This document shows positions 1 through 64,000 of a stretch of 64,000 nucleotides of DNA, in pieces. The notes beneath the pieces were generated by a model that was given only the letters and a program-made list of their open reading frames with translations, had not been told where the DNA came from and ran no database searches. This DNA is from Devosia sp. Root436. Its GTDB lineage: Bacteria > Pseudomonadota > Alphaproteobacteria > Rhizobiales > Devosiaceae. Location of the stretch: NCBI RefSeq assembly GCF_001426345.1, contig NZ_LMEM01000001.1:520264-584263 (forward strand), given 5' to 3'. The translations under genes were made by a program, and so were the position numbers. How positions within the stretch are numbered: position 1 is the stretch's first letter; each line of letters starts with the position of its first letter.

Positions 1-581
1 TGACCCTGTCGGTGCTGGTCAATATCGGCCTGATCGGCTTCGCCTTCCAGTCCTTCCGGGTGGCTTTGGCCTCGGCCATTCCCAACCTGTTCCCGGTGCT
101 GGGCACCATTGCCTGGCTCTATTTCACCGGCCAGGGGCTGCAATTGACCACGGTCATCGCCCTCACCATCGCCTTCGGCATCGCGGTGGACGACACGGTG
201 CATTTCCTGTCGCATTACCTGCATTCCCGGCGCGAGGAAAAGCGGCCGCATCTGGAGGCGGTCAAGCATACGCTCGACCGTATCGGCGGCGCCATCGTCG
301 CCACCACCATCATCCTGTGCTCGGGGGTAGTGATCGTCACCTTCTCCGAGCTGCCACAGGTGGCCCTGTTCGGCACGCTGTTTGTCTCGACGCTGGCCTT
401 TGCCGTCATCGGCGATCTGTTCATCCTGCCGGCCTTGCTGGCGGCGGGCGGCAAGTTCTTCCAGCCGCTCGGCAAGATCAAGGTGCGCACCGCCGACCAC
501 GACCCGACGCCCGACGATCCCACCGGCGACACCGTGACCGGCGAAGGCGGCACCGAAGGCGGGCAGCCGCATACGACATGA
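1..581 (+). CDS. RND/MMPL-family exporter, C-terminal fragment
   Basis: This is the 3' end of a gene that starts outside the window; the first full codon is at base 3. The visible ~192 residues hold about four hydrophobic helices and the VDDTVHFLSHY stretch typical of MMPL/RND proton-driven exporters, in which an acidic pair lies in a transmembrane helix. The hydrophobic part ends near LFILPALLAAGG and is followed by a charged, Gly/Asp/Thr-rich cytoplasmic tail. The substrate cannot be told; hopanoid/lipid-type MMPL exporters look most similar. The secreted protein that follows could be co-transcribed (156 nt gap). Confidence 0.8.
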   Translation, partial: TLSVLVNIGLIGFAFQSFRVALASAIPNLFPVLGTIAWLYFTGQGLQLTTVIALTIAFGIAVDDTVHFLSHYLHSRREEKRPHLEAVKHTLDRIGGAIVATTIILCSGVVIVTFSELPQVALFGTLFVSTLAFAVIGDLFILPALLAAGGKFFQPLGKIKVRTADHDPTPDDPTGDTVTGEGGTEGGQPHTT

Positions 582-737
582 TGGGCAGGCGCTTGCGAGC
601 CCAAGCGGCGCCCGCTTACATGGTCGCGCTTTTGATTCTGCAGCGGCCCCGAATCGGGGGTTTGCGGCATGCAGGAACTTGGTATCGATTGGGGATGAAA
701 TCTGCCGGGGGCATGTTTCACTGGAGGCTTTGGACAA

Positions 738-1259
738 ATGAGCAAATTCGGACCCCTGTCGCGCGCCGCGGCCATGGCAGGCCTGCTGGCTGCGGCCGGC
801 GCGGCCCCGGCCCTTGCGGCGCCGGCCGACGTGGCCCTGCTGCAATCTTATATAGGGGACTGGAGCGGGACCGGTGTTCTCATTGGCGCCAATACCGAAA
901 CCGTGCGGTGCCGCATGTCGCTGACCCAGGGCAACCAGGACAAGGTTAACTACAGCGGTCGCTGCACCCTGGCCGGCACGCGGCTGACGGTGGCCGGCAC
1001 CATGGCTTATATCGAGGCCAGCAAGCGCTTCGAGGCGGCCATGAGTTCCAACGCCACCTTTACCGGCGTCGCCATCGGCCAGAAGCGCGGCAGCGGGCTG
1101 GTATTCAACCTGCGCGAGCGCGACAAGGACGAAGAGGGCAAGGATCTCAGCATTTCCGCGCAGATCAGCCTCAAGGACGACGCCATCGAGGTGGCCTTCG
1201 AAGTGGTCTATGTCGAGAGCGGGGATAGCCTGCGCGCGGAGGTGCCGTTTTCCCGGTAA
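738..1259 (+). CDS. Secreted protein of unknown function
   Basis: A 173-residue protein with a clear Sec signal peptide: a basic start, an Ala/Leu-rich core and a likely cleavage after ALAAPA near residue 30. The mature part is mostly beta-strand-like (IGDWSGTG, SGRCTLAG, FTGVAIGQ), as expected for a small periplasmic beta-barrel or lipocalin-like fold. Two cysteines (in VRCRMS and GRCTLA) could form a disulfide. I do not recognise a named family. The ATG at 738 has only a weak GGAGG-like element (ctggaggctttggacaa) about 10 nt upstream. It lies between the MMPL exporter and a diguanylate cyclase. Confidence 0.75.
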   Translation: MSKFGPLSRAAAMAGLLAAAGAAPALAAPADVALLQSYIGDWSGTGVLIGANTETVRCRMSLTQGNQDKVNYSGRCTLAGTRLTVAGTMAYIEASKRFEAAMSSNATFTGVAIGQKRGSGLVFNLRERDKDEEGKDLSISAQISLKDDAIEVAFEVVYVESGDSLRAEVPFSR

Positions 1260-1377
1260 CGTTTCCGGGGCCGGACGACAAATCGTAGCCGATTTGGTTT
1301 TGTTCTCAGGACTTTGCGGCTGAAGAAGTCTTAACCAGCTTTGCGCTACCGTTCCTGCATTCTACAGGAGCGCCCAA

Positions 1378-2712
1378 TTGCGCAGCCTCGCCGTGACCAT
1401 AGACTCCGCCTTGCCTTCTCGTGCCGCCGAACCGCGCCCGGATGAAGCCATCAGCGTGCGCCTGCAGCGCCTGTGCGGCCTGCTCGGCATTGCCGGGGCG
1501 CGGTTGAGCACTCTCGCGGCCGATGGTCTTTCCCCGATTGCAACGGCCGGCACGGAAGCCGCACTGTCGGCGCTAGAAGCCCGCATGACTGCGGCCAGCC
1601 AGCCTTTGGTCCTTGGCGATACAGGTCTGCCCGCTGCGCGCTTCTATGCCGGCATCGTGCTGCCTGAAGAGGGCGACCGCCCCGCCCGGCTGCTGAGCCT
1701 GTTCGATCCGCACCCGCGCAGCCCCGGCATGGCCACCACCATTGCCGCGCTGGCCGGCGAGGTGCTGGCGCAGGCGGCCATGGCGCGCCAGCGCCGCCAG
1801 ATCGAGGAGCTGGCGCGGACGATCGCCGATTATGCGGCGCTGGAAGATCAGCGGCGAACGCTGTTCGATCGTGCCTCGGCCACCGCCCATATCGGCATCT
1901 GGCAATGCAATCTCGGGGACAACAGCCTGACCTGGACCAACGGCGTCTACGACCTGTTCGAAATCCCCCGCAACACCCCGGTCACGCGGGACATGACGCT
2001 GGCGCTCTATACCGATGCGTCGCGCCAGCAAATGGAGGCGGCCCGGGCCGTGGCCATCGCCACTTGTTCCGATTTCTCGCTGGATGCCGAAATCATCACC
2101 GTCAAGGGCAAGCGCCGCTGGATGCGGCTGACCGGGGCGGTGGAAAGCCGCGACGGGGTTGCCCATCGCATTTTCGGCATGAAGCAGGACATTACCGAAG
2201 AAAAGCTGATGGCTGACCGCACCCGCTATCTCGCCGAGTTCGATGTGATGACGGGTTTGGCCAATCGCAGCCTGTTCCAGGCCCGCCTCAGCGCACTCGA
2301 TGAGGGCCGCCAGGCCATCGGCGCGCTGCTGCTGGTCGATCTCGACGGCTTCAAGCAGGTCAACGACACCTATGGCCACGCCATCGGCGACGAATGCCTC
2401 AAGGAAGCGGCGCTGCGGCTGGTCGAAAGCTGCAGCGGCGCGGACCTGGTGGCCCGCATCGGCGGCGACGAATTTGCCGTCCTGCTCAACGAGGGCACGA
2501 GCCGGCGCGATGCCGACATGCTGGCATCAGGCATTGTCGAGATAATGGCCCGCCCCATCACCAGGATAGGCCAGACGCTAAAGCTCGGCGCCTCGGTGGG
2601 CGTGGCCCACAATCGCGGCGGCTCGTCGGAGGACCTGTTCCGCCAGGCCGACACCGCCCTCTACGCCGCCAAAGCCGCCGGCCGCGCCACCAGCCGCACC
2701 TTCGCGGCCTGA
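1378..2712 (+). CDS. PAS-GGDEF diguanylate cyclase
   Basis: A 444-residue cytoplasmic signalling protein without membrane helices. Residues ~25-140 look GAF-like, ~140-160 form a coiled-coil linker, ~165-280 are a PAS/PAC module (WMRLTGAV...GMKQDITEEK) and ~288-440 the cyclase domain. The active-site GGDEF motif is intact at residues 362-366, so it should make c-di-GMP from GTP. At the position of the RxxD inhibitory site the sequence is SGAD, so ordinary product inhibition is probably lost. There is no EAL domain. The start is a TTG; no clear Shine-Dalgarno element fixes it, so a few residues either way are possible. Confidence 0.88.
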   Translation: MRSLAVTIDSALPSRAAEPRPDEAISVRLQRLCGLLGIAGARLSTLAADGLSPIATAGTEAALSALEARMTAASQPLVLGDTGLPAARFYAGIVLPEEGDRPARLLSLFDPHPRSPGMATTIAALAGEVLAQAAMARQRRQIEELARTIADYAALEDQRRTLFDRASATAHIGIWQCNLGDNSLTWTNGVYDLFEIPRNTPVTRDMTLALYTDASRQQMEAARAVAIATCSDFSLDAEIITVKGKRRWMRLTGAVESRDGVAHRIFGMKQDITEEKLMADRTRYLAEFDVMTGLANRSLFQARLSALDEGRQAIGALLLVDLDGFKQVNDTYGHAIGDECLKEAALRLVESCSGADLVARIGGDEFAVLLNEGTSRRDADMLASGIVEIMARPITRIGQTLKLGASVGVAHNRGGSSEDLFRQADTALYAAKAAGRATSRTFAA

Positions 2713-2713
2713 T

Positions 2714-3010
2714 TCACTGCCGGGCCGGCTCCAGCGGGGGCAGCAGTCGTTCCCGCTCGGCCCGCGATCCCGCCATGCGATGGCGCGCCAGTGCCACCAG
2801 TTCGGGCGTTGCGGTCTCGGGCGTGCCGCTGTCGCAGCCATCGAGGGTGACGGTGGGCGTCAGCATCAGCCCGGTGGCGCTTCGCACCGGCTCCATCCCC
2901 TTCCAGGCCAGGTGAACCGCCAAACCAGCCGAGGCGAACACTTCATAAGGCCCTGTCAGGTCTAGCTGCTGCACATTGGGAAAGACAAGAAAACCGATAT
3001 TGAGTGCCAT
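2714..3010 (-). pseudogene. Isonitrile hydratase (DJ-1/PfpI), internally deleted
   Basis: The first ~58 residues match the start of isonitrile hydratase-type DJ-1/PfpI proteins (IGFLVFP, VQQLDLTGPYEVFAS, SATGLMLTPTVT). The protein then jumps directly to the family's C-terminal part (DSGTPETATPELV). Roughly 130 residues of the middle are missing in frame, including the segment carrying the nucleophilic cysteine (CTGS-type). The remaining 98 residues cannot form the active fold, so I call it a remnant although the reading frame is open. The ATG at 3010 abuts an AraC-type remnant on the other strand. Confidence 0.75.
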
Positions 3011-3147
3011 TGTTGTTCGAACAGAAGCAATCCCTGACCCGCATCGTCAGCCGCTGCGGTTTCGGCACCGAGGAAACACTGCGCCGGACATTCCTGCGGC
3101 GTCTCGGCGTCACTCCGCAGGCCTATCGGGAGCGCTTCGCCGGCTGA
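3004..3147 (+). pseudogene. AraC/GlxA-family regulator, C-terminal remnant
   Basis: Reading frame 1 from the GTG at 3004 to the TGA at 3147 gives ~47 residues ending SRCGFGTEETLRR...LGVTPQAYRERFAG. This is the second helix-turn-helix of an AraC-family DNA-binding domain, closest in style to GlxA-type regulators (DJ-1-like sensor domain plus AraC domain). The ~270 N-terminal residues are absent. Its position and orientation fit a divergently transcribed regulator/isonitrile hydratase pair whose facing 5' sequences collapsed by deletion. It is not expected to be functional. Confidence 0.7.
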
Positions 3148-3155
3148 ATACGAAA

Positions 3156-3177
3156 GAGGCGCCCACCGGGGCGCCTC
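3156..3177 (-). terminator. Rho-independent terminator of ssb
   Basis: A 9-bp GC-rich stem (GAGGCGCCC/GGGCGCCTC) with a 4-nt loop, followed on the minus strand by TTTCGTATT. It lies 12 nt beyond the ssb stop codon, between ssb and the AraC remnant. Confidence 0.65.
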
Positions 3178-3189
3178 CCATATCCGTCC

Positions 3190-3699
3190 TCAGAACGGAA
3201 TATCGTCGTCCATGCCGCCCGGCTCGAAGGCCGGGGCGCTGGGCCGTGGACGCTGTCCACCGCCACCGCCGCCATTGTTGTTGTCGCGCACGCCGCGGAA
3301 GCCGGTGTCGCCACCGCCATAGCCGCCGCCGGCACTATCGCCCTCGCCACGGCCATCGAGCAGGGTCATGTTCGAGTTGAAACCCTGTAGCACGATTTCG
3401 GTGCTGTACTTGTCCTGGCCGGACTGGTCCTGCCACTTGCGGGTCTGCAACTGGCCTTCGAGATAGACCTTGCTGCCCTTTTTCAGGTAGCTCTCGGCCA
3501 CGCGCGCCAGCCCTTCCGAGAAGATCACCACGCGGTGCCATTCGGTCTTTTCGCGGCGCTCGCCGGTATTCTTGTCTTTCCAGTTCTCGGAGGTGGCGAC
3601 GCTGAGATTGACCACCTTGCCGCCGCTGGGAAGGTTGCGCACCTCGGGATCGGCGCCGAGATTGCCGACCAGGATAACCTTGTTCACGCTGCCTGCCAT
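3190..3699 (-). CDS. ssb: Single-stranded DNA-binding protein
   Basis: A 169-residue SSB that coats single-stranded DNA in replication, repair and recombination. Residues 1-~112 form the OB fold ([41 protein letters not shown]), followed by a Gly/Asn-rich flexible linker and the acidic partner-binding tip DDDIPF that recruits repair proteins. It is the neighbour of uvrA, as in many proteobacteria, here with a LysE-type gene between them. Its 5' leader is long (about 200 nt to a promoter candidate), and that promoter carries a LexA box, so damage induction is expected. Confidence 0.97.
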
Positions 3700-3901
3700 G
3701 GCGAAATTCCTTTTCGATTCAGTCCCGGTCTGCCGTGGTCGCGGGACGCTTACTTACCGTTGCGCAAGCCTGCCCGCCCATGCGCGGGTCGTTTCCTGGG
3801 CCATGCTGGATAACCCACCATAATGCTTCCCCCGCCCGAACGCGCGGCCCAAGCCGATGTTTTGAACACCTAAGAAACGCCCGTCGCGGCCCGGTCGTTC
3901 C

Positions 3902-3931
3902 AATATATGTTCTTGTTATGTTCTATGTCAA
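3902..3931 (-). promoter_or_regulatory. ssb promoter with LexA (SOS) box
   Basis: On the minus strand TTGACA (3926-3931) and TATATT (3902-3907) are 18 nt apart, a good sigma-70-type promoter pointing at ssb. The spacer holds the direct repeat GTTC-N7-GTTC at 3909-3923, the LexA operator consensus of alphaproteobacteria. LexA bound there would block RNA polymerase. The 463-nt gap between ssb and the LysE gene otherwise holds only this promoter, the ssb leader and a palindromic repeat. Confidence 0.8.
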
Positions 3932-3975
3932 GCGGCGTGCCTTGTTGTTGGGGCCAGTTCATCAGTCCACCGAGC

Positions 3976-4084
3976 GTGGGCTCCCTCGCCCCTGAGGGGA
4001 GAGGGCGGGGTGAGGGGTTCAGGGCTGGTGAGAAGCACGACGCCGAACCCCTCACCCCGACCCTTCGGGTCGACCTACCCCGAC
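3976..4084. repeat. Palindromic intergenic repeat, CTCACCC family
   Basis: Perfect 15-bp inverted arms CGGGGTGAGGGGTTC (4006-4020) and GAACCCCTCACCCCG (4045-4059), flanked by smaller hairpins (CCCTC...GAGGG and GACCCTTCGGGTC). The same style of element occurs near 51.1 kb and 63.8 kb. It lies between the ssb promoter and the LysE gene. Confidence 0.75.
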
Positions 4085-4162
4085 AAAGATCCCCCCGCCC
4101 GCTCCTGACATGCCCTGTCAGCAGCCTTGCCCCAAAGCCACTTCCTCACTCGGAAACCCGTC

Positions 4163-4807
4163 ATGGACTACGCCCAGGCCCTCTGGCTCTATCTCATCCT
4201 GCTGTTCGGCATCATCGTCGTGCCCGGCATGGACATGTTCTTCGTCCTCGCCAATGCGCTGACGCGGGGCCGCCGCGCCGGGTTCGCCGCCGTCGCCGGC
4301 ATCATGCTGGGCGGCGCAGTGCATACGCTGTTCGGCGCGCTGGCGGTCGGCGTGCTCACCCAGCTACCTACCACGATCTTCCAGGCGATGATCCTGATCG
4401 GCGCCGCCTATATGGCGTGGATCGGCTATACCCTCTTACGCAGCACCATCACCGTGGACAGTATCGGCAGCGCCACGACCCGCTCGGACTGGGTCGCCTT
4501 CCGCCAGGGTCTCGTTACCTGCCTGCTCAATCCCAAGGCCTACCTCTTCGTCCTCGCCGTCTTCCCCCAGTTCATGCGGCCCGAATACGGCCCGATCTGG
4601 TCGCAGGCATTGATCATGGGGCTGATGACGGTGGCCATGCAATTGCTCATCTATGGCGGGCTGGCGCTGGCCGCCAGCAGGGGCCGCGACGCGCTGGTCG
4701 GCCATCCCGAAGTTACCGTCTGGATCGGTCGCGGCGCCTGCGCGTTATTCGTCGCGGCGGCTCTGTTCACCGCCTGGCACGGATTGACCCAGCATGTCGG
4801 CCCTTGA
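4163..4807 (+). CDS. LysE/RhtB-family amino-acid exporter
   Basis: A 214-residue inner-membrane protein with about six hydrophobic helices and the family signature VPGMDMFFVLANALTRGRRAG near residues 18-38, where the N-terminal helix meets the first loop. LysE/RhtB proteins export amino acids or their derivatives using the proton gradient; the substrate here is unknown. I chose the ATG at 4163 over the in-frame TTG at 4127 because it fits the family length of ~205-210 residues. Its stop codon overlaps the -35 candidate of the uvrA promoter. Confidence 0.85.
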   Translation: MDYAQALWLYLILLFGIIVVPGMDMFFVLANALTRGRRAGFAAVAGIMLGGAVHTLFGALAVGVLTQLPTTIFQAMILIGAAYMAWIGYTLLRSTITVDSIGSATTRSDWVAFRQGLVTCLLNPKAYLFVLAVFPQFMRPEYGPIWSQALIMGLMTVAMQLLIYGGLALAASRGRDALVGHPEVTVWIGRGACALFVAAALFTAWHGLTQHVGP

Positions 4808-4835
4808 CCGAATCTATATTGTTCCGCTTATGTTC
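4804..4835 (+). promoter_or_regulatory. uvrA promoter region with LexA (SOS) box
   Basis: A perfect GTTC-N7-GTTC direct repeat at 4821-4835 is the alphaproteobacterial LexA operator. A TTGACC hexamer (4804-4809) 18 nt before the weak -10 candidate TTATGT (4828-4833) would place the operator over the -10 region. It lies ~190 nt upstream of uvrA; the leader between them shows nothing else I recognise. Confidence 0.75.
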
Positions 4836-5022
4836 CAAAGCAGGAATGGTGCTTTGGCAAGCCATCGGGGACACGCTAAGGTTACTGTGATGCCGGTCGG
4901 CCATGCACACGGGCCGCTTGCAGCAAGGGCGGCCCGAGCCTATGTGTCAGCTCTTCCCGACCCGATGCCCATCCTGATTTTGCCGCCGCGCTGCCATTGC
5001 GTGCAGAGAGCCATGGACTGAA

Positions 5023-7920
<2,898 letters not shown>

Positions 7921-8027
7921 GGCCATCCCGATTCACCCATCCCCTTCGTCGATGCTAACAGTCTGCTAGCGTATGCGGCGGGGTGGTGAATGGTTTTGGG
8001 GCTGGTGAATGCCCCTTGCTTCCACGG

Positions 8028-8093
8028 CGTCATTCCCGCGAAAGCGGGAATCTCCCTGCGGCATAAAGTGGGTTCCCGCTTGGGCGGGGATGA
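8028..8093. repeat. Palindromic repeat, ATTCCCGC family
   Basis: Hairpin ATTCCCGCGAAAGCGGGAAT (8032-8051) followed by a second, looser hairpin (TTCCCGCTTGGGCGGGGA, 8073-8090). Apart from this element I see nothing identifiable in the 316-nt gap after uvrA. The same hairpin recurs, inverted, at 25.02 kb and as a variant at 40.0 kb. Confidence 0.7.
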
Positions 8094-8236
8094 TGCCGAA
8101 AGTTCAGAAAATGACAGAGTCATAAAAACTGCCATGCACCTCACGCATGCAGCGCTTGACGGTTACGGCATGGCGCCGTCGCGCAAATCATCCCATCTTG
8201 CCGGTGTCAGCACTCTGACCTGAAGGGAATAGACCG

Positions 8237-8389
8237 ATGTTTGTACGTGCCGTCTGGCGCCTGAAGCGCCTGATCGACATCAAGCAGACGTTGCGGGAAA
8301 TGGACGTTCCCTCGACGCGTGATGCCGATCTTCTGGGGCTTACCGGCCCCGACTTCTCCAAGATGACGCGATCGCTGTTCGATCGCTGA
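8237..8389 (+). CDS. DUF1127-like small protein, divergent
   Basis: A 50-residue basic protein beginning MFVRAVWRLKRL. Its layout resembles DUF1127 proteins: an Arg-rich amphipathic helix, then a LLGLTGPDFS turn that parallels the LxDIGLxRxDI of the family. The match is weak (the LLGL segment lacks the usual Asp-Ile). AAGGGAATAGACCG before the ATG is a usable ribosome site. It lies 198 nt upstream of a canonical DUF1127 gene, so it may be an ancient duplicate. Function unknown. Confidence 0.6.
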   Translation: MFVRAVWRLKRLIDIKQTLREMDVPSTRDADLLGLTGPDFSKMTRSLFDR

Positions 8390-8587
8390 GCGTTTGTCGT
8401 CCTGACGAGTTCGCATGGCCGCCGGATCGCCACCGAGCGGCCATGACTTTGCCCGACGCCTTAACGTCATATGAATGAGCCTGGTTAAAGCCCCGCGCTG
8501 AGTGCATGACCCATTTGATCAATATCGCACTGCTCATCCGGCGGGCACTGCCCTAGATATCATCTCGTAAACGAAAGGAGACTTCCA

Positions 8588-8737
8588 ATGGACATCCGCA
8601 AGACTTTCAAGAAGTGGGCCGCTTATCAGCAGACCGTTCGTGAGCTCGCCGCTCTGGACAATCGTCAGCTCAACGATCTGGGCATTTCGCGCACCGACAT
8701 CAATCGCATTGCCCGCGATCATGCCAGCGCCCTCTAA
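8588..8737 (+). CDS. DUF1127 small protein
   Basis: A 49-residue protein: an N-terminal amphipathic helix (IRKTFKKWAAYQQ), the conserved RELAALDNRQLNDLGISR core and a short tail. DUF1127 proteins are widespread in alphaproteobacteria; some have been linked to phosphate metabolism or RNA turnover, but no general role is settled. A strong AAAGGAGA site precedes the ATG, and a good terminator follows, so it looks like a short, abundant, single-gene mRNA. Confidence 0.85.
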   Translation: MDIRKTFKKWAAYQQTVRELAALDNRQLNDLGISRTDINRIARDHASAL

Positions 8738-8773
8738 TATTTGCTCGACTGAACCTTCAGCCTGCGCAAATCG

Positions 8774-8813
8774 AACAGCCGCCTCTCTTTGAGATGCGGC
8801 TGTTTTTATTTTG
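8774..8813 (+). terminator. Rho-independent terminator of the DUF1127 gene
   Basis: A 9-bp stem AACAGCCGC/GCGGCTGTT (8774-8782, 8796-8804) followed by TTTATTTT. It ends the DUF1127 transcript just before the convergent GST gene. Confidence 0.85.
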
Positions 8814-8816
8814 TGG

Positions 8817-9470
8817 TCAGAAGGCTGATCTGCCGGCAAGCTCGTCATAACTGACCATGACCGCCTTGCGGAAAGCCGGTCTTTCCTGCAGCCGCCGATA
8901 CCAGTTCTCCACGCCGGGCATGGCCGGACGGTCGATCTCCATGGTGAACCAGCGATAGAGCGCCACGCCGGCTGCGATATCGGCATAGCTCAACTTGTCC
9001 CCGGCCACATAATCCCGCTCGGCAAGGTTCGCATCGAGTATGCGCAAAGCCGCGACCGTCCTGGCCAGCGCCGCCGCGATTGCCTTCTCGTCGCGCTGCT
9101 CCGGCGGCGTCCGCACCAATAGCCAGAACACCGCAATCCAGCCCGGCTGAAAGGTGGTGGCGGTCCAGTCGGTCCATTGATCCACCAGGGCCCGTTCGCG
9201 TGGATCGGCCGGCCAGAGCGTATTTTCGCCATAGCTGGCAGCCAGATAACGCAGGGTCGCGTGGCTCTCCCACACGGTCATCTCGCCATCCTGCAGCGTC
9301 GGCACCAATCCGTTGGGGTTCATCGCCCGATAGCCCGGCTCGTCCAGCCCGCCATAGGCCCCGCCGACCAGCTTGTGCGTATAGGGCAGTCCCAGTTCCT
9401 CCAATGCCCATAGTGTTTTCTGCACATTGGCAGAGTTGGCGCGTCCCCATAGCGTCAGATTTGGACTCAA
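8817..9470 (-). CDS. Glutathione S-transferase family protein
   Basis: A 217-residue cytosolic protein. Residues 1-~80 are a thioredoxin-like glutathione-binding domain (LWGRANSANVQKT, NPNGLVPTL, WESHATLRYLA), and ~90-205 the all-helical domain (KLSYADIAAGVALYRW). The Ser/Asn-rich start SANVQK is where the thiol-activating Ser normally sits, so it is probably an active GST of unknown substrate. The start is TTG, well supported by GGGAGGA 6 nt upstream; no ATG suits the family alignment better. Confidence 0.85.
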   Translation of the reverse strand: MSPNLTLWGRANSANVQKTLWALEELGLPYTHKLVGGAYGGLDEPGYRAMNPNGLVPTLQDGEMTVWESHATLRYLAASYGENTLWPADPRERALVDQWTDWTATTFQPGWIAVFWLLVRTPPEQRDEKAIAAALARTVAALRILDANLAERDYVAGDKLSYADIAAGVALYRWFTMEIDRPAMPGVENWYRRLQERPAFRKAVMVSYDELAGRSAF

Positions 9471-9564
9471 AGTTATCCTCCCGTTTCGCGGCGCATGCTA
9501 ATCTGCGTGCTGGCAACCACAAGTGCCGGTTGCGCCCCCTCTCCGCGCTTGCTATCTGCCCGCC

Positions 9565-10950
9565 ATGTCCACATCAGAACCCATTCACATCATTGGCGGC
9601 GGTCTCGCCGGCTCCGAAGCCGCATGGCAGGCTGCCGAGGCCGGCGCTACGGTGATCGTCCACGAAATGCGCGGCGTCAAAGAGACCGATGCGCATAGTA
9701 CCGACAGCTTTGCCGAACTGGTCTGCTCCAACAGCTTCCGCTCCGACGACCATGAGCAGAATGCCGTCGGCCTGCTGCATGAGGAAATGCGCCGCTGCGG
9801 CTCGCTGATCATGCGCGCGGCCGATGCGCACAAGCTGCCGGCGGGCGGCGCGCTGGCGGTGGACCGGCATGGCTTTTCCGCCGAAGTGACCCGCGCCATC
9901 CACAATCACCCCAAAATCACGGTGTTGCGCGAGGAAGTCGCAGGCTGGCCGCCGGCCGAATGGGGCAACGTCATCATCGCCAGCGGGCCGCTGACCTCCC
10001 CCGCCCTGGCCGACGCCATCCTGGCCACGACAGGCGAGGACGCGCTGGCCTTTTTCGACGCCATCGCGCCAATCGTCCACAAGGACAGCATCGACATGGA
10101 CGTGGTCTGGGCCCAGTCGCGCTACGACAAGGCCGGTCCGGGCGGCACAGGCGCCGACTATCTCAACTGCCCCATGGACAAGGACCAGTATTTTGCCTTT
10201 GTCGAGGCGCTGAAAACCGCACCTTTGCATGAATTCAAGGACTGGGAAAAGGTCCCCTATTTCGACGGCTGCCTGCCCATCGAAGTCATGGCCGAGCGCG
10301 GCGTCGAGACGCTGCGCCATGGACCGATGAAGCCGGTCGGCCTGACCAATCCGCGCAACCCCACCGTCAAATGCTATGCCATCGTCCAGCTCCGGCAGGA
10401 CAATGCGCTGGGCACTTTGTGGAACATGGTCGGCTTCCAGACCAAGATGCGCTACGGCATCCAGGCCGATATCTTCCGCATGATCCCCGGCCTCGAGAAT
10501 GCGCAGTTTGCGCGTCTGGGTGGGCTGCACAGAAACACATTCATCAACTCCCCCAAAGTTTTGCGAAATGATCTTAAACTGAAAAATGATCCACGTATCC
10601 GCTTCGCCGGCCAGGTGACGGGCGTGGAAGGTTACGTGGAAAGCGCCGCTGTCGGCCTCATCACCGGCCGCCTCGCCGCCGCCGAAGCGCGGGGCGAAAC
10701 GATGGCTACGCCGCCCAGGACCACCGCGCTCGGAGCGCTGGTCGACCATATTACCGGCGGACATATCGAATCCGAAAGCTATAGCGGCGCCCGCAGCTTC
10801 CAGCCGATGAACGTCAATTTCGGCCTGTTTCCCGAGGTGACCGTCAGCAAGCCCGAAGGCGCGGGGCGCTGGCGCGGCAATGACAAGACCATCGCCAAGC
10901 GCCGGGCCATTACCGCGCGGGCGCTGGAGGATCTGAAAGCCTGGGCATGA
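9565..10950 (+). CDS. trmFO: Folate-dependent tRNA (uracil-5-)-methyltransferase TrmFO
   Basis: A 461-residue flavoprotein that makes ribothymidine at position 54 of tRNA using methylenetetrahydrofolate and FAD, the route used instead of SAM-dependent TrmA. The N-terminal dinucleotide fold GGGLAG (residues 11-16) and the [12 protein letters not shown] motif with Cys54 are present, and the C-terminal [19 protein letters not shown] segment is conserved. The ATG at 9565 is preferred over an upstream in-frame start because the FAD motif then lies at the usual distance. It overlaps the next gene by 4 nt. Confidence 0.97.
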
Positions 10951-11393
10951 CCGAAGCGGAACTCGAAACCTACCTGCACGAGCATATCCCGCTGTCGCGG
11001 GCCATGGACGTGCGAGTGATTTCGATTACCGATCAACGGGTTACACTCGGTGCACCATTGGCGCCCAATATCAATCACCGCGACACGGTGTTTGGCGGCA
11101 GCGCCGCCTCGATCGCTACTCTGGCTGCCTGGTCGCTGCTGCATCTGCGACTGACCAATGCCGGCCTGCCCAGCCGCGTCGTGATCCAATCCAGCATTAT
11201 GGACTACCTGGCGCCGATTGCCGGCGACTTCACCGCCACGGCGACACTAGATGGCGATTGGGATGCCTTCCTGCGCATGCTCACCCGCAAGGGCCGCGGG
11301 CGGATCGCGCTAAAGGCTGCGCTGGACTATGAAGGCCAGAAAGCTGGCCAGTTCCACGGCGAGTTCGTGGCCTTCGGCAAGGATAGGCTTTGA
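10947..11393 (+). CDS. Hotdog-fold thioesterase (YiiD C-terminal type)
   Basis: A 148-residue protein matching the thioesterase domain found at the C-terminus of E. coli YiiD: an acidic N-terminal helix, [10 protein letters not shown], the [16 protein letters not shown] loop with the helix that follows, and [10 protein letters not shown]. Hotdog enzymes hydrolyse acyl-CoA or acyl-ACP thioesters; the substrate is unknown. ATGA overlap with trmFO implies coupled translation. Confidence 0.8.
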
Positions 11394-11394
11394 T

Positions 11395-11524
11395 GCCACG
11401 CCCTCGTGGTTCGAGGCTCGTGAAGAACTCGCACCTCACCATGCGGGCTACTGGAACACCGAGCTAGAAGTAGTCCTCATGGTGAGGTGCGCTTCTTCAG
11501 CGCCTCGAACCACGAGGGCGTGGC
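11395..11524. repeat. Long inverted repeat, CGTGGTTCGA family
   Basis: Perfect 23-bp arms at 11395-11417 and 11502-11524 (core CACGCCCTCGTGGTTCGAGG) with an inner perfect 11-bp pair CACCTCACCAT/ATGGTGAGGTG. It fills the whole space between the stop codons of two convergent genes, so it may act as a bidirectional terminator. Single arms of the family occur at 18.34 and 20.5 kb. Confidence 0.85.
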
Positions 11525-11525
11525 A

Positions 11526-12368
11526 CTACCGGTTCCGCCAGCTCCACCAGGCCAGCCGGGCAATCTTAAGCCAATCCGGATCATCGGCAGGCAGGGCAAA
11601 AATCCCCGGTCTTCGGCCCAGCAGCCCGAGCTGCGCCTTGAGCACGGCAATGCTGGTAAAAGCCGGCTTGAGCCGCCCTGGCAGGGCTGCAATCGCCGTC
11701 TCGGCCTTGCCGAGATGGTCTGCCGCCAATTCTTCGATCTGCCCCAATGCCTCGAACAGGCCCTCGCTCTCGGTGCCGGAGAAAATCTCCCCTTCGCGCA
11801 CGCCATTGGCGGCGAAGACCGACCAGGGCAGCATGATGCGGCCCTGCGCCGATACCGAACCGAAGGCCCGCAGATGCCCGATCATGGCATGGGCGACGCC
11901 GAGATGGCCGGCGGCGTCGCCGGTCTCGATGGTCTCGCCCTCGTTGAGGATCATCGCGGCGAGTTGGTAGAGCGTCGAGACGGTCTCGCCGGCATAGCCC
12001 TCGAAACTTTCGAGGTCGGGCATAGGGTCGTCATAAAGATCGAAGCGCCGGGCGCCGATCAGCCGCAGCAACGTGCCGGCCGGAATGGCGTAGCGCGCGA
12101 TGGTGTCGAGCAATGCGTCGGCCACCGGGTTCTGGCGCACGGCGCCGTGGCCCTCCCCGTCGAGCGCATCGCTCCACCATTGCAGGCGGATTTCGCCGGG
12201 GGCCGGATCGGAAACGCGCTCGCGCACCGAAGCCACATCGGCATTGAAGGCATAGAGCGCGGTCACCGCGCCGCGCTGGGCGCCCGATAGCACCAGGGTC
12301 GAGAGATAGCGGTCGCGGTCGCTCTGGCGCAGGACTTGGGCGGCGTGGGCAAAGCTGGCCTCGGCCAT
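11526..12368 (-). CDS. Squalene/phytoene synthase-like protein, NDUFAF6 type
   Basis: A 280-residue all-helical protein of the trans-isoprenyl synthase superfamily (YLSTLVLS, ALYAFNADVASVRERV, IRLQWWSDAL, YDDPMPDLESFEGYAGET). The Asp-rich substrate motifs of true squalene/phytoene synthases (DxxxD) are not complete: the first reads NADVASVRE. This is the subgroup that includes mitochondrial NDUFAF6, an assembly factor of complex I, rather than a carotenoid enzyme. Its start overlaps the stop of the Mth938/NDUFAF3-like gene (TGATG), so the two are translationally coupled. Confidence 0.8.
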   Translation of the reverse strand: MAEASFAHAAQVLRQSDRDRYLSTLVLSGAQRGAVTALYAFNADVASVRERVSDPAPGEIRLQWWSDALDGEGHGAVRQNPVADALLDTIARYAIPAGTLLRLIGARRFDLYDDPMPDLESFEGYAGETVSTLYQLAAMILNEGETIETGDAAGHLGVAHAMIGHLRAFGSVSAQGRIMLPWSVFAANGVREGEIFSGTESEGLFEALGQIEELAADHLGKAETAIAALPGRLKPAFTSIAVLKAQLGLLGRRPGIFALPADDPDWLKIARLAWWSWRNR

Positions 12369-12751
12369 CAGCGCACCTTGTCGACGGCGATCAGGGCAGC
12401 CGCGACGGCGCGTTCCTCGGCCAACAGCACATTATAGGTGCGGATGGCGCTGCCCGTGTTCACAGCCTCGACGATCACTTTCCGCTCGCGCAGGGCCTCG
12501 CGCAACTCGCGCGGGATGGCGGCGATGTCGGGGCCAACCCCGATCAGCAGCACGTCGATATCGTCGGCGACGGCGAAGACCGGGGCCAGCGTTTCGGCGG
12601 TGATTTCGCCCGCATTGGCGACATTCCACGCAAACATGCCCTGGGGCAGGCAGAGCAACGAGCCGCGATGGGAGATCCCCGCAAAGCGGAAACCCCCATT
12701 GCCATAGGCGTCGATGCCAACTTGGCCGGGATAATGCGGCGTGTCGGTCAC
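12368..12751 (-). CDS. Mth938-like domain protein, NDUFAF3 homologue
   Basis: A 127-residue single-domain protein with IDAYGNGGFRFAG, GPDIAAIPRELREAL and VEAVNTGSAIRTYNVLLAEERAVAAALI, the Mth938/DUF498 fold. The mitochondrial member NDUFAF3 takes part in respiratory complex I assembly; the bacterial role is not established. It lies 12 nt after secDF and is coupled to the NDUFAF6-like gene, a linkage known from other alphaproteobacteria. Confidence 0.85.
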   Translation of the reverse strand: MTDTPHYPGQVGIDAYGNGGFRFAGISHRGSLLCLPQGMFAWNVANAGEITAETLAPVFAVADDIDVLLIGVGPDIAAIPRELREALRERKVIVEAVNTGSAIRTYNVLLAEERAVAAALIAVDKVR

Positions 12752-12763
12752 GTTAGCCTCGTC

Positions 12764-15310
12764 TCAGACAGAAGCCCCGTCGGCGGCCTTGGCCACCGGC
12801 TTGTCCTCCTCAGCCTTCGACTTGAGGCCGAAGTTGATGAGGATGGGGCCGTTGACGATGATCGACGAATACATGCCGACAAGACACCCGAAGGTCATGG
12901 CGATGGTGAAGCTGCGGATGACTTCGCCGCCGAACAGCACCAGCGGAATCAGGGCCAGGAACACGGTGAACTGCGTGATGGTGGTGCGCACGATGGTCTG
13001 GTTGATCGACAGGTCGATCAGCTCGGGCAGCGGCATCTTGCGATGCTTTCGCAGATTCTCGCGCACGCGGTCCGACACCACCACGGTTTCGTTCAAACTC
13101 AGACCCACCAATGTCAGCACCGCCGCGATGGATGTCAGGTTGAACTCCAGCCCGGTTATCGAGAACAGGCCGATGGTCATGATGATGTCATGCGTCGTGG
13201 TGGTGATCGCGGCCAGGGCGAACTGCCACTCGAAGCGGAACCAGATGTAGATCAGGATGGCGGCCAGCGCGATGATGACGGCGATGGCGCCCTTCCAGGC
13301 GAGTTCGCCCGAAACGGTGCCGCTGACGGCCTCGGTGCTGCGCACGGTATAGTTCTCGGTGGCGAGGGCATCGCGCACCTTGGCCACGGCGACCTGGTCG
13401 GCGTCCTGCCCGCCCTCCTGGGCCTGCACGCGCACCAGGACGTCCTCAGGCGTGCCGAAGCCCTGCACCTGCACTTCGCCCAGTTCGAGCCCGTCAAGCA
13501 GTTCACGCACCTGCCCGACATCGGCCGGTCCGTCATCATGCTGGATGACGATGGCGGTGCCGCCGACAAAGTCGATGCCCAGGTTGAAGCCCTTGAAGTA
13601 GGCCGAGCCAACCGACAGCAGGCTTGCCACGATCGAGAAGGCGATCACATAGCGCGATATCTTCATGAACGGGATCTTCGTGCCATCAGGCACAAAGCGG
13701 AAATGCTGGATCTTCAGCACTTTTGGCCGCACCGCACGGTACCAGGCATGCACCTGGTAGGAGGTGACCGTATAGGAGGTGAAGAGCGAGGTCAGGATGC
13801 CGAGCGCCAGGGTGACAGCAAAGCCCTGTACCGGGCCGGAGCCCAGGAAGTAGAGCACGATGGCCGCGATGAGCTGGGTCAGGTGCGAGTCGACAATGGT
13901 GCCCCAGGCGCGCTCGAAGCCGGCCTGGATCGACTGGATCGGCGACTTGCCGGAGCGCTGCTCTTCACGCATGCGCTCATAGATCAGCACGTTGGCGTCC
14001 ACGGCCATGCCGATGGTCAGCACTATGCCGGCAATGCCCGGCAGGGTCAGCGTCGCCCCCAGCATGGAGAGCGCGCCGAAGATCAGGATGATGTTGAGCA
14101 CCAGCGAGACATTGGCGAACACGCCCCACAGGCCATAGGCCGCCACCATGAAGGCGACGACGAGAACGGCCGCGACCACACCGGCGGTCAGGCCGGCGCG
14201 GATCGAATCGGCGCCCAGGCTGGCGTCCACGGTGCGCTCTTCGATCACGTCGAGCGAAGCCGGCAGCGCACCGGCGCGCAGCAGCACGGCGAGGTCGTTG
14301 GCCGTGGCGGTGGTGAAGCTGCCGCTGATCTGGCCGGAGCCGCCGGTAATGGGCTGCTGGATTACCGGGGCGGTGATGACGGTGTCGTCGAGCACAATGG
14401 CGAAGCGCTTGCCGACATTGGCGCCGGTGATCTGGCCAAAGGTGATGGCGCCGCGTGTATCGAACTTGAAGCTGACAACCGGCATGGCGCGCTGCTGGTC
14501 ATAGCTCGGCTGGGCATCGACCAGCGACTCGCCGCCAAGGGCGACATCTTCATAGAGCAGTTCCTTGCCGCCGTCCTGGCTGGGCAGAACCATGGTGCCG
14601 GCCGGCAGGCCCTGGGCCTCGGCCTGGTCCGCGGTCATGCCCGGATAGACCATGTGGAAGGTCAGGCGCGCCGTGCGCGAGATGATGTCCTTGAGGCGCT
14701 GGCTGTCGCCAAAACCGGGAACCTGCACCAGCACGCGGTTGGTGCCCTGGCGCTGGATCGACGGCTCGGTGGTGCCCAGCTCGTCTACGCGCTTGCGGAT
14801 GACTTCGATGGATTGCGCCACCAAAGCCGACATGCGCTCGCTGATGCCCTCGGGGGTGAGCGTCACGGTCAGCTTGCCGTCCGCCGTTTCGCCGAAGGCC
14901 AGCTCGTTCACGCCGCCGACCGATATCAGCGAATTGCTGATGGCATTCTGCAGGCCGGCAATGGCCGTGCGGGCCGCCTCCTTCTGCGTCGGATCGGTGA
15001 GCTCGATGGTCAGCGACTTCGCCGCCTCGTCCGTCGTGATCAGGTTGCCGATGCCGTTGTCGTTGGCCAGCGTGTTACGTACGTCGCGACGCAGCGTCTG
15101 CAGGCGTTCGGAGACGATACCGTCCTCGTTGACCTGCAGCAGCAGGTGCGAACCGCCCTGCAGATCAAGCCCCAGAACCACCGTCTGCCTCGGCAGGAAG
15201 CCCGGCCAGGCGTCGCGCACATTCTGCGGCAGGAAACTGGGGATGGTGAACAGAATTCCCAGCAGGGCAACGATGGCGATGATGGCGGTACGAACAGGCG
15301 AAAACTGCAT
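12764..15310 (-). CDS. secDF: Fused protein translocase subunits SecD-SecF
   Basis: An 848-residue inner-membrane protein that uses the proton gradient to help SecYEG finish export. SecD is residues 1-~500: TM1, the LGLDLQGGSHLLLQV motif, a large periplasmic domain and five more helices. SecF starts near residue 550 (MKISRYVIAFS; FNLGIDFVGGTAI) and supplies six helices (GLSLNETVVVSDRVREN). About twelve TM helices in all. Fusion into one chain is usual in this group. yajC lies upstream. Confidence 0.97.
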   Translation of the reverse strand: MQFSPVRTAIIAIVALLGILFTIPSFLPQNVRDAWPGFLPRQTVVLGLDLQGGSHLLLQVNEDGIVSERLQTLRRDVRNTLANDNGIGNLITTDEAAKSLTIELTDPTQKEAARTAIAGLQNAISNSLISVGGVNELAFGETADGKLTVTLTPEGISERMSALVAQSIEVIRKRVDELGTTEPSIQRQGTNRVLVQVPGFGDSQRLKDIISRTARLTFHMVYPGMTADQAEAQGLPAGTMVLPSQDGGKELLYEDVALGGESLVDAQPSYDQQRAMPVVSFKFDTRGAITFGQITGANVGKRFAIVLDDTVITAPVIQQPITGGSGQISGSFTTATANDLAVLLRAGALPASLDVIEERTVDASLGADSIRAGLTAGVVAAVLVVAFMVAAYGLWGVFANVSLVLNIILIFGALSMLGATLTLPGIAGIVLTIGMAVDANVLIYERMREEQRSGKSPIQSIQAGFERAWGTIVDSHLTQLIAAIVLYFLGSGPVQGFAVTLALGILTSLFTSYTVTSYQVHAWYRAVRPKVLKIQHFRFVPDGTKIPFMKISRYVIAFSIVASLLSVGSAYFKGFNLGIDFVGGTAIVIQHDDGPADVGQVRELLDGLELGEVQVQGFGTPEDVLVRVQAQEGGQDADQVAVAKVRDALATENYTVRSTEAVSGTVSGELAWKGAIAVIIALAAILIYIWFRFEWQFALAAITTTTHDIIMTIGLFSITGLEFNLTSIAAVLTLVGLSLNETVVVSDRVRENLRKHRKMPLPELIDLSINQTIVRTTITQFTVFLALIPLVLFGGEVIRSFTIAMTFGCLVGMYSSIIVNGPILINFGLKSKAEEDKPVAKAADGASV

Positions 15311-15334
15311 GAAAGGACGTCCTGAAAGCAGAAA

Positions 15335-15356
15335 ACCGGAGCTCGTAAGCTCCGGT
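15335..15356 (-). terminator. Attenuator-like hairpin between yajC and secDF
   Basis: A 9-bp stem ACCGGAGCT/AGCTCCGGT with a 4-nt loop, followed on the minus strand by TTTTCTGCTTT. It sits in the 65-nt gap and would reduce read-through from yajC into secDF, giving more YajC than SecDF. Confidence 0.6.
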
Positions 15357-15375
15357 GTTGGTCGGGCGCTGCCGT

Positions 15376-15729
15376 TTAGGCAGGCTTGTTGTCGTTGACA
15401 GGCTCGCCCTTGGAGCGGACGTCGGCAACCATGCCACGCGCCAGCTTCACCTTGACGCCGGTGGCAATCTCGACTTCGAGGTCTTCACCATCGACGGCCT
15501 TGGTCACCTTGCCGATGATGCCACCGGTGGTCACCAGCGTATCGCCGCGCTTGATCGCCGACAGCATGGCCTGCTGGGCCTTGAGACGCTTCTGCTGTGG
15601 GCGGAAGATCAGGAACCAGAAGATCACCACCAGCAACAGGATGGGCATCAACTGGATGAGGATGTCGTTGATGCCACCACCGGCGGGCGCGGCACCGGCT
15701 GCCTGGGCATAAGCGGGCGTTACAAACAT
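15376..15729 (-). CDS. yajC: Preprotein translocase subunit YajC
   Basis: A 117-residue protein with one TM helix (MPILLLVVIFWFLIFRPQQKRLK, ~residues 28-45) followed by a small cytoplasmic beta domain (GDTLVTTGGIIGKV). It associates with SecDF. The N-terminal ~20 residues are rich in Ala and Gly. It is the first gene of the yajC-secDF-NDUFAF3-like-NDUFAF6-like unit. Confidence 0.95.
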   Translation of the reverse strand: MFVTPAYAQAAGAAPAGGGINDILIQLMPILLLVVIFWFLIFRPQQKRLKAQQAMLSAIKRGDTLVTTGGIIGKVTKAVDGEDLEVEIATGVKVKLARGMVADVRSKGEPVNDNKPA

Positions 15730-15927
15730 GAGGCGAGGCTCCTATCGTTTCTTCTTGGCTTGTGGAGGGGCGGCGCCAGAGACCAGCATCAACGTTGCGA
15801 CGCTACTGGACGCATATGGGGTTTGTTGCACTTGCACCCCGGTCAAAATCGCGCGGACTATACATTTGCACCCTGCCGATTGCAAAGCCATTCCGGGGGT
15901 CGCAAATTGCCGCGTCTACCACGGGAA

Positions 15928-16815
15928 ATGCCTGCTTTGACAAACCCAGACCACCTCGCCCGGATTGCCGCCACGCTTGACGAAATCGCCTTGTCGCTCA
16001 AGGCTTTGGCGCCGGCTCCGAACGAACCGATTCCGGCGCTGTCGGAGGCCGATGCCTACCACTGGGATGGCGATGCCGGGGTTTTGATTGATGTGCCCCA
16101 GGTGAGCCGGGTGCCGCTGGCCATGCTCAAGGGGATCGACTCCGTGCAGGATATTCTCCTGCGCAACACCGAACAGTTTGCCCGCGGCCATGGCGCCAAC
16201 AATGCGCTGCTGTGGGGCGCGCGCGGCATGGGCAAGAGCTCGTTGGTCAAGGCCATCCACGGCAACATCGTCGAGCGGCGGGCCGAGGGCTTCCAGCGAC
16301 TGGTACTGATCGAGATCGCACGGGAGGACCTGGAAACCCTCCCTGCCCTGATGCGCCGCATCGGCGGCGAGGCGGCGCGCTTTGTCATCTTCTGCGACGA
16401 TCTCAGCTTCGACAATGGCGAGACCAGCTATAAATCGCTCAAGACCATCCTCGATGGCGGGCTGGAGGGGCGGCCGGAGAATGCGCTGTTCTACGCCACC
16501 TCAAACCGCCGCCACCTGATGCCGCGCGACATGATCGAGAACGAGCGCTCGACCGCGATCAATCCGGGTGAAGCCGTCGAGGAGAAGGTGTCGCTGTCGG
16601 ACCGTTTCGGGCTATGGCTGGGCTTCCACAATTGCGACCAGCCGACTTTCCTGGGCATGGTGCGGGCCTATGCCGACCATTACGGGCTCGATATCGACGA
16701 TGAGACGCTGAGGGCACGCGCCATCGAATGGTCGGCTACCCGCGGCGCCCGTTCGGGCCGCGTGGCGATCCAGTTGGTGCGGACGCTGGCAGGCGAACTG
16801 GGCAAGGCCATCTAG
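15928..16815 (+). CDS. DUF815 family AAA-type ATPase
   Basis: A 295-residue ATP-binding protein: Walker A GARGMGKSS at ~98-106, Walker B FVIFCDDLSF at ~152-160 and an arginine-rich sensor region (TSNRRHLMPRDMIENE). DUF815 ATPases are widespread next to yajC-secDF in Hyphomicrobiales; function is unknown, though the fold resembles AAA loaders such as DnaC. The ATG at 15928 gives the usual length; an in-frame TTG at 15937 is also possible. It is divergent from yajC across 198 nt that should hold both promoters. Confidence 0.8.
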   Translation: MPALTNPDHLARIAATLDEIALSLKALAPAPNEPIPALSEADAYHWDGDAGVLIDVPQVSRVPLAMLKGIDSVQDILLRNTEQFARGHGANNALLWGARGMGKSSLVKAIHGNIVERRAEGFQRLVLIEIAREDLETLPALMRRIGGEAARFVIFCDDLSFDNGETSYKSLKTILDGGLEGRPENALFYATSNRRHLMPRDMIENERSTAINPGEAVEEKVSLSDRFGLWLGFHNCDQPTFLGMVRAYADHYGLDIDDETLRARAIEWSATRGARSGRVAIQLVRTLAGELGKAI

Positions 16816-16871
16816 CAGAAGCGTCCGAAAGCTCGTCATCGCCCGATCGCCGGTTGGCGAAGCCTGGCCAC

Positions 16872-16898
16872 AAACGAAAACCCCCGCTTTCGCGGGGG
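16872..16898 (-). terminator. Rho-independent terminator of the NlpD-like gene
   Basis: Stem CCCCCGC/GCGGGGG (16881-16887, 16892-16898); on the minus strand it is followed by TTTTCGTTT. It lies between the convergent DUF815 and NlpD-like genes. Confidence 0.75.
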
Positions 16899-16920
16899 CC
16901 TTCGTGACATCCTGGCTTTA

Positions 16921-18201
16921 TCAGCTTGCCAGCAGTGGCACTGGGTCGACCGGGGTTGCGCCCTTGCGCAGCTCGAAATGCAGTTGCGGCTTGGTGACCG
17001 AACCGGTCATGCCGGCGGCGCCGATAGTGTCGCCGCGACCGACGACGGCGCCCTTGGCGACGCTCATCGACTGCAGATGGGCATAGGCCGACACGTAGCC
17101 ATTGGGGTGACGGATCAGCACCAGGTTGCCATAGCCTTCAACGCCGGAACCGACATAGATCACCGTGCCATTCTCTGCGGCCTTGACGGCCGAGCCTTCG
17201 GGCACTTCGATATTGATGCCGGTGCCCTTGGACGAGGCGAAATCGACCAGAACGCGACCGCTGGCGGGCCAGCGGAACTTGTCGCTACCCGACATTGCGG
17301 GCTCCGCGGCCGGAACATTGGCGACCTGGGTCGGCTGAGCGACCGGCGCGGCCTGTTGCTGCGGCAGCGTGGGCGTCACCGCCGGCGTGGCCGCGGCCTG
17401 GAGCGCGTTGGGAGCGGCCTGCGGCAGCGTCTGCTGGGCCGGAGCGGGCGTGGTGATCGGCGTGGTGCTGGCGACCTGGGTGGTCGGCGCCTTGGTGGCG
17501 AGCAGGTCGGCGCGGCCAGGAATGATCACCTTCTGACCGACGACGATCTTGTCGGGCGAGGAGAGATTGTTGGCCTGGACGATGGCCTGGGTCGTCACCT
17601 CGTAGCGGCGGGCGATGGTATAGAGCGACTCGCCGCTGGCGATGGTGTGGGTAAAGCCGGTGCCGGCGGCACCCGGCAAAGTCGGGCTGGGCGAAGCCGC
17701 CGCCAGCGATGGGACCGAGCTGTTGGTCGGCAGGGTGCCGAGAACGGCAGGAGACGGCATCGGCGCGGCCGAAGCGAAAGCGGGTTGTGGTTGCATGGTG
17801 GGCAGGGATCCCTGAGAAGACGGGTTACTCAGTACAGGAAGGTCTTGGGACTGGACGGATGGCATGGCGTTGGCCGTCCCCATCGGCTGGGGATAGCCCG
17901 CAGCGGGCTGGTTCCAGGCCGGCTGGACGCCAGCGGTCGTTGGAGCGTTCCAGCCACCGCCGACATTGGCGGGCGGCAGGAAGCGGCTCTCGGCCACCAT
18001 GTTCTGAGGCGAACCCAGACTGGCCGGCATGGGCTGGCTATAGCTTGTGGGAGCGCTCTGCGGCAGGGAGCCGGTTGTCGTCGGATCGCCAAACGACCGG
18101 CTACCGAGACTGGAACACCCGGATAGTGCAACGGCAGTGGCGACCAGGCCAACCATCGCAACGGCACCTTTGGGCGCCCGACGGGATACGCGGATACTCA
18201 T
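16921..18201 (-). CDS. NlpD-like LysM/LytM lipoprotein
   Basis: A 426-residue outer-membrane lipoprotein: signal peptide with lipobox LSGC (Cys29), a long Pro/Ala/Gln-rich linker, a LysM peptidoglycan-binding domain at ~184-228 (THTIASGESLYTIARRY) and a C-terminal M23/LytM domain at ~309-422. The LytM domain keeps AYAHL and QLHFEL but lacks the first His and Asp zinc ligands (DFASSKGTGINIE replaces the HxGxD pattern), so it is probably a non-enzymatic amidase activator like NlpD/EnvC. It follows surE, as expected, but without pcm between them. Confidence 0.88.
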   Translation of the reverse strand: MSIRVSRRAPKGAVAMVGLVATAVALSGCSSLGSRSFGDPTTTGSLPQSAPTSYSQPMPASLGSPQNMVAESRFLPPANVGGGWNAPTTAGVQPAWNQPAAGYPQPMGTANAMPSVQSQDLPVLSNPSSQGSLPTMQPQPAFASAAPMPSPAVLGTLPTNSSVPSLAAASPSPTLPGAAGTGFTHTIASGESLYTIARRYEVTTQAIVQANNLSSPDKIVVGQKVIIPGRADLLATKAPTTQVASTTPITTPAPAQQTLPQAAPNALQAAATPAVTPTLPQQQAAPVAQPTQVANVPAAEPAMSGSDKFRWPASGRVLVDFASSKGTGINIEVPEGSAVKAAENGTVIYVGSGVEGYGNLVLIRHPNGYVSAYAHLQSMSVAKGAVVGRGDTIGAAGMTGSVTKPQLHFELRKGATPVDPVPLLAS

Positions 18202-18342
18202 CAGCTTACTCGTACGCAGGTACTCAACACGAGTTTGAGACTAGGCCGGTAAGGTAAAGACGAGTTTAAAGCCGATGCGATTTGAGCGAAATCGTGTCGG
18301 TGGGATTCTGGATTGGGTAAGGTTAAGGCGGTACCCCGGTGT

Positions 18343-18363
18343 CACGCCCTCGTGGTTCGAGGC
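18343..18363. repeat. Single arm of the CGTGGTTCGA repeat family
   Basis: CACGCCCTCGTGGTTCGAGG plus one C, identical to the left arm of the 11.4-kb inverted repeat. It ends 2 nt before the surE stop codon, in the surE-nlpD gap (164 nt), where related genomes usually carry pcm. Confidence 0.75.
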
Positions 18364-18365
18364 CG

Positions 18366-19133
18366 CTAAAGCGACAGCGTGCCCCGCAGTCGCGCCACCA
18401 GTGCCGTATCGGTCTGTTGCAGCAGCATCGGCGTCACCGTCACATAGCCATCCTGGCGCATCACCTCGAAATCGGCAGTCCGATCCAGTGGCATCGGGGT
18501 TTCGGGAATGGCGACGAAGAACTTGCCGCCATTGTCGCTGGGAAAATAGCGAAACGGCGAGCGCGAGAAGCGCTGGTGCGGCACCACGGCGATGCCCTTG
18601 GTGGTGTCGGGGGCGCAGAAGGGAAAGTTGACGTTGTAGTAGTGGTCCCTGCCCTGCGCCGCGGCGATGACGGCGCGAGCGACGGCGGCGCCGTGGCGGA
18701 TGGAATTGGACCAATCCACCTCGCGGCCCTGCTCGTAGTTGATGCCCTGGCTCATGGCGATGCCGATGGCACCCTGTAACGCGCCTTCGCGCGCGCCGGC
18801 CGCGGTGCCCGAACAGTTGATGATGTCGCCCAGGTTCTGGCCGGCATTGACGCCAGACAGCACGACATCGGCGGGGCGATCGCCCAACAGGTGGGTCATG
18901 CCGGCGACGACGCAATCGGCGGGCGAGCCCCCGACTACGGAAAACGTGCGTTCATCGCGCCGATCGAGATGCAACTCGCGGCCGAGGGTGAAGCGGTGCC
19001 CTGCCCCCGACTGGTTGCCATCGGGGGCCACGATCCACACATCGTCGCTCAGCGCGCGGGCGATATCGGCCATGATGGCGATGCCGGGCGCGTCCACGCC
19101 ATCGTCATTGGTGATGAGGATGCGCAGGCTCAT
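18366..19133 (-). CDS. surE: 5'/3'-nucleotidase SurE
   Basis: A 255-residue survival protein that removes phosphate from nucleoside monophosphates. The metal-binding start [11 protein letters not shown] carries the Asp pair (D10, D11), and GGSPADCV and [11 protein letters not shown] supply the rest of the active site. The ATG overlaps the serS stop region by 4 nt. Usual length. Confidence 0.96.
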
Positions 19134-20461
19134 CCAAGGATGCCGATGGATTTGACGCCGCCCATATAGGGCTGGAGCACATCGGGGATGGTGACCGAGC
19201 CGTCTGCCTGCTGGTAGTTCTCCATCACCGCGATCAGGCAGCGGCCGACTGCGGTGCCGGAGCCATTGAGCGTGTGAACGAAGCGCGGCGCCTGTTTCTC
19301 GCCCGCCGGGCGATAGCGGGCGTCCATGCGACGGGCCTGGAAATCGCCGCAGACCGAAACCGAGGAAATCTCGCGATAGGTATCCTGGCCGGGGAGCCAG
19401 ACTTCGAGGTCATAGGTCCTCTGGGCGCCGAAACCGATATCGCCGGTGCAGAGATTCATGACGCGATAGTGGAGGCCCAGCCGCTGCAGCACCGTCTCCG
19501 CGCAGGCCAGCATACGCTCATGCTCATCGACGGAGGTTTCCGGCGTGGTGATCGACACCAGTTCCACCTTGTTGAACTGGTGCTGGCGCAGCATGCCACG
19601 CGTATCGCGCCCGGCCGAGCCGGCCTCGGAGCGGAAGCAGGGCGTCAGCGCGGTCAGGCGCAGGGGCAGTTCGTCCTCGGCCAGGATGGACTCGCGGACG
19701 AAGTTGGTCAGCGGGACTTCCGCCGTGGGGATGAGGGCCAGCCGGCTATCGCCATGCGGGGTGAAGAACAGGTCTTCCTCGAATTTGGGCAACTGGTTGG
19801 TGCCGAACAAGGCTTCGTCGCGCACCAGCAGCGGCGGCTGGACTTCGGTATAGCCGTGCTCGGTCGTGTGCAGGTCGAGCATGAACTGGCCGATGGCGCG
19901 CTCGAGCCGGGCCACCTGCCCTTTCAGCACCACAAAGCGGCTGCCCGAGAGCTTGGCGGCGGTTTCGAAATCCATCTGGCCCATGGCTTCGCCGATCTCG
20001 TAATGCTCCCTGGGGGCAAAGCTGAGAACGGGCTTGGGCGCGCGGAGCTGGGCGGCGGTTTCGGGCGAGCCGTTGCGGCCGAAATACTCGACATTGCCGG
20101 TTTCGTCCGTGCCGTCGGGCACGTCGTCGAAGACCAGGTTGGGGATGACCGAGAGGGCATTGCGCAGTTCGAGTTCGACGGCGCGTTCATCGGCTTCGCC
20201 CTGGGGAATGAAATCCTTGAGGCTGGCAACTTCGGCCATCAGTTCGGCTGCCCTGGTTTCGTCCTTCTGCGCCTTGGCCTGGCCGATCTGCTTGGAGAGC
20301 ACGTTGCGCTTTTCCTGCGCCTCATTGAGGCGGGTGATGATGTCGCGGCGCTTGTCGTCGATGGCGAGCAGGTCGGAGGCACGCACGGAAATCCCCTTGC
20401 GCCGCGAAACGGCGGCGTCGAAGGCTTCGGCGTTGGCTCTGATCCACTTGATATCGAACAT
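19130..20461 (-). CDS. serS: Seryl-tRNA synthetase
   Basis: A 443-residue class II synthetase. The N-terminal ~110 residues form the antiparallel coiled coil that grips tRNA-Ser. The catalytic core has motif 2 ([15 protein letters not shown]...HQFNKVE) and motif 3 ([19 protein letters not shown]). It is translationally coupled to surE. The tat genes lie upstream, separated by a repeat. Confidence 0.98.
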
Positions 20462-20511
20462 CGGTTGCTACGGGACGCTGCCCGCCTCTGGTTGGTAAAC
20501 TGTCAATAGCG

Positions 20512-20589
20512 CTCATGGTGAGCTTGTCGAACCACGAGGGCGTGGCGGAACGGTGCCACGACCTCGTCCTTCGACATACTCAGGATGAG
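20512..20589. repeat. Imperfect inverted repeat of the CGTGGTTCGA family
   Basis: Two 35-nt arms (20512-20546 and 20555-20589) matching at about 28 of 35 positions; the left arm contains GAACCACGAGGGCGTGGC, shared with the 11.4- and 18.3-kb copies. It fills most of the tatC-serS gap. Confidence 0.75.
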
Positions 20590-20599
20590 GTCTACTCTG

Positions 20600-21418
20600 C
20601 TATTCGGACGATGAGCTGGAAAGTTCAGCTTCCCCCGCCGCCAAAGCCGCGGCACGACGCTTCTCGACCATCCGGACGGAGATGATCGAAAGTTCGTAGA
20701 GCAGGTACATGGGCACGGCAAGGCCGATCTGGGAGATCGGGTCGGGCGGGGTGATGAAGGCGGCGAAGATCAGGATGCCGACAATGGCGTAACGGCGGCC
20801 CTTCTTCAGCACATCGACATGGATCAGGTCGATCTGCGCCAGCAACGTCAGGATCACTGGCAGCTGGAAGCAGACACCGAAGGCCAGGATCAGAAGCATG
20901 GCCAGGCCCAGATATTCGCTGACGCTGGTCAGCATCTGGATATCCTCGGTCTGCATGCCAGCGAAGAAATGCAACGCCATGGGCAGCACGACGACGTAGA
21001 CGAGTGCCGCACCGGCGACGAAGAAGATCGGCGTGGCAACGAGATAGGGGATGAACGCCCGGCGCTCGTGCTTGTAAAGGCCGGGCGCGACGAACATGTA
21101 GATCTGGCTGGCGACGATGGGGAAACCGAGGAAAATCGCGCCGAACAGGGCGACGTTCAGATAGGTGAAGAACAGTTCCTGCGGCGCGGTGAAGATCAGA
21201 TTCGCATCGGGAACGGCGCGCTTATAGGGAATCAGCAGCCATTCGTAGATGGTGCTGGCGAAGATGAAGCAGAATGCCATCAGCACGACGATGGTGATCG
21301 CCGAATAGATCAGCCGCTTGCGCAGCTCGACCAGATGCTCGAGCAGCGGCGCCTCGCTGCCGGCGAGTTCGTCTTCGGGTTCTTCGGTCTTGCCTTCGAT
21401 CTGCTTGGTATCGGCCAT
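20600..21418 (-). CDS. tatC: Twin-arginine translocase subunit TatC
   Basis: A 272-residue inner-membrane protein with six TM helices that binds twin-arginine signal peptides. The conserved start (LLEHLVELRKRLIYS) and FITPPDPISQIGLAVPMYLLYE near the C-terminus are clear. A charged C-terminal extension (RRAAALAAGEAELSSSSSE) is longer than in E. coli. tatA, tatB and tatC lie in that order on the minus strand. Confidence 0.97.
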   Translation of the reverse strand: MADTKQIEGKTEEPEDELAGSEAPLLEHLVELRKRLIYSAITIVVLMAFCFIFASTIYEWLLIPYKRAVPDANLIFTAPQELFFTYLNVALFGAIFLGFPIVASQIYMFVAPGLYKHERRAFIPYLVATPIFFVAGAALVYVVVLPMALHFFAGMQTEDIQMLTSVSEYLGLAMLLILAFGVCFQLPVILTLLAQIDLIHVDVLKKGRRYAIVGILIFAAFITPPDPISQIGLAVPMYLLYELSIISVRMVEKRRAAALAAGEAELSSSSSE

Positions 21419-21421
21419 GGT

Positions 21422-22090
21422 CTATGCGTCTCCGGCCTTGGCAGTCGCGGCAGGCTTTGCCGAGCGCTTCTTCGGCGCCGGCTTGGCAGTGGCAACAGGC
21501 TTGCTCGCTGCAGGAACCTTGGCGGCTTTTGCCGCAGGCTTCTTCGCGGCGGCCTTTTTTGCCGGTGCCGGCGCCTCGAGCGGGGCCAGGTCGGAGGTGA
21601 CAACAGGGCGCGTCGGAGCAGCCTTGGCCCGGACGGCCTTTTTGGCGGGCGGTTTCATGGGGGGGGCCGTCGGCGGCGTTACCATGGGGCCTTCGGCCCG
21701 GAACCCGGCTTCGGCACCGATCTGGGCTGCGGTCTTGGGCGGCGTCATCCCGGCGGCGGCCTTGATTTCGTCGACGACGCTTTCGGCCTTTGGATCGGCA
21801 GGCTTGATGACGCCGGTCGGCTTGGTGCCAGTCGGGGTCATGGCGTTGAACTCCTTGCGGATTTCATCGCTGGTCTTCTTGAGCGGCGCGGTGATGGAAT
21901 TGCGCAGGTTGCGCACTTCATCGAGCCCCGTAGTCTTGTTGATCTCGCGCTGGAAGTCGTTGCCCATGCGCCTAATCTGCCCGGCTATCTTGCCGATGCG
22001 GTTCATCACCACGGGCAGGTCTTTCGGTCCGATGACGATCAGCGCCACGACACCGATCACCAGCATCTCTGTCCAGCCCAAGCCGAGCAT
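21422..22090 (-). CDS. tatB: Twin-arginine translocase subunit TatB
   Basis: A 222-residue protein: one N-terminal helix (MLGLGWTEMLVIGVVALIVIGPKDLP), an amphipathic helix (~30-70), then a long low-complexity Pro/Thr region and a final ~60 residues rich in Ala, Lys and Pro (PAKKAAAKKPAAKAAK). The core is standard TatB; the basic tail resembles histone H1-like tails and is longer than in most TatB proteins. Confidence 0.95.
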   Translation of the reverse strand: MLGLGWTEMLVIGVVALIVIGPKDLPVVMNRIGKIAGQIRRMGNDFQREINKTTGLDEVRNLRNSITAPLKKTSDEIRKEFNAMTPTGTKPTGVIKPADPKAESVVDEIKAAAGMTPPKTAAQIGAEAGFRAEGPMVTPPTAPPMKPPAKKAVRAKAAPTRPVVTSDLAPLEAPAPAKKAAAKKPAAKAAKVPAASKPVATAKPAPKKRSAKPAATAKAGDA

Positions 22091-22134
22091 AGTCCTATTC
22101 CTTCAAAGCGGCGGCGGGGTCGGCAGTAACGTCT

Positions 22135-22344
22135 TCAGACGTCTTTCTTTTCCGGCTCGCCGACAGGCGCGGCGGCGGTGGTCGTTACCCGTTCCACCGG
22201 CTTGTCGTCGTCCTTCATGCCCTTCTGGAAGGCTTTGATGCCCGAGGCGACTTCACCCATCATGCCGGAAATCTTGCCACGGCCGAACAGCAGGATCACG
22301 ACAACGGCAACAACGAGAATGCCCCAAATTCCTGGCGCGTGCAT
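22135..22344 (-). CDS. tatA: Twin-arginine translocase subunit TatA
   Basis: A 69-residue pore-forming subunit: a short N-terminal TM helix ([20 protein letters not shown]) with the FGRGKI hinge, then an amphipathic helix ([19 protein letters not shown]) and a charged tail. It is the first tat gene, 57 nt after the ABC ATPase gene. Confidence 0.96.
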
Positions 22345-22401
22345 ATTGGTCTCCCTAAATTTCAGAACGCGTTACACGCGAAAGATAGGTCAGAAATAGG
22401 G

Positions 22402-23499
22402 TCAATCGCGCGCAAACACAAGAACGTGCTCAGGGTTCAGAGTCACGAAAACGTCTTGTCCCACCCGCAGGGCTGCGTCGGACGGCTGGCGCAGGCCGAG
22501 CGGGGCGTCGAGACCATCGACCATGACTTCGCAGATGTCGGTGCCGATGGCATCGCGCTTGCTGACGATGCGGCCGGGCGTGCCGGGGCCGCCCACTGCC
22601 ATGGCGGCACCTCCTGCGGGGCGGATGGCGATGGTGACGGGAGCGCCCTCCGCCAGGCCCGGCGTGGGCACGGAACCCAGAGGCGTATCGGCGCGGCCGC
22701 GGGAAACCACGCTGTCGATCTCGCTCAGCGGCGAGAAGAAGCGGGCGGCGTTGAGGTCGACCGGCCGGCGGTAAATCTCGGCGGCAGTGCCGATCTGGGC
22801 GATGCGGCCGTGGCGCAGCAAAGCCACCCGATCGCCCAGCACCATGGCTTCTTCGGGGTCATGCGTGACGATGAGGCTGGTGACATGGGTTTCGCGCAGC
22901 ACGGCCAGGGTTTCCTCGCGCACCGTCTCGCGCAGACGGGCATCGAGGCTGGAGAAGGGCTCGTCGAGCAGCAGGACGCCGGGGCGCGGGGCGACGCTGC
23001 GAGCCAGCGCCAGGCGCTGTTGCTGGCCGCCGGAGAGCCGGTGCGGATAATCGGCTTCGCGGTCCGCCAGACCAACGCGGCGCAGGGCGGCGCGGGCCTG
23101 GGCGAGTGCGGCGGTGCGGCCGAGCTGGCGCAGGCCGAAGAGGACATTCTGCAAGACGGTTAGATGCGGGAAGAGGGCAAAGTCTTGAAACATCAGGCCA
23201 ATTCCGCGCCGGTCTGGCGGCATCGTCAGGCCTGGGGCCGAGACAATCTCGTCATTGATTCGGACAGCGCCGGCATGAACCGGCTGGATGCCGGCCGCGA
23301 CACGTAAGGCGGTGGACTTGCCCGAACCGGATTCGCCGAGCAGGCAGACGATCTCGCCGGGTTTGAGGGCGAGGCTGAAGCGGTCGAGCACCACCCTGCC
23401 CCCGAGTTTCACCTCGACAGCGTCGAATTCGAGCGTGGCGGCGAAGCTGACGCCGGTGGTGCCGCGCAAGCCCCAGTCAGAGCTGGATTTTTCGACCAT
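22402..23499 (-). CDS. ABC transporter ATPase, FbpC/PotA type, without partners
   Basis: A 365-residue ATPase of the iron/polyamine/spermidine importer class: Walker A GESGSGKST near residue 55, Q-loop MFQDFALFPHLTV, signature [14 protein letters not shown], Walker B VLLLDEPFSSLD and a C-terminal TOBE-like regulatory region (~260-365). No permease or binding protein is nearby, so its partners must be elsewhere or lost. TGATG overlap couples its translation to scpB, an odd placement inside a chromosome-segregation/export array. Confidence 0.9.
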   Translation of the reverse strand: MVEKSSSDWGLRGTTGVSFAATLEFDAVEVKLGGRVVLDRFSLALKPGEIVCLLGESGSGKSTALRVAAGIQPVHAGAVRINDEIVSAPGLTMPPDRRGIGLMFQDFALFPHLTVLQNVLFGLRQLGRTAALAQARAALRRVGLADREADYPHRLSGGQQQRLALARSVAPRPGVLLLDEPFSSLDARLRETVREETLAVLRETHVTSLIVTHDPEEAMVLGDRVALLRHGRIAQIGTAAEIYRRPVDLNAARFFSPLSEIDSVVSRGRADTPLGSVPTPGLAEGAPVTIAIRPAGGAAMAVGGPGTPGRIVSKRDAIGTDICEVMVDGLDAPLGLRQPSDAALRVGQDVFVTLNPEHVLVFARD

Positions 23500-24158
23500 C
23501 AGTCCTGATCCTCGTCGCCACCCGGATCGTCGGGGTCGAGCGGGTCTTCGTCGTCGCGGAGGGCGGCGCCATCGAAGGGGAGCGGAATTTGCAGGTTGGG
23601 CGGTAGTCGGCCGGAGAGCAGGCCCGAGCCCTTGAGCTCATCGAGGCCAGGCAGATCGCTGAGGGTTTCGAGGCCGAAGTGATCGAGAAAAGCCTCAGTG
23701 GTTCCGTAGGTTACCGGGCGGCCCGGGGTGCGGCGGCGGCCGCGCATGCGGATCCAGCCGGCTTCCATCAACAGGTCGATGGTGCCCTTGCCGGTGGCGA
23801 CGCCGCGGACCTCTTCGATCTCGGCGCGGGTGGCGGGCTGGTGGTAGGCGATGATGGAAAGGGTTTCGAGCGCGGCGCGGGAGAGCGGGCGGTTTTCCTG
23901 CTCGTCGCGGCGGAGCAGAAAACCCAGGTCTTCCGCGGTCCGGAAGGCCCATCTGTCGCCACGCCGGACCAGGTTTACCCCCCGATCGGCATAGCGCGCC
24001 TGGAGCGTCAGCAGCAGTTCACCGATGTTGGCGCCTTCCCCCAGATACGTTAGCAGACTGTTAGCATCGAGAGGCTCGCTTGACGCGAAAAGGAGAGCTT
24101 CGAGCACCCGCAGGTGACGCTCCACTATCTCGCTGTGATCATCGGAAAGCGCGCTCAC
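23499..24158 (-). CDS. scpB: Chromosome segregation and condensation protein ScpB
   Basis: A 219-residue kite subunit of the SMC-ScpA-ScpB complex: two winged helices (LEALLFASSEPLDA; RPLSRAALETLSIIAYHQPATRAEIEEVRG; RPVTYGTTEAFLDHFGL) and an Asp/Pro-rich acidic tail. A longer upstream-extended reading is possible, but the GTG at 24158, overlapping the scpA stop by 4 nt (GTGA), gives the family length and a coupled start. Confidence 0.95.
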   Translation of the reverse strand: MSALSDDHSEIVERHLRVLEALLFASSEPLDANSLLTYLGEGANIGELLLTLQARYADRGVNLVRRGDRWAFRTAEDLGFLLRRDEQENRPLSRAALETLSIIAYHQPATRAEIEEVRGVATGKGTIDLLMEAGWIRMRGRRRTPGRPVTYGTTEAFLDHFGLETLSDLPGLDELKGSGLLSGRLPPNLQIPLPFDGAALRDDEDPLDPDDPGGDEDQD

Positions 24159-24943
24159 GGGCGGTCTGCCTTGCGGCGGCGCATGAAGAGCGGGCCGAAG
24201 GTTTCGGTCTGGCGGAGATCGATCTGACCCAGGCGGACCAGTTCGAGGCTCGAGGCGAAGCTCGAGGCGCGGACGGTGGCGCGCTCGGCCGGGGTGGCGA
24301 GGTAGTCGACCAGGTAGGAATCCATCGACACCCACTCGAAACTATCACCGATCAGGCGCTGGAGGATATCGCGCGCCTCCTGCAGCGACCAGACGGTGCG
24401 CTGGATGGGCGAATAGTCGGTGGTGATGCCGCGTTCGCGCTGGCCGGCATAGGCCTTGAGCAGGTCGTAGAGGCTGGCTTCCCAGAGGCTGGTGCGCTTG
24501 ATCTCGATCGGCTCGGGCATGCCGCGGGCGTAGACCTGGTAGCCGAGGCGCGGCCGGTTCATCAGTTGGCTGGCGGCACGGCGCATGGCTTCGAGGCGCT
24601 TGAGCCGGAATTGCAGCATGGCGGCCAGCATTTCGCCTGACGGTTCGTCGTCGGATGGCGCCTGCGGCACCATCAGCCGGCTCTTGAGATAGGCCAGCCA
24701 GGCGGCCATCACCAGATAGTCAGCGGCGACCTCGATGCGCTTCTCGCGCACGGTTTCGATGAAGGCGAGATATTGCTCGGCCAGAGCCAGCACAGAAATG
24801 GCGGCGAGATCGACCTTCTGGCGGCGGGCGAGATCGAGCAGCAGATCGAGCGGGCCTTCATAGCCGCCGACATCGACATACATGACATCTTCGGCCGCCG
24901 GCTCGGCGGGCGTGTCAAACCAGTCGGTCTGGGCAGTCGTCAT
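24155..24943 (-). CDS. scpA: Segregation and condensation protein ScpA
   Basis: A 262-residue kleisin that bridges the SMC heads. It has the N-terminal helical domain (YEGPLDLLLDLARRQKVDLAAISVLALAEQYL, AADYLVMAAWLAYLKSRLMVP) and a C-terminal winged helix (ATVRASSFASSLELVRLGQ). The ATG at 24943 is preferred to a TTG at 25006; neither has a clear ribosome site. In related genomes nagZ precedes scpA; here a repeat sits instead. Confidence 0.93.
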   Translation of the reverse strand: MTTAQTDWFDTPAEPAAEDVMYVDVGGYEGPLDLLLDLARRQKVDLAAISVLALAEQYLAFIETVREKRIEVAADYLVMAAWLAYLKSRLMVPQAPSDDEPSGEMLAAMLQFRLKRLEAMRRAASQLMNRPRLGYQVYARGMPEPIEIKRTSLWEASLYDLLKAYAGQRERGITTDYSPIQRTVWSLQEARDILQRLIGDSFEWVSMDSYLVDYLATPAERATVRASSFASSLELVRLGQIDLRQTETFGPLFMRRRKADRP

Positions 24944-25020
24944 AAATTCAGTGCCGCGCTGCAGGAACGTCCGGTCATCCTTGGCCGCTGGGTCCGCAGG
25001 CGTCAAGCATTGAAGACGAG

Positions 25021-25044
25021 AGATTCCCGCTTTCGCGGGAATGA
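25021..25044. repeat. Palindromic repeat, ATTCCCGC family
   Basis: Hairpin ATTCCCGCTTTCGCGGGAAT (25023-25042), the exact reverse complement of the 8.03-kb hairpin, with matching flanks. It lies between the SPOR-protein gene and scpA. Confidence 0.75.
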
Positions 25045-25087
25045 CGTCGTGGGCAGGAGAATGGCGCGGCGAACCTGGCTGCCCCGA

Positions 25088-27337
25088 CTACATCGGGACG
25101 CAATCGCCGCCCGCGGCAATGACGTTGGTGCAGATGTTGCCGGCAGCCGAGGTCGAGGCGGCCGGAACCCGGACGCGATAGTAGATGCCACGGGCGCCAA
25201 GATCGACGCGCTGTACTTCCATATTGGCGCCGCCGAACAGCGGGCCGAAGCGAGTAACCAGAGCCTGTGCGGCCTGGCGGGCTTCTTCCTCGCTCCGCAG
25301 GGAGGCAAGCTGGGCATAGGCGGGCGCCGAATTGGGCAGGGCCTCGACCTCCATTGCGCCCGGTATCTGGGTAGCGGCAGCAGGCTGGGCAGCCGGCTGG
25401 GTGATAGCGGGTCGCGTTGCGGGCAAGGCGCCGAGCGTGGAATTGGCGGGTGGCGGCGGCAAAAGGTTGCCGGTACCGGCGGCGGGTGTATCGATCACGG
25501 CGTTGACCGGCGACGTCGCGGTGACGGTCGGAGCGGTCGCCTGCACGAGGCCGGCGGGGCGCAGCATGGGAACCGGCGCGGACTTGCCGGCCAGCAGGTT
25601 ACCGGCCAGATCGATGGCCGGAACGGTCGAACCGGGGGTAACCGGCGTCACCGGAGCCTCGGTGGCAGCAGCCGGCTCAGGCGTGCTCGGGGCGGCGGGC
25701 TCGGGCTGGACGCTGGCCACCAGATCGGGGCTAGCCGTTTCCGCGCCCGGAACCGCGGGAACATTGGGGCGATCCACAGGCAGGATGGCGCTGCCGGCAA
25801 CGCTTTCGTCGCCGCTGACAATGGTGCCGTCAGGACGGACGGTGACGGTGCGCACCTTGCGATTGGCCAGGCCTTCCTCGCTCAGATCGCTGGTGGGCGG
25901 AACCTGAGTGACTTCGTTGACGTCGGCCTGATCGCGCGACACGAGCTGTTCTTCGGCACCGGGGACGACGCCGTTGATCTCGTTGAACACGATGGACTGC
26001 GGGGCCGCAGCGGCATCGGGCTCGACGGCGGGGGTTTCCTTGACCGGGCTGGTATCGGCGGTGAGCAGCGGCGCCGGGCCAGAATCGCGACCGAGGCCAA
26101 GCACCCAATAAAGACCGAAGCCGGCGGCCAGCAGCAGGGTGACAGCGACCAGCGGACCGGCAACGGCGCGCGTCATGCCACGGGAGCGGAAGCCTCGACG
26201 GACCGGAGGGGCAACCGCACCGGCATCATCGACCTCGGGGGCCTCGACCCAGCCAATTTCGGCGCCGGTGGCCTGTGCCGCGGCAAGAATGGCTTCGTCG
26301 GCACCGGACAGCGCGCGGGGCGCAGCCTGGGCAGCGTCCTCGACGGGCGCAGCCGGAGCGGTCGGCGTGGCGAGGCTGCGCAACGCCGGGCTCGGAACGG
26401 GCCGTTCAACGCCGGTGGTCTCGACCGGCTTGTCGAACTCGACGCGCATGGCGCGGCCGATCAGATGCTCGATCTCGTCTATCGGATCGCTGCCGAGGCC
26501 ATCATCCTGCGGCGCCGCAGCGGGCACCACGGAAGGCGCGGGCTGATGCAGCCCGGCGAAAGGCGCCGATCGCTCGGAAGCCGCTGGCTCCGTTACGACA
26601 GGACTGACCGATGGCTCGACCGGCACTGGCTTGGAGCCAAGCCCGAAGACGGGTGGAACCTTGAAACGGTCCTGCTCGGGCCGCGGCGCGGGCTGGAGGT
26701 TGAGCGCACGCAATTCAGGGCGCGCCGACTTGTCCTGGCCGCCGAGATTGGCGGCGACGGTCGTCGGCACCCAGCCGTGGCCGGTCTGCGGCGTGGAAGG
26801 AGAGATAGGGGGCGCCACGGGCTCCGACGCAGCAGGCGCCGAGATCGGCTCGGCCGAGAGTTCGGCGGCGATCAGATCGGCAATGCCATCGTGATCATCG
26901 ATGACAGCCGCCGCCAGGACCGGCGCGGCAGGCTGTTCGGCCGGAGCAACCGGCGTGGCGGGCGGCCCGGGCGGAACGGCCGCGACCGGGCTGCGCCGGG
27001 GCGTGGCGAGGTCGAAATCGAACCGGAAGGGCTGGGGCGTTTCGGCTGACGGCGCGGGAGCGGCGACAACCGGTTCGTCGGGCACGGCCGGCACGGTTGC
27101 GGCAGGCCGCTCGGCGGCCATGGCCATGGTGTGGTCGAAATCGAAACGCGGGGTCGGCGCGCTGGCCGCAGGCGCAGCGGGCGTGTCATCACCGGGAATA
27201 CGCACGGTAAAGGCAGGAGCAGCCGGTTCCGCCGGACGGTCGCCTTTGGCATCCTGGGCCATGAGCTTGGCAAGCTCGGCAATCAGATCATCTGCGGCGT
27301 CGGGTTGTCCGGCCATTGGCTGCGGTTTCGCTGACAT
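25088..27337 (-). CDS. SPOR-domain membrane protein
   Basis: A 749-residue, Pro/Ala-rich protein. Residues 1-~390 are a low-complexity cytoplasmic region, ~392-415 a single TM helix (AVAGPLVAVTLLLAAGFGLYWVLGL), ~415-665 a disordered periplasmic linker and ~670-749 a SPOR domain (SLRSEEEARQAAQALVTRFG, GIYYRVRVPA). SPOR domains bind denuded peptidoglycan and target proteins to the division septum. The ATG at 27337 has a GAGGG element upstream. It sits between argS and scpA. Confidence 0.88.
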   Translation of the reverse strand: MSAKPQPMAGQPDAADDLIAELAKLMAQDAKGDRPAEPAAPAFTVRIPGDDTPAAPAASAPTPRFDFDHTMAMAAERPAATVPAVPDEPVVAAPAPSAETPQPFRFDFDLATPRRSPVAAVPPGPPATPVAPAEQPAAPVLAAAVIDDHDGIADLIAAELSAEPISAPAASEPVAPPISPSTPQTGHGWVPTTVAANLGGQDKSARPELRALNLQPAPRPEQDRFKVPPVFGLGSKPVPVEPSVSPVVTEPAASERSAPFAGLHQPAPSVVPAAAPQDDGLGSDPIDEIEHLIGRAMRVEFDKPVETTGVERPVPSPALRSLATPTAPAAPVEDAAQAAPRALSGADEAILAAAQATGAEIGWVEAPEVDDAGAVAPPVRRGFRSRGMTRAVAGPLVAVTLLLAAGFGLYWVLGLGRDSGPAPLLTADTSPVKETPAVEPDAAAAPQSIVFNEINGVVPGAEEQLVSRDQADVNEVTQVPPTSDLSEEGLANRKVRTVTVRPDGTIVSGDESVAGSAILPVDRPNVPAVPGAETASPDLVASVQPEPAAPSTPEPAAATEAPVTPVTPGSTVPAIDLAGNLLAGKSAPVPMLRPAGLVQATAPTVTATSPVNAVIDTPAAGTGNLLPPPPANSTLGALPATRPAITQPAAQPAAATQIPGAMEVEALPNSAPAYAQLASLRSEEEARQAAQALVTRFGPLFGGANMEVQRVDLGARGIYYRVRVPAASTSAAGNICTNVIAAGGDCVPM

Positions 27338-27421
27338 CAACCAGCGCCCTCTCAATTACGACTACTTCGGCGCCCGAACTGAGGGCATTGTGCCGCGAGT
27401 CATCATAGTAATGCGCCCGAA

Positions 27422-29167
27422 TTATGAAAGCTCCTCGGGCGCGGAAACGCCCAGAATTGCTAGGGCGTTGACGATAACCTGACGCACGGCATCGACCAGC
27501 GCGAGTCGGGCCAAAGTGAGCTTTGGATCGGCATCGTTAACAAATCGTAAATGCGGATCGTCCTTGCCCTTGGCCCAGAAGCCATGGAAGGCCGCCGACA
27601 GCTCGTGGACATAGAAAGCGATGCGGTGCGGCTCATGGGCGATGGCCGCCGCGGTGACGGTGCGCGGCCAGGCGGCGAGCACCCGGACCAGGTCGAGTTC
27701 GGCCGGCGTGACGATGCGCTCGATCTCTGCCGCCGCCAGGGCGGCGGGCGAGAAATCGAGCGCCGGCAGGTCGCGCGCGGCAGTCTTGAAGATCGAGTAT
27801 GTCCGGGCATGGGCATATTGGACGTAGAAGACCGGGTTGTCCTTGGTCTGCTCCTTGACCAAAGCAAAGTCGAAATCCATCGCCGCGTCATTGCGCCGGT
27901 ACATAAGCATAAAGCGGGTGGCGTCGGCGCCCACTTCCTCGACCACATCGGCCAGGGTGACCAGGTCGCCGGAGCGCTTGCTCATCTTGAACGGCTCGCC
28001 GTTTTTGAGCAGCCGCACGAGCTGACAGATGCGCACATCCATATCGGCGGCATCGAGCGATACGGCCTTGACCGCCGCCTGCAGGCGCTTGACATAGCCG
28101 GAATGGTCGGCGCCGAGCACGTTGATCATGTGCTTGAAGCCGCGCAGGAACTTGTTGCGGTGATAGGCGATATCGGCGGCGAAATAGGTGTAGGAGCCAT
28201 CGGACTTGACCAGCGGCCGATCGACATCGTCGCCATAGTCGGTGGCGCGGAACAGGGTCTGCTCGCGGTCTTCCCATTCGTCGGGCGTCTTGCCCTTGGG
28301 GGGCTCGAGGCGGCCTTCATAGATCATGCCTTCGTGCCGCAGCCAATCGAGCGTGAGCTGGATGTCGCCCCCCTGCCCGTGCAAGGTGCGCTCGGAGAAG
28401 AACACGTCGTGATGGATATTGAGCTGGGCCAGGTCGGCCTTGATCAGCTCCAGCATAGCGGCGAGGACGCGATCCTTGACCAGCGGGATAACCTCGGCCT
28501 CGGGACGCGACAGCAGGCTATCGCCGAACTCGGCCTTGAGCGCCTGGCCGACCGGGATCAGATAATCGCCGGGATAGAATCCGGGGGGGATTTGGATGGT
28601 CTCGCCCAGGGCCTCGCGGTAGCGCAGCAGGGTGGAATTGGCCAGCGTATCGATCTGGCTGCCAGCGTCGTTGATGTAATATTCGCGCGTCACCTCATAG
28701 CCGGAAAAGGCCATGAGCGAGGCCAAGGTGTCGCCGAAGACGGCGCCGCGGGTGTGGCCGACATGCATGGGGCCGGTGGGATTGGCCGAGACATATTCGA
28801 TATTGACCGCCTCCCCGCCGCCCAGGGTCGAGCGGCCGTAATCGGCGCCAAGACTGGCGATGGAGCGCAGCACCTGGTGCCAGATCGGCGCGGCCAGGCG
28901 GAAATTGATGAAGCCGGGGCCGGCGACCTCGACGGAGGTGACGTCGGTATCGTGCTTGAAGTGGTCCACCAGGGCATTGGCGACTTCGCGTGGATTCATG
29001 CCCAGGGGCTTCGCCACGATCATGGCGGCATTGGTCGAGAGGTCACCGTGGGCCGGATCGCGCGGCGGCTCCACGACGATGCGGGCCAGCAGGTCCGCCC
29101 CGGCCTGGGGGAAGAGAACCTGCATGGCATTGCCGATGCGTGCGGAAAAGAGCGCGAAAACGTCCAT
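27422..29167 (-). CDS. argS: Arginyl-tRNA synthetase
   Basis: A 581-residue class I synthetase. The HIGH-type motif is HVGH within ANPTGPMHVGHTRGAVFG, and the KMSKS loop reads KMSKRSG. The N-terminal tRNA-binding add-on and C-terminal anticodon-binding DALR domain (YVQYAHARTYSIFK) are present. Upstream of the SPOR gene and 30 nt after dgt in the same direction. Confidence 0.98.
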   Translation of the reverse strand: MDVFALFSARIGNAMQVLFPQAGADLLARIVVEPPRDPAHGDLSTNAAMIVAKPLGMNPREVANALVDHFKHDTDVTSVEVAGPGFINFRLAAPIWHQVLRSIASLGADYGRSTLGGGEAVNIEYVSANPTGPMHVGHTRGAVFGDTLASLMAFSGYEVTREYYINDAGSQIDTLANSTLLRYREALGETIQIPPGFYPGDYLIPVGQALKAEFGDSLLSRPEAEVIPLVKDRVLAAMLELIKADLAQLNIHHDVFFSERTLHGQGGDIQLTLDWLRHEGMIYEGRLEPPKGKTPDEWEDREQTLFRATDYGDDVDRPLVKSDGSYTYFAADIAYHRNKFLRGFKHMINVLGADHSGYVKRLQAAVKAVSLDAADMDVRICQLVRLLKNGEPFKMSKRSGDLVTLADVVEEVGADATRFMLMYRRNDAAMDFDFALVKEQTKDNPVFYVQYAHARTYSIFKTAARDLPALDFSPAALAAAEIERIVTPAELDLVRVLAAWPRTVTAAAIAHEPHRIAFYVHELSAAFHGFWAKGKDDPHLRFVNDADPKLTLARLALVDAVRQVIVNALAILGVSAPEELS

Positions 29168-29197
29168 GATGAACCCGGATGGTAAAGTGCGCCGGGG

Positions 29198-30388
29198 TTA
29201 ACGGAAATCCGGGCGAGCGTCAAACAGGCGCTGGTATTCGTCGAGGGCATAAGGATCGGTCATGCCGGCTATGAAATCGGCGACGATGCGGGCGAGACTG
29301 CTGTCATCGGGCGCCGCGGCGGCGGCAATACCCCAGCGGCCGGGCAGGTCGCGGGCTTCCATATAGCGGGCAAAGAGCGCGGTGACGACGGTCTCGCTCT
29401 GGCGGACGGGACGCATGACGGTTTCGTGGCGGTAGACGCGTTCGAAGAGGAAGCTCTTGAGGCCATGTTCGGCTGCAGCGGCCGATGGCGAGAAGGTAAC
29501 CAGCGTACGGCCGGCCTGGCGGACCGCCTCGGCGGAGGCGACGCTCGAGACGCGGATATTTGCGGCGGTGGTCGAAATGACGTCCTCGATGCCGCGGGTG
29601 ATGAGGCGGCGCTGGACTTCGTGGGCCTGCCGCTTGGGGGCGATATCGGGGTAACGGGCGAGGACTTCGCGGACGATGGGGCCAGCCAGCGGCACCTCGG
29701 CCAGGTCGGCGAGGGTGATGAGGCCGGCGCGCAGGGCATCGTCGATATCGTGGGCATTATAGGCGATGTCGTCGGCGATGGCGGCGGTCTGGGCTTCGAG
29801 GGAGGCGAAGCTGGCGAGGCGCAGGTCGGCAATGGCGGGGATATCGTCGAGGCCGGCGGGCAGCCCCTCGCCGGCATATTTGCCGTGGGGGGTGCCGTCG
29901 GGATTGGTCAGGGGGCCATTGTGCTTGAGGATGCCCTCCAGCGTTTCCCAGGTGAGGTTGAGGCCGTCATGTTCGGCATAGCGGTTTTCGAGGCGGGTGA
30001 CGACGCGCATGGCCTGGATGTTGTGGTCGAAGCCGCCATAGGGCGCCATGGCCGCGTGCAGGGCGCGTTCGCCGGCATGGCCGAACGGGGTGTGGCCGAG
30101 ATCGTGGCTGAGGGCGACGGCTTCGGCCAGGTCTTCATCGAGCCGCAAAGCGCGGGCCATTGAGCGGGCCATCTGGCTGACTTCGAGCGTATGGGTCAGC
30201 CGATTGCGGAAGTGGCCGCCATATTGGAGGAACACCTGGGTCTTCTGCTGCAGGCGGCGGAAGGCGGTGGAATGGATGATGCGGTCGCGGTCGCGCTGGA
30301 ACTCGGAGCGCGTGGGACTGGGGCCAGTACCATGCAGGCGGCCAAGGGACAGCTCGGGCTTACTGGCGTATGGGGCGGTCTCGCTCAT
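29198..30388 (-). CDS. dgt: Deoxyguanosinetriphosphate triphosphohydrolase-like protein
   Basis: A 396-residue HD-domain protein that converts dNTPs to nucleoside and tripolyphosphate. The HD metal site is clear: H in RLTHTLEVSQMARSMAR, HD in SHDLGHTPFGHAGE, with a distal D in the IADDIAYNAHDIDDAL stretch. RIIHSTAFRRLQQKTQV is the usual N-terminal anchor. In-frame ATGs at 30412 and 30388 are both possible; I prefer 30388. Divergent from the Fe-S carrier gene. Confidence 0.93.
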   Translation of the reverse strand: MSETAPYASKPELSLGRLHGTGPSPTRSEFQRDRDRIIHSTAFRRLQQKTQVFLQYGGHFRNRLTHTLEVSQMARSMARALRLDEDLAEAVALSHDLGHTPFGHAGERALHAAMAPYGGFDHNIQAMRVVTRLENRYAEHDGLNLTWETLEGILKHNGPLTNPDGTPHGKYAGEGLPAGLDDIPAIADLRLASFASLEAQTAAIADDIAYNAHDIDDALRAGLITLADLAEVPLAGPIVREVLARYPDIAPKRQAHEVQRRLITRGIEDVISTTAANIRVSSVASAEAVRQAGRTLVTFSPSAAAAEHGLKSFLFERVYRHETVMRPVRQSETVVTALFARYMEARDLPGRWGIAAAAAPDDSSLARIVADFIAGMTDPYALDEYQRLFDARPDFR

Positions 30389-30470
30389 CGGTGATGACAA
30401 AAGCCTTTTCATTTCCGGCAAGAGTTACTATTTTAGCCCTACCGTTATGACATTACGGCATGGATATCAG

Positions 30471-30821
30471 ATGACCGCTCTTGCCCTTGCTTCTCCCGAC
30501 GTCGTGCTGACCGATCGCGCTGCCAAGCGGGTGTCGCGGATTCTGTCCAAGGAACCGGAAGGTACGGTGCTGCGCATTTCGGTGGCGGGCGGCGGTTGCT
30601 CGGGATTCCAGTACGAATACAATCTCGTACAGGAAAAGCCGGCCAGCGACGATATCGTTCTTTCCAAGGGCGACGCGGTGGTGCTGATCGATTCGATGAG
30701 CCTCGAATTCATGGGTGGGGCGGAGATTGACTATGTCGACGACCTGATCGGGCAGAGCTTCCAGATCAAGAATCCCAATGCGGTCGCCTCCTGCGGCTGC
30801 GGGACGAGCTTTGCCGTCTAA
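30471..30821 (+). CDS. A-type iron-sulfur carrier (ErpA/IscA family)
   Basis: A 116-residue protein with the three Fe-S ligand cysteines (one in GGGCSGFQY and two in the C-terminal SCGCGTSF). It delivers Fe-S clusters to target enzymes. An in-frame ATG at 30447 is a second option; the one at 30471 fits the family start. It is divergent from dgt across ~80 nt. Confidence 0.93.
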   Translation: MTALALASPDVVLTDRAAKRVSRILSKEPEGTVLRISVAGGGCSGFQYEYNLVQEKPASDDIVLSKGDAVVLIDSMSLEFMGGAEIDYVDDLIGQSFQIKNPNAVASCGCGTSFAV

Positions 30822-30876
30822 ACCATTGAAATCCTGACGACCAGGCCGTAGCGTCTCGCCAACGATGGAGAGACGC

Positions 30877-31971
30877 ATGGGCCTGAGTGAACGCGTGGAT
30901 GCGGCGGTGGACGCCGCCCTGGGGCAGCGCATTGTCGGCTGCGTGATCCTCATCAACCGGGACGGCGAGGAGATCTATGCCCGTGCCGCGGGGCTGGCGG
31001 ATCGCGAGGCGAATGTGCCGATGCGGCGCGACGCGATCTTCCGGCTGGCGTCGGTGACCAAGCCTATCGTGGCGACGGCGGTGTTGCGGCTGGTCGACCT
31101 GGGGCTGATCGGGCTCAATGACAAGGTGACGCGCTACCTGCCGTGGTTCACGCCCGCCAATCCGGATGGCAGCATGGCCGATATCCGCATCCGGCACCTG
31201 CTGAGCCATACGTCGGGGCTGGCCTATGGCAATGTGCCTGACAATGCCACCGGCGGCCTGTCGGGGCCGCTCAACTCGCTGACCGAAACCCTGCAGAATA
31301 TCGCCAAGGTGAAGCTGGCCTTCGCGCCGGGCACCGGCTGGGACTATGGTACCAGCATCGATGTGCTGGGCGGGGTGCTGGCTGCCATCAACGGGTCCAA
31401 TGTCGAGGATGCGCTGGGGCGCTATGTGACCGGGCCGCTGGGCATGGCGGATGCGCATTTTTATGTGACCGACCCAGCGCGGCTGGCGGTGCCCTATGGC
31501 GATGGCAGGCCACCGGTGCGCATGGGCGAGCCGCATGTGCTGGGCGATCAATATGGCAGCACGACGTTTTCGCCGAGCCGCATCTTCAACCCGGCCGCGC
31601 CGCAGAATGGCGGGGCGGGCATGGCGGGAACGGCCGACGACATCATGAAGATGCTGGAAGTCTATAGTGGAAGGCCGGGGCTGCTCGAGCCCGCAACCGT
31701 CGCCATGGCGCTGGCCAACCAGATCGGCGACCTGCCACGGCGCGCCAACGACGCCGGCAAGCGCTTCAGCTTTCTCGGCGCGGTGCTCGCCGACCCGCAA
31801 GCGGCGAACAATCCCTGCCCCGCCGGCACGGTGGACTGGGGTGGCGCCTGGGGACACAATTGGGTGGTCGATCCAGTCAACCGCATGACCATCGTCGTCT
31901 GCACCAATACGACCTTCGAGGGCTGCAACGGCCCGTTCCGCGACGATATCCTGCAAGCCGTCTACGCCTGA
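30877..31971 (+). CDS. Serine hydrolase, beta-lactamase (class C/EstB) fold
   Basis: A 364-residue protein with the class C-type active site: S59-V-T-K62 (SxxK) and Y117-G-N119 (YxN). The third motif is less certain, probably WGHNW. There is no signal peptide, so it is more likely an esterase or D-aminopeptidase-like hydrolase than a secreted beta-lactamase. The ATG at 30877 is chosen over 30865 because GGAGAG precedes it at good spacing. Confidence 0.85.
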   Translation: MGLSERVDAAVDAALGQRIVGCVILINRDGEEIYARAAGLADREANVPMRRDAIFRLASVTKPIVATAVLRLVDLGLIGLNDKVTRYLPWFTPANPDGSMADIRIRHLLSHTSGLAYGNVPDNATGGLSGPLNSLTETLQNIAKVKLAFAPGTGWDYGTSIDVLGGVLAAINGSNVEDALGRYVTGPLGMADAHFYVTDPARLAVPYGDGRPPVRMGEPHVLGDQYGSTTFSPSRIFNPAAPQNGGAGMAGTADDIMKMLEVYSGRPGLLEPATVAMALANQIGDLPRRANDAGKRFSFLGAVLADPQAANNPCPAGTVDWGGAWGHNWVVDPVNRMTIVVCTNTTFEGCNGPFRDDILQAVYA

Positions 31972-32033
31972 CGAGCCTCACCGGTTGCCCCCTGCCCGGC
32001 CTGCGTCTAGCTTGGCGCCAACGGAGACTCGCC

Positions 32034-32813
32034 ATGCGCATTGCCACCTGGAACATCAACGGCGTCAAAGCCCGGCTCGAGCTGCTGCTGAAGTGGCTGA
32101 GCGAGGAAAAGCCCGACATCGTGGTGCTGCAGGAAATCAAGACGGTGGACGAGGGGTTCCCGCGGCTCGAAATCGAGGCGCTGGGCTATAATGTGGAAAC
32201 GCATGGGCAGAAGAGCTGGAACGGCGTGGCCATCCTGTCGCTGCTGCCCTTCGACGAGGTGTCGCGCGGTTTGCCGGGCGATGACAGCGACGAGCAGGCA
32301 CGGCTGATCGAGGGCGTGTTCTCGGTGGAGACCGGCGCCATCCGGGTGTGCGGCATCTACCTGCCCAACGGCAATCCGGTCGACAGCGAGAAATTTCCCT
32401 ACAAGCTCAACTGGATGCGGCGGCTGGAAACCTATGTCGAGGGCCGGCTGGCGCTGGAAGAGCCCTTCATCCTGCTCGGCGATTTCAACATCATTCCGGC
32501 GCCGATCGACGCGCATGATCCCGAGGCGTGGTGGGGCGACGCGCTCTACCGGCCCGAGAGCCAGGAGCGGTGGCGCGCGCTTGGCAATCTGGGGCTGACC
32601 GATGCGCTGCGCGCAGTCAACGCGGAGCCGGCCTATACCTTCTGGGACTTCCAGGCCGGCGCCTGGCGGCGCAATGCCGGCATCCGCATCGACCACCTGA
32701 TGGTGTCGCCGCAGGCGGCGGATCGGCTGGAGAATGTGATCGTACACAAGGATGTGCGCGGCTGGGACAAGCCGAGCGATCACGTGCCGGTGGAGGGGGA
32801 GTTTCGGTTTTAG
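32034..32813 (+). CDS. xthA: Exodeoxyribonuclease III
   Basis: A 259-residue AP endonuclease/3'-5' exonuclease of base excision repair. Metal- and DNA-binding motifs are intact: MRIATWNINGVKAR, LQEIKTVDEGFP, GIYLPNGNP, LLGDFNIIP, RIDHLMVS and SDHVPV. The start has CGGAG 7 nt upstream. Convergent with exoR. Confidence 0.96.
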   Translation: MRIATWNINGVKARLELLLKWLSEEKPDIVVLQEIKTVDEGFPRLEIEALGYNVETHGQKSWNGVAILSLLPFDEVSRGLPGDDSDEQARLIEGVFSVETGAIRVCGIYLPNGNPVDSEKFPYKLNWMRRLETYVEGRLALEEPFILLGDFNIIPAPIDAHDPEAWWGDALYRPESQERWRALGNLGLTDALRAVNAEPAYTFWDFQAGAWRRNAGIRIDHLMVSPQAADRLENVIVHKDVRGWDKPSDHVPVEGEFRF

Positions 32814-32829
32814 GTGTGTGGCATCACCC

Positions 32830-33639
32830 TCAAAAACCGGCGAATTGCGGCGCGATGCTCTCGGCGAGGGCGAAGGCTTCGGTGCGCTGCTCGGGCGTGG
32901 CGATGGAGACGGCGCGGTTGAGCATTTCATCGATCCAGGCAGCATCGCCAGTGCCGGCGCAACGCTCATGGGCAATGGTGAGCCACATCAGGCCTTCGAC
33001 TGGCTGGGCCTCGATGCCTTCGACGCCGTTGAACACCATGTCGCCGAGATGGGCCTGGGCCGGACAATGGCCCTTGCGGGCGGCCAGCGAGAACCAGCGG
33101 GCGCTTTGCAGCGGGTTGATGCCCATTTCGTTTTCCTGCGTATAGAGCAGGCCAACGCGATATTGCGCATCGGCATCGCCGAAATAGGTGGCGGCGTGCA
33201 GCAGCAAGGCATGCGAGCGCTCGGCATCGGCAGGGATGCCGGCATCGGGCAGGCCTTCCTTGTAGTAATCGCCGACCTTGACGAAGGACTGGGCCACGAT
33301 GTCGGCCTCGACGCCGCGTGGAGCGGCATCGGCATGCTGGTTGGCGATCTGGGCGAAATAGCCGAAGGCCTTGACCGGGTCCTTGTCGACGCCTTCGCCA
33401 TTTTCATACATCGTGCCGAGCTGCCACATGGCCATGGGCTGGCCGGCGCTGGCAGCATCTTCGAGCGCCGCAAGCAGATCGTCGCCGGACACACCGCCCC
33501 CTGCCCCGTCGAGCATGTTGGCCATGTTCAGCGCCGCATCGGCTGCCGTCTGGGCGTGTACGGGCATCGCCGCCGCCGCAAGGGCGAAGAGCGCTGCCGT
33601 CGTAACGGAAATCAGGGAATGGTCCCTAATGGTCCGCAT
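32830..33639 (-). CDS. exoR: ExoR-like periplasmic Sel1-repeat regulator
   Basis: A 269-residue secreted protein: signal peptide to about residue 29 (AAAAMPVHA), then Sel1/TPR-like repeats (AASAGQPMAMWQLGTMYENGEGV, AHLGDMVFNGVEGIEA). Length, the AF-YF-QIA and YYKEGLPD segments, and the place near the dgt/argS array match ExoR of rhizobia, which binds the ChvG/ExoS sensor kinase and represses exopolysaccharide genes. AAGGAG precedes the ATG. The assignment rests on pattern and synteny; the sensor kinase is not in the window. Confidence 0.75.
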   Translation of the reverse strand: MRTIRDHSLISVTTAALFALAAAAMPVHAQTAADAALNMANMLDGAGGGVSGDDLLAALEDAASAGQPMAMWQLGTMYENGEGVDKDPVKAFGYFAQIANQHADAAPRGVEADIVAQSFVKVGDYYKEGLPDAGIPADAERSHALLLHAATYFGDADAQYRVGLLYTQENEMGINPLQSARWFSLAARKGHCPAQAHLGDMVFNGVEGIEAQPVEGLMWLTIAHERCAGTGDAAWIDEMLNRAVSIATPEQRTEAFALAESIAPQFAGF

Positions 33640-34132
33640 CTTGCTCCTTCTTGCCCGCGGTGGAGCGGGCGAACTGTGTCGCCCGGTATCTCCCGGATCG
33701 GGAGGGCGGGCGTTAAGATTTCGGTAAACCCCGTTTGTGACCGCATTCGGCCGACCGCGTGGCGATCGGGAGGTATGATGCGGGCACTGCGTCGTTCACC
33801 CCGAGAGAGCCAAGCCAGGAGCTTCACCGTCGGTTCGACATTCGAGGGAGAAAACGCGCAAGCGGGCAGGCAAACGCCCGACCGCCTACAGGTCATCCGC
33901 CCCCAGATGCCTATGCCGTCTCGTTTAGGGTGAGATTGTGGCGACAAATATCGCCAAATCGTTGCCGCGCCCCGTCCTGAAATCGATTCACACGCATTGT
34001 TGCGGAATCGTCACAGAGTCGTCGCCAAACTGTTTCCCAACAGCAACGCATCGCCACCATGCCCTGCCGGAAGGTTGTGCCCGCTCGCCCGATCGGCATA
34101 CTCGTAGCCATCGCGAATCCAAGGAGCGCAGC
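33640..34132. other. Gene-poor gap between exoR and the leader ORF
   Basis: About 490 nt without a convincing gene. It should hold the exoR promoter and that of the ABC exporter. A 51-codon ORF at 33778-33933 starts behind GGGAGG but at poor spacing and resembles nothing. A short palindrome TCCCGGATCGGGA lies near 33690. I see no LexA box or tRNA. Confidence 0.5.
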
Positions 34133-34237
34133 ATGAAAACCCTGTCCAACGTGAAAGGAAGCAAACGCAATCAGGACATGATCATTCATGCAGTCTCAAA
34201 ATTCGTGGACGGAGCAGCGCAGCGACGCCGGCCGTAG
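34133..34237 (+). CDS. 34-codon leader ORF overlapping the ABC exporter start
   Basis: A short ORF (MKTLSNVKGSKRNQDMII...) with a strong AAGGAG site 6 nt upstream. It overlaps the first 50 nt of the exporter gene in another frame, and its own ribosome site is better than that of the exporter. It may be a real small protein or a leader whose translation controls the exporter. No family recognised. Confidence 0.4.
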   Translation: MKTLSNVKGSKRNQDMIIHAVSKFVDGAAQRRRP

Positions 34238-36056
34238 CCACCTCTCCTTCAAAAACCAGCTCTTCTTCAAACTTCTCGCCAGGCTGACCGGAAATCGGGG
34301 CAGCGATCCCGGCCGCGCCGTGGCGCGCGCCCGGAAATTCCTGGGCTATTATCGCCCCTATGTGCCGCTGCTGCTGGCAGACCTGGCCTGTGCAGTGTTG
34401 GTTGCGGCCAGTGCGATCGCCCTGCCGCTTTGCGCCAGCTACATCACCACGCGCCTGCCAGTATTGGCCGAAGCGGATGACGCATTGGCGCAAATCCTGG
34501 GCATGGGCGGCATCATGCTGGCCGTCTTCATCGTGCAATCGCTGGCTACCTATTTCGTCGATTACCGGGGCCATGTGATGGGCGCGCGGATCGAGGCCGA
34601 CCTGCGCAAGGAGCTGTTCGAGCATTGCCAGAAACTCTCCTTCGGCTTCTACGACCGGCAGCGCGTCGGGCAATTGATGAGCCGGATCAGCAATGACTCG
34701 CTGTGGCTGGGCGAATTGTTCCATCACGGCCCGGAAGACCTCGCCATCAGCCTGCTCAAACTCGGCGGCGCGATGACGGTGCTGACCATTATCGATCCGG
34801 TGCTGGCAGGGCTGATTGCGCTGCTGGTGCCACCGGCCGTGCTCTATGCCCGCCATTTCAACCGGCGGATGAATGTGGCGCTCAAGACCACCAAGGAGCG
34901 CATTGCGGCCATCAACGAGCGGGTGGAGGACGCGCTGGGCGGCGTGCGGGTGGTGCAGTCCTTCGCCAATGAGGCGGTGGAGCTGGAGCGCTTCGAGGTG
35001 GAGAACCGGAACTTCCTGCGCAGCCGCAGCGACGGCTATCGCAGCGAAGCCCTGCTCTGGGTGGGCATGGACGGCTTTGCGCAGTTGGTGACCATCATGG
35101 TCATCGTGGGCGGCGCCATCCGCATCCTTCACGCCGATCTGAGTGTGGCGGACATGCTGACCTTCCTGCTCTGCGTGGGCGTGCTGGTCGATCCGGTGCG
35201 ACGGTTGGATAACTTCATCCGGCTCTGGCAGGAGGGCGCGACCGGCTTCGTGCGCGCCATGGAACTGCTGGAGAAGGAGCCCGACATTGCCGACGCGCCC
35301 GGCGCGGTGGATATCGGCCCGATCAGCGGGGCGATCAGCTTTCGCGATGTCAGCTTCGGCTATGGCGATGGCGGAGCGCCGGTGTTCAGCGGGCTATCGC
35401 TTGATATCGCTGCGGGCGAGTTCGTGGCTCTGGTGGGGGCGTCGGGCGTGGGCAAGAGCACGCTCTGCGCGCTGATCCCGCGGTTCTATGATGTCGGCGG
35501 CGGAGCCATCACCATCGACGGAAAAGATATCCGCGACGTGACGCTGGCCTCGCTGCGGCGCAGCATCGGGGTGGTGCAGCAGGACATCTATCTGTTCAGC
35601 GGCACGGTGGCGGAGAACCTGCGCTATGGCCGGCCGGGGGCCAGCGACGAGGAGCTGGTTGCTGCGGCGAAGGCGGCCAATGCGCATGACTTCATCATAG
35701 CCCTGCCGGATGGATATGACACCGATATCGGGCAACGTGGGGTGAAGCTCTCGGGCGGGCAGAAGCAGCGGCTGACCATTGCCCGCGCGTTTCTCAAGAA
35801 TCCGGCGGTGCTGATCTTCGACGAGGCGACCAGCGCGCTGGACAATGAGAGCGAAAGGGCGGTGCAGCAGGCGCTGCTGGAGCTGGCCGCGGGGCGGACG
35901 ACGGTGGTCATCGCGCATCGGCTGTCGACGGTGCGGCATGCCGACCGCATCCTGGTGCTGACGCCGGAGGGGCTCGGCGAGGAGGGCACGCATGAGACGC
36001 TGATGGCCGCAGATGGGCTTTATGCCGGGCTGCATCGGGTTTCGGCGCGCATTTAA
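34188..36056 (+). CDS. ABC exporter, fused TM and ATPase domains (MsbA-like)
   Basis: A 622-residue half-transporter. Residues ~50-340 form a six-helix type IV ABC exporter domain; the ATPase at ~370-610 has Walker A GASGVGKST (~416-424), signature LSGGQKQRL (~520) and Walker B VLIFDEATSALD, followed by the H-loop IAHRLSTVRHAD. It should act as a homodimer exporting lipid, drug or peptide. A leader ORF overlaps its start. The neighbours do not reveal the substrate. Confidence 0.92.
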   Translation: MQSQNSWTEQRSDAGRSHLSFKNQLFFKLLARLTGNRGSDPGRAVARARKFLGYYRPYVPLLLADLACAVLVAASAIALPLCASYITTRLPVLAEADDALAQILGMGGIMLAVFIVQSLATYFVDYRGHVMGARIEADLRKELFEHCQKLSFGFYDRQRVGQLMSRISNDSLWLGELFHHGPEDLAISLLKLGGAMTVLTIIDPVLAGLIALLVPPAVLYARHFNRRMNVALKTTKERIAAINERVEDALGGVRVVQSFANEAVELERFEVENRNFLRSRSDGYRSEALLWVGMDGFAQLVTIMVIVGGAIRILHADLSVADMLTFLLCVGVLVDPVRRLDNFIRLWQEGATGFVRAMELLEKEPDIADAPGAVDIGPISGAISFRDVSFGYGDGGAPVFSGLSLDIAAGEFVALVGASGVGKSTLCALIPRFYDVGGGAITIDGKDIRDVTLASLRRSIGVVQQDIYLFSGTVAENLRYGRPGASDEELVAAAKAANAHDFIIALPDGYDTDIGQRGVKLSGGQKQRLTIARAFLKNPAVLIFDEATSALDNESERAVQQALLELAAGRTTVVIAHRLSTVRHADRILVLTPEGLGEEGTHETLMAADGLYAGLHRVSARI

Positions 36057-36071
36057 TGGCAGTGGTCGGCG

Positions 36072-37082
36072 CTAGAGCCAGCGCCGGCCGCGCATCCACC
36101 AGACGATTCCGAGCGAGAGCACGAAGAGGGCGACGCAGACCGACCAGAAGGCGTGGGGATTATCGGCAAAGGGAATGCCGGCGACATTCATGCCGAGCGC
36201 GCCGGTGAGCAGGGTCAGCGGCATGAAGACCACGGTGACCGCGGCCAGGATCAGCATGGTGCGGTTCATCTGCTCGGCGCGGGCATCGATGATCTGTTCA
36301 TGCACCAGCACAGCCCGTTCGGACAGTGCCTGCAACTCGTCGCCCAGTCGGGCGGAACGGGCCGAGGCCTCGCGCAGCCGAAGGCGATCGCGGGCGGTGA
36401 AATGGGACAGGTCTTCGATTTCCAGCGTGTTGAGCACATCGCGCTGCGGCCAGACGATCTTGCGGAAATTGATGAGGGTGCGGCGGAGCTCGGCCAGGCG
36501 ATTATTGGCCTTGGCATTGTTCTGGACGATCAGGGCTTCCTCAATGTCGTCGAGGCGGTCCCCCAGCATTTCCACCAGTGGTTCCAGCCGGTCGGCAGCC
36601 CGCAGGCCCAGCCGCGCCACAAGATCGGCCGGGGAAACCGGCGCGTGGTGGGAGGCCACCCATTTGGTGATGCCCAGGAAATCGAGAATGTTCAGCTCGG
36701 ACGCGATGATGACGCGGCCCTTCTCGATCCAGAGCGTCAGCAACTGCCGGCCGATATCATTGGGCTCAGCGCCGGGCCGGGCAACGCGCAGCACCACCAT
36801 GGCGCGATCCTCGATGACGGTACAGCGCGAGCGCGTGCTGGGGACGGTCAGCAGGTCGGCATTGAATTCGCCCAGCTCCTGCTTGAGCCAGACCTTGAAT
36901 TCGGGCGCCTTGGAATTGCCGCAGACCAGCTTGAAGCCACGGACGGGCACCTTGGGTTCGGCGGCGGTGGGCTCGTGCCTCACGACCCCGCCCCTGCCGT
37001 CGAAGACCAGCACCGCGCCAACGCCAACCATGCCGTTAGCGACATGGCGGGCCGGTGGTTCGCGCGGGACGGTGTCCTCCAT
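36072..37082 (-). CDS. CorA-family divalent cation transporter, ZntB-like
   Basis: A 336-residue protein: a soluble N-terminal funnel domain, a long helix, and two C-terminal TM helices with the GMN signature at ~297-299 (GALGMNVAGIPF). The VAGIP sequence after GMN is typical of ZntB-type zinc transporters rather than magnesium CorA. The gene starts 7 nt upstream of the valS end on the same strand, so valS may precede it in an mRNA. Confidence 0.88.
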   Translation of the reverse strand: MEDTVPREPPARHVANGMVGVGAVLVFDGRGGVVRHEPTAAEPKVPVRGFKLVCGNSKAPEFKVWLKQELGEFNADLLTVPSTRSRCTVIEDRAMVVLRVARPGAEPNDIGRQLLTLWIEKGRVIIASELNILDFLGITKWVASHHAPVSPADLVARLGLRAADRLEPLVEMLGDRLDDIEEALIVQNNAKANNRLAELRRTLINFRKIVWPQRDVLNTLEIEDLSHFTARDRLRLREASARSARLGDELQALSERAVLVHEQIIDARAEQMNRTMLILAAVTVVFMPLTLLTGALGMNVAGIPFADNPHAFWSVCVALFVLSLGIVWWMRGRRWL

Positions 37083-37088
37083 CTGTTA

Positions 37089-39845
37089 CTAGCTCAGGCG
37101 CTTGAGGGCTTCGAGAATATGATGGCGCCGTTCCACGGCAGCCTCACGACGGGACTTCTGTTCGTCGATAACCTCTTCGGGGGCCTTGGCGACGAATTGC
37201 TCGTTGCCGAGCTTCTTGTCGATCTGGGCGATTTCGGCGTCGAGCTTGGTCACTTCCTTTTCGAGGCGGGTCTTTTCGACCGCGATGTCGATGACGCCGG
37301 CCAAAGGCAGGGCCCAGGTGGCTTCGCCGACGACGAATTGGGCGGACTCACCCGGAACCTCGACTTGCGGCGAAATCTCGTCGAGGCGGGCGAGGCGAGT
37401 GATCAGCGACGTGCCGGCGACGAGGCGGCGCAGGGTGTCCTCCCCTGCCCCGACCACGACCATCTGCAGCTTGGCGCCGGCGGGGACATTCATCTCGCTA
37501 CGGACCGAACGGACATTGGTGATGACATCGATGAGCCAGTTGAGATCGGCATCGGCTGCCGGGTCTTCGAGGCCAGCGAGGTCGGGCCAGCGGCTGAGGA
37601 TCAGCATGGACGGGCGCGGGGAGCCGAACTTGCCGGTTTCGGCCCAGAGCTCTTCGGTGACGAAGGGCATGAAGGGATGCAGGATGGCCAAAATCTGGTC
37701 AAGCGCCCAGGCGGCGGTGGCGCGGGTTTCGGCCTTGGCGGCCTCGTCCTCGCCCATGAGGACGGGCTTGGCGAATTCGACATACCAGTCGCAGAAGGTG
37801 CCCCAGACGAAATCGTAGGCGGCATTGGCGGCTTCGTTGAACTTGTAGTCGACAATGCCCTGGGTGACCGCTGCCGCGCCACGTGCGGTGGCACCAACGA
37901 TCCAGCGATTGAGCGGGAGCTTGTTGGCCTTGGGATCGTAGCCCTCGACGCGGCGGCACTCGTTCATCTCCAGGAAGCGAGCGGCGTTCCAGATCTTGGT
38001 GACGAAGTTGCGGTAACCCTCCACGCGCTGGAGCGAGAGTTTGAGATCGCGGCCCTGCGCGGCCATGGCGGCGAGGGTGAAGCGGGTGGCGTCGGCGCCG
38101 TATTGATCGATGAGCTGGAGCGGGTCGATGACGTTGCCCTTGGTCTTGCTCATCTTCTGGCCCTTCTCGTCGCGGACCAGAGCGTGCATGTAGACCGTGT
38201 GGAACGGCTCTTCATCCAGGAATTCAAGACCCATCATCATCATCCTGGCAACCCAGAAGAAAATGATGTCGAAGCCCGTTACGAGAACGTCGGTGGGATA
38301 GTAGCGGCGCAGCTCGGCGGTGTCATCCGGCCAGCCCAGGGTGGAGAAGGGCCAGAGCGCGGAGGAGAACCAGGTATCGAGCACGTCGGGGTCGCGGGTG
38401 AGCTGGGTCGGCTTCATATAATGGGCATCGGCCTGCGCCTGCGCCTCGGCCTCGCTATAGGCGACGAAGGCGTGATTGTCCGGGCCGTACCAGGCTGGAA
38501 TCTGGTGGCCCCACCAGAGCTGGCGGGAAATGCACCAGGGCTTGATGTTTTCCAGCCAGGCGAAATAGGTGTTTTCGTATTGCTGGGGCACGAATTTGGT
38601 GCGGCCTTCGCGGACGGCAGCAAGCGCCGGCTGGGCCAGCACGTCGGCCTTGACCCACCACTGGTCGGTCAGGAAAGGCTCGATGACGACGAGCTTACTC
38701 TTCTCGTCATGCGGCACCATGATCTTCTTGTCCTCGATGTGATCGAGGCCGCGGGTGGGGTTTTCCTCGGCGAGGGCGGTCAGGTCGGCGACGATGGCCT
38801 TGCGGGCTGCAAAGCGGTCGAGGCCGCGATAGGCGGCCGGGATGAAATCAGCCGAAATGATCGCGCCGTTGGTGGTGAAGACATTGATCTGGTCGAGATT
38901 GTTGCGGGTGCCGACCTCGAAGTCGTTAAAATCGTGGGCGGGCGTGATCTTCACGGCGCCGGTGCCCAGGGTGGGGTCGGCGTATTCATCTGCGACGATA
39001 GGGATGCGGCGGCCAACCAATGGCAGGGTGACGAACTTGCCGACCAGCGGCGCGTAGCGCTCGTCTTCGGGGTGAACGGCAATGCCGCTGTCGCCCAGCA
39101 TGGTTTCGGGGCGGGTGGTGGCGACGACGATGTAGTCGCGGCTCTCGTGGCCCGTGACATTGCCCTCTTCGTCCAGAATCGGGAACTGGTAGGTGACGCC
39201 ATCGGCCAGCGGATAGCGCAGATGCCACATGTGGCCCTTGACCTCGATATTTTCGACTTCGAGGTCGGAAATGGCGGTTTCGAGGCCCGGATGCCAGTTG
39301 ACCAGGCGCTTGGCGCGATAGATCAGGCCGCGCTTGTGCAGCTCGACGAAGACCTTGATGACGGCGCGGACCATCTGGTCGTCGGCGGCGCCGTTCTCGC
39401 CCATGGTGAAGCGTTCGCGGGAGAAATCGGCCGAGGCGCCGAGGCGCTTGAGCTGGTTCATGATGGTGCCGCCGCTTTCGGCCTTCCATTCCCACACCCG
39501 CTCGACGAACTTTTCGCGGCCCATATCGCGGCGGCCGGGAAGCTGGCGTTCCATGAGCTGGCGCTCGACGATCATCTGGGTGGCGATGCCGGCATGGTCG
39601 GTGCCGGGCTGCCACAGCACGTCCTTGCCAAGCATGCGGTTGAAGCGGATCAGGATGTCCTGGATCGTGTTGTTCAGTGCATGGCCGATATGGAGCGAGC
39701 CGGTGACATTGGGCGGCGGAATGACGATGGTGAAGGTCTCGGCACCCTCGGCAGCCCCTGCCCCGGCGGCAAAGGCATTGGCCTTGAGCCAATCGGCATA
39801 GACGCGGTCTTCGACGGCACCGGGCTCATAGGACTTTTCAAGCAT
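37089..39845 (-). CDS. valS: Valyl-tRNA synthetase
   Basis: A 918-residue class I synthetase with [16 protein letters not shown] (HIGH), the editing domain (~190-400), the KMSKTKGN loop and the C-terminal coiled coil ([27 protein letters not shown]). Family length. popZ lies upstream on the same strand, separated by a repeat. Confidence 0.98.
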
Positions 39846-40005
39846 AGGTCACTCGCAACAGCAGCGACCCGCCAGGACGAGTTCCTTTTCAGGAAGGACT
39901 TGGCGGGCCGGAATGGACAGGTTGGCAGACTTCAAGCAAATGCGGGGTGCGGGGTCAACTGGAAGTGCGCGTTTGGCCGATCAACGGCTTAGGCAAGTCC
40001 TCGAT

Positions 40006-40124
40006 GTCATCCCGGCGAAGGCCGGGATCCATCCTGAGAGGCTTCAACTCGCTCAATCGAACTTCGAACGACCTTGCGGCCGTTGAGAGATCTCGAGATG
40101 GGCCCCGGCCTTCGCCGGGGTGAC
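40006..40124. repeat. Inverted repeat with GC hairpins, CCCGGCGAAGG type
   Basis: Arms near 40006-40034 (GTCATCCCGGCGAAGGCCGG) and 40097-40124 (GGGCCCCGGCCTTCGCCGGG), about 60 nt apart. It is a relative of the ATTCCCGC hairpins and lies in the popZ-valS gap. Confidence 0.65.
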
Positions 40125-40153
40125 ACCGAGGGTGTGGAGGCTCTTGGCCTAAC

Positions 40154-40849
40154 TCATTCCCCGCGGGAGAGGCGGGTGATTTCACGTTCCACCATGCGCT
40201 CGACGACGGAAGGCAGATTTTCGTCCAGCCATTCCTTGAGCATGGGGCGGAGCATGTCGCGCATCAGCGACTCGATGGTGGCGCCGGCATTGCCGAGGCC
40301 CAGGCCATTGAGCTTGGTGATGGAGCTGCGCACGGCGGCCTGGGTGGCCGGGCCGAGCAACTGGTCGGCCATGTCGCTGGACAGGGTCGGATCGGGCAAA
40401 GGTGCAGCCTGGGCCACGCTGGCCTGCGGGCGCGGCGCAGCCACCGGCGGCGGGTCGAAGGCGGGCAGTTCTTCTTCCTCGGCCGGCTCGGCGACGTCGA
40501 AGGTTATATCGTCCGGCTCGACCAGTTGCGGCGCGGCGGCGGCAGAGGGCTCCTCGGTCGCGGTATCGGCCAGGATGGAGTCAAAGCTGAAACCGCCGAT
40601 ATCGTCATCGCCCCCATCGACGATCTGGTTGGGCGACAGCGCCAGCGGCTCGATATCGTCGAGCATGTCGCTCAGGTCGCGATCCAGCGAATCGGCCATG
40701 GGGCGGGCCGGAGTGGCCTGCATCGGGGGTGGCGCGGCCTGAATTGTCGGACGGCGCGGCACCCCGGCGGCATCGTCATCGGCAATGATCTGCCTAATGG
40801 ACGACAGGATTTCGTCCATGGAGGGTTCTTTGGGTGCCGGCTTGTTCAT
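40154..40849 (-). CDS. popZ: Polar organizing protein PopZ (DUF2497)
   Basis: A 231-residue protein: the N-terminal helix SMDEILSSIRQIIADDD that binds client proteins, a long acidic Pro-rich disordered linker, and the C-terminal oligomerisation helices (IESLMRDMLRPMLKEWLDENLPSVVERMVEREI). PopZ builds a polar scaffold that anchors the chromosome origin and signalling proteins. It is placed upstream of valS and downstream of tolC, as in other Hyphomicrobiales. Confidence 0.93.
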   Translation of the reverse strand: MNKPAPKEPSMDEILSSIRQIIADDDAAGVPRRPTIQAAPPPMQATPARPMADSLDRDLSDMLDDIEPLALSPNQIVDGGDDDIGGFSFDSILADTATEEPSAAAAPQLVEPDDITFDVAEPAEEEELPAFDPPPVAAPRPQASVAQAAPLPDPTLSSDMADQLLGPATQAAVRSSITKLNGLGLGNAGATIESLMRDMLRPMLKEWLDENLPSVVERMVEREITRLSRGE

Positions 40850-41105
40850 CAGTGCCTCTTACTCGTGCGCCCGAACCGACCGCAGCATCCGCCGGTGCCG
40901 CCAACCTGATTCGTCACCAACACCTTAGCGCCAGCCGTCCCAATTAGGAATCGCCACAGCATGCTCAAAGCGGTCTTCCACTAAAAGTTGTGGCCGGGCA
41001 TGACCCGACCACCACGGCTCGATAGTGATGCTGGCCGCAAGAGATTGCAGAACAGCAAAGACAGCGGACGCAGTTTACCGAAAAACGGCCCGCGCGAGCC
41101 GCCGA

Positions 41106-42464
41106 TCAGTCGGCGACGGTACGCAATTCCTGCCAGACGTCATCGACGGCCTGATTATACTGCACGGCGGACTTGACCTCGACAGCCAGGCCCAGATCGG
41201 TCGCGGTGAGATGGCCCATGGCGGCCAGCAGCGAGAAGGTGGCGACGACCTTGTTGGTCGAGGCATTGATGAGCCCTTCGCGCGCCGTGGTCAGTTCGGC
41301 CTGGGCGTTGAGCACGTCCAGCGTGGTGCGGGTGCCCAGGTCGCGCTCCTGGATGACGCCATCGAGCACGGTGCGACCGGCGGAGACAGCGGCATTGGCG
41401 GCGGAAATCTGCGCATCGGCACTCTGGATGCCGGCCCAGGCGGAAATGACCGCCTCGCGAATTTGGTCATAGGCCGACATGGCGTCGACCTCGGACTTGA
41501 TCTGCTCGATATTGGCCTTGCGCACATTGGCGCCGATGGCGCCGCCGGCATAAAGCGGAATGGTGACCTGGAAGCCGATCGAGCCGCTGAAGCCGTCGGT
41601 CGGGCCGCCCCCGGTATAACGGCTGCCAACCGAACCGGTGACCGAAGCGGTGGGGCCGAAGGAGGCCTGGGCCGCATCGGTGCCGGCCTGGGCGGCACGG
41701 ATGGCCGCCTTGGACAGCAGGATGGCGGGGTGGCCGGTTTCGGCCTGAGAAATGGCGGCCTGCAGGCTGGAGGGGATCAGGCGGCCATAATTATGCGAGG
41801 CATCGAGGTTCTGCGGCGCCGTGCCGACATAGCGCTGGAACGTCGCCTGGCTGATTTCGAGGCTGCTGACGGCGGCGCGATAACTCGCATCGCCCTGGGA
41901 CAGGCGGGCTTCGGCCTGAGCCACGTCGATGCGCGTGCCCTCGCCGACATCGAGCCGATCCTTCGCCGACTGCAACTGGGCCTGGAAGAAGCTGACATTT
42001 TCCTGCCGGAGGGCGACCAACTGGCGACCGCTCAGCACCGACATATAGGCTTGGACCACCGCGAGCAGCACGTTCTGCTCGGTATTGCGGATCTGGTACT
42101 CGGCGGCCTCGGCACCGGCACGCGCTGCCTCGATCTGCGCGTCGGTCTTGAAATTGTCGAAAACAGTCTGGTTGTAGGAGAGGCCGGTGGTGAAGGAATT
42201 TCCCTCGGTGACGTTGCCACCGACCAGGTTCCAATTGTGTGCGCCGCTGATCGAAGCGCCGATGGTCGGCCGTTTGCCGGCCTGCGCCAAAGCAACGTTT
42301 TCCGCCGCCGACTTGGCGCTCAGCAAAGCCGCCTGCAGATCGGGCGCATGATCGTAGGCGATGGTCAGCGCCTGTGTGATCGACTGCGCCTGCGCGCCAC
42401 CCACCGAAACGGCCGCAAGAGCCAGGGCCAGCGCACTGGCAACCAATTTAACGCGAAAGCCCAT
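41106..42464 (-). CDS. tolC: TolC-family outer-membrane efflux protein
   Basis: A 452-residue protein with a signal peptide (MGFRVKLVASALALALAAVSVGGAQA) followed by two repeated outer-membrane-factor halves of helices and strands (SITQALTIAYDHAPDLQAA, YNQTVFDNFKTDAQIEAARA, SQGDASYRAAVSSLEISQATFQRYVG). It forms the trimeric channel of type I secretion and RND efflux. The ATG at 42464 follows GGAGG by 6 nt; a longer upstream reading lacks a signal peptide at its start. Confidence 0.95.
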   Translation of the reverse strand: MGFRVKLVASALALALAAVSVGGAQAQSITQALTIAYDHAPDLQAALLSAKSAAENVALAQAGKRPTIGASISGAHNWNLVGGNVTEGNSFTTGLSYNQTVFDNFKTDAQIEAARAGAEAAEYQIRNTEQNVLLAVVQAYMSVLSGRQLVALRQENVSFFQAQLQSAKDRLDVGEGTRIDVAQAEARLSQGDASYRAAVSSLEISQATFQRYVGTAPQNLDASHNYGRLIPSSLQAAISQAETGHPAILLSKAAIRAAQAGTDAAQASFGPTASVTGSVGSRYTGGGPTDGFSGSIGFQVTIPLYAGGAIGANVRKANIEQIKSEVDAMSAYDQIREAVISAWAGIQSADAQISAANAAVSAGRTVLDGVIQERDLGTRTTLDVLNAQAELTTAREGLINASTNKVVATFSLLAAMGHLTATDLGLAVEVKSAVQYNQAVDDVWQELRTVAD

Positions 42465-42600
42465 TGCCCGCCTCCAAAACCCCGAAACACTATGCGCGGC
42501 ACATGGGGTAGACAACCAGCCGCGACAATCCCTACGAAACATTAATGTGCGATTCATGCAGTCGCGTGCCCCGGAGGCAACACCGGCCGGCGGCATCGCC

Positions 42601-43257
42601 TCAGAACACGAATTCCTCGTTGGTCCGCGCCGCAAACAGCGGCGGCAGGAAGGCGTTGAACTCGGCCCGCGCAGTTACGCCCCTGTCGGACTTTACGAAA
42701 ACATGGGCCACCGAAACCGCCCCGGCGCGAATAAGCGCCACGAGGCGCCCTCCATCGGCCAAGGCGTCGAAAAAAGCATCAGGCACGCGATCGAGCGCGC
42801 CCTGCACCAGGATGACATCGAAGCGGGTGGGGCCAAGGTCCCCGGTATCGCCGGCGACGATCGTGGCATTGGCGAGGCCGAGCGCGGCAAGATTGGCCGA
42901 GGCGGCCGCGGCGAGCCCCGCATCGGCTTCGAGGCCGACGACCGATGCGGCAAGGCCGGCAATGACGGCGGTGGAATAGCCGGTGCAGGCGCCGATATCG
43001 AGGGCGGTTTCGCCTTCGGCGATGTCGGCGAGCTTGAGCAATTTAGCCAGGGTGGCCGGCGCCGCCATGAAGCGGCCGGACGCCTTGTCGCCAAGCCACT
43101 GGATGTCATCTATATAGGCCAGCGCGCGCCGGTCGGCGGCGACGAAGTTTTCGCGCGGAATGGCGCGCATGCGGGCCAGAATGGGTGCGCTGGTGACGCC
43201 GCCGCCGCGCAACTGGCTTTCCACCATCTGCGCCCGCGCGCGCTCGAAATCGACCAT
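42601..43257 (-). CDS. PCMT-like methyltransferase, probably non-canonical
   Basis: A 218-residue protein resembling protein-L-isoaspartate O-methyltransferase: N-terminal VDFERARAQMVESQLRGGGV and a SAM-binding motif LDIGACTGYSTAVIAGL. In the place of the family's catalytic (S/T)-x-x-P segment it has ASGRFMAAP, so isoaspartate repair activity is doubtful. This paralogue is found beside tolC in many Hyphomicrobiales; its role is unknown. A GTG at 43266 is an alternative start. Confidence 0.8.
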   Translation of the reverse strand: MVDFERARAQMVESQLRGGGVTSAPILARMRAIPRENFVAADRRALAYIDDIQWLGDKASGRFMAAPATLAKLLKLADIAEGETALDIGACTGYSTAVIAGLAASVVGLEADAGLAAAASANLAALGLANATIVAGDTGDLGPTRFDVILVQGALDRVPDAFFDALADGGRLVALIRAGAVSVAHVFVKSDRGVTARAEFNAFLPPLFAARTNEEFVF

Positions 43258-43430
43258 TGAAACCACCCGCCCCGGGCAAAACCATATGCCGGACGTGAAT
43301 ATAGTCGGGCATGGAGCATGGCAAGGGGTGAGAACGCGATGCGGTAAAATGGCGGTGCATGGCGGCCATGCGAGGCGCTATATTCGTCCGGCCCTGGCCG
43401 ACGCCTCCTTCGCCCTGGCTGGGCAAGCGG

Positions 43431-43998
43431 TCAGGAGCAGGTGGTCACCTGATTTGAGCAGGTCCGGGTCGCCCAGCCGGTCAACGGGGTGTCGAAGAAC
43501 GTCCCTTCAACCAGAACCCAGTCTCCCTGGCAGGCGAGGATTCGGCTGACTCCAAAGGAATCCGCCCCGCCGACATGTCGCTGCGCATCCTCGGAGAACA
43601 ACCGGGCCACGACCGGGCTGTCGTCCGAAGGGGCGGCATGCAGATCGTCATGGAGGCCAAGGCCGAGCATCCGCCCGGAAACCCAGCCCTCGCCGGCAAG
43701 ACATCGGTGGTTTCATCTGAATCGTAGCCGACCAGTACGGCTTGATCGATTCTGAACCAGCCATCCTTCGCTCCGGTGATCGAGACTTCCCCACCCACCG
43801 GGACCTGGCCAATGACCGGAGCATCGCTTCCGGCGCCTGCCCGGATATTGAGCCCGTTTGTGTCGGTATCGTTCGACCACGCGGAAATCGTGCAGGCGGC
43901 ATTTCATCGGCGGGAGCAGCCGGGAGCAGTAGCGCAGAGATTGCCAGCTCGGACAGCAGGATCGTGACGGCGCGCTTGCAGAACAAGGCGTAGTTCAC
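43431..43998 (-). pseudogene. SH3-domain secreted protein with two frameshifts
   Basis: Three successive reading frames join into one SH3-domain protein. Frame one starts at the GTG at 43998 behind GGGAGG and encodes a signal peptide (AVTILLSELAISALLLPAAPADE). Near 43905 the frame shifts and continues as SAWSNDTDTNGLNIRAGAGSDAPVIGQVP, a bacterial SH3 domain. Near 43700 it shifts again and ends GWATRTCSNQVTTCS, the usual end of a second SH3-like domain. Both shifts equal a 1-nt loss, so the gene is broken, or the sequence has two errors. Confidence 0.7.
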
Positions 43999-44049
43999 GA
44001 CGTCCTCCCGGAACGACCGATAATCACCCGACAGTATCTGGAAAATCAT

Positions 44050-44123
44050 TGGAGGCCACGTCCGGAATTGAACCGGAGTACGCGGATTTGCAATCCGCTG
44101 CGTCACCACTCCGCCACGTGGCC
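44050..44123 (-). tRNA. tRNA-Cys (GCA)
   Basis: A 74-nt cloverleaf with acceptor GGCCACG/CGTGGCC, anticodon GCA (complement at 44089-44091), a GGTTCAATTCC T arm and an encoded CCA end. It sits just upstream of the broken SH3 gene on the same strand. Confidence 0.95.
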
Positions 44124-44268
44124 TCTGGCGCGGGGTTCTAGTCCAGCGCCCTTTCTTATGCAAGGCATCGGGTTGCCAAAGGGTTATTTTCTCACGGCCG
44201 CGTGAACGGCGCGCTCGATTCCGTTTTGCGCTTCACCCGAACCCTGGGCTTGCATAGGTTGCTGGCGC

Positions 44269-45498
44269 ATGAAGCGGGGACAAGCGGTGAGCAAACGACT
44301 GGAAGCCGGCGGCGGCCGGCGTGAATATCTGCAGCCGGTGATGGCGGGGGCGCTGGCAGCGATCGTGGGCTATGCCAGCACCTTCACGCTGGTCCTGGCG
44401 GCGCTGACGGCGACCGGGGCGTCCCCGCAGCAGGCGGGCTCGGGGCTGATGAGCGTTTGCATCGCCATCGGTATCCTCAATATCGTGGTCAGCGCGCGGG
44501 TGAAGCTACCGGTGAGCTTCGCCTGGTCGACGCCGGGCGTGGCGTTCATCCTGACGGTGGGTGAGCCGGTGGGGGGATTTCCGGCGGTGGCGGGAGCCTT
44601 CCTCGTGGCGGCGGCGCTGATCGTGCTGACCGGGTTGATCAAGCCGCTGGCGCGGCTGATCGCGGCCATTCCGGCGCCGCTGGCCAATGGAATGCTGGCG
44701 GGCATGCTGTTCACGCTGTGCCTCGCCCCGATCAGCGCCGTCGCCGAAATGCCCGGCCTAGCGCTGCCGATCCTGCTGGCCTGGGTGATCGGACTGCGCT
44801 TTGCCAAGCGCTATGCGGTGCCGATCGCCGTGGTGGTGACCGGGATCGTGCTGGCGACGACGACGCATCTGCCGGCGGGGGCGCTGGATGGCAGCTGGCC
44901 GAGCCTGGTGCCGGTCGTGCCGGTCTTCACGCTGGACGCGATTCTGCGCATCGGCCTGCCGCTCTACGTGGTCACCATGGCGTCGCAGAACCTGCCGGGG
45001 CTGGCGGTGATGAAAGCCAATGGCTACGAGCTCAAGCCGGCGCCGCTCTTTATCATTACCGGCATTGCCAGCGCCGCGACGGCGTTCTTTGGCGGCCATA
45101 GCAGCAATCTGGCGGCGATCACGGCGGCCATCTGCGCCGGACCGGAGGCGCATCCTGAAAAGGCCCGGCGCTGGCCGGCTCCGGTATCGGCGGGCGTGGT
45201 CTACCTGCTGCTGGCACCGGGGGCGAGCCTGGCGGCGGCCTTCATCGCCGCCTCGCCGCCGCTGCTGATCCAGGCGGTGGCCGGGCTGGCGCTGCTGTCC
45301 AGCCTGGCGGCGGCGCTATCGGGGGCGCTGGTGGTCGAGGAGACGCGGCTGCCGGCGGCGCTGACCTTCATCACCACGGCGTCCGGAATTACCATTATCG
45401 GGGTCGGCGCGCCGTTCTGGGGGCTGGTGGCGGGCATCTGCATGATGGTGGTGCTGCGCTTCGGCATCCGGCTCGATCCGGGGACGACGGGCAATTGA
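44269..45498 (+). CDS. BenE-family benzoate/H+ symporter-like transporter
   Basis: A 409-residue membrane protein with about 10-12 hydrophobic helices. Motifs LQPVMAGALAAIVGYAS, SFAWSTPGVAFILT, NGMLAGMLF and FGGHSSNLAAITAAICAG are those of BenE proteins, which carry aromatic acids such as benzoate with protons. No benzoate catabolic gene is nearby, so the substrate is uncertain. The GTG at 44287 (GGGGA 6 nt upstream) is an equally good start, giving 403 residues. Confidence 0.85.
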   Translation: MKRGQAVSKRLEAGGGRREYLQPVMAGALAAIVGYASTFTLVLAALTATGASPQQAGSGLMSVCIAIGILNIVVSARVKLPVSFAWSTPGVAFILTVGEPVGGFPAVAGAFLVAAALIVLTGLIKPLARLIAAIPAPLANGMLAGMLFTLCLAPISAVAEMPGLALPILLAWVIGLRFAKRYAVPIAVVVTGIVLATTTHLPAGALDGSWPSLVPVVPVFTLDAILRIGLPLYVVTMASQNLPGLAVMKANGYELKPAPLFIITGIASAATAFFGGHSSNLAAITAAICAGPEAHPEKARRWPAPVSAGVVYLLLAPGASLAAAFIAASPPLLIQAVAGLALLSSLAAALSGALVVEETRLPAALTFITTASGITIIGVGAPFWGLVAGICMMVVLRFGIRLDPGTTGN

Positions 45499-46100
45499 GC
45501 CTGCCGCATGGGGTGATCATCGCCGGGGGCAAGGGCGAGCGGCTTGGCGGCGTGCGCAAGGCCGACCTGCGGATCGGCGGGCTGCGGCTGGTCGATCGTG
45601 TCGCCGGGGCGCTGGGCATGGTCGCATCGCCGCTGATGATCGCGGTGGGGCCGGTCGATGATGGACGGGGGAGGCGGGTCAACGCTCTTCCAGTCCCCGA
45701 CCTCGAAGCGCCAGTGGGTGGCCCGCTGGCGGGATTGGCGGCGGCGGTTGCGAACCTGCAGGCCCGCGGAATCGGCGAGGGGCTGCTGGTGTCAGCGGCG
45801 GTGGATACGCCCTTCCTGCCTGATGATTTCGTGGTGGTGATGGAGGGCGAACTGGGCGATGCACCGGCGGCTTTTGCCGCGTGGGGGACGGATTTCTACC
45901 CGCCCAATGCCATCTGGCGGATCGAGGCGCTGCGTGACTTGCCGCAGCGGGTGATCGCCGGCACGGCGCCGGGCAGCCTCAAGGCCCTGCAGGCCGGCAT
46001 GGGGGCGCGGCGGGTGGACTGGACGAGGCGGCATGCGGCCGATCCATTCCTCAACGTCAATACGATGGCGCACCTGCTGTCGCTGGGGCGGCGCGAATAG
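45495..46100 (+). CDS. MobA-like nucleotidyltransferase
   Basis: A 201-residue protein with the NTP-transferase loop GGKGERLGGVRKADL near residues 10-25 and SAAVDTPFLPDDF, matching molybdopterin cofactor guanylyltransferase MobA, which attaches GMP to the molybdenum cofactor. The usual S-x-R-M is E-R-L-G here, so a related sugar/cofactor role is possible. The TTG start overlaps the BenE stop by 4 nt. Confidence 0.72.
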   Translation: MSLPHGVIIAGGKGERLGGVRKADLRIGGLRLVDRVAGALGMVASPLMIAVGPVDDGRGRRVNALPVPDLEAPVGGPLAGLAAAVANLQARGIGEGLLVSAAVDTPFLPDDFVVVMEGELGDAPAAFAAWGTDFYPPNAIWRIEALRDLPQRVIAGTAPGSLKALQAGMGARRVDWTRRHAADPFLNVNTMAHLLSLGRRE

Positions 46101-46197
46101 CCCCTCGCCCGACTTTTGCACATAGGGGCGAAAGGGCTTGGCAAACCAAAACAAGTCCGTTACATGGACCTCGCTTCCGGCAAGGAAGCATCGATGT

Positions 46198-46273
46198 TCC
46201 GCGATAGCTCAGTTGGTAGAGCGTTCGACTGTTAATCGAATGGTCGCTGGTTCGAGTCCAGCTCGCGGAGCCA
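46198..46273 (+). tRNA. tRNA-Asn (GTT)
   Basis: A 76-nt cloverleaf: acceptor TCCGCGA/TCGCGGA, D arm AGCTCAGTTGGTAGAGC, anticodon GTT at 46231-46233, T arm GGTTCGAGTCC and encoded CCA. Confidence 0.97.
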
Positions 46274-46294
46274 TTTCCTTCCTATTGCAGTCAT

Positions 46295-46558
46295 TCAGGC
46301 GTCCCTGTCGCGTTCGATATCGGCCGCCAGGCGCTCGGATTCGCGCGCGCTGAGATCGGCCTGGCCGCTGCGCCAGATGGTCTCGCTATGGACGTCCCCG
46401 TCCCGCAGGACCACCTCGGATTCCGCGATCTTGCCCGCAGCGGCAATGGCGGCATCGATAGCGGCCTTCCGGTCGGCGAAGGGAGCAGTGACGTCGCCCC
46501 GGAAACTGAATTGCCAGACGCTGTCGCGCTGCGATACGACGAAATGATCGATGGTCAT
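46295..46558 (-). CDS. DUF2188-type small protein
   Basis: An 87-residue cytosolic protein (MTIDHFVVSQRDSVWQFSFRG...) that resembles DUF2188: a short beta-rich segment followed by helix AAIDAAIAAAG. Function unknown. The ATG at 46558 has GGGAGGA upstream, which settles the start against a longer reading. Confidence 0.7.
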   Translation of the reverse strand: MTIDHFVVSQRDSVWQFSFRGDVTAPFADRKAAIDAAIAAAGKIAESEVVLRDGDVHSETIWRSGQADLSARESERLAADIERDRDA

Positions 46559-46683
46559 GGTATCCTCCCTGCGACAAAACGCAGGCGCGCCATTGTCGTT
46601 GCACCTGTGGTGACCATTGCCAGAGCCAGTGGGGCGAGGTACGGGTGCCTGCTCATATTCTAGGCATTTTGGACTTCTTCCCC

Positions 46684-47898
46684 ATGGACGCCGTTTCGGC
46701 CAAGACTGCACCGGCGGTGCAGCGGACATCAGTCATCATCATCCTGGCGGTCAGCGCCTCGCATCTGCTCAACGACCTGATGCAGTTCTTGCTGCCGGCG
46801 CTCTACCCGCTGCTCAAGGACACCTACGGGCTGGACTATGTGCAGATCGGGCTGATCACGCTGGCGCAGCAGATGACCGCGTCGCTGCTGCAGCCGCTGG
46901 TGGGCTATTATACCGACAAGAATCCCATGCCCTATGCGCTGGCCGTTTCGATGGTGTTCGCGCTGGTGGGCATCGTGCTGATCGCCACGGCGAACACTTT
47001 CGGCCTGCTGGTGCTGGCGGGAATGGTCGGCGGCGTCGGCTCGGCCATCTTCCATCCGGAGGCCTCGCGCGTGGCGCGGCTGGCTTCGGGCGGACGGCTG
47101 GGCTTTGCGCAATCGCTGTTCCAGGTGGGTGGCAATCTCGGCACCGCCATCGGGCCGCTGGCCGCCGCCTATTTCCTGTTGCCGCGCGGCCAGGGCAGCA
47201 CGATCTGGTTTGCGGTGGTGGCCATCACCGCCCTGGTGATCCTGAGCGCGGTCGGCCGCTGGTATGCGGCGCATCAGCGGGCCAGCCTGGGCAAGCCGGT
47301 GCCCAAGGCAGCGCGGCAAATCCTGTCGCGGCGGCGGCTGACGGTGGCCTTCCTCGTCATCGGCGGGCTGCTGCTGAGCAAGTATGTCTATATTTCCTCG
47401 ATCACCAGCTATTACAGCTTCTTCCTGATCGAGAAATTCGGGCTCTCCGCCGAAGAAGCGCAGCTCTATCTGTTCCTGTTCCTCGGCGCGATCGCCGCCG
47501 GCACCTTTATCGGTGGGCCGGTGGGCGACCGGTTCGGGCGACTGACGGTGATCTGGTGCTCCATAGTGGGCGCCCTGCCCTTCACGCTGCTGTTGCCGCA
47601 TATGAACCTGATGGGCACCGCCATCGTCAGCGTGGCGGTGGGGCTGATCCTGTCGTCGGCCTTTTCGGCCATCGTGGTCTATGCGCAGGAACTGGTACCC
47701 GGCAAGGTGGGCATGGTGGCGGGATTCGTGTTCGGCTTTGCCTTCGGCATCGGCGCCATCGGGGCGGCGGTGCTGGGGCTACTGGCCGACCATATCGGCA
47801 TCGTCGCTACATTCGGCCTCTGCGCCTTCTTGCCGTTCCTCGGATTCCTCACCATCTTCCTGCCGCGACACAAAGAGCTACACGAGGTACCCGCATGA
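46684..47898 (+). CDS. MFS transporter, fosmidomycin-resistance (Fsr) type
   Basis: A 404-residue, twelve-helix major-facilitator pump. Motifs SHLLNDLMQFLLPALYPLLKD in helix 1, GYYTDKNPMPYAL, and GNLGTAIGPL match Fsr-type drug exporters. A GTG at 46645 with GAGG upstream could extend the protein by 13 hydrophobic residues; the ATG at 46684 fits the family better. The stop overlaps the next start by 4 nt. Confidence 0.85.
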   Translation: MDAVSAKTAPAVQRTSVIIILAVSASHLLNDLMQFLLPALYPLLKDTYGLDYVQIGLITLAQQMTASLLQPLVGYYTDKNPMPYALAVSMVFALVGIVLIATANTFGLLVLAGMVGGVGSAIFHPEASRVARLASGGRLGFAQSLFQVGGNLGTAIGPLAAAYFLLPRGQGSTIWFAVVAITALVILSAVGRWYAAHQRASLGKPVPKAARQILSRRRLTVAFLVIGGLLLSKYVYISSITSYYSFFLIEKFGLSAEEAQLYLFLFLGAIAAGTFIGGPVGDRFGRLTVIWCSIVGALPFTLLLPHMNLMGTAIVSVAVGLILSSAFSAIVVYAQELVPGKVGMVAGFVFGFAFGIGAIGAAVLGLLADHIGIVATFGLCAFLPFLGFLTIFLPRHKELHEVPA

Positions 47899-48365
47899 GC
47901 AGCGCAAACGGCAACGGCCACGACACCGATGGCGAAAGCCAGATCACGCTGACGCGGACCATCGATGCCAATGTCTCCGACGTGTTTTCGGCCTGGACCG
48001 ATCCGGCGCTGATCGAGCAATGGCAGGCCGATGAGGCCGAACTCGATGCCTTCGAAGGTGGGGAATACAAATTCACCACCTTCGGCGACGACGAGGATCC
48101 GGACGATCACGTGGTCAGCGGGGAAATCCTGCAATTCAAGGAAAACGAAAAACTGGTCATGTCCTGGGTGCACCGGGATAGCGATGAGGACGATGCCGAA
48201 GAGCTGATCTTCGTGCTCGAAATTGCCTTCCAGGCGGTGGGAGAGGACCAGACGCGGGTGACGCTCACCGAACGGGGCCTGGCGCATGCCGACCCGGAAT
48301 CGCGCATCTTCTCCATGGAGGCCTGGAATGCGGCGCTGGAGCATCTGGCCGAGGTTATGGAATAG
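47895..48365 (+). CDS. SRPBCC/AHSA1-domain protein
   Basis: A 156-residue START-like (AHSA1) fold protein: ITLTRTIDANVSDVFSAWTDPALIEQWQ and TRVTLTERGL are typical. These small proteins bind hydrophobic ligands or act as Hsp90 co-factor-like domains; this one is unusually acidic. ATGA overlap with the MFS gene suggests co-expression. Confidence 0.85.
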   Translation: MSSANGNGHDTDGESQITLTRTIDANVSDVFSAWTDPALIEQWQADEAELDAFEGGEYKFTTFGDDEDPDDHVVSGEILQFKENEKLVMSWVHRDSDEDDAEELIFVLEIAFQAVGEDQTRVTLTERGLAHADPESRIFSMEAWNAALEHLAEVME

Positions 48366-48412
48366 CCTGAAACCAACGGGCATCCCCCACGTATCTCCAA
48401 TTGGAGATCGGA

Positions 48413-49819
48413 ATGACGTCCAGCAGTATAGCCTGGCTGCGCAATGACCTGCGCATTGCCGACAACCCCGCCCTGAGCGCGGCGGTTCGCGTGGGCGAGA
48501 CGACGCTTGCCGTCTATGTCCACGAGACCACCCCAGGAGTGCGGCCACCCGGCGCGGCGGCGCGCTGGTGGCTGCATTGCAGCCTCGAAGCGCTCAAGGT
48601 GGCGCTGGCGGAACGCGGCATAAAGCTGGTCGTACGAGATGGCGATGCAACGGAGGTTCTGCCCGGCCTTGCTGCCGAGCACGGCGCAGGATCGGTGTTC
48701 TGGAACCGCCGCTATGCGCCGGGCGAGCGCGGCGCCGATGCCGCGATCAAGGCGCGGCTCAGGGCAGATGGCGTCGCAGTCGAGTCCTTTGCCGGCAATG
48801 TTTTGGTCGAACCCTGGGAGATCGCCACGGGACAGGGCAAGCCGTATTCCGTCTTCACGCCGTTCTGGAATACACTGCGGGACATGCCGATCGCGCAGCC
48901 ACAGCGGCGACCGGATGCGGCGAAGCCGGTGAAAGCGGCCGAAGGTGACGGCGGCTATACCGCGCCAGCCTGGAGCGCAAAGCTCGCGGCGCATTGGAGC
49001 ATCGGCGAAACCTGGGCGCGGGAGCGGCTCGATGACTTCCTCGACCGGCAACTCGACGATTATGCCCAGGGGCGCGACGTTCCCAGCCAGGATGCGACCT
49101 CGCGGCTGTCGCCACATCTGCGCTTCGGGGAGATTTCTGCTCGGCAGGTGTGGCACGCGGCCCAGGCCGTGGCGCATGCCGACCACGGCAAGCAGGCGGC
49201 CGTGGGCAAGTTCCTGTCGGAACTGGCCTGGCGCGACTTCAGCTACCACCAGCTCTACCATCGCGCCGATATCGCCACCGTGCCGATGCAGAGCAAATAT
49301 GCCGGTATGGACTGGCGGCGCGCCGACAAGGACCTGAAAGCCTGGCAGCGCGGGCAGACTGGTCTGCCAATCATCGATGCGGGCATGCGCGAGCTTTGGC
49401 AAACCGGCTACATGCAAAACCGGGTGCGCATGCTGGTGGCTTCGCTGCTGGCCAAGAACCTGTTGATCGATTGGCGGCTGGGCGAGCAATGGTTCTGGGA
49501 CTGTCTGGTCGATGGCGACGTGGCGAACAATCCGGCAAGCTGGCAATGGGTGGCGGGCAGCGGGCTCGATGCGGCGCCCTATTTCCGCATCTTCAATGCG
49601 GTCTCGCAGGGCGAGCGCTTCGACGCGCAAGGCGACTACGTGCGGCGCTGGGTGCCGGAACTCGCCGGCCTGCCCGACAAATGGCTCCACCAGCCGGCCG
49701 AAGCGCCGCGTGAGGTGCTTGAGCAGGCCGGCGTGCGGATCGGGCAGACCTATCCGCGGCCGATCGTCGACCTCAAGGCGAGCCGCATTCGGGCTCTTGA
49801 GGCGGCGGGGCGACTGTAG
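48413..49819 (+). CDS. phrB: Deoxyribodipyrimidine photolyase
   Basis: A 468-residue light-driven DNA-repair flavoenzyme of the CPD class I type. Residues 1-~130 are the alpha/beta antenna domain (SSIAWLRNDLRIADNPALSAA), and the C-terminal half is the FAD domain with SRLSPHLRFGEIS, LAWRDFSYH, GQTGLPIIDAGMRELWQTGYMQNRVRM and WFWDCLVDGD. The ATG at 48413 has GGAG 7 nt upstream. No LexA box is visible. Confidence 0.94.
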   Translation: MTSSSIAWLRNDLRIADNPALSAAVRVGETTLAVYVHETTPGVRPPGAAARWWLHCSLEALKVALAERGIKLVVRDGDATEVLPGLAAEHGAGSVFWNRRYAPGERGADAAIKARLRADGVAVESFAGNVLVEPWEIATGQGKPYSVFTPFWNTLRDMPIAQPQRRPDAAKPVKAAEGDGGYTAPAWSAKLAAHWSIGETWARERLDDFLDRQLDDYAQGRDVPSQDATSRLSPHLRFGEISARQVWHAAQAVAHADHGKQAAVGKFLSELAWRDFSYHQLYHRADIATVPMQSKYAGMDWRRADKDLKAWQRGQTGLPIIDAGMRELWQTGYMQNRVRMLVASLLAKNLLIDWRLGEQWFWDCLVDGDVANNPASWQWVAGSGLDAAPYFRIFNAVSQGERFDAQGDYVRRWVPELAGLPDKWLHQPAEAPREVLEQAGVRIGQTYPRPIVDLKASRIRALEAAGRL

Positions 49820-49982
49820 CCGCGTGAGACTGGAATGAATTTCTGCCGCCCTGCCGCTGGCAGGCTGGCATTGCGTGGCAAGGGTCGTGCGCGAAAAGCC
49901 TTGCCGGGTGAGGCGGTTAAGGCTTGCCGGCGAACGGGCGCACACCTAGCATAAGTCTTTCATCGACCTTCCAGATTGATCC

Positions 49983-51026
49983 ATGTCCAAGCACGAAGAC
50001 CTGATTTCCGCCATCGGCAATACGCCGCTGATCCGCCTCAACCGGGTGTCCGAACTGACCGGCTGCGAAATCTGGGGCAAGGCGGAATTTCTCAATCCGG
50101 GCCAATCGGTGAAGGATCGGGCGGCGCTCTTCATCATCCATGACGCGGTGAAATCGGGCACGCTCAAGCCGGGCGGCACCATTGTCGAGGGCACGGCCGG
50201 CAATACCGGCATCGGGCTGACGCTGGTGGCCAATTCGCTGGGCTTCAAATCGGTGATCGTCATCCCCGATACGCAGAGCCAGGAAAAGAAGGATGCGCTG
50301 CGTCTATACGGCGCCGAGCTGATCGAGGTTCCGGCCAAGCCCTACAAGAACCCCAACAACTATATCAAGATTTCCGGGCGGCTGGCCGAGAAGCTCAATC
50401 GCGAACTGCCCGGCGGCGCGGTCTGGGCCAACCAGTTCGACAATACGTCCAACAAGCGGGCGCATGTGGAAACCACCGGGCCGGAAATCTGGCAGCAGAC
50501 GGGTGGCCGGATCGACGGCTTCATCTGCGCCGTGGGCTCGGGTGGGACGCTGGCCGGCGTGGCCGAGGCACTGCGGGCGCGCAATCCGGATGTGAAGATC
50601 GGGCTTGCCGATCCCGAGGGCGCGGCGCTCTACAATTTCTACGCCAATGGGGAGCTCAAATCCTCGGGCAATTCGATCACCGAAGGCATCGGTCAGGGAC
50701 GCATCACGGCGAACCTGGAAGGGCTGGCCGTGGACAATCCCTACCAGATTCCCGATGCCGAGGCCCTGCCCTACATTTTCGACCTGCTCGAACATGAGGG
50801 CCTATGTCTGGGCGGATCGAGCGCCATCAACATTGCCGGGGCGGTGCGCATGGCGCGCGACCTGGGGCCGGGCAAGACCATCGTCACCGTGCTGTGTGAC
50901 TATGGCAACCGCTACGCGAGCAAGATTTTCAACCCGGAGTTTTTGCACGGCAAGGGCTTGCCGGTGCCTGGCTGGCTCGAAGGGCGCACGCCGATCGATA
51001 TTTCTGGTGTGATCGAGGCGGAGTAG
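49983..51026 (+). CDS. cysK: Cysteine synthase
   Basis: A 347-residue PLP enzyme making cysteine from O-acetylserine and sulfide. Lys44 in NPGQSVKDRAAL is the PLP Schiff base. The substrate loop reads GTAGNTG instead of the common TSGNTG, placing it in the subgroup of longer cysteine synthases (DNTSNKRAH also typical). It lies after photolyase and before a repeat and cls. Confidence 0.9.
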   Translation: MSKHEDLISAIGNTPLIRLNRVSELTGCEIWGKAEFLNPGQSVKDRAALFIIHDAVKSGTLKPGGTIVEGTAGNTGIGLTLVANSLGFKSVIVIPDTQSQEKKDALRLYGAELIEVPAKPYKNPNNYIKISGRLAEKLNRELPGGAVWANQFDNTSNKRAHVETTGPEIWQQTGGRIDGFICAVGSGGTLAGVAEALRARNPDVKIGLADPEGAALYNFYANGELKSSGNSITEGIGQGRITANLEGLAVDNPYQIPDAEALPYIFDLLEHEGLCLGGSSAINIAGAVRMARDLGPGKTIVTVLCDYGNRYASKIFNPEFLHGKGLPVPGWLEGRTPIDISGVIEAE

Positions 51027-51036
51027 CGGTCCGTTT

Positions 51037-51190
51037 CCTTCTCCCCTTGCGGGAGCCCCGAAGGGGCGGATGAGGGGTCGCTTCCTCAGGCCTTGAAGCA
51101 TGGAGAGCGCAGAGGAGCGCAGACCCCTCACCCGGTTCTGCCGCCGAACGCGGAAGAACCACCCTCTCCCTCGAGGGAGAGGGAAAGGCG
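51037..51190. repeat. Palindromic intergenic repeat, CTCACCC family
   Basis: Inner arms GATGAGGGGTC (51069-51079) and GACCCCTCACC (51122-51132), with outer hairpins CTCCCCTTGCGGGAG and CCTCTCCCTCGAGGGAGAGG. It fills the gap between cysK and cls. Confidence 0.7.
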
Positions 51191-51245
51191 CCATTGTTCA
51201 AACGTGCCACGCTGATAGAGTGACGGCCTCACGACTCCGGGGCAC

Positions 51246-52700
51246 ATGTTGATCGGTATCGAGTATTATCTGGGTACGCTGCTGGCCGAGTTGCATATCG
51301 TGGCGGCCATCCTGGCGGCGATCTATGTGCTGGCCTTTGTCTGCGCAGTCCGCGAGATCATGAATTCGCGCACGTCGCAGGGGTCCATCGCCTGGATCCT
51401 GGCGCTGGCGCTGCTGCCCCTGCCCACCGTGCTGCTCTACCTGCTGTTCGGGTGGAAGGCGTTTGACGATTATGCCACCGACCGCATCCGCAATGGCCGC
51501 GCGGCGCGTCCTTTGCGCGCCAAGGACCTGGCGCTGATCGACCGGGAAACCAGCCACAGATGGCCGGTGCAGGTGAAGGTGTCGGAAGTGCCGTTTCTCA
51601 ACGGCAACGATGTGGAACTGCTGGTGGATGGGCGGGCGACCTTCGACTCGATCTTCGAGGGCATTGCGCGGGCCAAGGAATACCTGCTGGTACAGTTCTA
51701 CATCGTGCGGGACGATGCGCTGGGCCAGGAACTGGCGGAAAGGCTGATCGAGCGGGCCAATGCCGGGGTGAAGGTCTACCTGCTCTATGACGATATCGGC
51801 AGCACCGGGATGCCCAAACGCTACCGGGCCGAATTGCGCAAGGCCGGCATCAAGGTGGCGGGCTTCAACCAGCGGCACAAATTCCTGCGCGTCTATGGCC
51901 CGACGCGGATCAACTATCGCAACCACCGCAAGATCGTGGTGGTGGATGGCGAGCACGCCTGGGTAGGCGGGCACAATGTGGGCGTGGAATATCTCGGCGA
52001 GAACCAGCGCTTCGGGCGCTGGCGCGATACGCATGTGCGGGTTTCGGGACCGGCGGCCCTGGGGTGCGCGCTGCTGTTCCGCGAGGATTGGGAATGGGCG
52101 ACCGGCGAGGAGCTGCCCGCGGTGCCGCCCGAGGACGTGGCGACGCCGGGCGACCAGCCGGTGCTGGTGATGGGGAGCGGGCCGGCGGACAAGCTGGAAG
52201 AATGCGCCATCGCCTTTACCGACATTATCGGGCGGGCGCGGGACCGCATCTGGATCGTCAGCCCGTATTTCGTGCCCGATACCGATATCCGCACGGCACT
52301 CTATGCGGCCAAGCTGCGGGGCGTGGATGTGCGGGTAATGCTGCCCAACGAGCCCGACCACAAGCTGGTGTGGCTCGCCAGCATCGCCCATGCTGACGCC
52401 ATGATCGAGCATGGCGTTGCCATCTATCGCTACCAGGACGGGTTTCTGCACCAGAAGGTGGTGCTGATGGACGACCAGATCGCTTCCATCGGCAGCGTCA
52501 ATTTCGACAACCGCTCCTTTGCCATCAATTTCGAGATCACGTTGTGGTTTGCCGACCAGCAGACCATCGCCAATGTCGAGACCATGCTGGTGGAGGATTT
52601 CAAGCTTTGCCGCCAGGTCGACATGACCGAGGTCAAGGGCCGCTCGCTGACCATGCGCTTCCTGACCCAGGCCGCGCGCCTGTTCTCCCCCCTGCTCTGA
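51246..52700 (+). CDS. cls: Cardiolipin synthase, phospholipase D type
   Basis: A 484-residue inner-membrane enzyme that makes cardiolipin. Two N-terminal TM helices (~10-65) precede two PLD catalytic motifs: NHRKIVVVDG and FLHQKVVLMDDQIASIGSVNFDNRS (HxKxxxxD). The AlaX gene follows after 12 nt, so both may be co-transcribed. Confidence 0.95.
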   Translation: MLIGIEYYLGTLLAELHIVAAILAAIYVLAFVCAVREIMNSRTSQGSIAWILALALLPLPTVLLYLLFGWKAFDDYATDRIRNGRAARPLRAKDLALIDRETSHRWPVQVKVSEVPFLNGNDVELLVDGRATFDSIFEGIARAKEYLLVQFYIVRDDALGQELAERLIERANAGVKVYLLYDDIGSTGMPKRYRAELRKAGIKVAGFNQRHKFLRVYGPTRINYRNHRKIVVVDGEHAWVGGHNVGVEYLGENQRFGRWRDTHVRVSGPAALGCALLFREDWEWATGEELPAVPPEDVATPGDQPVLVMGSGPADKLEECAIAFTDIIGRARDRIWIVSPYFVPDTDIRTALYAAKLRGVDVRVMLPNEPDHKLVWLASIAHADAMIEHGVAIYRYQDGFLHQKVVLMDDQIASIGSVNFDNRSFAINFEITLWFADQQTIANVETMLVEDFKLCRQVDMTEVKGRSLTMRFLTQAARLFSPLL

Positions 52701-52712
52701 GATTTTTCTGCC

Positions 52713-53429
52713 ATGACCGAATTCCTGTTCCGCGACGACAGCTATCTGCAATCGACTTCCGCCAAGGTGGTTGAAGTGACCGGGGACGGTGGTATCGTGC
52801 TCGACCGGACGGTGTTCTATGCCGCCTCGGGCGGGCAGCCGGGCGACAATGGGACGATCAGGCGGGCCGATGGGTCGGCCATAGCTATCGCGGCGGCCAT
52901 TCATCCCGAGGGCGACAAGACGCGGATCGTGCATGTGCCGGCGGAGGGTCAGGGCACGGTGGCGGTGAGTGAGGCCGTGACGGCCGATATCGACTGGGCG
53001 CGGCGCTATCGGCTGATGCGGATGCACACGGCCTTGCACCTGCTGTCGGTGGTGTTTGCCTTCCCGGTGACGGGCGGCTCGGTGGGCGAGGACAAGGGGC
53101 GCCTCGATTTCGACATGCCCGAAGTGCCCGAGGACCTGCCGGCGCTGGAAGCGGCGCTCAATGGACTAGTGGCGGGCGATCATGCGGTGACGCAGGAATG
53201 GATCACCGATGCCGAAATGGCTGCCAATCCGGACCTGATCAAGACGATGAATGTGAAACCGCCAATGGGCCAGGGCCGCGTACGGCTGATCCGCATCGGC
53301 GACGTGGATTTGCAGCCCTGCGGCGGCACGCATGTCAGAAATACGCAGGAAATCGGCAGGCTTGCCCTCGGCAAGATCGAGAAAAAGGGCAAGCAGAACC
53401 GGCGCGTGAGCGTGGTTTTCGTGGAGTAA
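52713..53429 (+). CDS. Alanyl-tRNA editing protein AlaX
   Basis: A 238-residue free-standing relative of the AlaRS editing domain that removes serine or glycine from mischarged tRNA-Ala. Zinc ligands are intact: the HxxxH pair in MHTALHLL and the C-x3-H site in CGGTHVRN. An N-terminal beta domain (VFYAASGGQPGDNG) is the mark of medium-size AlaX. Confidence 0.92.
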   Translation: MTEFLFRDDSYLQSTSAKVVEVTGDGGIVLDRTVFYAASGGQPGDNGTIRRADGSAIAIAAAIHPEGDKTRIVHVPAEGQGTVAVSEAVTADIDWARRYRLMRMHTALHLLSVVFAFPVTGGSVGEDKGRLDFDMPEVPEDLPALEAALNGLVAGDHAVTQEWITDAEMAANPDLIKTMNVKPPMGQGRVRLIRIGDVDLQPCGGTHVRNTQEIGRLALGKIEKKGKQNRRVSVVFVE

Positions 53430-53464
53430 ATGAACTCGCAACCGTCTCCTGACTCGCGGAGAGA

Positions 53465-53550
53465 TACCCCCACCCTGCTCGATTCAACGGACTTAGCTGA
53501 CGCTAAGTCCTATCTCGCTTCCCTCCCCAAAAGGGGGAGGGTGGCAGACT
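53465..53550. repeat. Intergenic hairpins with GACTTAGC stem
   Basis: Stem GGACTTAGC/GCTAAGTCC (53489-53497, 53502-53510) and a flanking CCCTCCCC/GGGGAGGG hairpin (53521-53541). It separates the convergent AlaX and binding-protein genes, probably helping to end both transcripts. Confidence 0.65.
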
Positions 53551-53573
53551 GAGAGCCTCGTGTAGGGCTCAAG

Positions 53574-54635
53574 TCAGCGCACCGGCGGGGCGTAGAGCTG
53601 GCCGCCATTGGTCCAGAGGGCATTCTGGCCGCGCAGCAGGGCCGCACCGGTTTGCGGACCGAAATGGCGGTCGTAGAGCTCGCCGTAATTGCCGACGGCG
53701 CGCAGTACATCAGCCATGAAGGACGGCCTCAACCCGAGCGCGGTGCCGAAATCGCCCTCGACGCCGAGGATACGGCGCACGGCCGGGGTGCGGGCGGCGA
53801 GCAGGGAATCGACATTGGCCTGGGTGATGCCGACTTCCTCGGCATTGATCAGGGTAAACAGGGTCCAGCGGACGATGTCGAACCACTGCGTGTCGCCCTC
53901 GCGGACCACGGGGCCGAGCAATTCCTTGGAGATGCGCTCGGGCAGGATGCGGTGGGCGGAAGGGTCGGGCAGCGCGCGGCGGATAGCCTGGAGCTGGCGG
54001 CCAGAGGCGGAAACGGCCTGGCACAGGCCAGCCTGGTAGGCCACGGCCAGATCGGCGACATCCTCGTAGGGGACCTCGGTATAGCTGGCCTGGTTGACGA
54101 AGAAGAATTCCTGGATGCGCTCCAGTTCCTCGCCCCCATCGATGACGCAGACGCTGACATTGTCGAGTTCGAAGGCGGAAACGGCGCCGAGCGCCTGCGG
54201 CACGAGGAAGGCCTGGCCATCGAAGAAGGCAGTGCCGACATAGGCGGCGCCATAGAGGGTGTCGCGGCGCTCGGTCCAGGGGCCGTTGCGGGTCAGCACG
54301 TCGACCATGCCGGTCTGCAGCGGCGCGAAGCGGGTTTCGCCGCGCAAGGCCCGGAACTCGATCTTTTCGGGATCGCCGAATACGGCGGCGGCGATGCCCC
54401 GGCAGAGATCGACGTCAAAGCCCGACCAGCGGCCCTGGGCGTCCTGCTGGGCAAAACCGGGCAGCGGATTGGTGGCGCCGCATATCAGGAAGCCGCGCTC
54501 GCGCACGGCATCGAGGGTCTGGGCGGCAGCCGGAGCGACGGCGAGCGTCAGCGCGCAGGCAAAGCCTGCTGCCAAAGACAGCAATCGCTTGAAAAATCTG
54601 CTCAAAACCGGCGGCTTCCCTTGCCTTCTCGCCAC
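53574..54635 (-). CDS. Amino-acid ABC transporter binding protein (second AapJ-like)
   Basis: A 353-residue periplasmic binding protein of the AapJ/general L-amino-acid class: signal peptide (FKRLLSLAAGFACALTLAVAPAAAQ), then TLDAVRERGFLICGATNPLPGF, a domain with a GFDVDLCRGIAAAVFGD motif, and the tail ALWTNGGQLYAPPVR. It resembles the aapJ product at the start of the operon. Start uncertain: GTG at 54635 or TTG at 54602 (GGGAAG upstream). It lies downstream of aapP behind a strong palindrome. Confidence 0.88.
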   Translation of the reverse strand: MARRQGKPPVLSRFFKRLLSLAAGFACALTLAVAPAAAQTLDAVRERGFLICGATNPLPGFAQQDAQGRWSGFDVDLCRGIAAAVFGDPEKIEFRALRGETRFAPLQTGMVDVLTRNGPWTERRDTLYGAAYVGTAFFDGQAFLVPQALGAVSAFELDNVSVCVIDGGEELERIQEFFFVNQASYTEVPYEDVADLAVAYQAGLCQAVSASGRQLQAIRRALPDPSAHRILPERISKELLGPVVREGDTQWFDIVRWTLFTLINAEEVGITQANVDSLLAARTPAVRRILGVEGDFGTALGLRPSFMADVLRAVGNYGELYDRHFGPQTGAALLRGQNALWTNGGQLYAPPVR

Positions 54636-54751
54636 ATATTGGCAGGCCGGGAGGCAGGGTCAAGCCGGAGGGCGGATTGCCTGTGCATAGAAGGCACCGG
54701 GTATGCGGGACACCTGGGCCATTCGGGCATAGCCCTCATGGCCTAGGACCC

Positions 54752-54778
54752 TAAAATCGCGCCACCGGCGCGATTTTA
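54752..54778 (-). terminator. Perfect palindrome after aapP
   Basis: Perfect 12-bp arms TAAAATCGCGCC/GGCGCGATTTTA with a 3-nt loop. The T-rich arm ends make it a plausible bidirectional terminator that separates the aap operon from the second binding-protein gene. Confidence 0.75.
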
Positions 54779-54794
54779 CCCTGTGGGCCGGCTC

Positions 54795-55592
54795 CTAGTG
54801 CAGTATCTGGCTGAGGAAGAGCTTGGTGCGCTCGTGCTGCGGGTTGGAGAAGAAGGCCTCGGGCTCGTTCTGCTCGATGATCTGACCCTGATCCATGAAG
54901 ATGACGCGATTGGCCACCTGGCGCGCAAAGCCCATTTCGTGGGTCACGCAGAGCATGGTCATGCCGTCTTCGGCCAGGGAGATCATCACTTCGAGCACTT
55001 CCTTGACCATTTCGGGGTCGAGGGCCGAGGTCGGTTCATCGAACAGCATGATGCGCGGCTGCATGCAGAGCGAACGCGCGATGGCAACGCGCTGCTGCTG
55101 GCCGCCCGAAAGCTGGCCGGGGAACTTGTTGGCCTGCTCGGGAATCTTGACCCGCTCGAGATAGTGCATGGCGGTCGCCTCGGCCTCGGCCTTGGGAATG
55201 CCGCGCACCCAGATCGGGGCGAGCGTGAGGTTCTGCAGAATGGTCAGATGCGGGAAGAGGTTGAAGTGCTGGAACACCATGCCCACTTCGCGGCGCACCT
55301 CGTCGATGCGCTTGAGGTCAGCGGTCAGCTCGGTGCCATTGACGATGATCTGGCCTTCCTGATGCTCTTCCAGCCGGTTGATGCAGCGGATGAGCGTCGA
55401 CTTGCCGGAGCCCGAGGGGCCGGCGATGACGATGCGCTCGCCCTCCATCACCTTGAGGTTGATGTCGCGCAGCACATGGAAGTCGGCATACCACTTGTGC
55501 ATGCCGATAACCTCGATGGCCACGTTGGTATCGGAAATCTGCATTGTAGAGCGCGCGGTTGGCGCGCCGGTAGTTTCGGAAACCTGAGACAT
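54795..55592 (-). CDS. aapP: General L-amino-acid ABC transporter ATPase
   Basis: A 265-residue polar amino-acid importer ATPase: Walker [11 protein letters not shown]-loop [13 protein letters not shown], signature [14 protein letters not shown], Walker [13 protein letters not shown] and H-loop VTHEMGFAR. The ATG at 55592 has an AAGAGG element upstream; a longer reading reaches into aapM and is unlikely. Last gene of the aapJQMP array. Confidence 0.95.
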
Positions 55593-55597
55593 TGGAA

Positions 55598-56725
55598 CTA
55601 CCTCTTGTAGCCAGTATTGAGACGGCGCTCCATGAAGATGGAATAGCGCGACATGCTGAAGCAGAAGACCCAGAACACCATGGCGGCGAACAGGTAGCCG
55701 GTGGTGGCCGTATTGGCGGACTGCCATTCGAGCGCGGTATCGTTCTTGGTCTTTACCGCTTCGAGCAGGTCTTTCATGCCCACGATGTAGACGAGCGATG
55801 TATCCTTGAAGAGCGCGATGAAGCTGTTCACGATGCCCGGAATCACATGCTTGAGGGCCTGGGGCAGGATGATGAAATACATCCGCTGCCAGTAACTGAG
55901 ACCGAGCGACGCACCCGCCTCATATTGCCCGCGTGGGATGGCCTGGAGGCCACCGCGCACCACTTCGGCCATATAGGCAGAGGTGAACAGCGTCACCCCG
56001 ACAAGGGCACGCAGGAATTTGTCGATGGTCATGCCCTGGGGCATGAACAACGGCAGCATGATCGACGCCATGAACAGCACGCTGATCAGCGGCACGGCGC
56101 GAACCAGCTCGATGAAGCCGATGCAGAGTGTCTTGATCACAGGCATCTTGGATTGCCGCCCCAGCGCCAGGATGATGCCCAGCGGGAAGGACAGGGTAAT
56201 GCCGACCACCGAAATGATGAGGGTGACCAAGAGGCCGCCCCACTTCTCCGTCGGGATCGGCATGAGACCGAAGACCCCGCCGGCCAGCAGGAAATAGCTG
56301 ACCACCGGATAGGCGAAGAGGAACAGCACGGCATTGGTGCGCTTGAACGGCACTTTGGGGATCAGCAGCGGAATGAGCAAAGCCGCGCCGAGGGCGAAGA
56401 CGATGTTGGGACGCCACTGCTGGGGGATGTCGTAGAAGCCGTAGATGAAGAATTCCATCTCGCTGCTGATATAGGCCCAGCAGGCGCCGGCATTCTCCAT
56501 GCGACATTCCTCGACCGTCCCCGAGGGGCCGACCGCGTGGCCGATGAAGAAGTTGTAGAGCGGCGGGACGATCCAGAGGAGGAAGACGACGCCCAGCACC
56601 GTGAGCACGCCATCGAGGGGTGTGGCGAACAGGTTCTTCTGCGCCCAGGCAATCGCACCACTGGTGCGATTTGGCGCGGGCTTGGCATCAACCATGTCTG
56701 CACGAACGAATCCGATATCGGTCAT
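55598..56725 (-). CDS. aapM: General L-amino-acid ABC transporter permease AapM
   Basis: A 375-residue membrane protein: an N-terminal helix pair with a periplasmic loop that contains the Cys pair ([12 protein letters not shown]), then the transport core with the EAA loop ([29 protein letters not shown]). The partner of aapQ. Only 5 nt separate it from aapP. Confidence 0.94.
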
Positions 56726-56734
56726 GGCGGGCTC

Positions 56735-58273
56735 CTACCTTTCCACCAGACTGACGCGGGCGTTGTACCAATTCATGATCAACGAGGTCAGCAACGAAAA
56801 GATGAGATAGACCAGCATGGTCAGCGCGATACATTCGATGGCGCGTCCGGTCTGATTGAGGGCCGTCCCTGCGAAGACGTTGACCAACTCGGGATAGCCG
56901 ATGGCGGCGCCGAGCGAGGAGTTCTTCGTGAGGTTGAGATACTGGCTGGTCAGCGGCGGGATGATGACCCGCATGGCCTGGGGTACGATGACCAGCCGCA
57001 GCCGGTCCCCTTCCTTGAGGCCAAGCGACTGGGCCGCTTCGGTCTGACCCTTGTTGACGGCCTGGATGCCGGCCCGCACCGTTTCGGCGATGAAGGACGC
57101 CGTGTAGATGGTGAGGCCGAAGGCGAGCGCGACAAATTCAGGCGGCAATTGCAGACCACCAACGAAATTAAAGCGCTGCAGGACCGGAACTTCAAAGGCC
57201 AGTGTCGCGCCACTCAGCCAATAGACCAGGGCCGGCGCGCCAATCACGATCACCGCCATCAGTGCCAGGGGAAAGCGCGCCTCGCTGGGCGGGCGTTCCA
57301 GCGCGCCGGTATAGACGACACGGGCGATGACCAGTGCGACGGCCGCGCCCAGCACGGTGACGAAGAGCGAGGGCAACCAGGAGAACATGCTGCCCAGCGC
57401 CGTATCGAGCACCAGGAAGGCAATGACGAAGCTCAGCACGCCCCGCGTCAGCGCCGCAAAGCGCGTGACCGACAAGGCAGCCAGCAAGACAGCCAGGATC
57501 GCCGCCAGCACGGGTGCATTGGAGATCGGAAAGATCACCGCGAACAGCACCAGCAGTGCAGCAAAGGCAATGAGGAAGGTGACGAAAGCATCGGCAGCTT
57601 TACCGGCCAGCACGACCTGGCGCGGATAATGGCCGGTCAGCGTGCGGGTGCGCATCGCCCAGACACTCAAGGCGGTCGCCACCACGACGGCAATGCCGAA
57701 GGTGATCATGACCCAGGCGAATTCCTGGTCCGGCGTCGGCCGCGGCACCATCAGGCCGCGCTGGTTGATGAAGATGTCAAAGGGCAGAGCCAGTGACTCG
57801 CGCACGGCCGGCATGGCCTTGAGCACCGCGAAGTACCAGAAGAACAGTTGCAGCAGCAGCGGGATGTTACGGATGGTCTCGATATAGACCGTGGCAAGGC
57901 GCGAAATGATGAAATTGCTGGAGAGGCGCGCAATACCAAGCGTAAAGCCCAGCATGGTCGCCAGGATGATGCCGATGAAGGCAACCAGCAGCGTGTTGGT
58001 GATGCCGACAAGAAAGGCTTCCCAATAAAAGGACCCGCGCGACCAGGGCAGCAGGGAGAAGCTGATGTCGAATCCGGCGGTCTTCCAGAGGAAATCGAAG
58101 CCGGTGGTCTTGTTCTGTGCGGCAAGGTTGGCTGCGGTATTGCCGACGATCCAGGCAATGAAGCCAACGAGCAGGCCGGCCACGACGACCTGGTAGATGA
58201 TGCCGCGGATCACCGGGTCGTTGAAAAACGAAACCCTGGGGGCCGCAGCGCGCCCCGTATCAAGTGTGGTCAT
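56735..58273 (-). CDS. aapQ: General L-amino-acid ABC transporter permease AapQ, enlarged
   Basis: A 512-residue permease. The N-terminal part (WIVGNTAANLAAQNKTTGFDFL, IETIRNIPLLLQLFFWYF) and the C-terminal EAA-loop part (ETVRAGIQAVNKGQTEAAQSLGL) are standard AapQ. Between them, residues ~250-360 form an extra stretch with about four more hydrophobic helices, so the protein is ~110 residues longer than rhizobial AapQ (~400). The ATG at 58273 is chosen over an upstream extension. It starts after a hairpin downstream of aapJ. Confidence 0.92.
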   Translation of the reverse strand: MTTLDTGRAAAPRVSFFNDPVIRGIIYQVVVAGLLVGFIAWIVGNTAANLAAQNKTTGFDFLWKTAGFDISFSLLPWSRGSFYWEAFLVGITNTLLVAFIGIILATMLGFTLGIARLSSNFIISRLATVYIETIRNIPLLLQLFFWYFAVLKAMPAVRESLALPFDIFINQRGLMVPRPTPDQEFAWVMITFGIAVVVATALSVWAMRTRTLTGHYPRQVVLAGKAADAFVTFLIAFAALLVLFAVIFPISNAPVLAAILAVLLAALSVTRFAALTRGVLSFVIAFLVLDTALGSMFSWLPSLFVTVLGAAVALVIARVVYTGALERPPSEARFPLALMAVIVIGAPALVYWLSGATLAFEVPVLQRFNFVGGLQLPPEFVALAFGLTIYTASFIAETVRAGIQAVNKGQTEAAQSLGLKEGDRLRLVIVPQAMRVIIPPLTSQYLNLTKNSSLGAAIGYPELVNVFAGTALNQTGRAIECIALTMLVYLIFSLLTSLIMNWYNARVSLVER

Positions 58274-58346
58274 GTGAAAGATGTCCCCAAGCCATGCCGA
58301 CCGCTCCACGCGCCACCCGGGGGCGACGGACAACGGAACAAAAGCA

Positions 58347-58373
58347 CCCGGCGCCCCACAAGGGAGCGCCGGG
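58347..58373 (-). terminator. Hairpin between aapJ and aapQ
   Basis: Stem CCCGGCGC/GCGCCGGG with an 11-nt loop that can pair further; followed on the minus strand by TGCTTTTGTT. It is a partial terminator or mRNA-stabilising hairpin giving more binding protein than permease, as is common after binding-protein genes. Confidence 0.65.
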
Positions 58374-58383
58374 CCTGTTCAGC

Positions 58384-59400
58384 TTAGCGGATCGGCGCGG
58401 CGTACTGGATGCCGCCATCTTTCCACAGCGCGTTCAGGCCGCGCTCCAGCCCGATCGGGGTGGCGGGACCGACGTTGCGGTCATAGGTCTCGGCGTAGTT
58501 ACCGACCAGCTTGATGATCTGGTAAGCCCAGTCCTTGGTCAGGCCGAGCGGCGTACCGAAATCGCCTTCAACGCCGAGAAGGCGCTTGATGGCCGGGTTG
58601 TCCGAGCCGAGCATCTCATCGACATTGGCCTGCGAGACGCCGAGTTCTTCGGCTTCGAGCAGAGCGAAATAGGTCCAGCGAGCGATGTTGAACCAAGTGG
58701 TGTCACCGGCGCGGACCACGGGGCCAAGGGGCTCCTTGGAGATGATTTCCGGCAGAATGATGTGGTCATCGGGGTTGGCGAACTTGGAGCGCTCGGCCGC
58801 AAGAGCCGAGGAGTCCGTGGTGTACACGTCGCAACGGCCGTCTTCGTAGGCCTTCACGACTTCGTCCTGGTCGACGAACACCACGGTATTGAATTCGAGG
58901 TTGTTGGCGGCGAAGTAGTCGGCCGCGTTCAGCTCGGTGGTGGTGCCCGATTCGATGCAGATGGCGGCGCCGCTGAGGTCGAGAGCGGAAGCAATGCCAT
59001 CGGCCTTGCGAACCATGAAGCCCTGGCCGTCATAGAACATAGTGCCGACGAAGCTGATGCCGAGCTGGGTATCGCGGCTCATGGTCCAGGTGGTGGTGCG
59101 CGACAGCACGTCGATTTCACCGGCCGAAAGGGCGGTGAAGCGTTCCTGGCTGGTCAGCGAGGTGAAGCGGACGGCATCGGCATCATTGAAGATCGCAGCG
59201 GCCAGCGCGCGGCAGTAGTCGACTTCGATACCGGTCCAGACGTTGTTCGAATCGGGGGCGGAGAAGCCCGGCACACCGCCGGTCACGCCACACTGAACAT
59301 AGCCCTTGGCCTTCACGTCATCGAGGATGTCTGCCTGTGCCGTCGTCGCGACGAGGCCGAGCGAGGCCGCGAGAGCGATCGTTACGAGCGTTTTTTGCAT
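58384..59400 (-). CDS. aapJ: General L-amino-acid ABC transporter binding protein
   Basis: A 338-residue periplasmic protein: signal peptide MQKTLVTIALAASLGLVATTAQA, start of the mature part DILDDVKAKGYVQCGVTGGVPGF and tail ALWKDGGIQYAAPIR. It captures L-amino acids of broad range. AAAGG precedes the ATG by 8 nt. First gene of the operon; metC is divergent across ~220 nt holding both promoters. Confidence 0.96.
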   Translation of the reverse strand: MQKTLVTIALAASLGLVATTAQADILDDVKAKGYVQCGVTGGVPGFSAPDSNNVWTGIEVDYCRALAAAIFNDADAVRFTSLTSQERFTALSAGEIDVLSRTTTWTMSRDTQLGISFVGTMFYDGQGFMVRKADGIASALDLSGAAICIESGTTTELNAADYFAANNLEFNTVVFVDQDEVVKAYEDGRCDVYTTDSSALAAERSKFANPDDHIILPEIISKEPLGPVVRAGDTTWFNIARWTYFALLEAEELGVSQANVDEMLGSDNPAIKRLLGVEGDFGTPLGLTKDWAYQIIKLVGNYAETYDRNVGPATPIGLERGLNALWKDGGIQYAAPIR

Positions 59401-59621
59401 TGTATTGCCTTTTTTGTTTCCTGACCCTGTCCCGGAGCTCATCAGGCTTGCGCCAGCGTCTCCGGTTGCACCACCGCCTTTAATGGCGGTTGTGATGCTG
59501 TTAAGCATGCAAGCGTCTATTGACCGTTGCGTCAAGGGCTGATGGCAGCTTGGGACAGTAAAGCTGTCTCTTAATTAGCCACACACCGCGAAATGATCCT
59601 ATTTTAAGCACCGAGCCTGGC

Positions 59622-60809
59622 ATGAATGACAACAAAAACGGCAGCATTTCCGGCCATTCCATCGAAACGATACTGACTCACGCGGGCCGGAAGCCCGAAG
59701 AGCAGTTCGGCTTTGTCAATACCCCGGTCTATCGGGGTTCGACCGTACTGTTCAAAACGCTCGACGATATCGAGGCCCAGCAACAGCGCTATCTCTATGG
59801 CCGGGCCGGCAACCCGACGACCGACGGTGTCGAGGCGATCGTCACCCAGCTCGAAGGTGCCTATCGCACGCGGCTGGTGCCGTCCGGATTGGCCGCCATC
59901 ACCATCGCGCTGCTGAGCTGCGTCAAGGCGGGCGACGACATCCTGGTCAGCGACAGCGCCTATGAGCCGGGACGCGTGTTCAGCGACGGGTTCCTGGCGC
60001 GCATGGGCGTGGCGACGCGCTACTATGACCCGCGGATCGGCGCGGGACTGGCGGAGTTGATGCGGCCCAATACGCGGGCGGTGCTGGCCGAGAGCCCGGG
60101 CTCACTGACGTTCGAGGTGCAGGATATTCCGGCGCTGGCCAAGGCCGCCCATGCCGGCGGCGCCCGGCTGGTGGTCGACAATAGCTGGGCCAGCCCGCTC
60201 TACCACCAGCCATTGGCACTGGGCGCGGACCTGGTGGTGCATGCCGGCACCAAGATGTTCGTGGGCCATTCGGACGCCTTTGCGGGGACGATTTCGACCA
60301 CCGAGGAAGCCTGGGCCGAGGTGGAGCGCACACGGGCACATCTGGGCGTCTTCACCGCCGGGGATGAGGCCTTTCTCGTGGCGCGAGGCCTGCGCACGCT
60401 GGCGATCCGCATGAAGGAACATCAGGATCGGGCGCTGGAGATCGCCCGCTGGCTGGAAGGGCAGGAGGAGGTGGGGCAGGTGTTGCACCCGGCCCTCCCG
60501 AGCCACCCCGATCATGCGCTGTGGGAGCGCGATTTTACCGGGTCGGGCAGCCTTTTCAGCGTGTTGCTGGCCCCTGCCCCGCGCGCCTCGGTGGCCGCCT
60601 TCGTCGACGGGTTGGGCTTGTTCACGATGGGCTATTCGTGGGGCGGCTATGAGAGCCTCTGCATTCCCGTAAAGCTGGGCAAGAACCGCACGGCCAGGCC
60701 CTGGACCGCCGACGGAAACCTGTTCCGGCTGCATATCGGGCTGGAGGGTGTCGACGACCTCAAGGCCGACCTCAAGGCGGCCATCGAGCGTTATGCGCGA
60801 ACGCGCTGA
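59622..60809 (+). CDS. metC: Cystathionine beta-lyase
   Basis: A 395-residue PLP enzyme that cleaves cystathionine to homocysteine. The PLP Lys lies in HAGTKMFVGHSD, preceded by VVDNSWASPLYHQPLALGAD; YGRAGNPTT and VPSGLAAITIALL are also family features. It is divergent from aapJ, as in other Hyphomicrobiales. Its 3' end overlaps the convergent PAP2 gene by 19 nt. Confidence 0.95.
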   Translation: MNDNKNGSISGHSIETILTHAGRKPEEQFGFVNTPVYRGSTVLFKTLDDIEAQQQRYLYGRAGNPTTDGVEAIVTQLEGAYRTRLVPSGLAAITIALLSCVKAGDDILVSDSAYEPGRVFSDGFLARMGVATRYYDPRIGAGLAELMRPNTRAVLAESPGSLTFEVQDIPALAKAAHAGGARLVVDNSWASPLYHQPLALGADLVVHAGTKMFVGHSDAFAGTISTTEEAWAEVERTRAHLGVFTAGDEAFLVARGLRTLAIRMKEHQDRALEIARWLEGQEEVGQVLHPALPSHPDHALWERDFTGSGSLFSVLLAPAPRASVAAFVDGLGLFTMGYSWGGYESLCIPVKLGKNRTARPWTADGNLFRLHIGLEGVDDLKADLKAAIERYARTR

Positions 60810-61528
60810 AATGCGCGCCTGAGGGCGGCGAGTTGGCGACGCACGATTCGGCCATTGGGGCGCCTCTCGAACAGCCAGCGACGGCGGGCGAACAGGTTGC
60901 GTACCAGGTAAGCGCCCAGCATGCCAACAATCAGGCCGCCGAAAACATCGGTGGGATAGTGCATGCCCACCGGCACGCGCGACAGGCCCACCACGGCGCC
61001 GACGACGAAAAACACTGGAAACAGGCGCGGCCACAGGAAGCCGATGACGAAGGCCAGGGCAATGGCCGTGGTGGTGTGGCCGGAGGGAAAGCTCTGGAAC
61101 TGCCAGTCGTTGAAGATATTCTGGAACGAGAAGGCGCCGGAAACCTCGAATTCGCTAGGGCGGCTGCGGCCGACGAGGCGCTTGAGCAGATTGGCGATGA
61201 GCCCCGGCACGCCGACGCCGAGAAAGACGAAGGCGGACAGCATGGCCACTTCGATGGCGGCAAGACGGGACAGGCGTTTCAGCAGTAGCACGGCCAGCAT
61301 GGCGAGGATGAACACCGCCAGCGATGGGATGAGCACCCAGTCCGACAGGCCGTAATCGGTGATAAAAAAGAACGGGGCGCGCCACTGATCGGGCCAGCCG
61401 ATAGCGCCGCGCGAGGCCCAGACATCGAGTTGCGACAGCAGCGCGATGCCGAGCACGACGCCAAGGCAGAATAGCGGCCAGCGCCGGGCGTCGAGGCCCA
61501 GTGGCCAGGGCTTGGTAAGATCGGTCAT
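60791..61528 (-). CDS. PAP2-family membrane phosphatase
   Basis: A 245-residue inner-membrane protein with six TM helices. The three PAP2 motifs are intact: KRLVGRSRP, PSGHTTT and SRVPVGMHYPTDV. It could dephosphorylate undecaprenyl pyrophosphate or phosphatidic acid; the substrate is not decided by sequence. Confidence 0.92.
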   Translation of the reverse strand: MTDLTKPWPLGLDARRWPLFCLGVVLGIALLSQLDVWASRGAIGWPDQWRAPFFFITDYGLSDWVLIPSLAVFILAMLAVLLLKRLSRLAAIEVAMLSAFVFLGVGVPGLIANLLKRLVGRSRPSEFEVSGAFSFQNIFNDWQFQSFPSGHTTTAIALAFVIGFLWPRLFPVFFVVGAVVGLSRVPVGMHYPTDVFGGLIVGMLGAYLVRNLFARRRWLFERRPNGRIVRRQLAALRRAFQRVRA

Positions 61529-61631
61529 GCCGATGTTTTTGCAGGGCGATGCCCCCCGGCGTCAATAGTGCGGGTGGGTGCATCGGCTGCTTGCCCTTTG
61601 GAACCGAACACGGTAACGGAATGGGCGATCT

Positions 61632-61708
61632 CGGAGTGTAGCTCAGCCTGGTAGAGCACCGGTTTTGGGAACCGGGGGTCCAAAGTTCGAATCTTTGTAC
61701 TCCGACCA
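61632..61708 (+). tRNA. tRNA-Pro (TGG)
   Basis: A 77-nt cloverleaf with acceptor CGGAGTG/TACTCCG, anticodon loop TTTGGGA (anticodon TGG), T arm with GTTCGAATC and encoded CCA. Confidence 0.95.
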
Positions 61709-61749
61709 TCGCATCTGAAGCGTTTAGCGCATCGTGTTGAGGACCTTGC

Positions 61750-62055
61750 ATGACCGCCCGTATCTACCGCCCGGCCCGTAACGCCATGCAGTCGGGAAAA
61801 GGGAAATCCAGGAACTGGGTGCTGGTTCACGAACTGGCCGAGTCCAAGCAGATCGACCCGCTGATGGGCTATACGACGTCGGGCGATACCCGCCAGCAGG
61901 TGCGCCTCAGCTTCGAGACGCAGGAAGAAGCGGAAGCCTATGCGCAGAAGAATGGCATCGCCTATTCGGTGCAGCCGGCCCATGACGCCACGCCCAAGCG
62001 CGTGAGCTATCCTGACAATTTCAGATCCGACCGCAAGACTCCCTGGACGCATTGA
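61750..62055 (+). CDS. ETC complex I subunit, NDUFS4-like
   Basis: A 101-residue protein: RIYRPARNAMQSGKGKSRNWVLVHE, DPLMGYTTSGDT and FETQEEAEAYAQKNGIAYSV match the accessory complex I subunit family (18-kDa, mitochondrial NDUFS4). It docks on the hydrophilic arm of NADH dehydrogenase. Stands alone, after tRNA-Pro. Confidence 0.92.
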   Translation: MTARIYRPARNAMQSGKGKSRNWVLVHELAESKQIDPLMGYTTSGDTRQQVRLSFETQEEAEAYAQKNGIAYSVQPAHDATPKRVSYPDNFRSDRKTPWTH

Positions 62056-62127
62056 CGCCCGCTTCCGGCAAAGAATCCGTAATGCGCTGCAAGTGATTGT
62101 GGCGCATTTGCTTTTTGGGAGATGCGC

Positions 62128-62871
62128 ATGGACACCGCCCTGCTGATCATACTAGCCGGTGCCGCCGCTGCCGGATTTGCGCAGGGGGTGTCCGGCTTTG
62201 CGTTTTCGCTGGTGGCTTTATCGGTATGGGCCTGGGCGGTGGAGCCGCAGCTGGCGGCGCCGATGTCGGTGTTTGGCGCATTGGTGGGTCAGCTTGTCGC
62301 CCTGCCCTGGGTGTGGCGCGGCTTCGAGCTGCGCAAGCTGCTGCCGCTGGTGGTGGGCGGGCTGATCGGCGTGCCGCTGGGTGCGGTGCTGCTGCAGTGG
62401 CTGGATCCGACGCTGTTCCGCTTTGCCCTGGGCGTGTTCCTGCTCATCTATTGCCCGCTGATGCTGCTGCTGCCGGCCGATTTCAGTTGGCCACATGGCG
62501 GGCGCATCGCCGATGGCGTCGCGGGCTTTGCCGGCGGGGTGTTGGGCGGGTTGGCCGGAATTTCCGGGCCGGTACCGACGCTGTGGACCACCTTGCGCGG
62601 CTGGGACAAGGACACGCAGCGCGGTGTGCTGCAGGCCTTCAACATCGCCATGCATGTGGCAACGCTGACGGCTTACACGCTGTCGGGCTCGATCACCGGT
62701 GAGGCGCTGGTGATGTTCGCCTGGATCACCCCGGCGCTTTCTATTCCGGCGGTGCTGGGCGTATTGCTGTTCCGACGGCTGGCAACGCGGACCTTCCGCC
62801 GGCTGATCCTGCTGCTGCTCCTGGTGTCGGGTGCGACGCTGGTCTGGGGTAGTGTTGCCGCCTGGCTCTAG
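62128..62871 (+). CDS. TauE/SafE-family sulfite exporter-like protein
   Basis: A 247-residue membrane protein with about eight hydrophobic helices, the repeated family motif (AQGVSGFAFSLVAL; GGVLGGLAGISGPVPTLW) and GGLIGVPLGAVLL between. Members export sulfite, sulfoacetate or other organosulfur anions. The ATG at 62128 has GGGAG 6 nt upstream; the ATG at 62122 is too close to it. Confidence 0.88.
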   Translation: MDTALLIILAGAAAAGFAQGVSGFAFSLVALSVWAWAVEPQLAAPMSVFGALVGQLVALPWVWRGFELRKLLPLVVGGLIGVPLGAVLLQWLDPTLFRFALGVFLLIYCPLMLLLPADFSWPHGGRIADGVAGFAGGVLGGLAGISGPVPTLWTTLRGWDKDTQRGVLQAFNIAMHVATLTAYTLSGSITGEALVMFAWITPALSIPAVLGVLLFRRLATRTFRRLILLLLLVSGATLVWGSVAAWL

Positions 62872-62924
62872 CCTTTGACAGCGAACACCCTATCTTTGGA
62901 GCGGCCGACACCGAGGAATCGCCG

Positions 62925-63794
62925 ATGAAGCTGCCCGCTCGCTGCCTGCTCCCCGCCCTTGCCGCCCTTGGCCTCACCACCCTGCCCGCACTGGCCGAGC
63001 CGGCAATGTGGGAGATACGCGACAATGACAGTGCCATATGGCTGTTCGGCTCTTTCCATATACTGCCCGCAGGGACCGCATGGCGCAGCGACTTGTTCGA
63101 CACCATCCTTGCTCACGCCGAAACGGTGGTGCTCGAGACCGATATCCGTCCGGCGGCGGCAGCGCAGGTGGGTGCGGAGGCCTATGTGCGCGGCATCTAT
63201 GTCGACGGCACCATGCTGACCGACGTGCTGGGCGAGACGGTGGAGGCGCAGTTGCGCGCCAAGGCCGCCGACATCAACATGCCTGTGGGCATGGTGCAGG
63301 CCATGCGGCCGTGGCTGGCGGCCAATACGATCACCGTGCAGGCCATGGCCGGCAAGGGCCTCGCCACCGACGGTGTCGAGCTTCAGTTGCTGGCCGACCT
63401 AGCCGGCGAGCGGCTGGGCTTTCTCGAAACGGGCGAACAGCAGCTCGACGTGCTCGCGGGCGCGCCGGATGACGAACAGATCGCCATGCTGGTGGCGACG
63501 CTGGAGCAATTGGACACACTGCCCAAGCTGATGGACAAGATGCTGGCAAGCTGGCTCGGCGGTACGCCGGATCGGCTGACCGACGTGTTCCTGACCGGCA
63601 TGGGCGGCTTCGAAGAGGCGTTCCTGGAGCGGCTGATCTATGCGCGCAACCGCAACTGGATGCCGCCACTGGAAGCCATGCTGGCCGACAACAGCGAGAA
63701 CCTGGTGATTGTGGGCGCCGCGCATCTGGTGGGCGATGGCAGCGTGCTCGATCTGCTGGACAATGCGGGGTATGAGGTCAGGCGGATTCAGTAG
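62925..63794 (+). CDS. TraB/GumN-family protein
   Basis: A 289-residue secreted protein: signal peptide (LLPALAALGLTTLPALA), then WLFGSFHILPAG and, near the C-terminus, NLVIVGAAHLVGDGSVLDLL; these two His-containing motifs define the TraB/GumN (Tiki-like) fold, whose eukaryotic members are metalloproteases. The substrate is unknown. Confidence 0.88.
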   Translation: MKLPARCLLPALAALGLTTLPALAEPAMWEIRDNDSAIWLFGSFHILPAGTAWRSDLFDTILAHAETVVLETDIRPAAAAQVGAEAYVRGIYVDGTMLTDVLGETVEAQLRAKAADINMPVGMVQAMRPWLAANTITVQAMAGKGLATDGVELQLLADLAGERLGFLETGEQQLDVLAGAPDDEQIAMLVATLEQLDTLPKLMDKMLASWLGGTPDRLTDVFLTGMGGFEEAFLERLIYARNRNWMPPLEAMLADNSENLVIVGAAHLVGDGSVLDLLDNAGYEVRRIQ

Positions 63795-63804
63795 GTTACC
63801 GAAC

Positions 63805-63921
63805 CTCTCCCCGAATTGAGAGGTTGGTCTGTCTTCGAGGGCCTTTCCCAGGCACCTCACACGGTAAAGGCCCCCTCACCCGGCCTTCGGCCGACCTCTC
63901 CCCCGAAGGGAGAGGTGAAGA
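63805..63921. repeat. Palindromic intergenic repeat, CTCACCC family
   Basis: CCTCTCCCC...GAGAGG hairpin, then CCCCCTCACCCGGCCTTCGG and CCTCTCCCCCGAAGGGAGAGG. The same family as the copies near 4.0 and 51.1 kb; it fills the gap between two convergent genes. Confidence 0.65.
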
Positions 63922-63923
63922 GC

Positions 63924-64000
63924 TCACACCTCGCTGAGCCGCGTCCACTTGCCATCGTTCTTGCTCGACTGCACCGAGGCGGTGATGAACTGCATGCCTT
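63924..64000 (-). CDS. Gfo/Idh/MocA-family oxidoreductase, C-terminal end only
   Basis: The last ~25 residues of a minus-strand gene that starts beyond the window: GMQFITASVQSSKNDGKWTRLSEV followed by TGA. This ending is typical of NAD(P)-dependent Gfo/Idh/MocA sugar oxidoreductases. Too short for a firm family call. Confidence 0.5.
   Translation of the reverse strand, partial: GMQFITASVQSSKNDGKWTRLSEV

Follow-up and report, generated by a model that had tools for sequence, protein, structure and literature searches.

Conserved direct repeats before ssb and uvrA in Devosia are predicted LexA operators

The LexA motif of alphaproteobacteria is the direct repeat GTTC-N7-GTTC, and uvrA is part of the alphaproteobacterial core SOS regulon (PMC3323433). 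In Caulobacter, uvrA is induced by mitomycin and is a late SOS gene (PMC12700426). The ssb-uvrA pair of some Vibrio is split by an insertion, with each gene keeping its own LexA site (PMC3323433). A paradoxical result has been reported for Brucella abortus, where overexpression of lexA leads to further induction of uvrA rather than to a reduction (PMC6813329), and simple repression of uvrA should therefore not be assumed. Our literature search found no LexA study for the genus Devosia, in which we report here that ssb and uvrA are probably under SOS control.

We analysed a 64-kb window (G000:C1:520264-584263) from a Devosia genome of 3.92 Mb in 16 contigs. Among the ssb matches with names, those with the highest scores all come from Devosia. 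The features needed here are as follows, with positions counted within the window except for lexA.

3190..3699, minus strand: ssb, single-stranded DNA-binding protein, 169 aa (TIGR00621, 166 bits, over the cut-off)
3902..3931, minus strand: predicted ssb promoter TTGACA-18-TATATT, 11/12 consensus matches
3909-3923, plus strand: predicted LexA box of ssb, GTTCTTGTTATGTTC, an exact GTTC-N7-GTTC, which equals GAAC-N7-GAAC on the ssb strand
4163..4807, plus strand: gene for a LysE/RhtB-type amino-acid exporter, between the two boxes (TIGR00949, 110.6 bits, E 7e-32, below the curated cut-off)
4804..4809, plus strand: predicted uvrA -35 element TTGACC, 11 nt upstream of the box
4810..4814, plus strand: GAATC, a GANTC (CcrM-type) site immediately downstream of the uvrA -35 element
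4821-4835, plus strand: predicted LexA box of uvrA, GTTCCGCTTATGTTC, an exact GTTC-N7-GTTC over the expected -10 element
5023..7920, plus strand: uvrA, excinuclease ABC subunit A, 965 aa (NF001503, 1593 bits against a cut-off of 1147)
G000:C1:249179-249886: lexA (equivalog, 178.9 bits)

The original prediction had placed exact GTTC-N7-GTTC repeats at 3909-3923 and 4821-4835 and had named the genes behind them as ssb and uvrA. Both repeats are indeed exact and located at these positions, they are the only two matches in the window, and the TIGR00621 and NF001503 scores confirm the identities of the two genes. We propose that both direct repeats are LexA operators of the standard alphaproteobacterial SOS regulon and control ssb and uvrA, a reading to which we assign a probability of about 0.93. 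It builds on the sites, their positions and conservation, and a genome that encodes lexA, recA and further SOS genes with boxes, all of which were observed directly; binding by LexA, repression, and induction of ssb and uvrA by damage are what we infer from them. At 3909-3923, bound LexA would lie between the -35 and -10 elements of the ssb promoter; at 4821-4835, it would cover the -10 element of the uvrA promoter. RNA polymerase would be blocked in both cases. Upon DNA damage, RecA-stimulated self-cleavage of LexA would free both promoters, and the levels of SSB and UvrA would rise.

The prediction implied that a LexA of the alphaproteobacterial type is present. The genome does encode LexA, and the lexA gene has two GTTC-N7-GTTC boxes of its own (249912-249926 and 249937-249951, about 22 and 47 nt upstream). 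Further boxed genes are recA, an error-prone dnaE, ruvC, radA and a umuD-like gene, and judged from sequence the boxed gene set is an ordinary alphaproteobacterial SOS regulon. These boxed genes, the boxes of lexA itself and the conservation within Devosia support the predicted LexA control of ssb and uvrA. The exact sequence of the ssb box, GTTCttgttatGTTC, also serves as LexA box for two SOS genes of Caulobacter (PMC12700426). The umuD-like gene (G000:C9:684528-684983, L202; NF007621 over the cut-off) has the box GTTCGCTGTTTGTTC about 40 nt upstream; an identical copy of this box is found at G000:C4:15158-15172 (L026), beside a 200-aa open reading frame that has no NCBIfam match. Another LexA-like box, at G000:C14:154793-154807 (L212), is located 75 nt upstream of a gene for a PA0069-family radical SAM protein.

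We compared the region upstream of uvrA with that of 40 further genomes of the genus, locating ssb, the lysE-type gene and uvrA in each. Together with the window this gave 41 loci, 39 of which (window included) had ssb in view. The box precedes ssb in all 39 loci with ssb and uvrA in view, and boxes are present before both genes in 38 of them; the uvrA box was found in 40/41 loci. The distance between ssb and uvrA varies widely (342-3387 nt). The gap is shorter than 520 nt and holds no lysE in 12 loci, and a lysE relative of at least 70% identity lies between the two genes in 21/39. Two boxes are thus found both with and without lysE, so the presence of this gene does not explain the second one. 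The comparison shows that separate predicted operators are kept before ssb and uvrA while the genes between them come and go. We hypothesize that ssb and uvrA are an old divergent pair; in this lineage the lysE-type gene sits between the two putative operators, and ssb and uvrA would each have kept their own. One locus (L161, from G062) has a uvrA of 98% identity, an ssb-uvrA gap of 626 nt and only a partial lysE match of 40% identity, possibly a remnant. Between the ssb box and lysE, the window also has an inverted repeat (4003-4062) with 18-nt arms that are 94% complementary, resembling a dispersed intergenic palindrome. A search for structured RNA in the long leaders gave no Rfam match.

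Outside Devosia, both arrangements of the boxes occur. Divergent ssb-uvrA pairs with one shared box are found in, for example, Rhizobium (L064), Phyllobacterium (L111) and Oricola (L090), and divergent pairs with two boxes in Pelagibacterium (L060) and Kordiimonas (L065). In many Rhodobacteraceae loci, ssb is without a box and uvrA is not nearby.

The position of the ssb box in the window relative to its promoter is as predicted: the box lies wholly within the spacer of TTGACA-18-TATATT, which runs on the minus strand from 3931 to 3902 and is the sole promoter-like site detected in the segment 3650-5050. This geometry is not typical of the genus. In 34/39 loci, 12-17 nt separate the end of a TTGAC hexamer from the box, a distance at which the -10 element falls in the box, whereas in the window and three other loci (4/39) this distance is 2-3 nt, and the -10 element lies just beyond the box. 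The four loci with the box in the spacer are not all adjacent on a tree built from about 800 nt of coding sequence, a scatter that may reflect promoter exchange or repeated change. The window further contains a GANTC at 3716-3720, some 20 nt before the start codon of ssb. A GANTC at a similar distance from the start is present in only about ten close relatives; elsewhere among the relatives the ssb -35 element itself reads TTGACTC, which is also a GANTC.

For uvrA, the box had been thought to cover the likely -10 element. The -10 hexamer itself is poor, and the support comes from the spacing: across the genus, uvrA promoters follow the pattern TTGAC-N11..13-box with a nearly constant distance, which places the -10 element inside the box at a spacing of 17-19 nt.

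Two other explanations of the boxes were weighed against control of ssb and uvrA by LexA. The original prediction held that two exact boxes were improbable by chance, which does not apply to their bare number: shuffled windows contained 1.01 matches on average, and two or more turned up in 24 of 100. The whole genome matches GTTC-N7-GTTC 101 times and the reversed pattern 53 times, so that background would account for about half of the 101. The count is therefore uninformative by itself and would not exclude chance matches that have no role for LexA. What convinces us is position together with genus-wide conservation, and in this respect the argument stands. The boxes precede two classical SOS genes, and we estimate from the shuffle rate that two named genes would each have a chance match in the roughly 250 nt upstream of them with a probability of the order of 1e-5. 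Both boxes are kept despite large changes of the DNA between them, and the uvrA box stays at its nearly fixed distance from the -35 element. On the strength of this conservation we rejected chance matches, which we consider hardly credible as an origin of both boxes. The other explanation concerns the box at 3909 only, which in the window is also upstream of the lysE-type gene, 240 nt away on the plus strand, and might control that gene in addition to or instead of ssb. However, the 12 short-gap genomes that have no lysE between ssb and uvrA still have the box before ssb, as do genomes with other intervening DNA, and the promoter that matches the box reads toward ssb. The box stays with ssb where lysE is absent, and we judge LexA control of lysE to be very unlikely.

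The arrangement of ssb and uvrA with their predicted LexA operators is ordinary for its class, and the conserved GANTC beside the uvrA box is the only unusual detail. The window contains only 96 GANTC sites where 263 would be expected, so the motif is strongly avoided. Nevertheless, it directly follows the uvrA -35 element in 51 of 63 promoters of the genus, as GAATC in 45 and GACTC in 6; these promoters were found by pattern, one per genome, and tallied by hand. A GAATT, which is not a GANTC, occurs naturally in relatives. In a set of 46 promoters placed on a tree, the site is present in 34. On this tree the G, A, T and C of the site change 6, 4, 6 and 5 times, the N position 11 times, and the next spacer columns 12, 22, 22 and 16 times; that the GTTC of the box never changes is merely a consequence of the search pattern, which required it. 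Although the numbers are small, the column changes fit what is predicted for a constrained GANTC with a degenerate middle base. We also considered the motif TTGACNGANTC as a general Devosia promoter motif and rejected it, since it is not enriched genome-wide (13 occurrences, 22 for the control); the GANTC after the uvrA -35 element is thus not merely a general promoter feature. The genome encodes GcrA (PF07750, 176.7 bits) and a putative CcrM-type methylase (PF18755, 69.3 bits), the latter identified by its RAMA domain only. GcrA peaks at uvrA and lexA have been found by ChIP in B. abortus (PMC6813329), and the ssb gene of Caulobacter, which carries a conserved GANTC, is a candidate direct target of activation through CcrM methylation (PMC3973325).

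These observations suggest an additional layer, in which LexA acts at the box and GcrA and CcrM act at the GANTC, tying uvrA to both the replication cycle and damage; LexA at the box could also impede methylation of the GANTC 6 nt away. Such a layer would add to the explanation by LexA and not replace it. Joint control of uvrA by LexA and methylation is plausible but unproven, with a partial precedent in Brucella. Several findings speak against it. Presence of the GANTC changes about eight times on the tree. Outside Devosia the site is missing from nearly all boxed uvrA promoters, with one Pelagibacterium and scattered cases as exceptions, and we rejected an alphaproteobacteria-wide GANTC at this promoter. 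Conservation of GANTC at SOS genes of Caulobacter and Brevundimonas has been ascribed to overlap with the LexA box, without a clear regulatory effect (PMC7987155), an explanation to be set against the fact that the site at 4810-4814 does not overlap the core of the uvrA box. Furthermore, induction of lexA by methyl methanesulfonate (MMS) is GcrA-independent in B. abortus (PMC6813329), and the methylase is known here from its RAMA domain alone. On balance we regard the additional layer as a tentative possibility, with the odds somewhat against it. We speculate, with still more doubt, that the uvrA promoter is a composite switch, in which a CcrM-methylated GANTC would let GcrA drive basal, cell-cycle-timed expression, while LexA, 6 nt downstream, would repress and might control methylation. 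If so, the methylation state of the GANTC would record LexA occupancy.

The predicted LexA control of ssb and uvrA in Devosia closely resembles the LexA regulon of Caulobacter and Rhodobacter, with the same GTTC-N7-GTTC operator, the same class of target genes, and a lexA with boxes of its own. Nothing fundamental sets it apart; the ssb operator of the window is located in the promoter spacer, as in only a minority of Devosia loci. The conserved GANTC in the sigma-70-like promoter of a DNA-repair gene is shared with promoters controlled by GcrA and CcrM, but at uvrA the site abuts the -35 element, lies outside the LexA core, and has a putative regulatory role. As in E. coli and Vibrio, ssb and uvrA form a divergent pair under LexA, which is a prediction in the case of Devosia. 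The LexA motif of these organisms is CTGT-N8-ACAG and not GTTC-N7-GTTC, and a further difference is that Devosia has two boxes even where the gap is short. The intervening DNA is a phage in the split Vibrio pair and a lysE-type gene in the window, and given that the split Vibrio genes have separate LexA sites (PMC3323433), the Devosia architecture is of a known kind.
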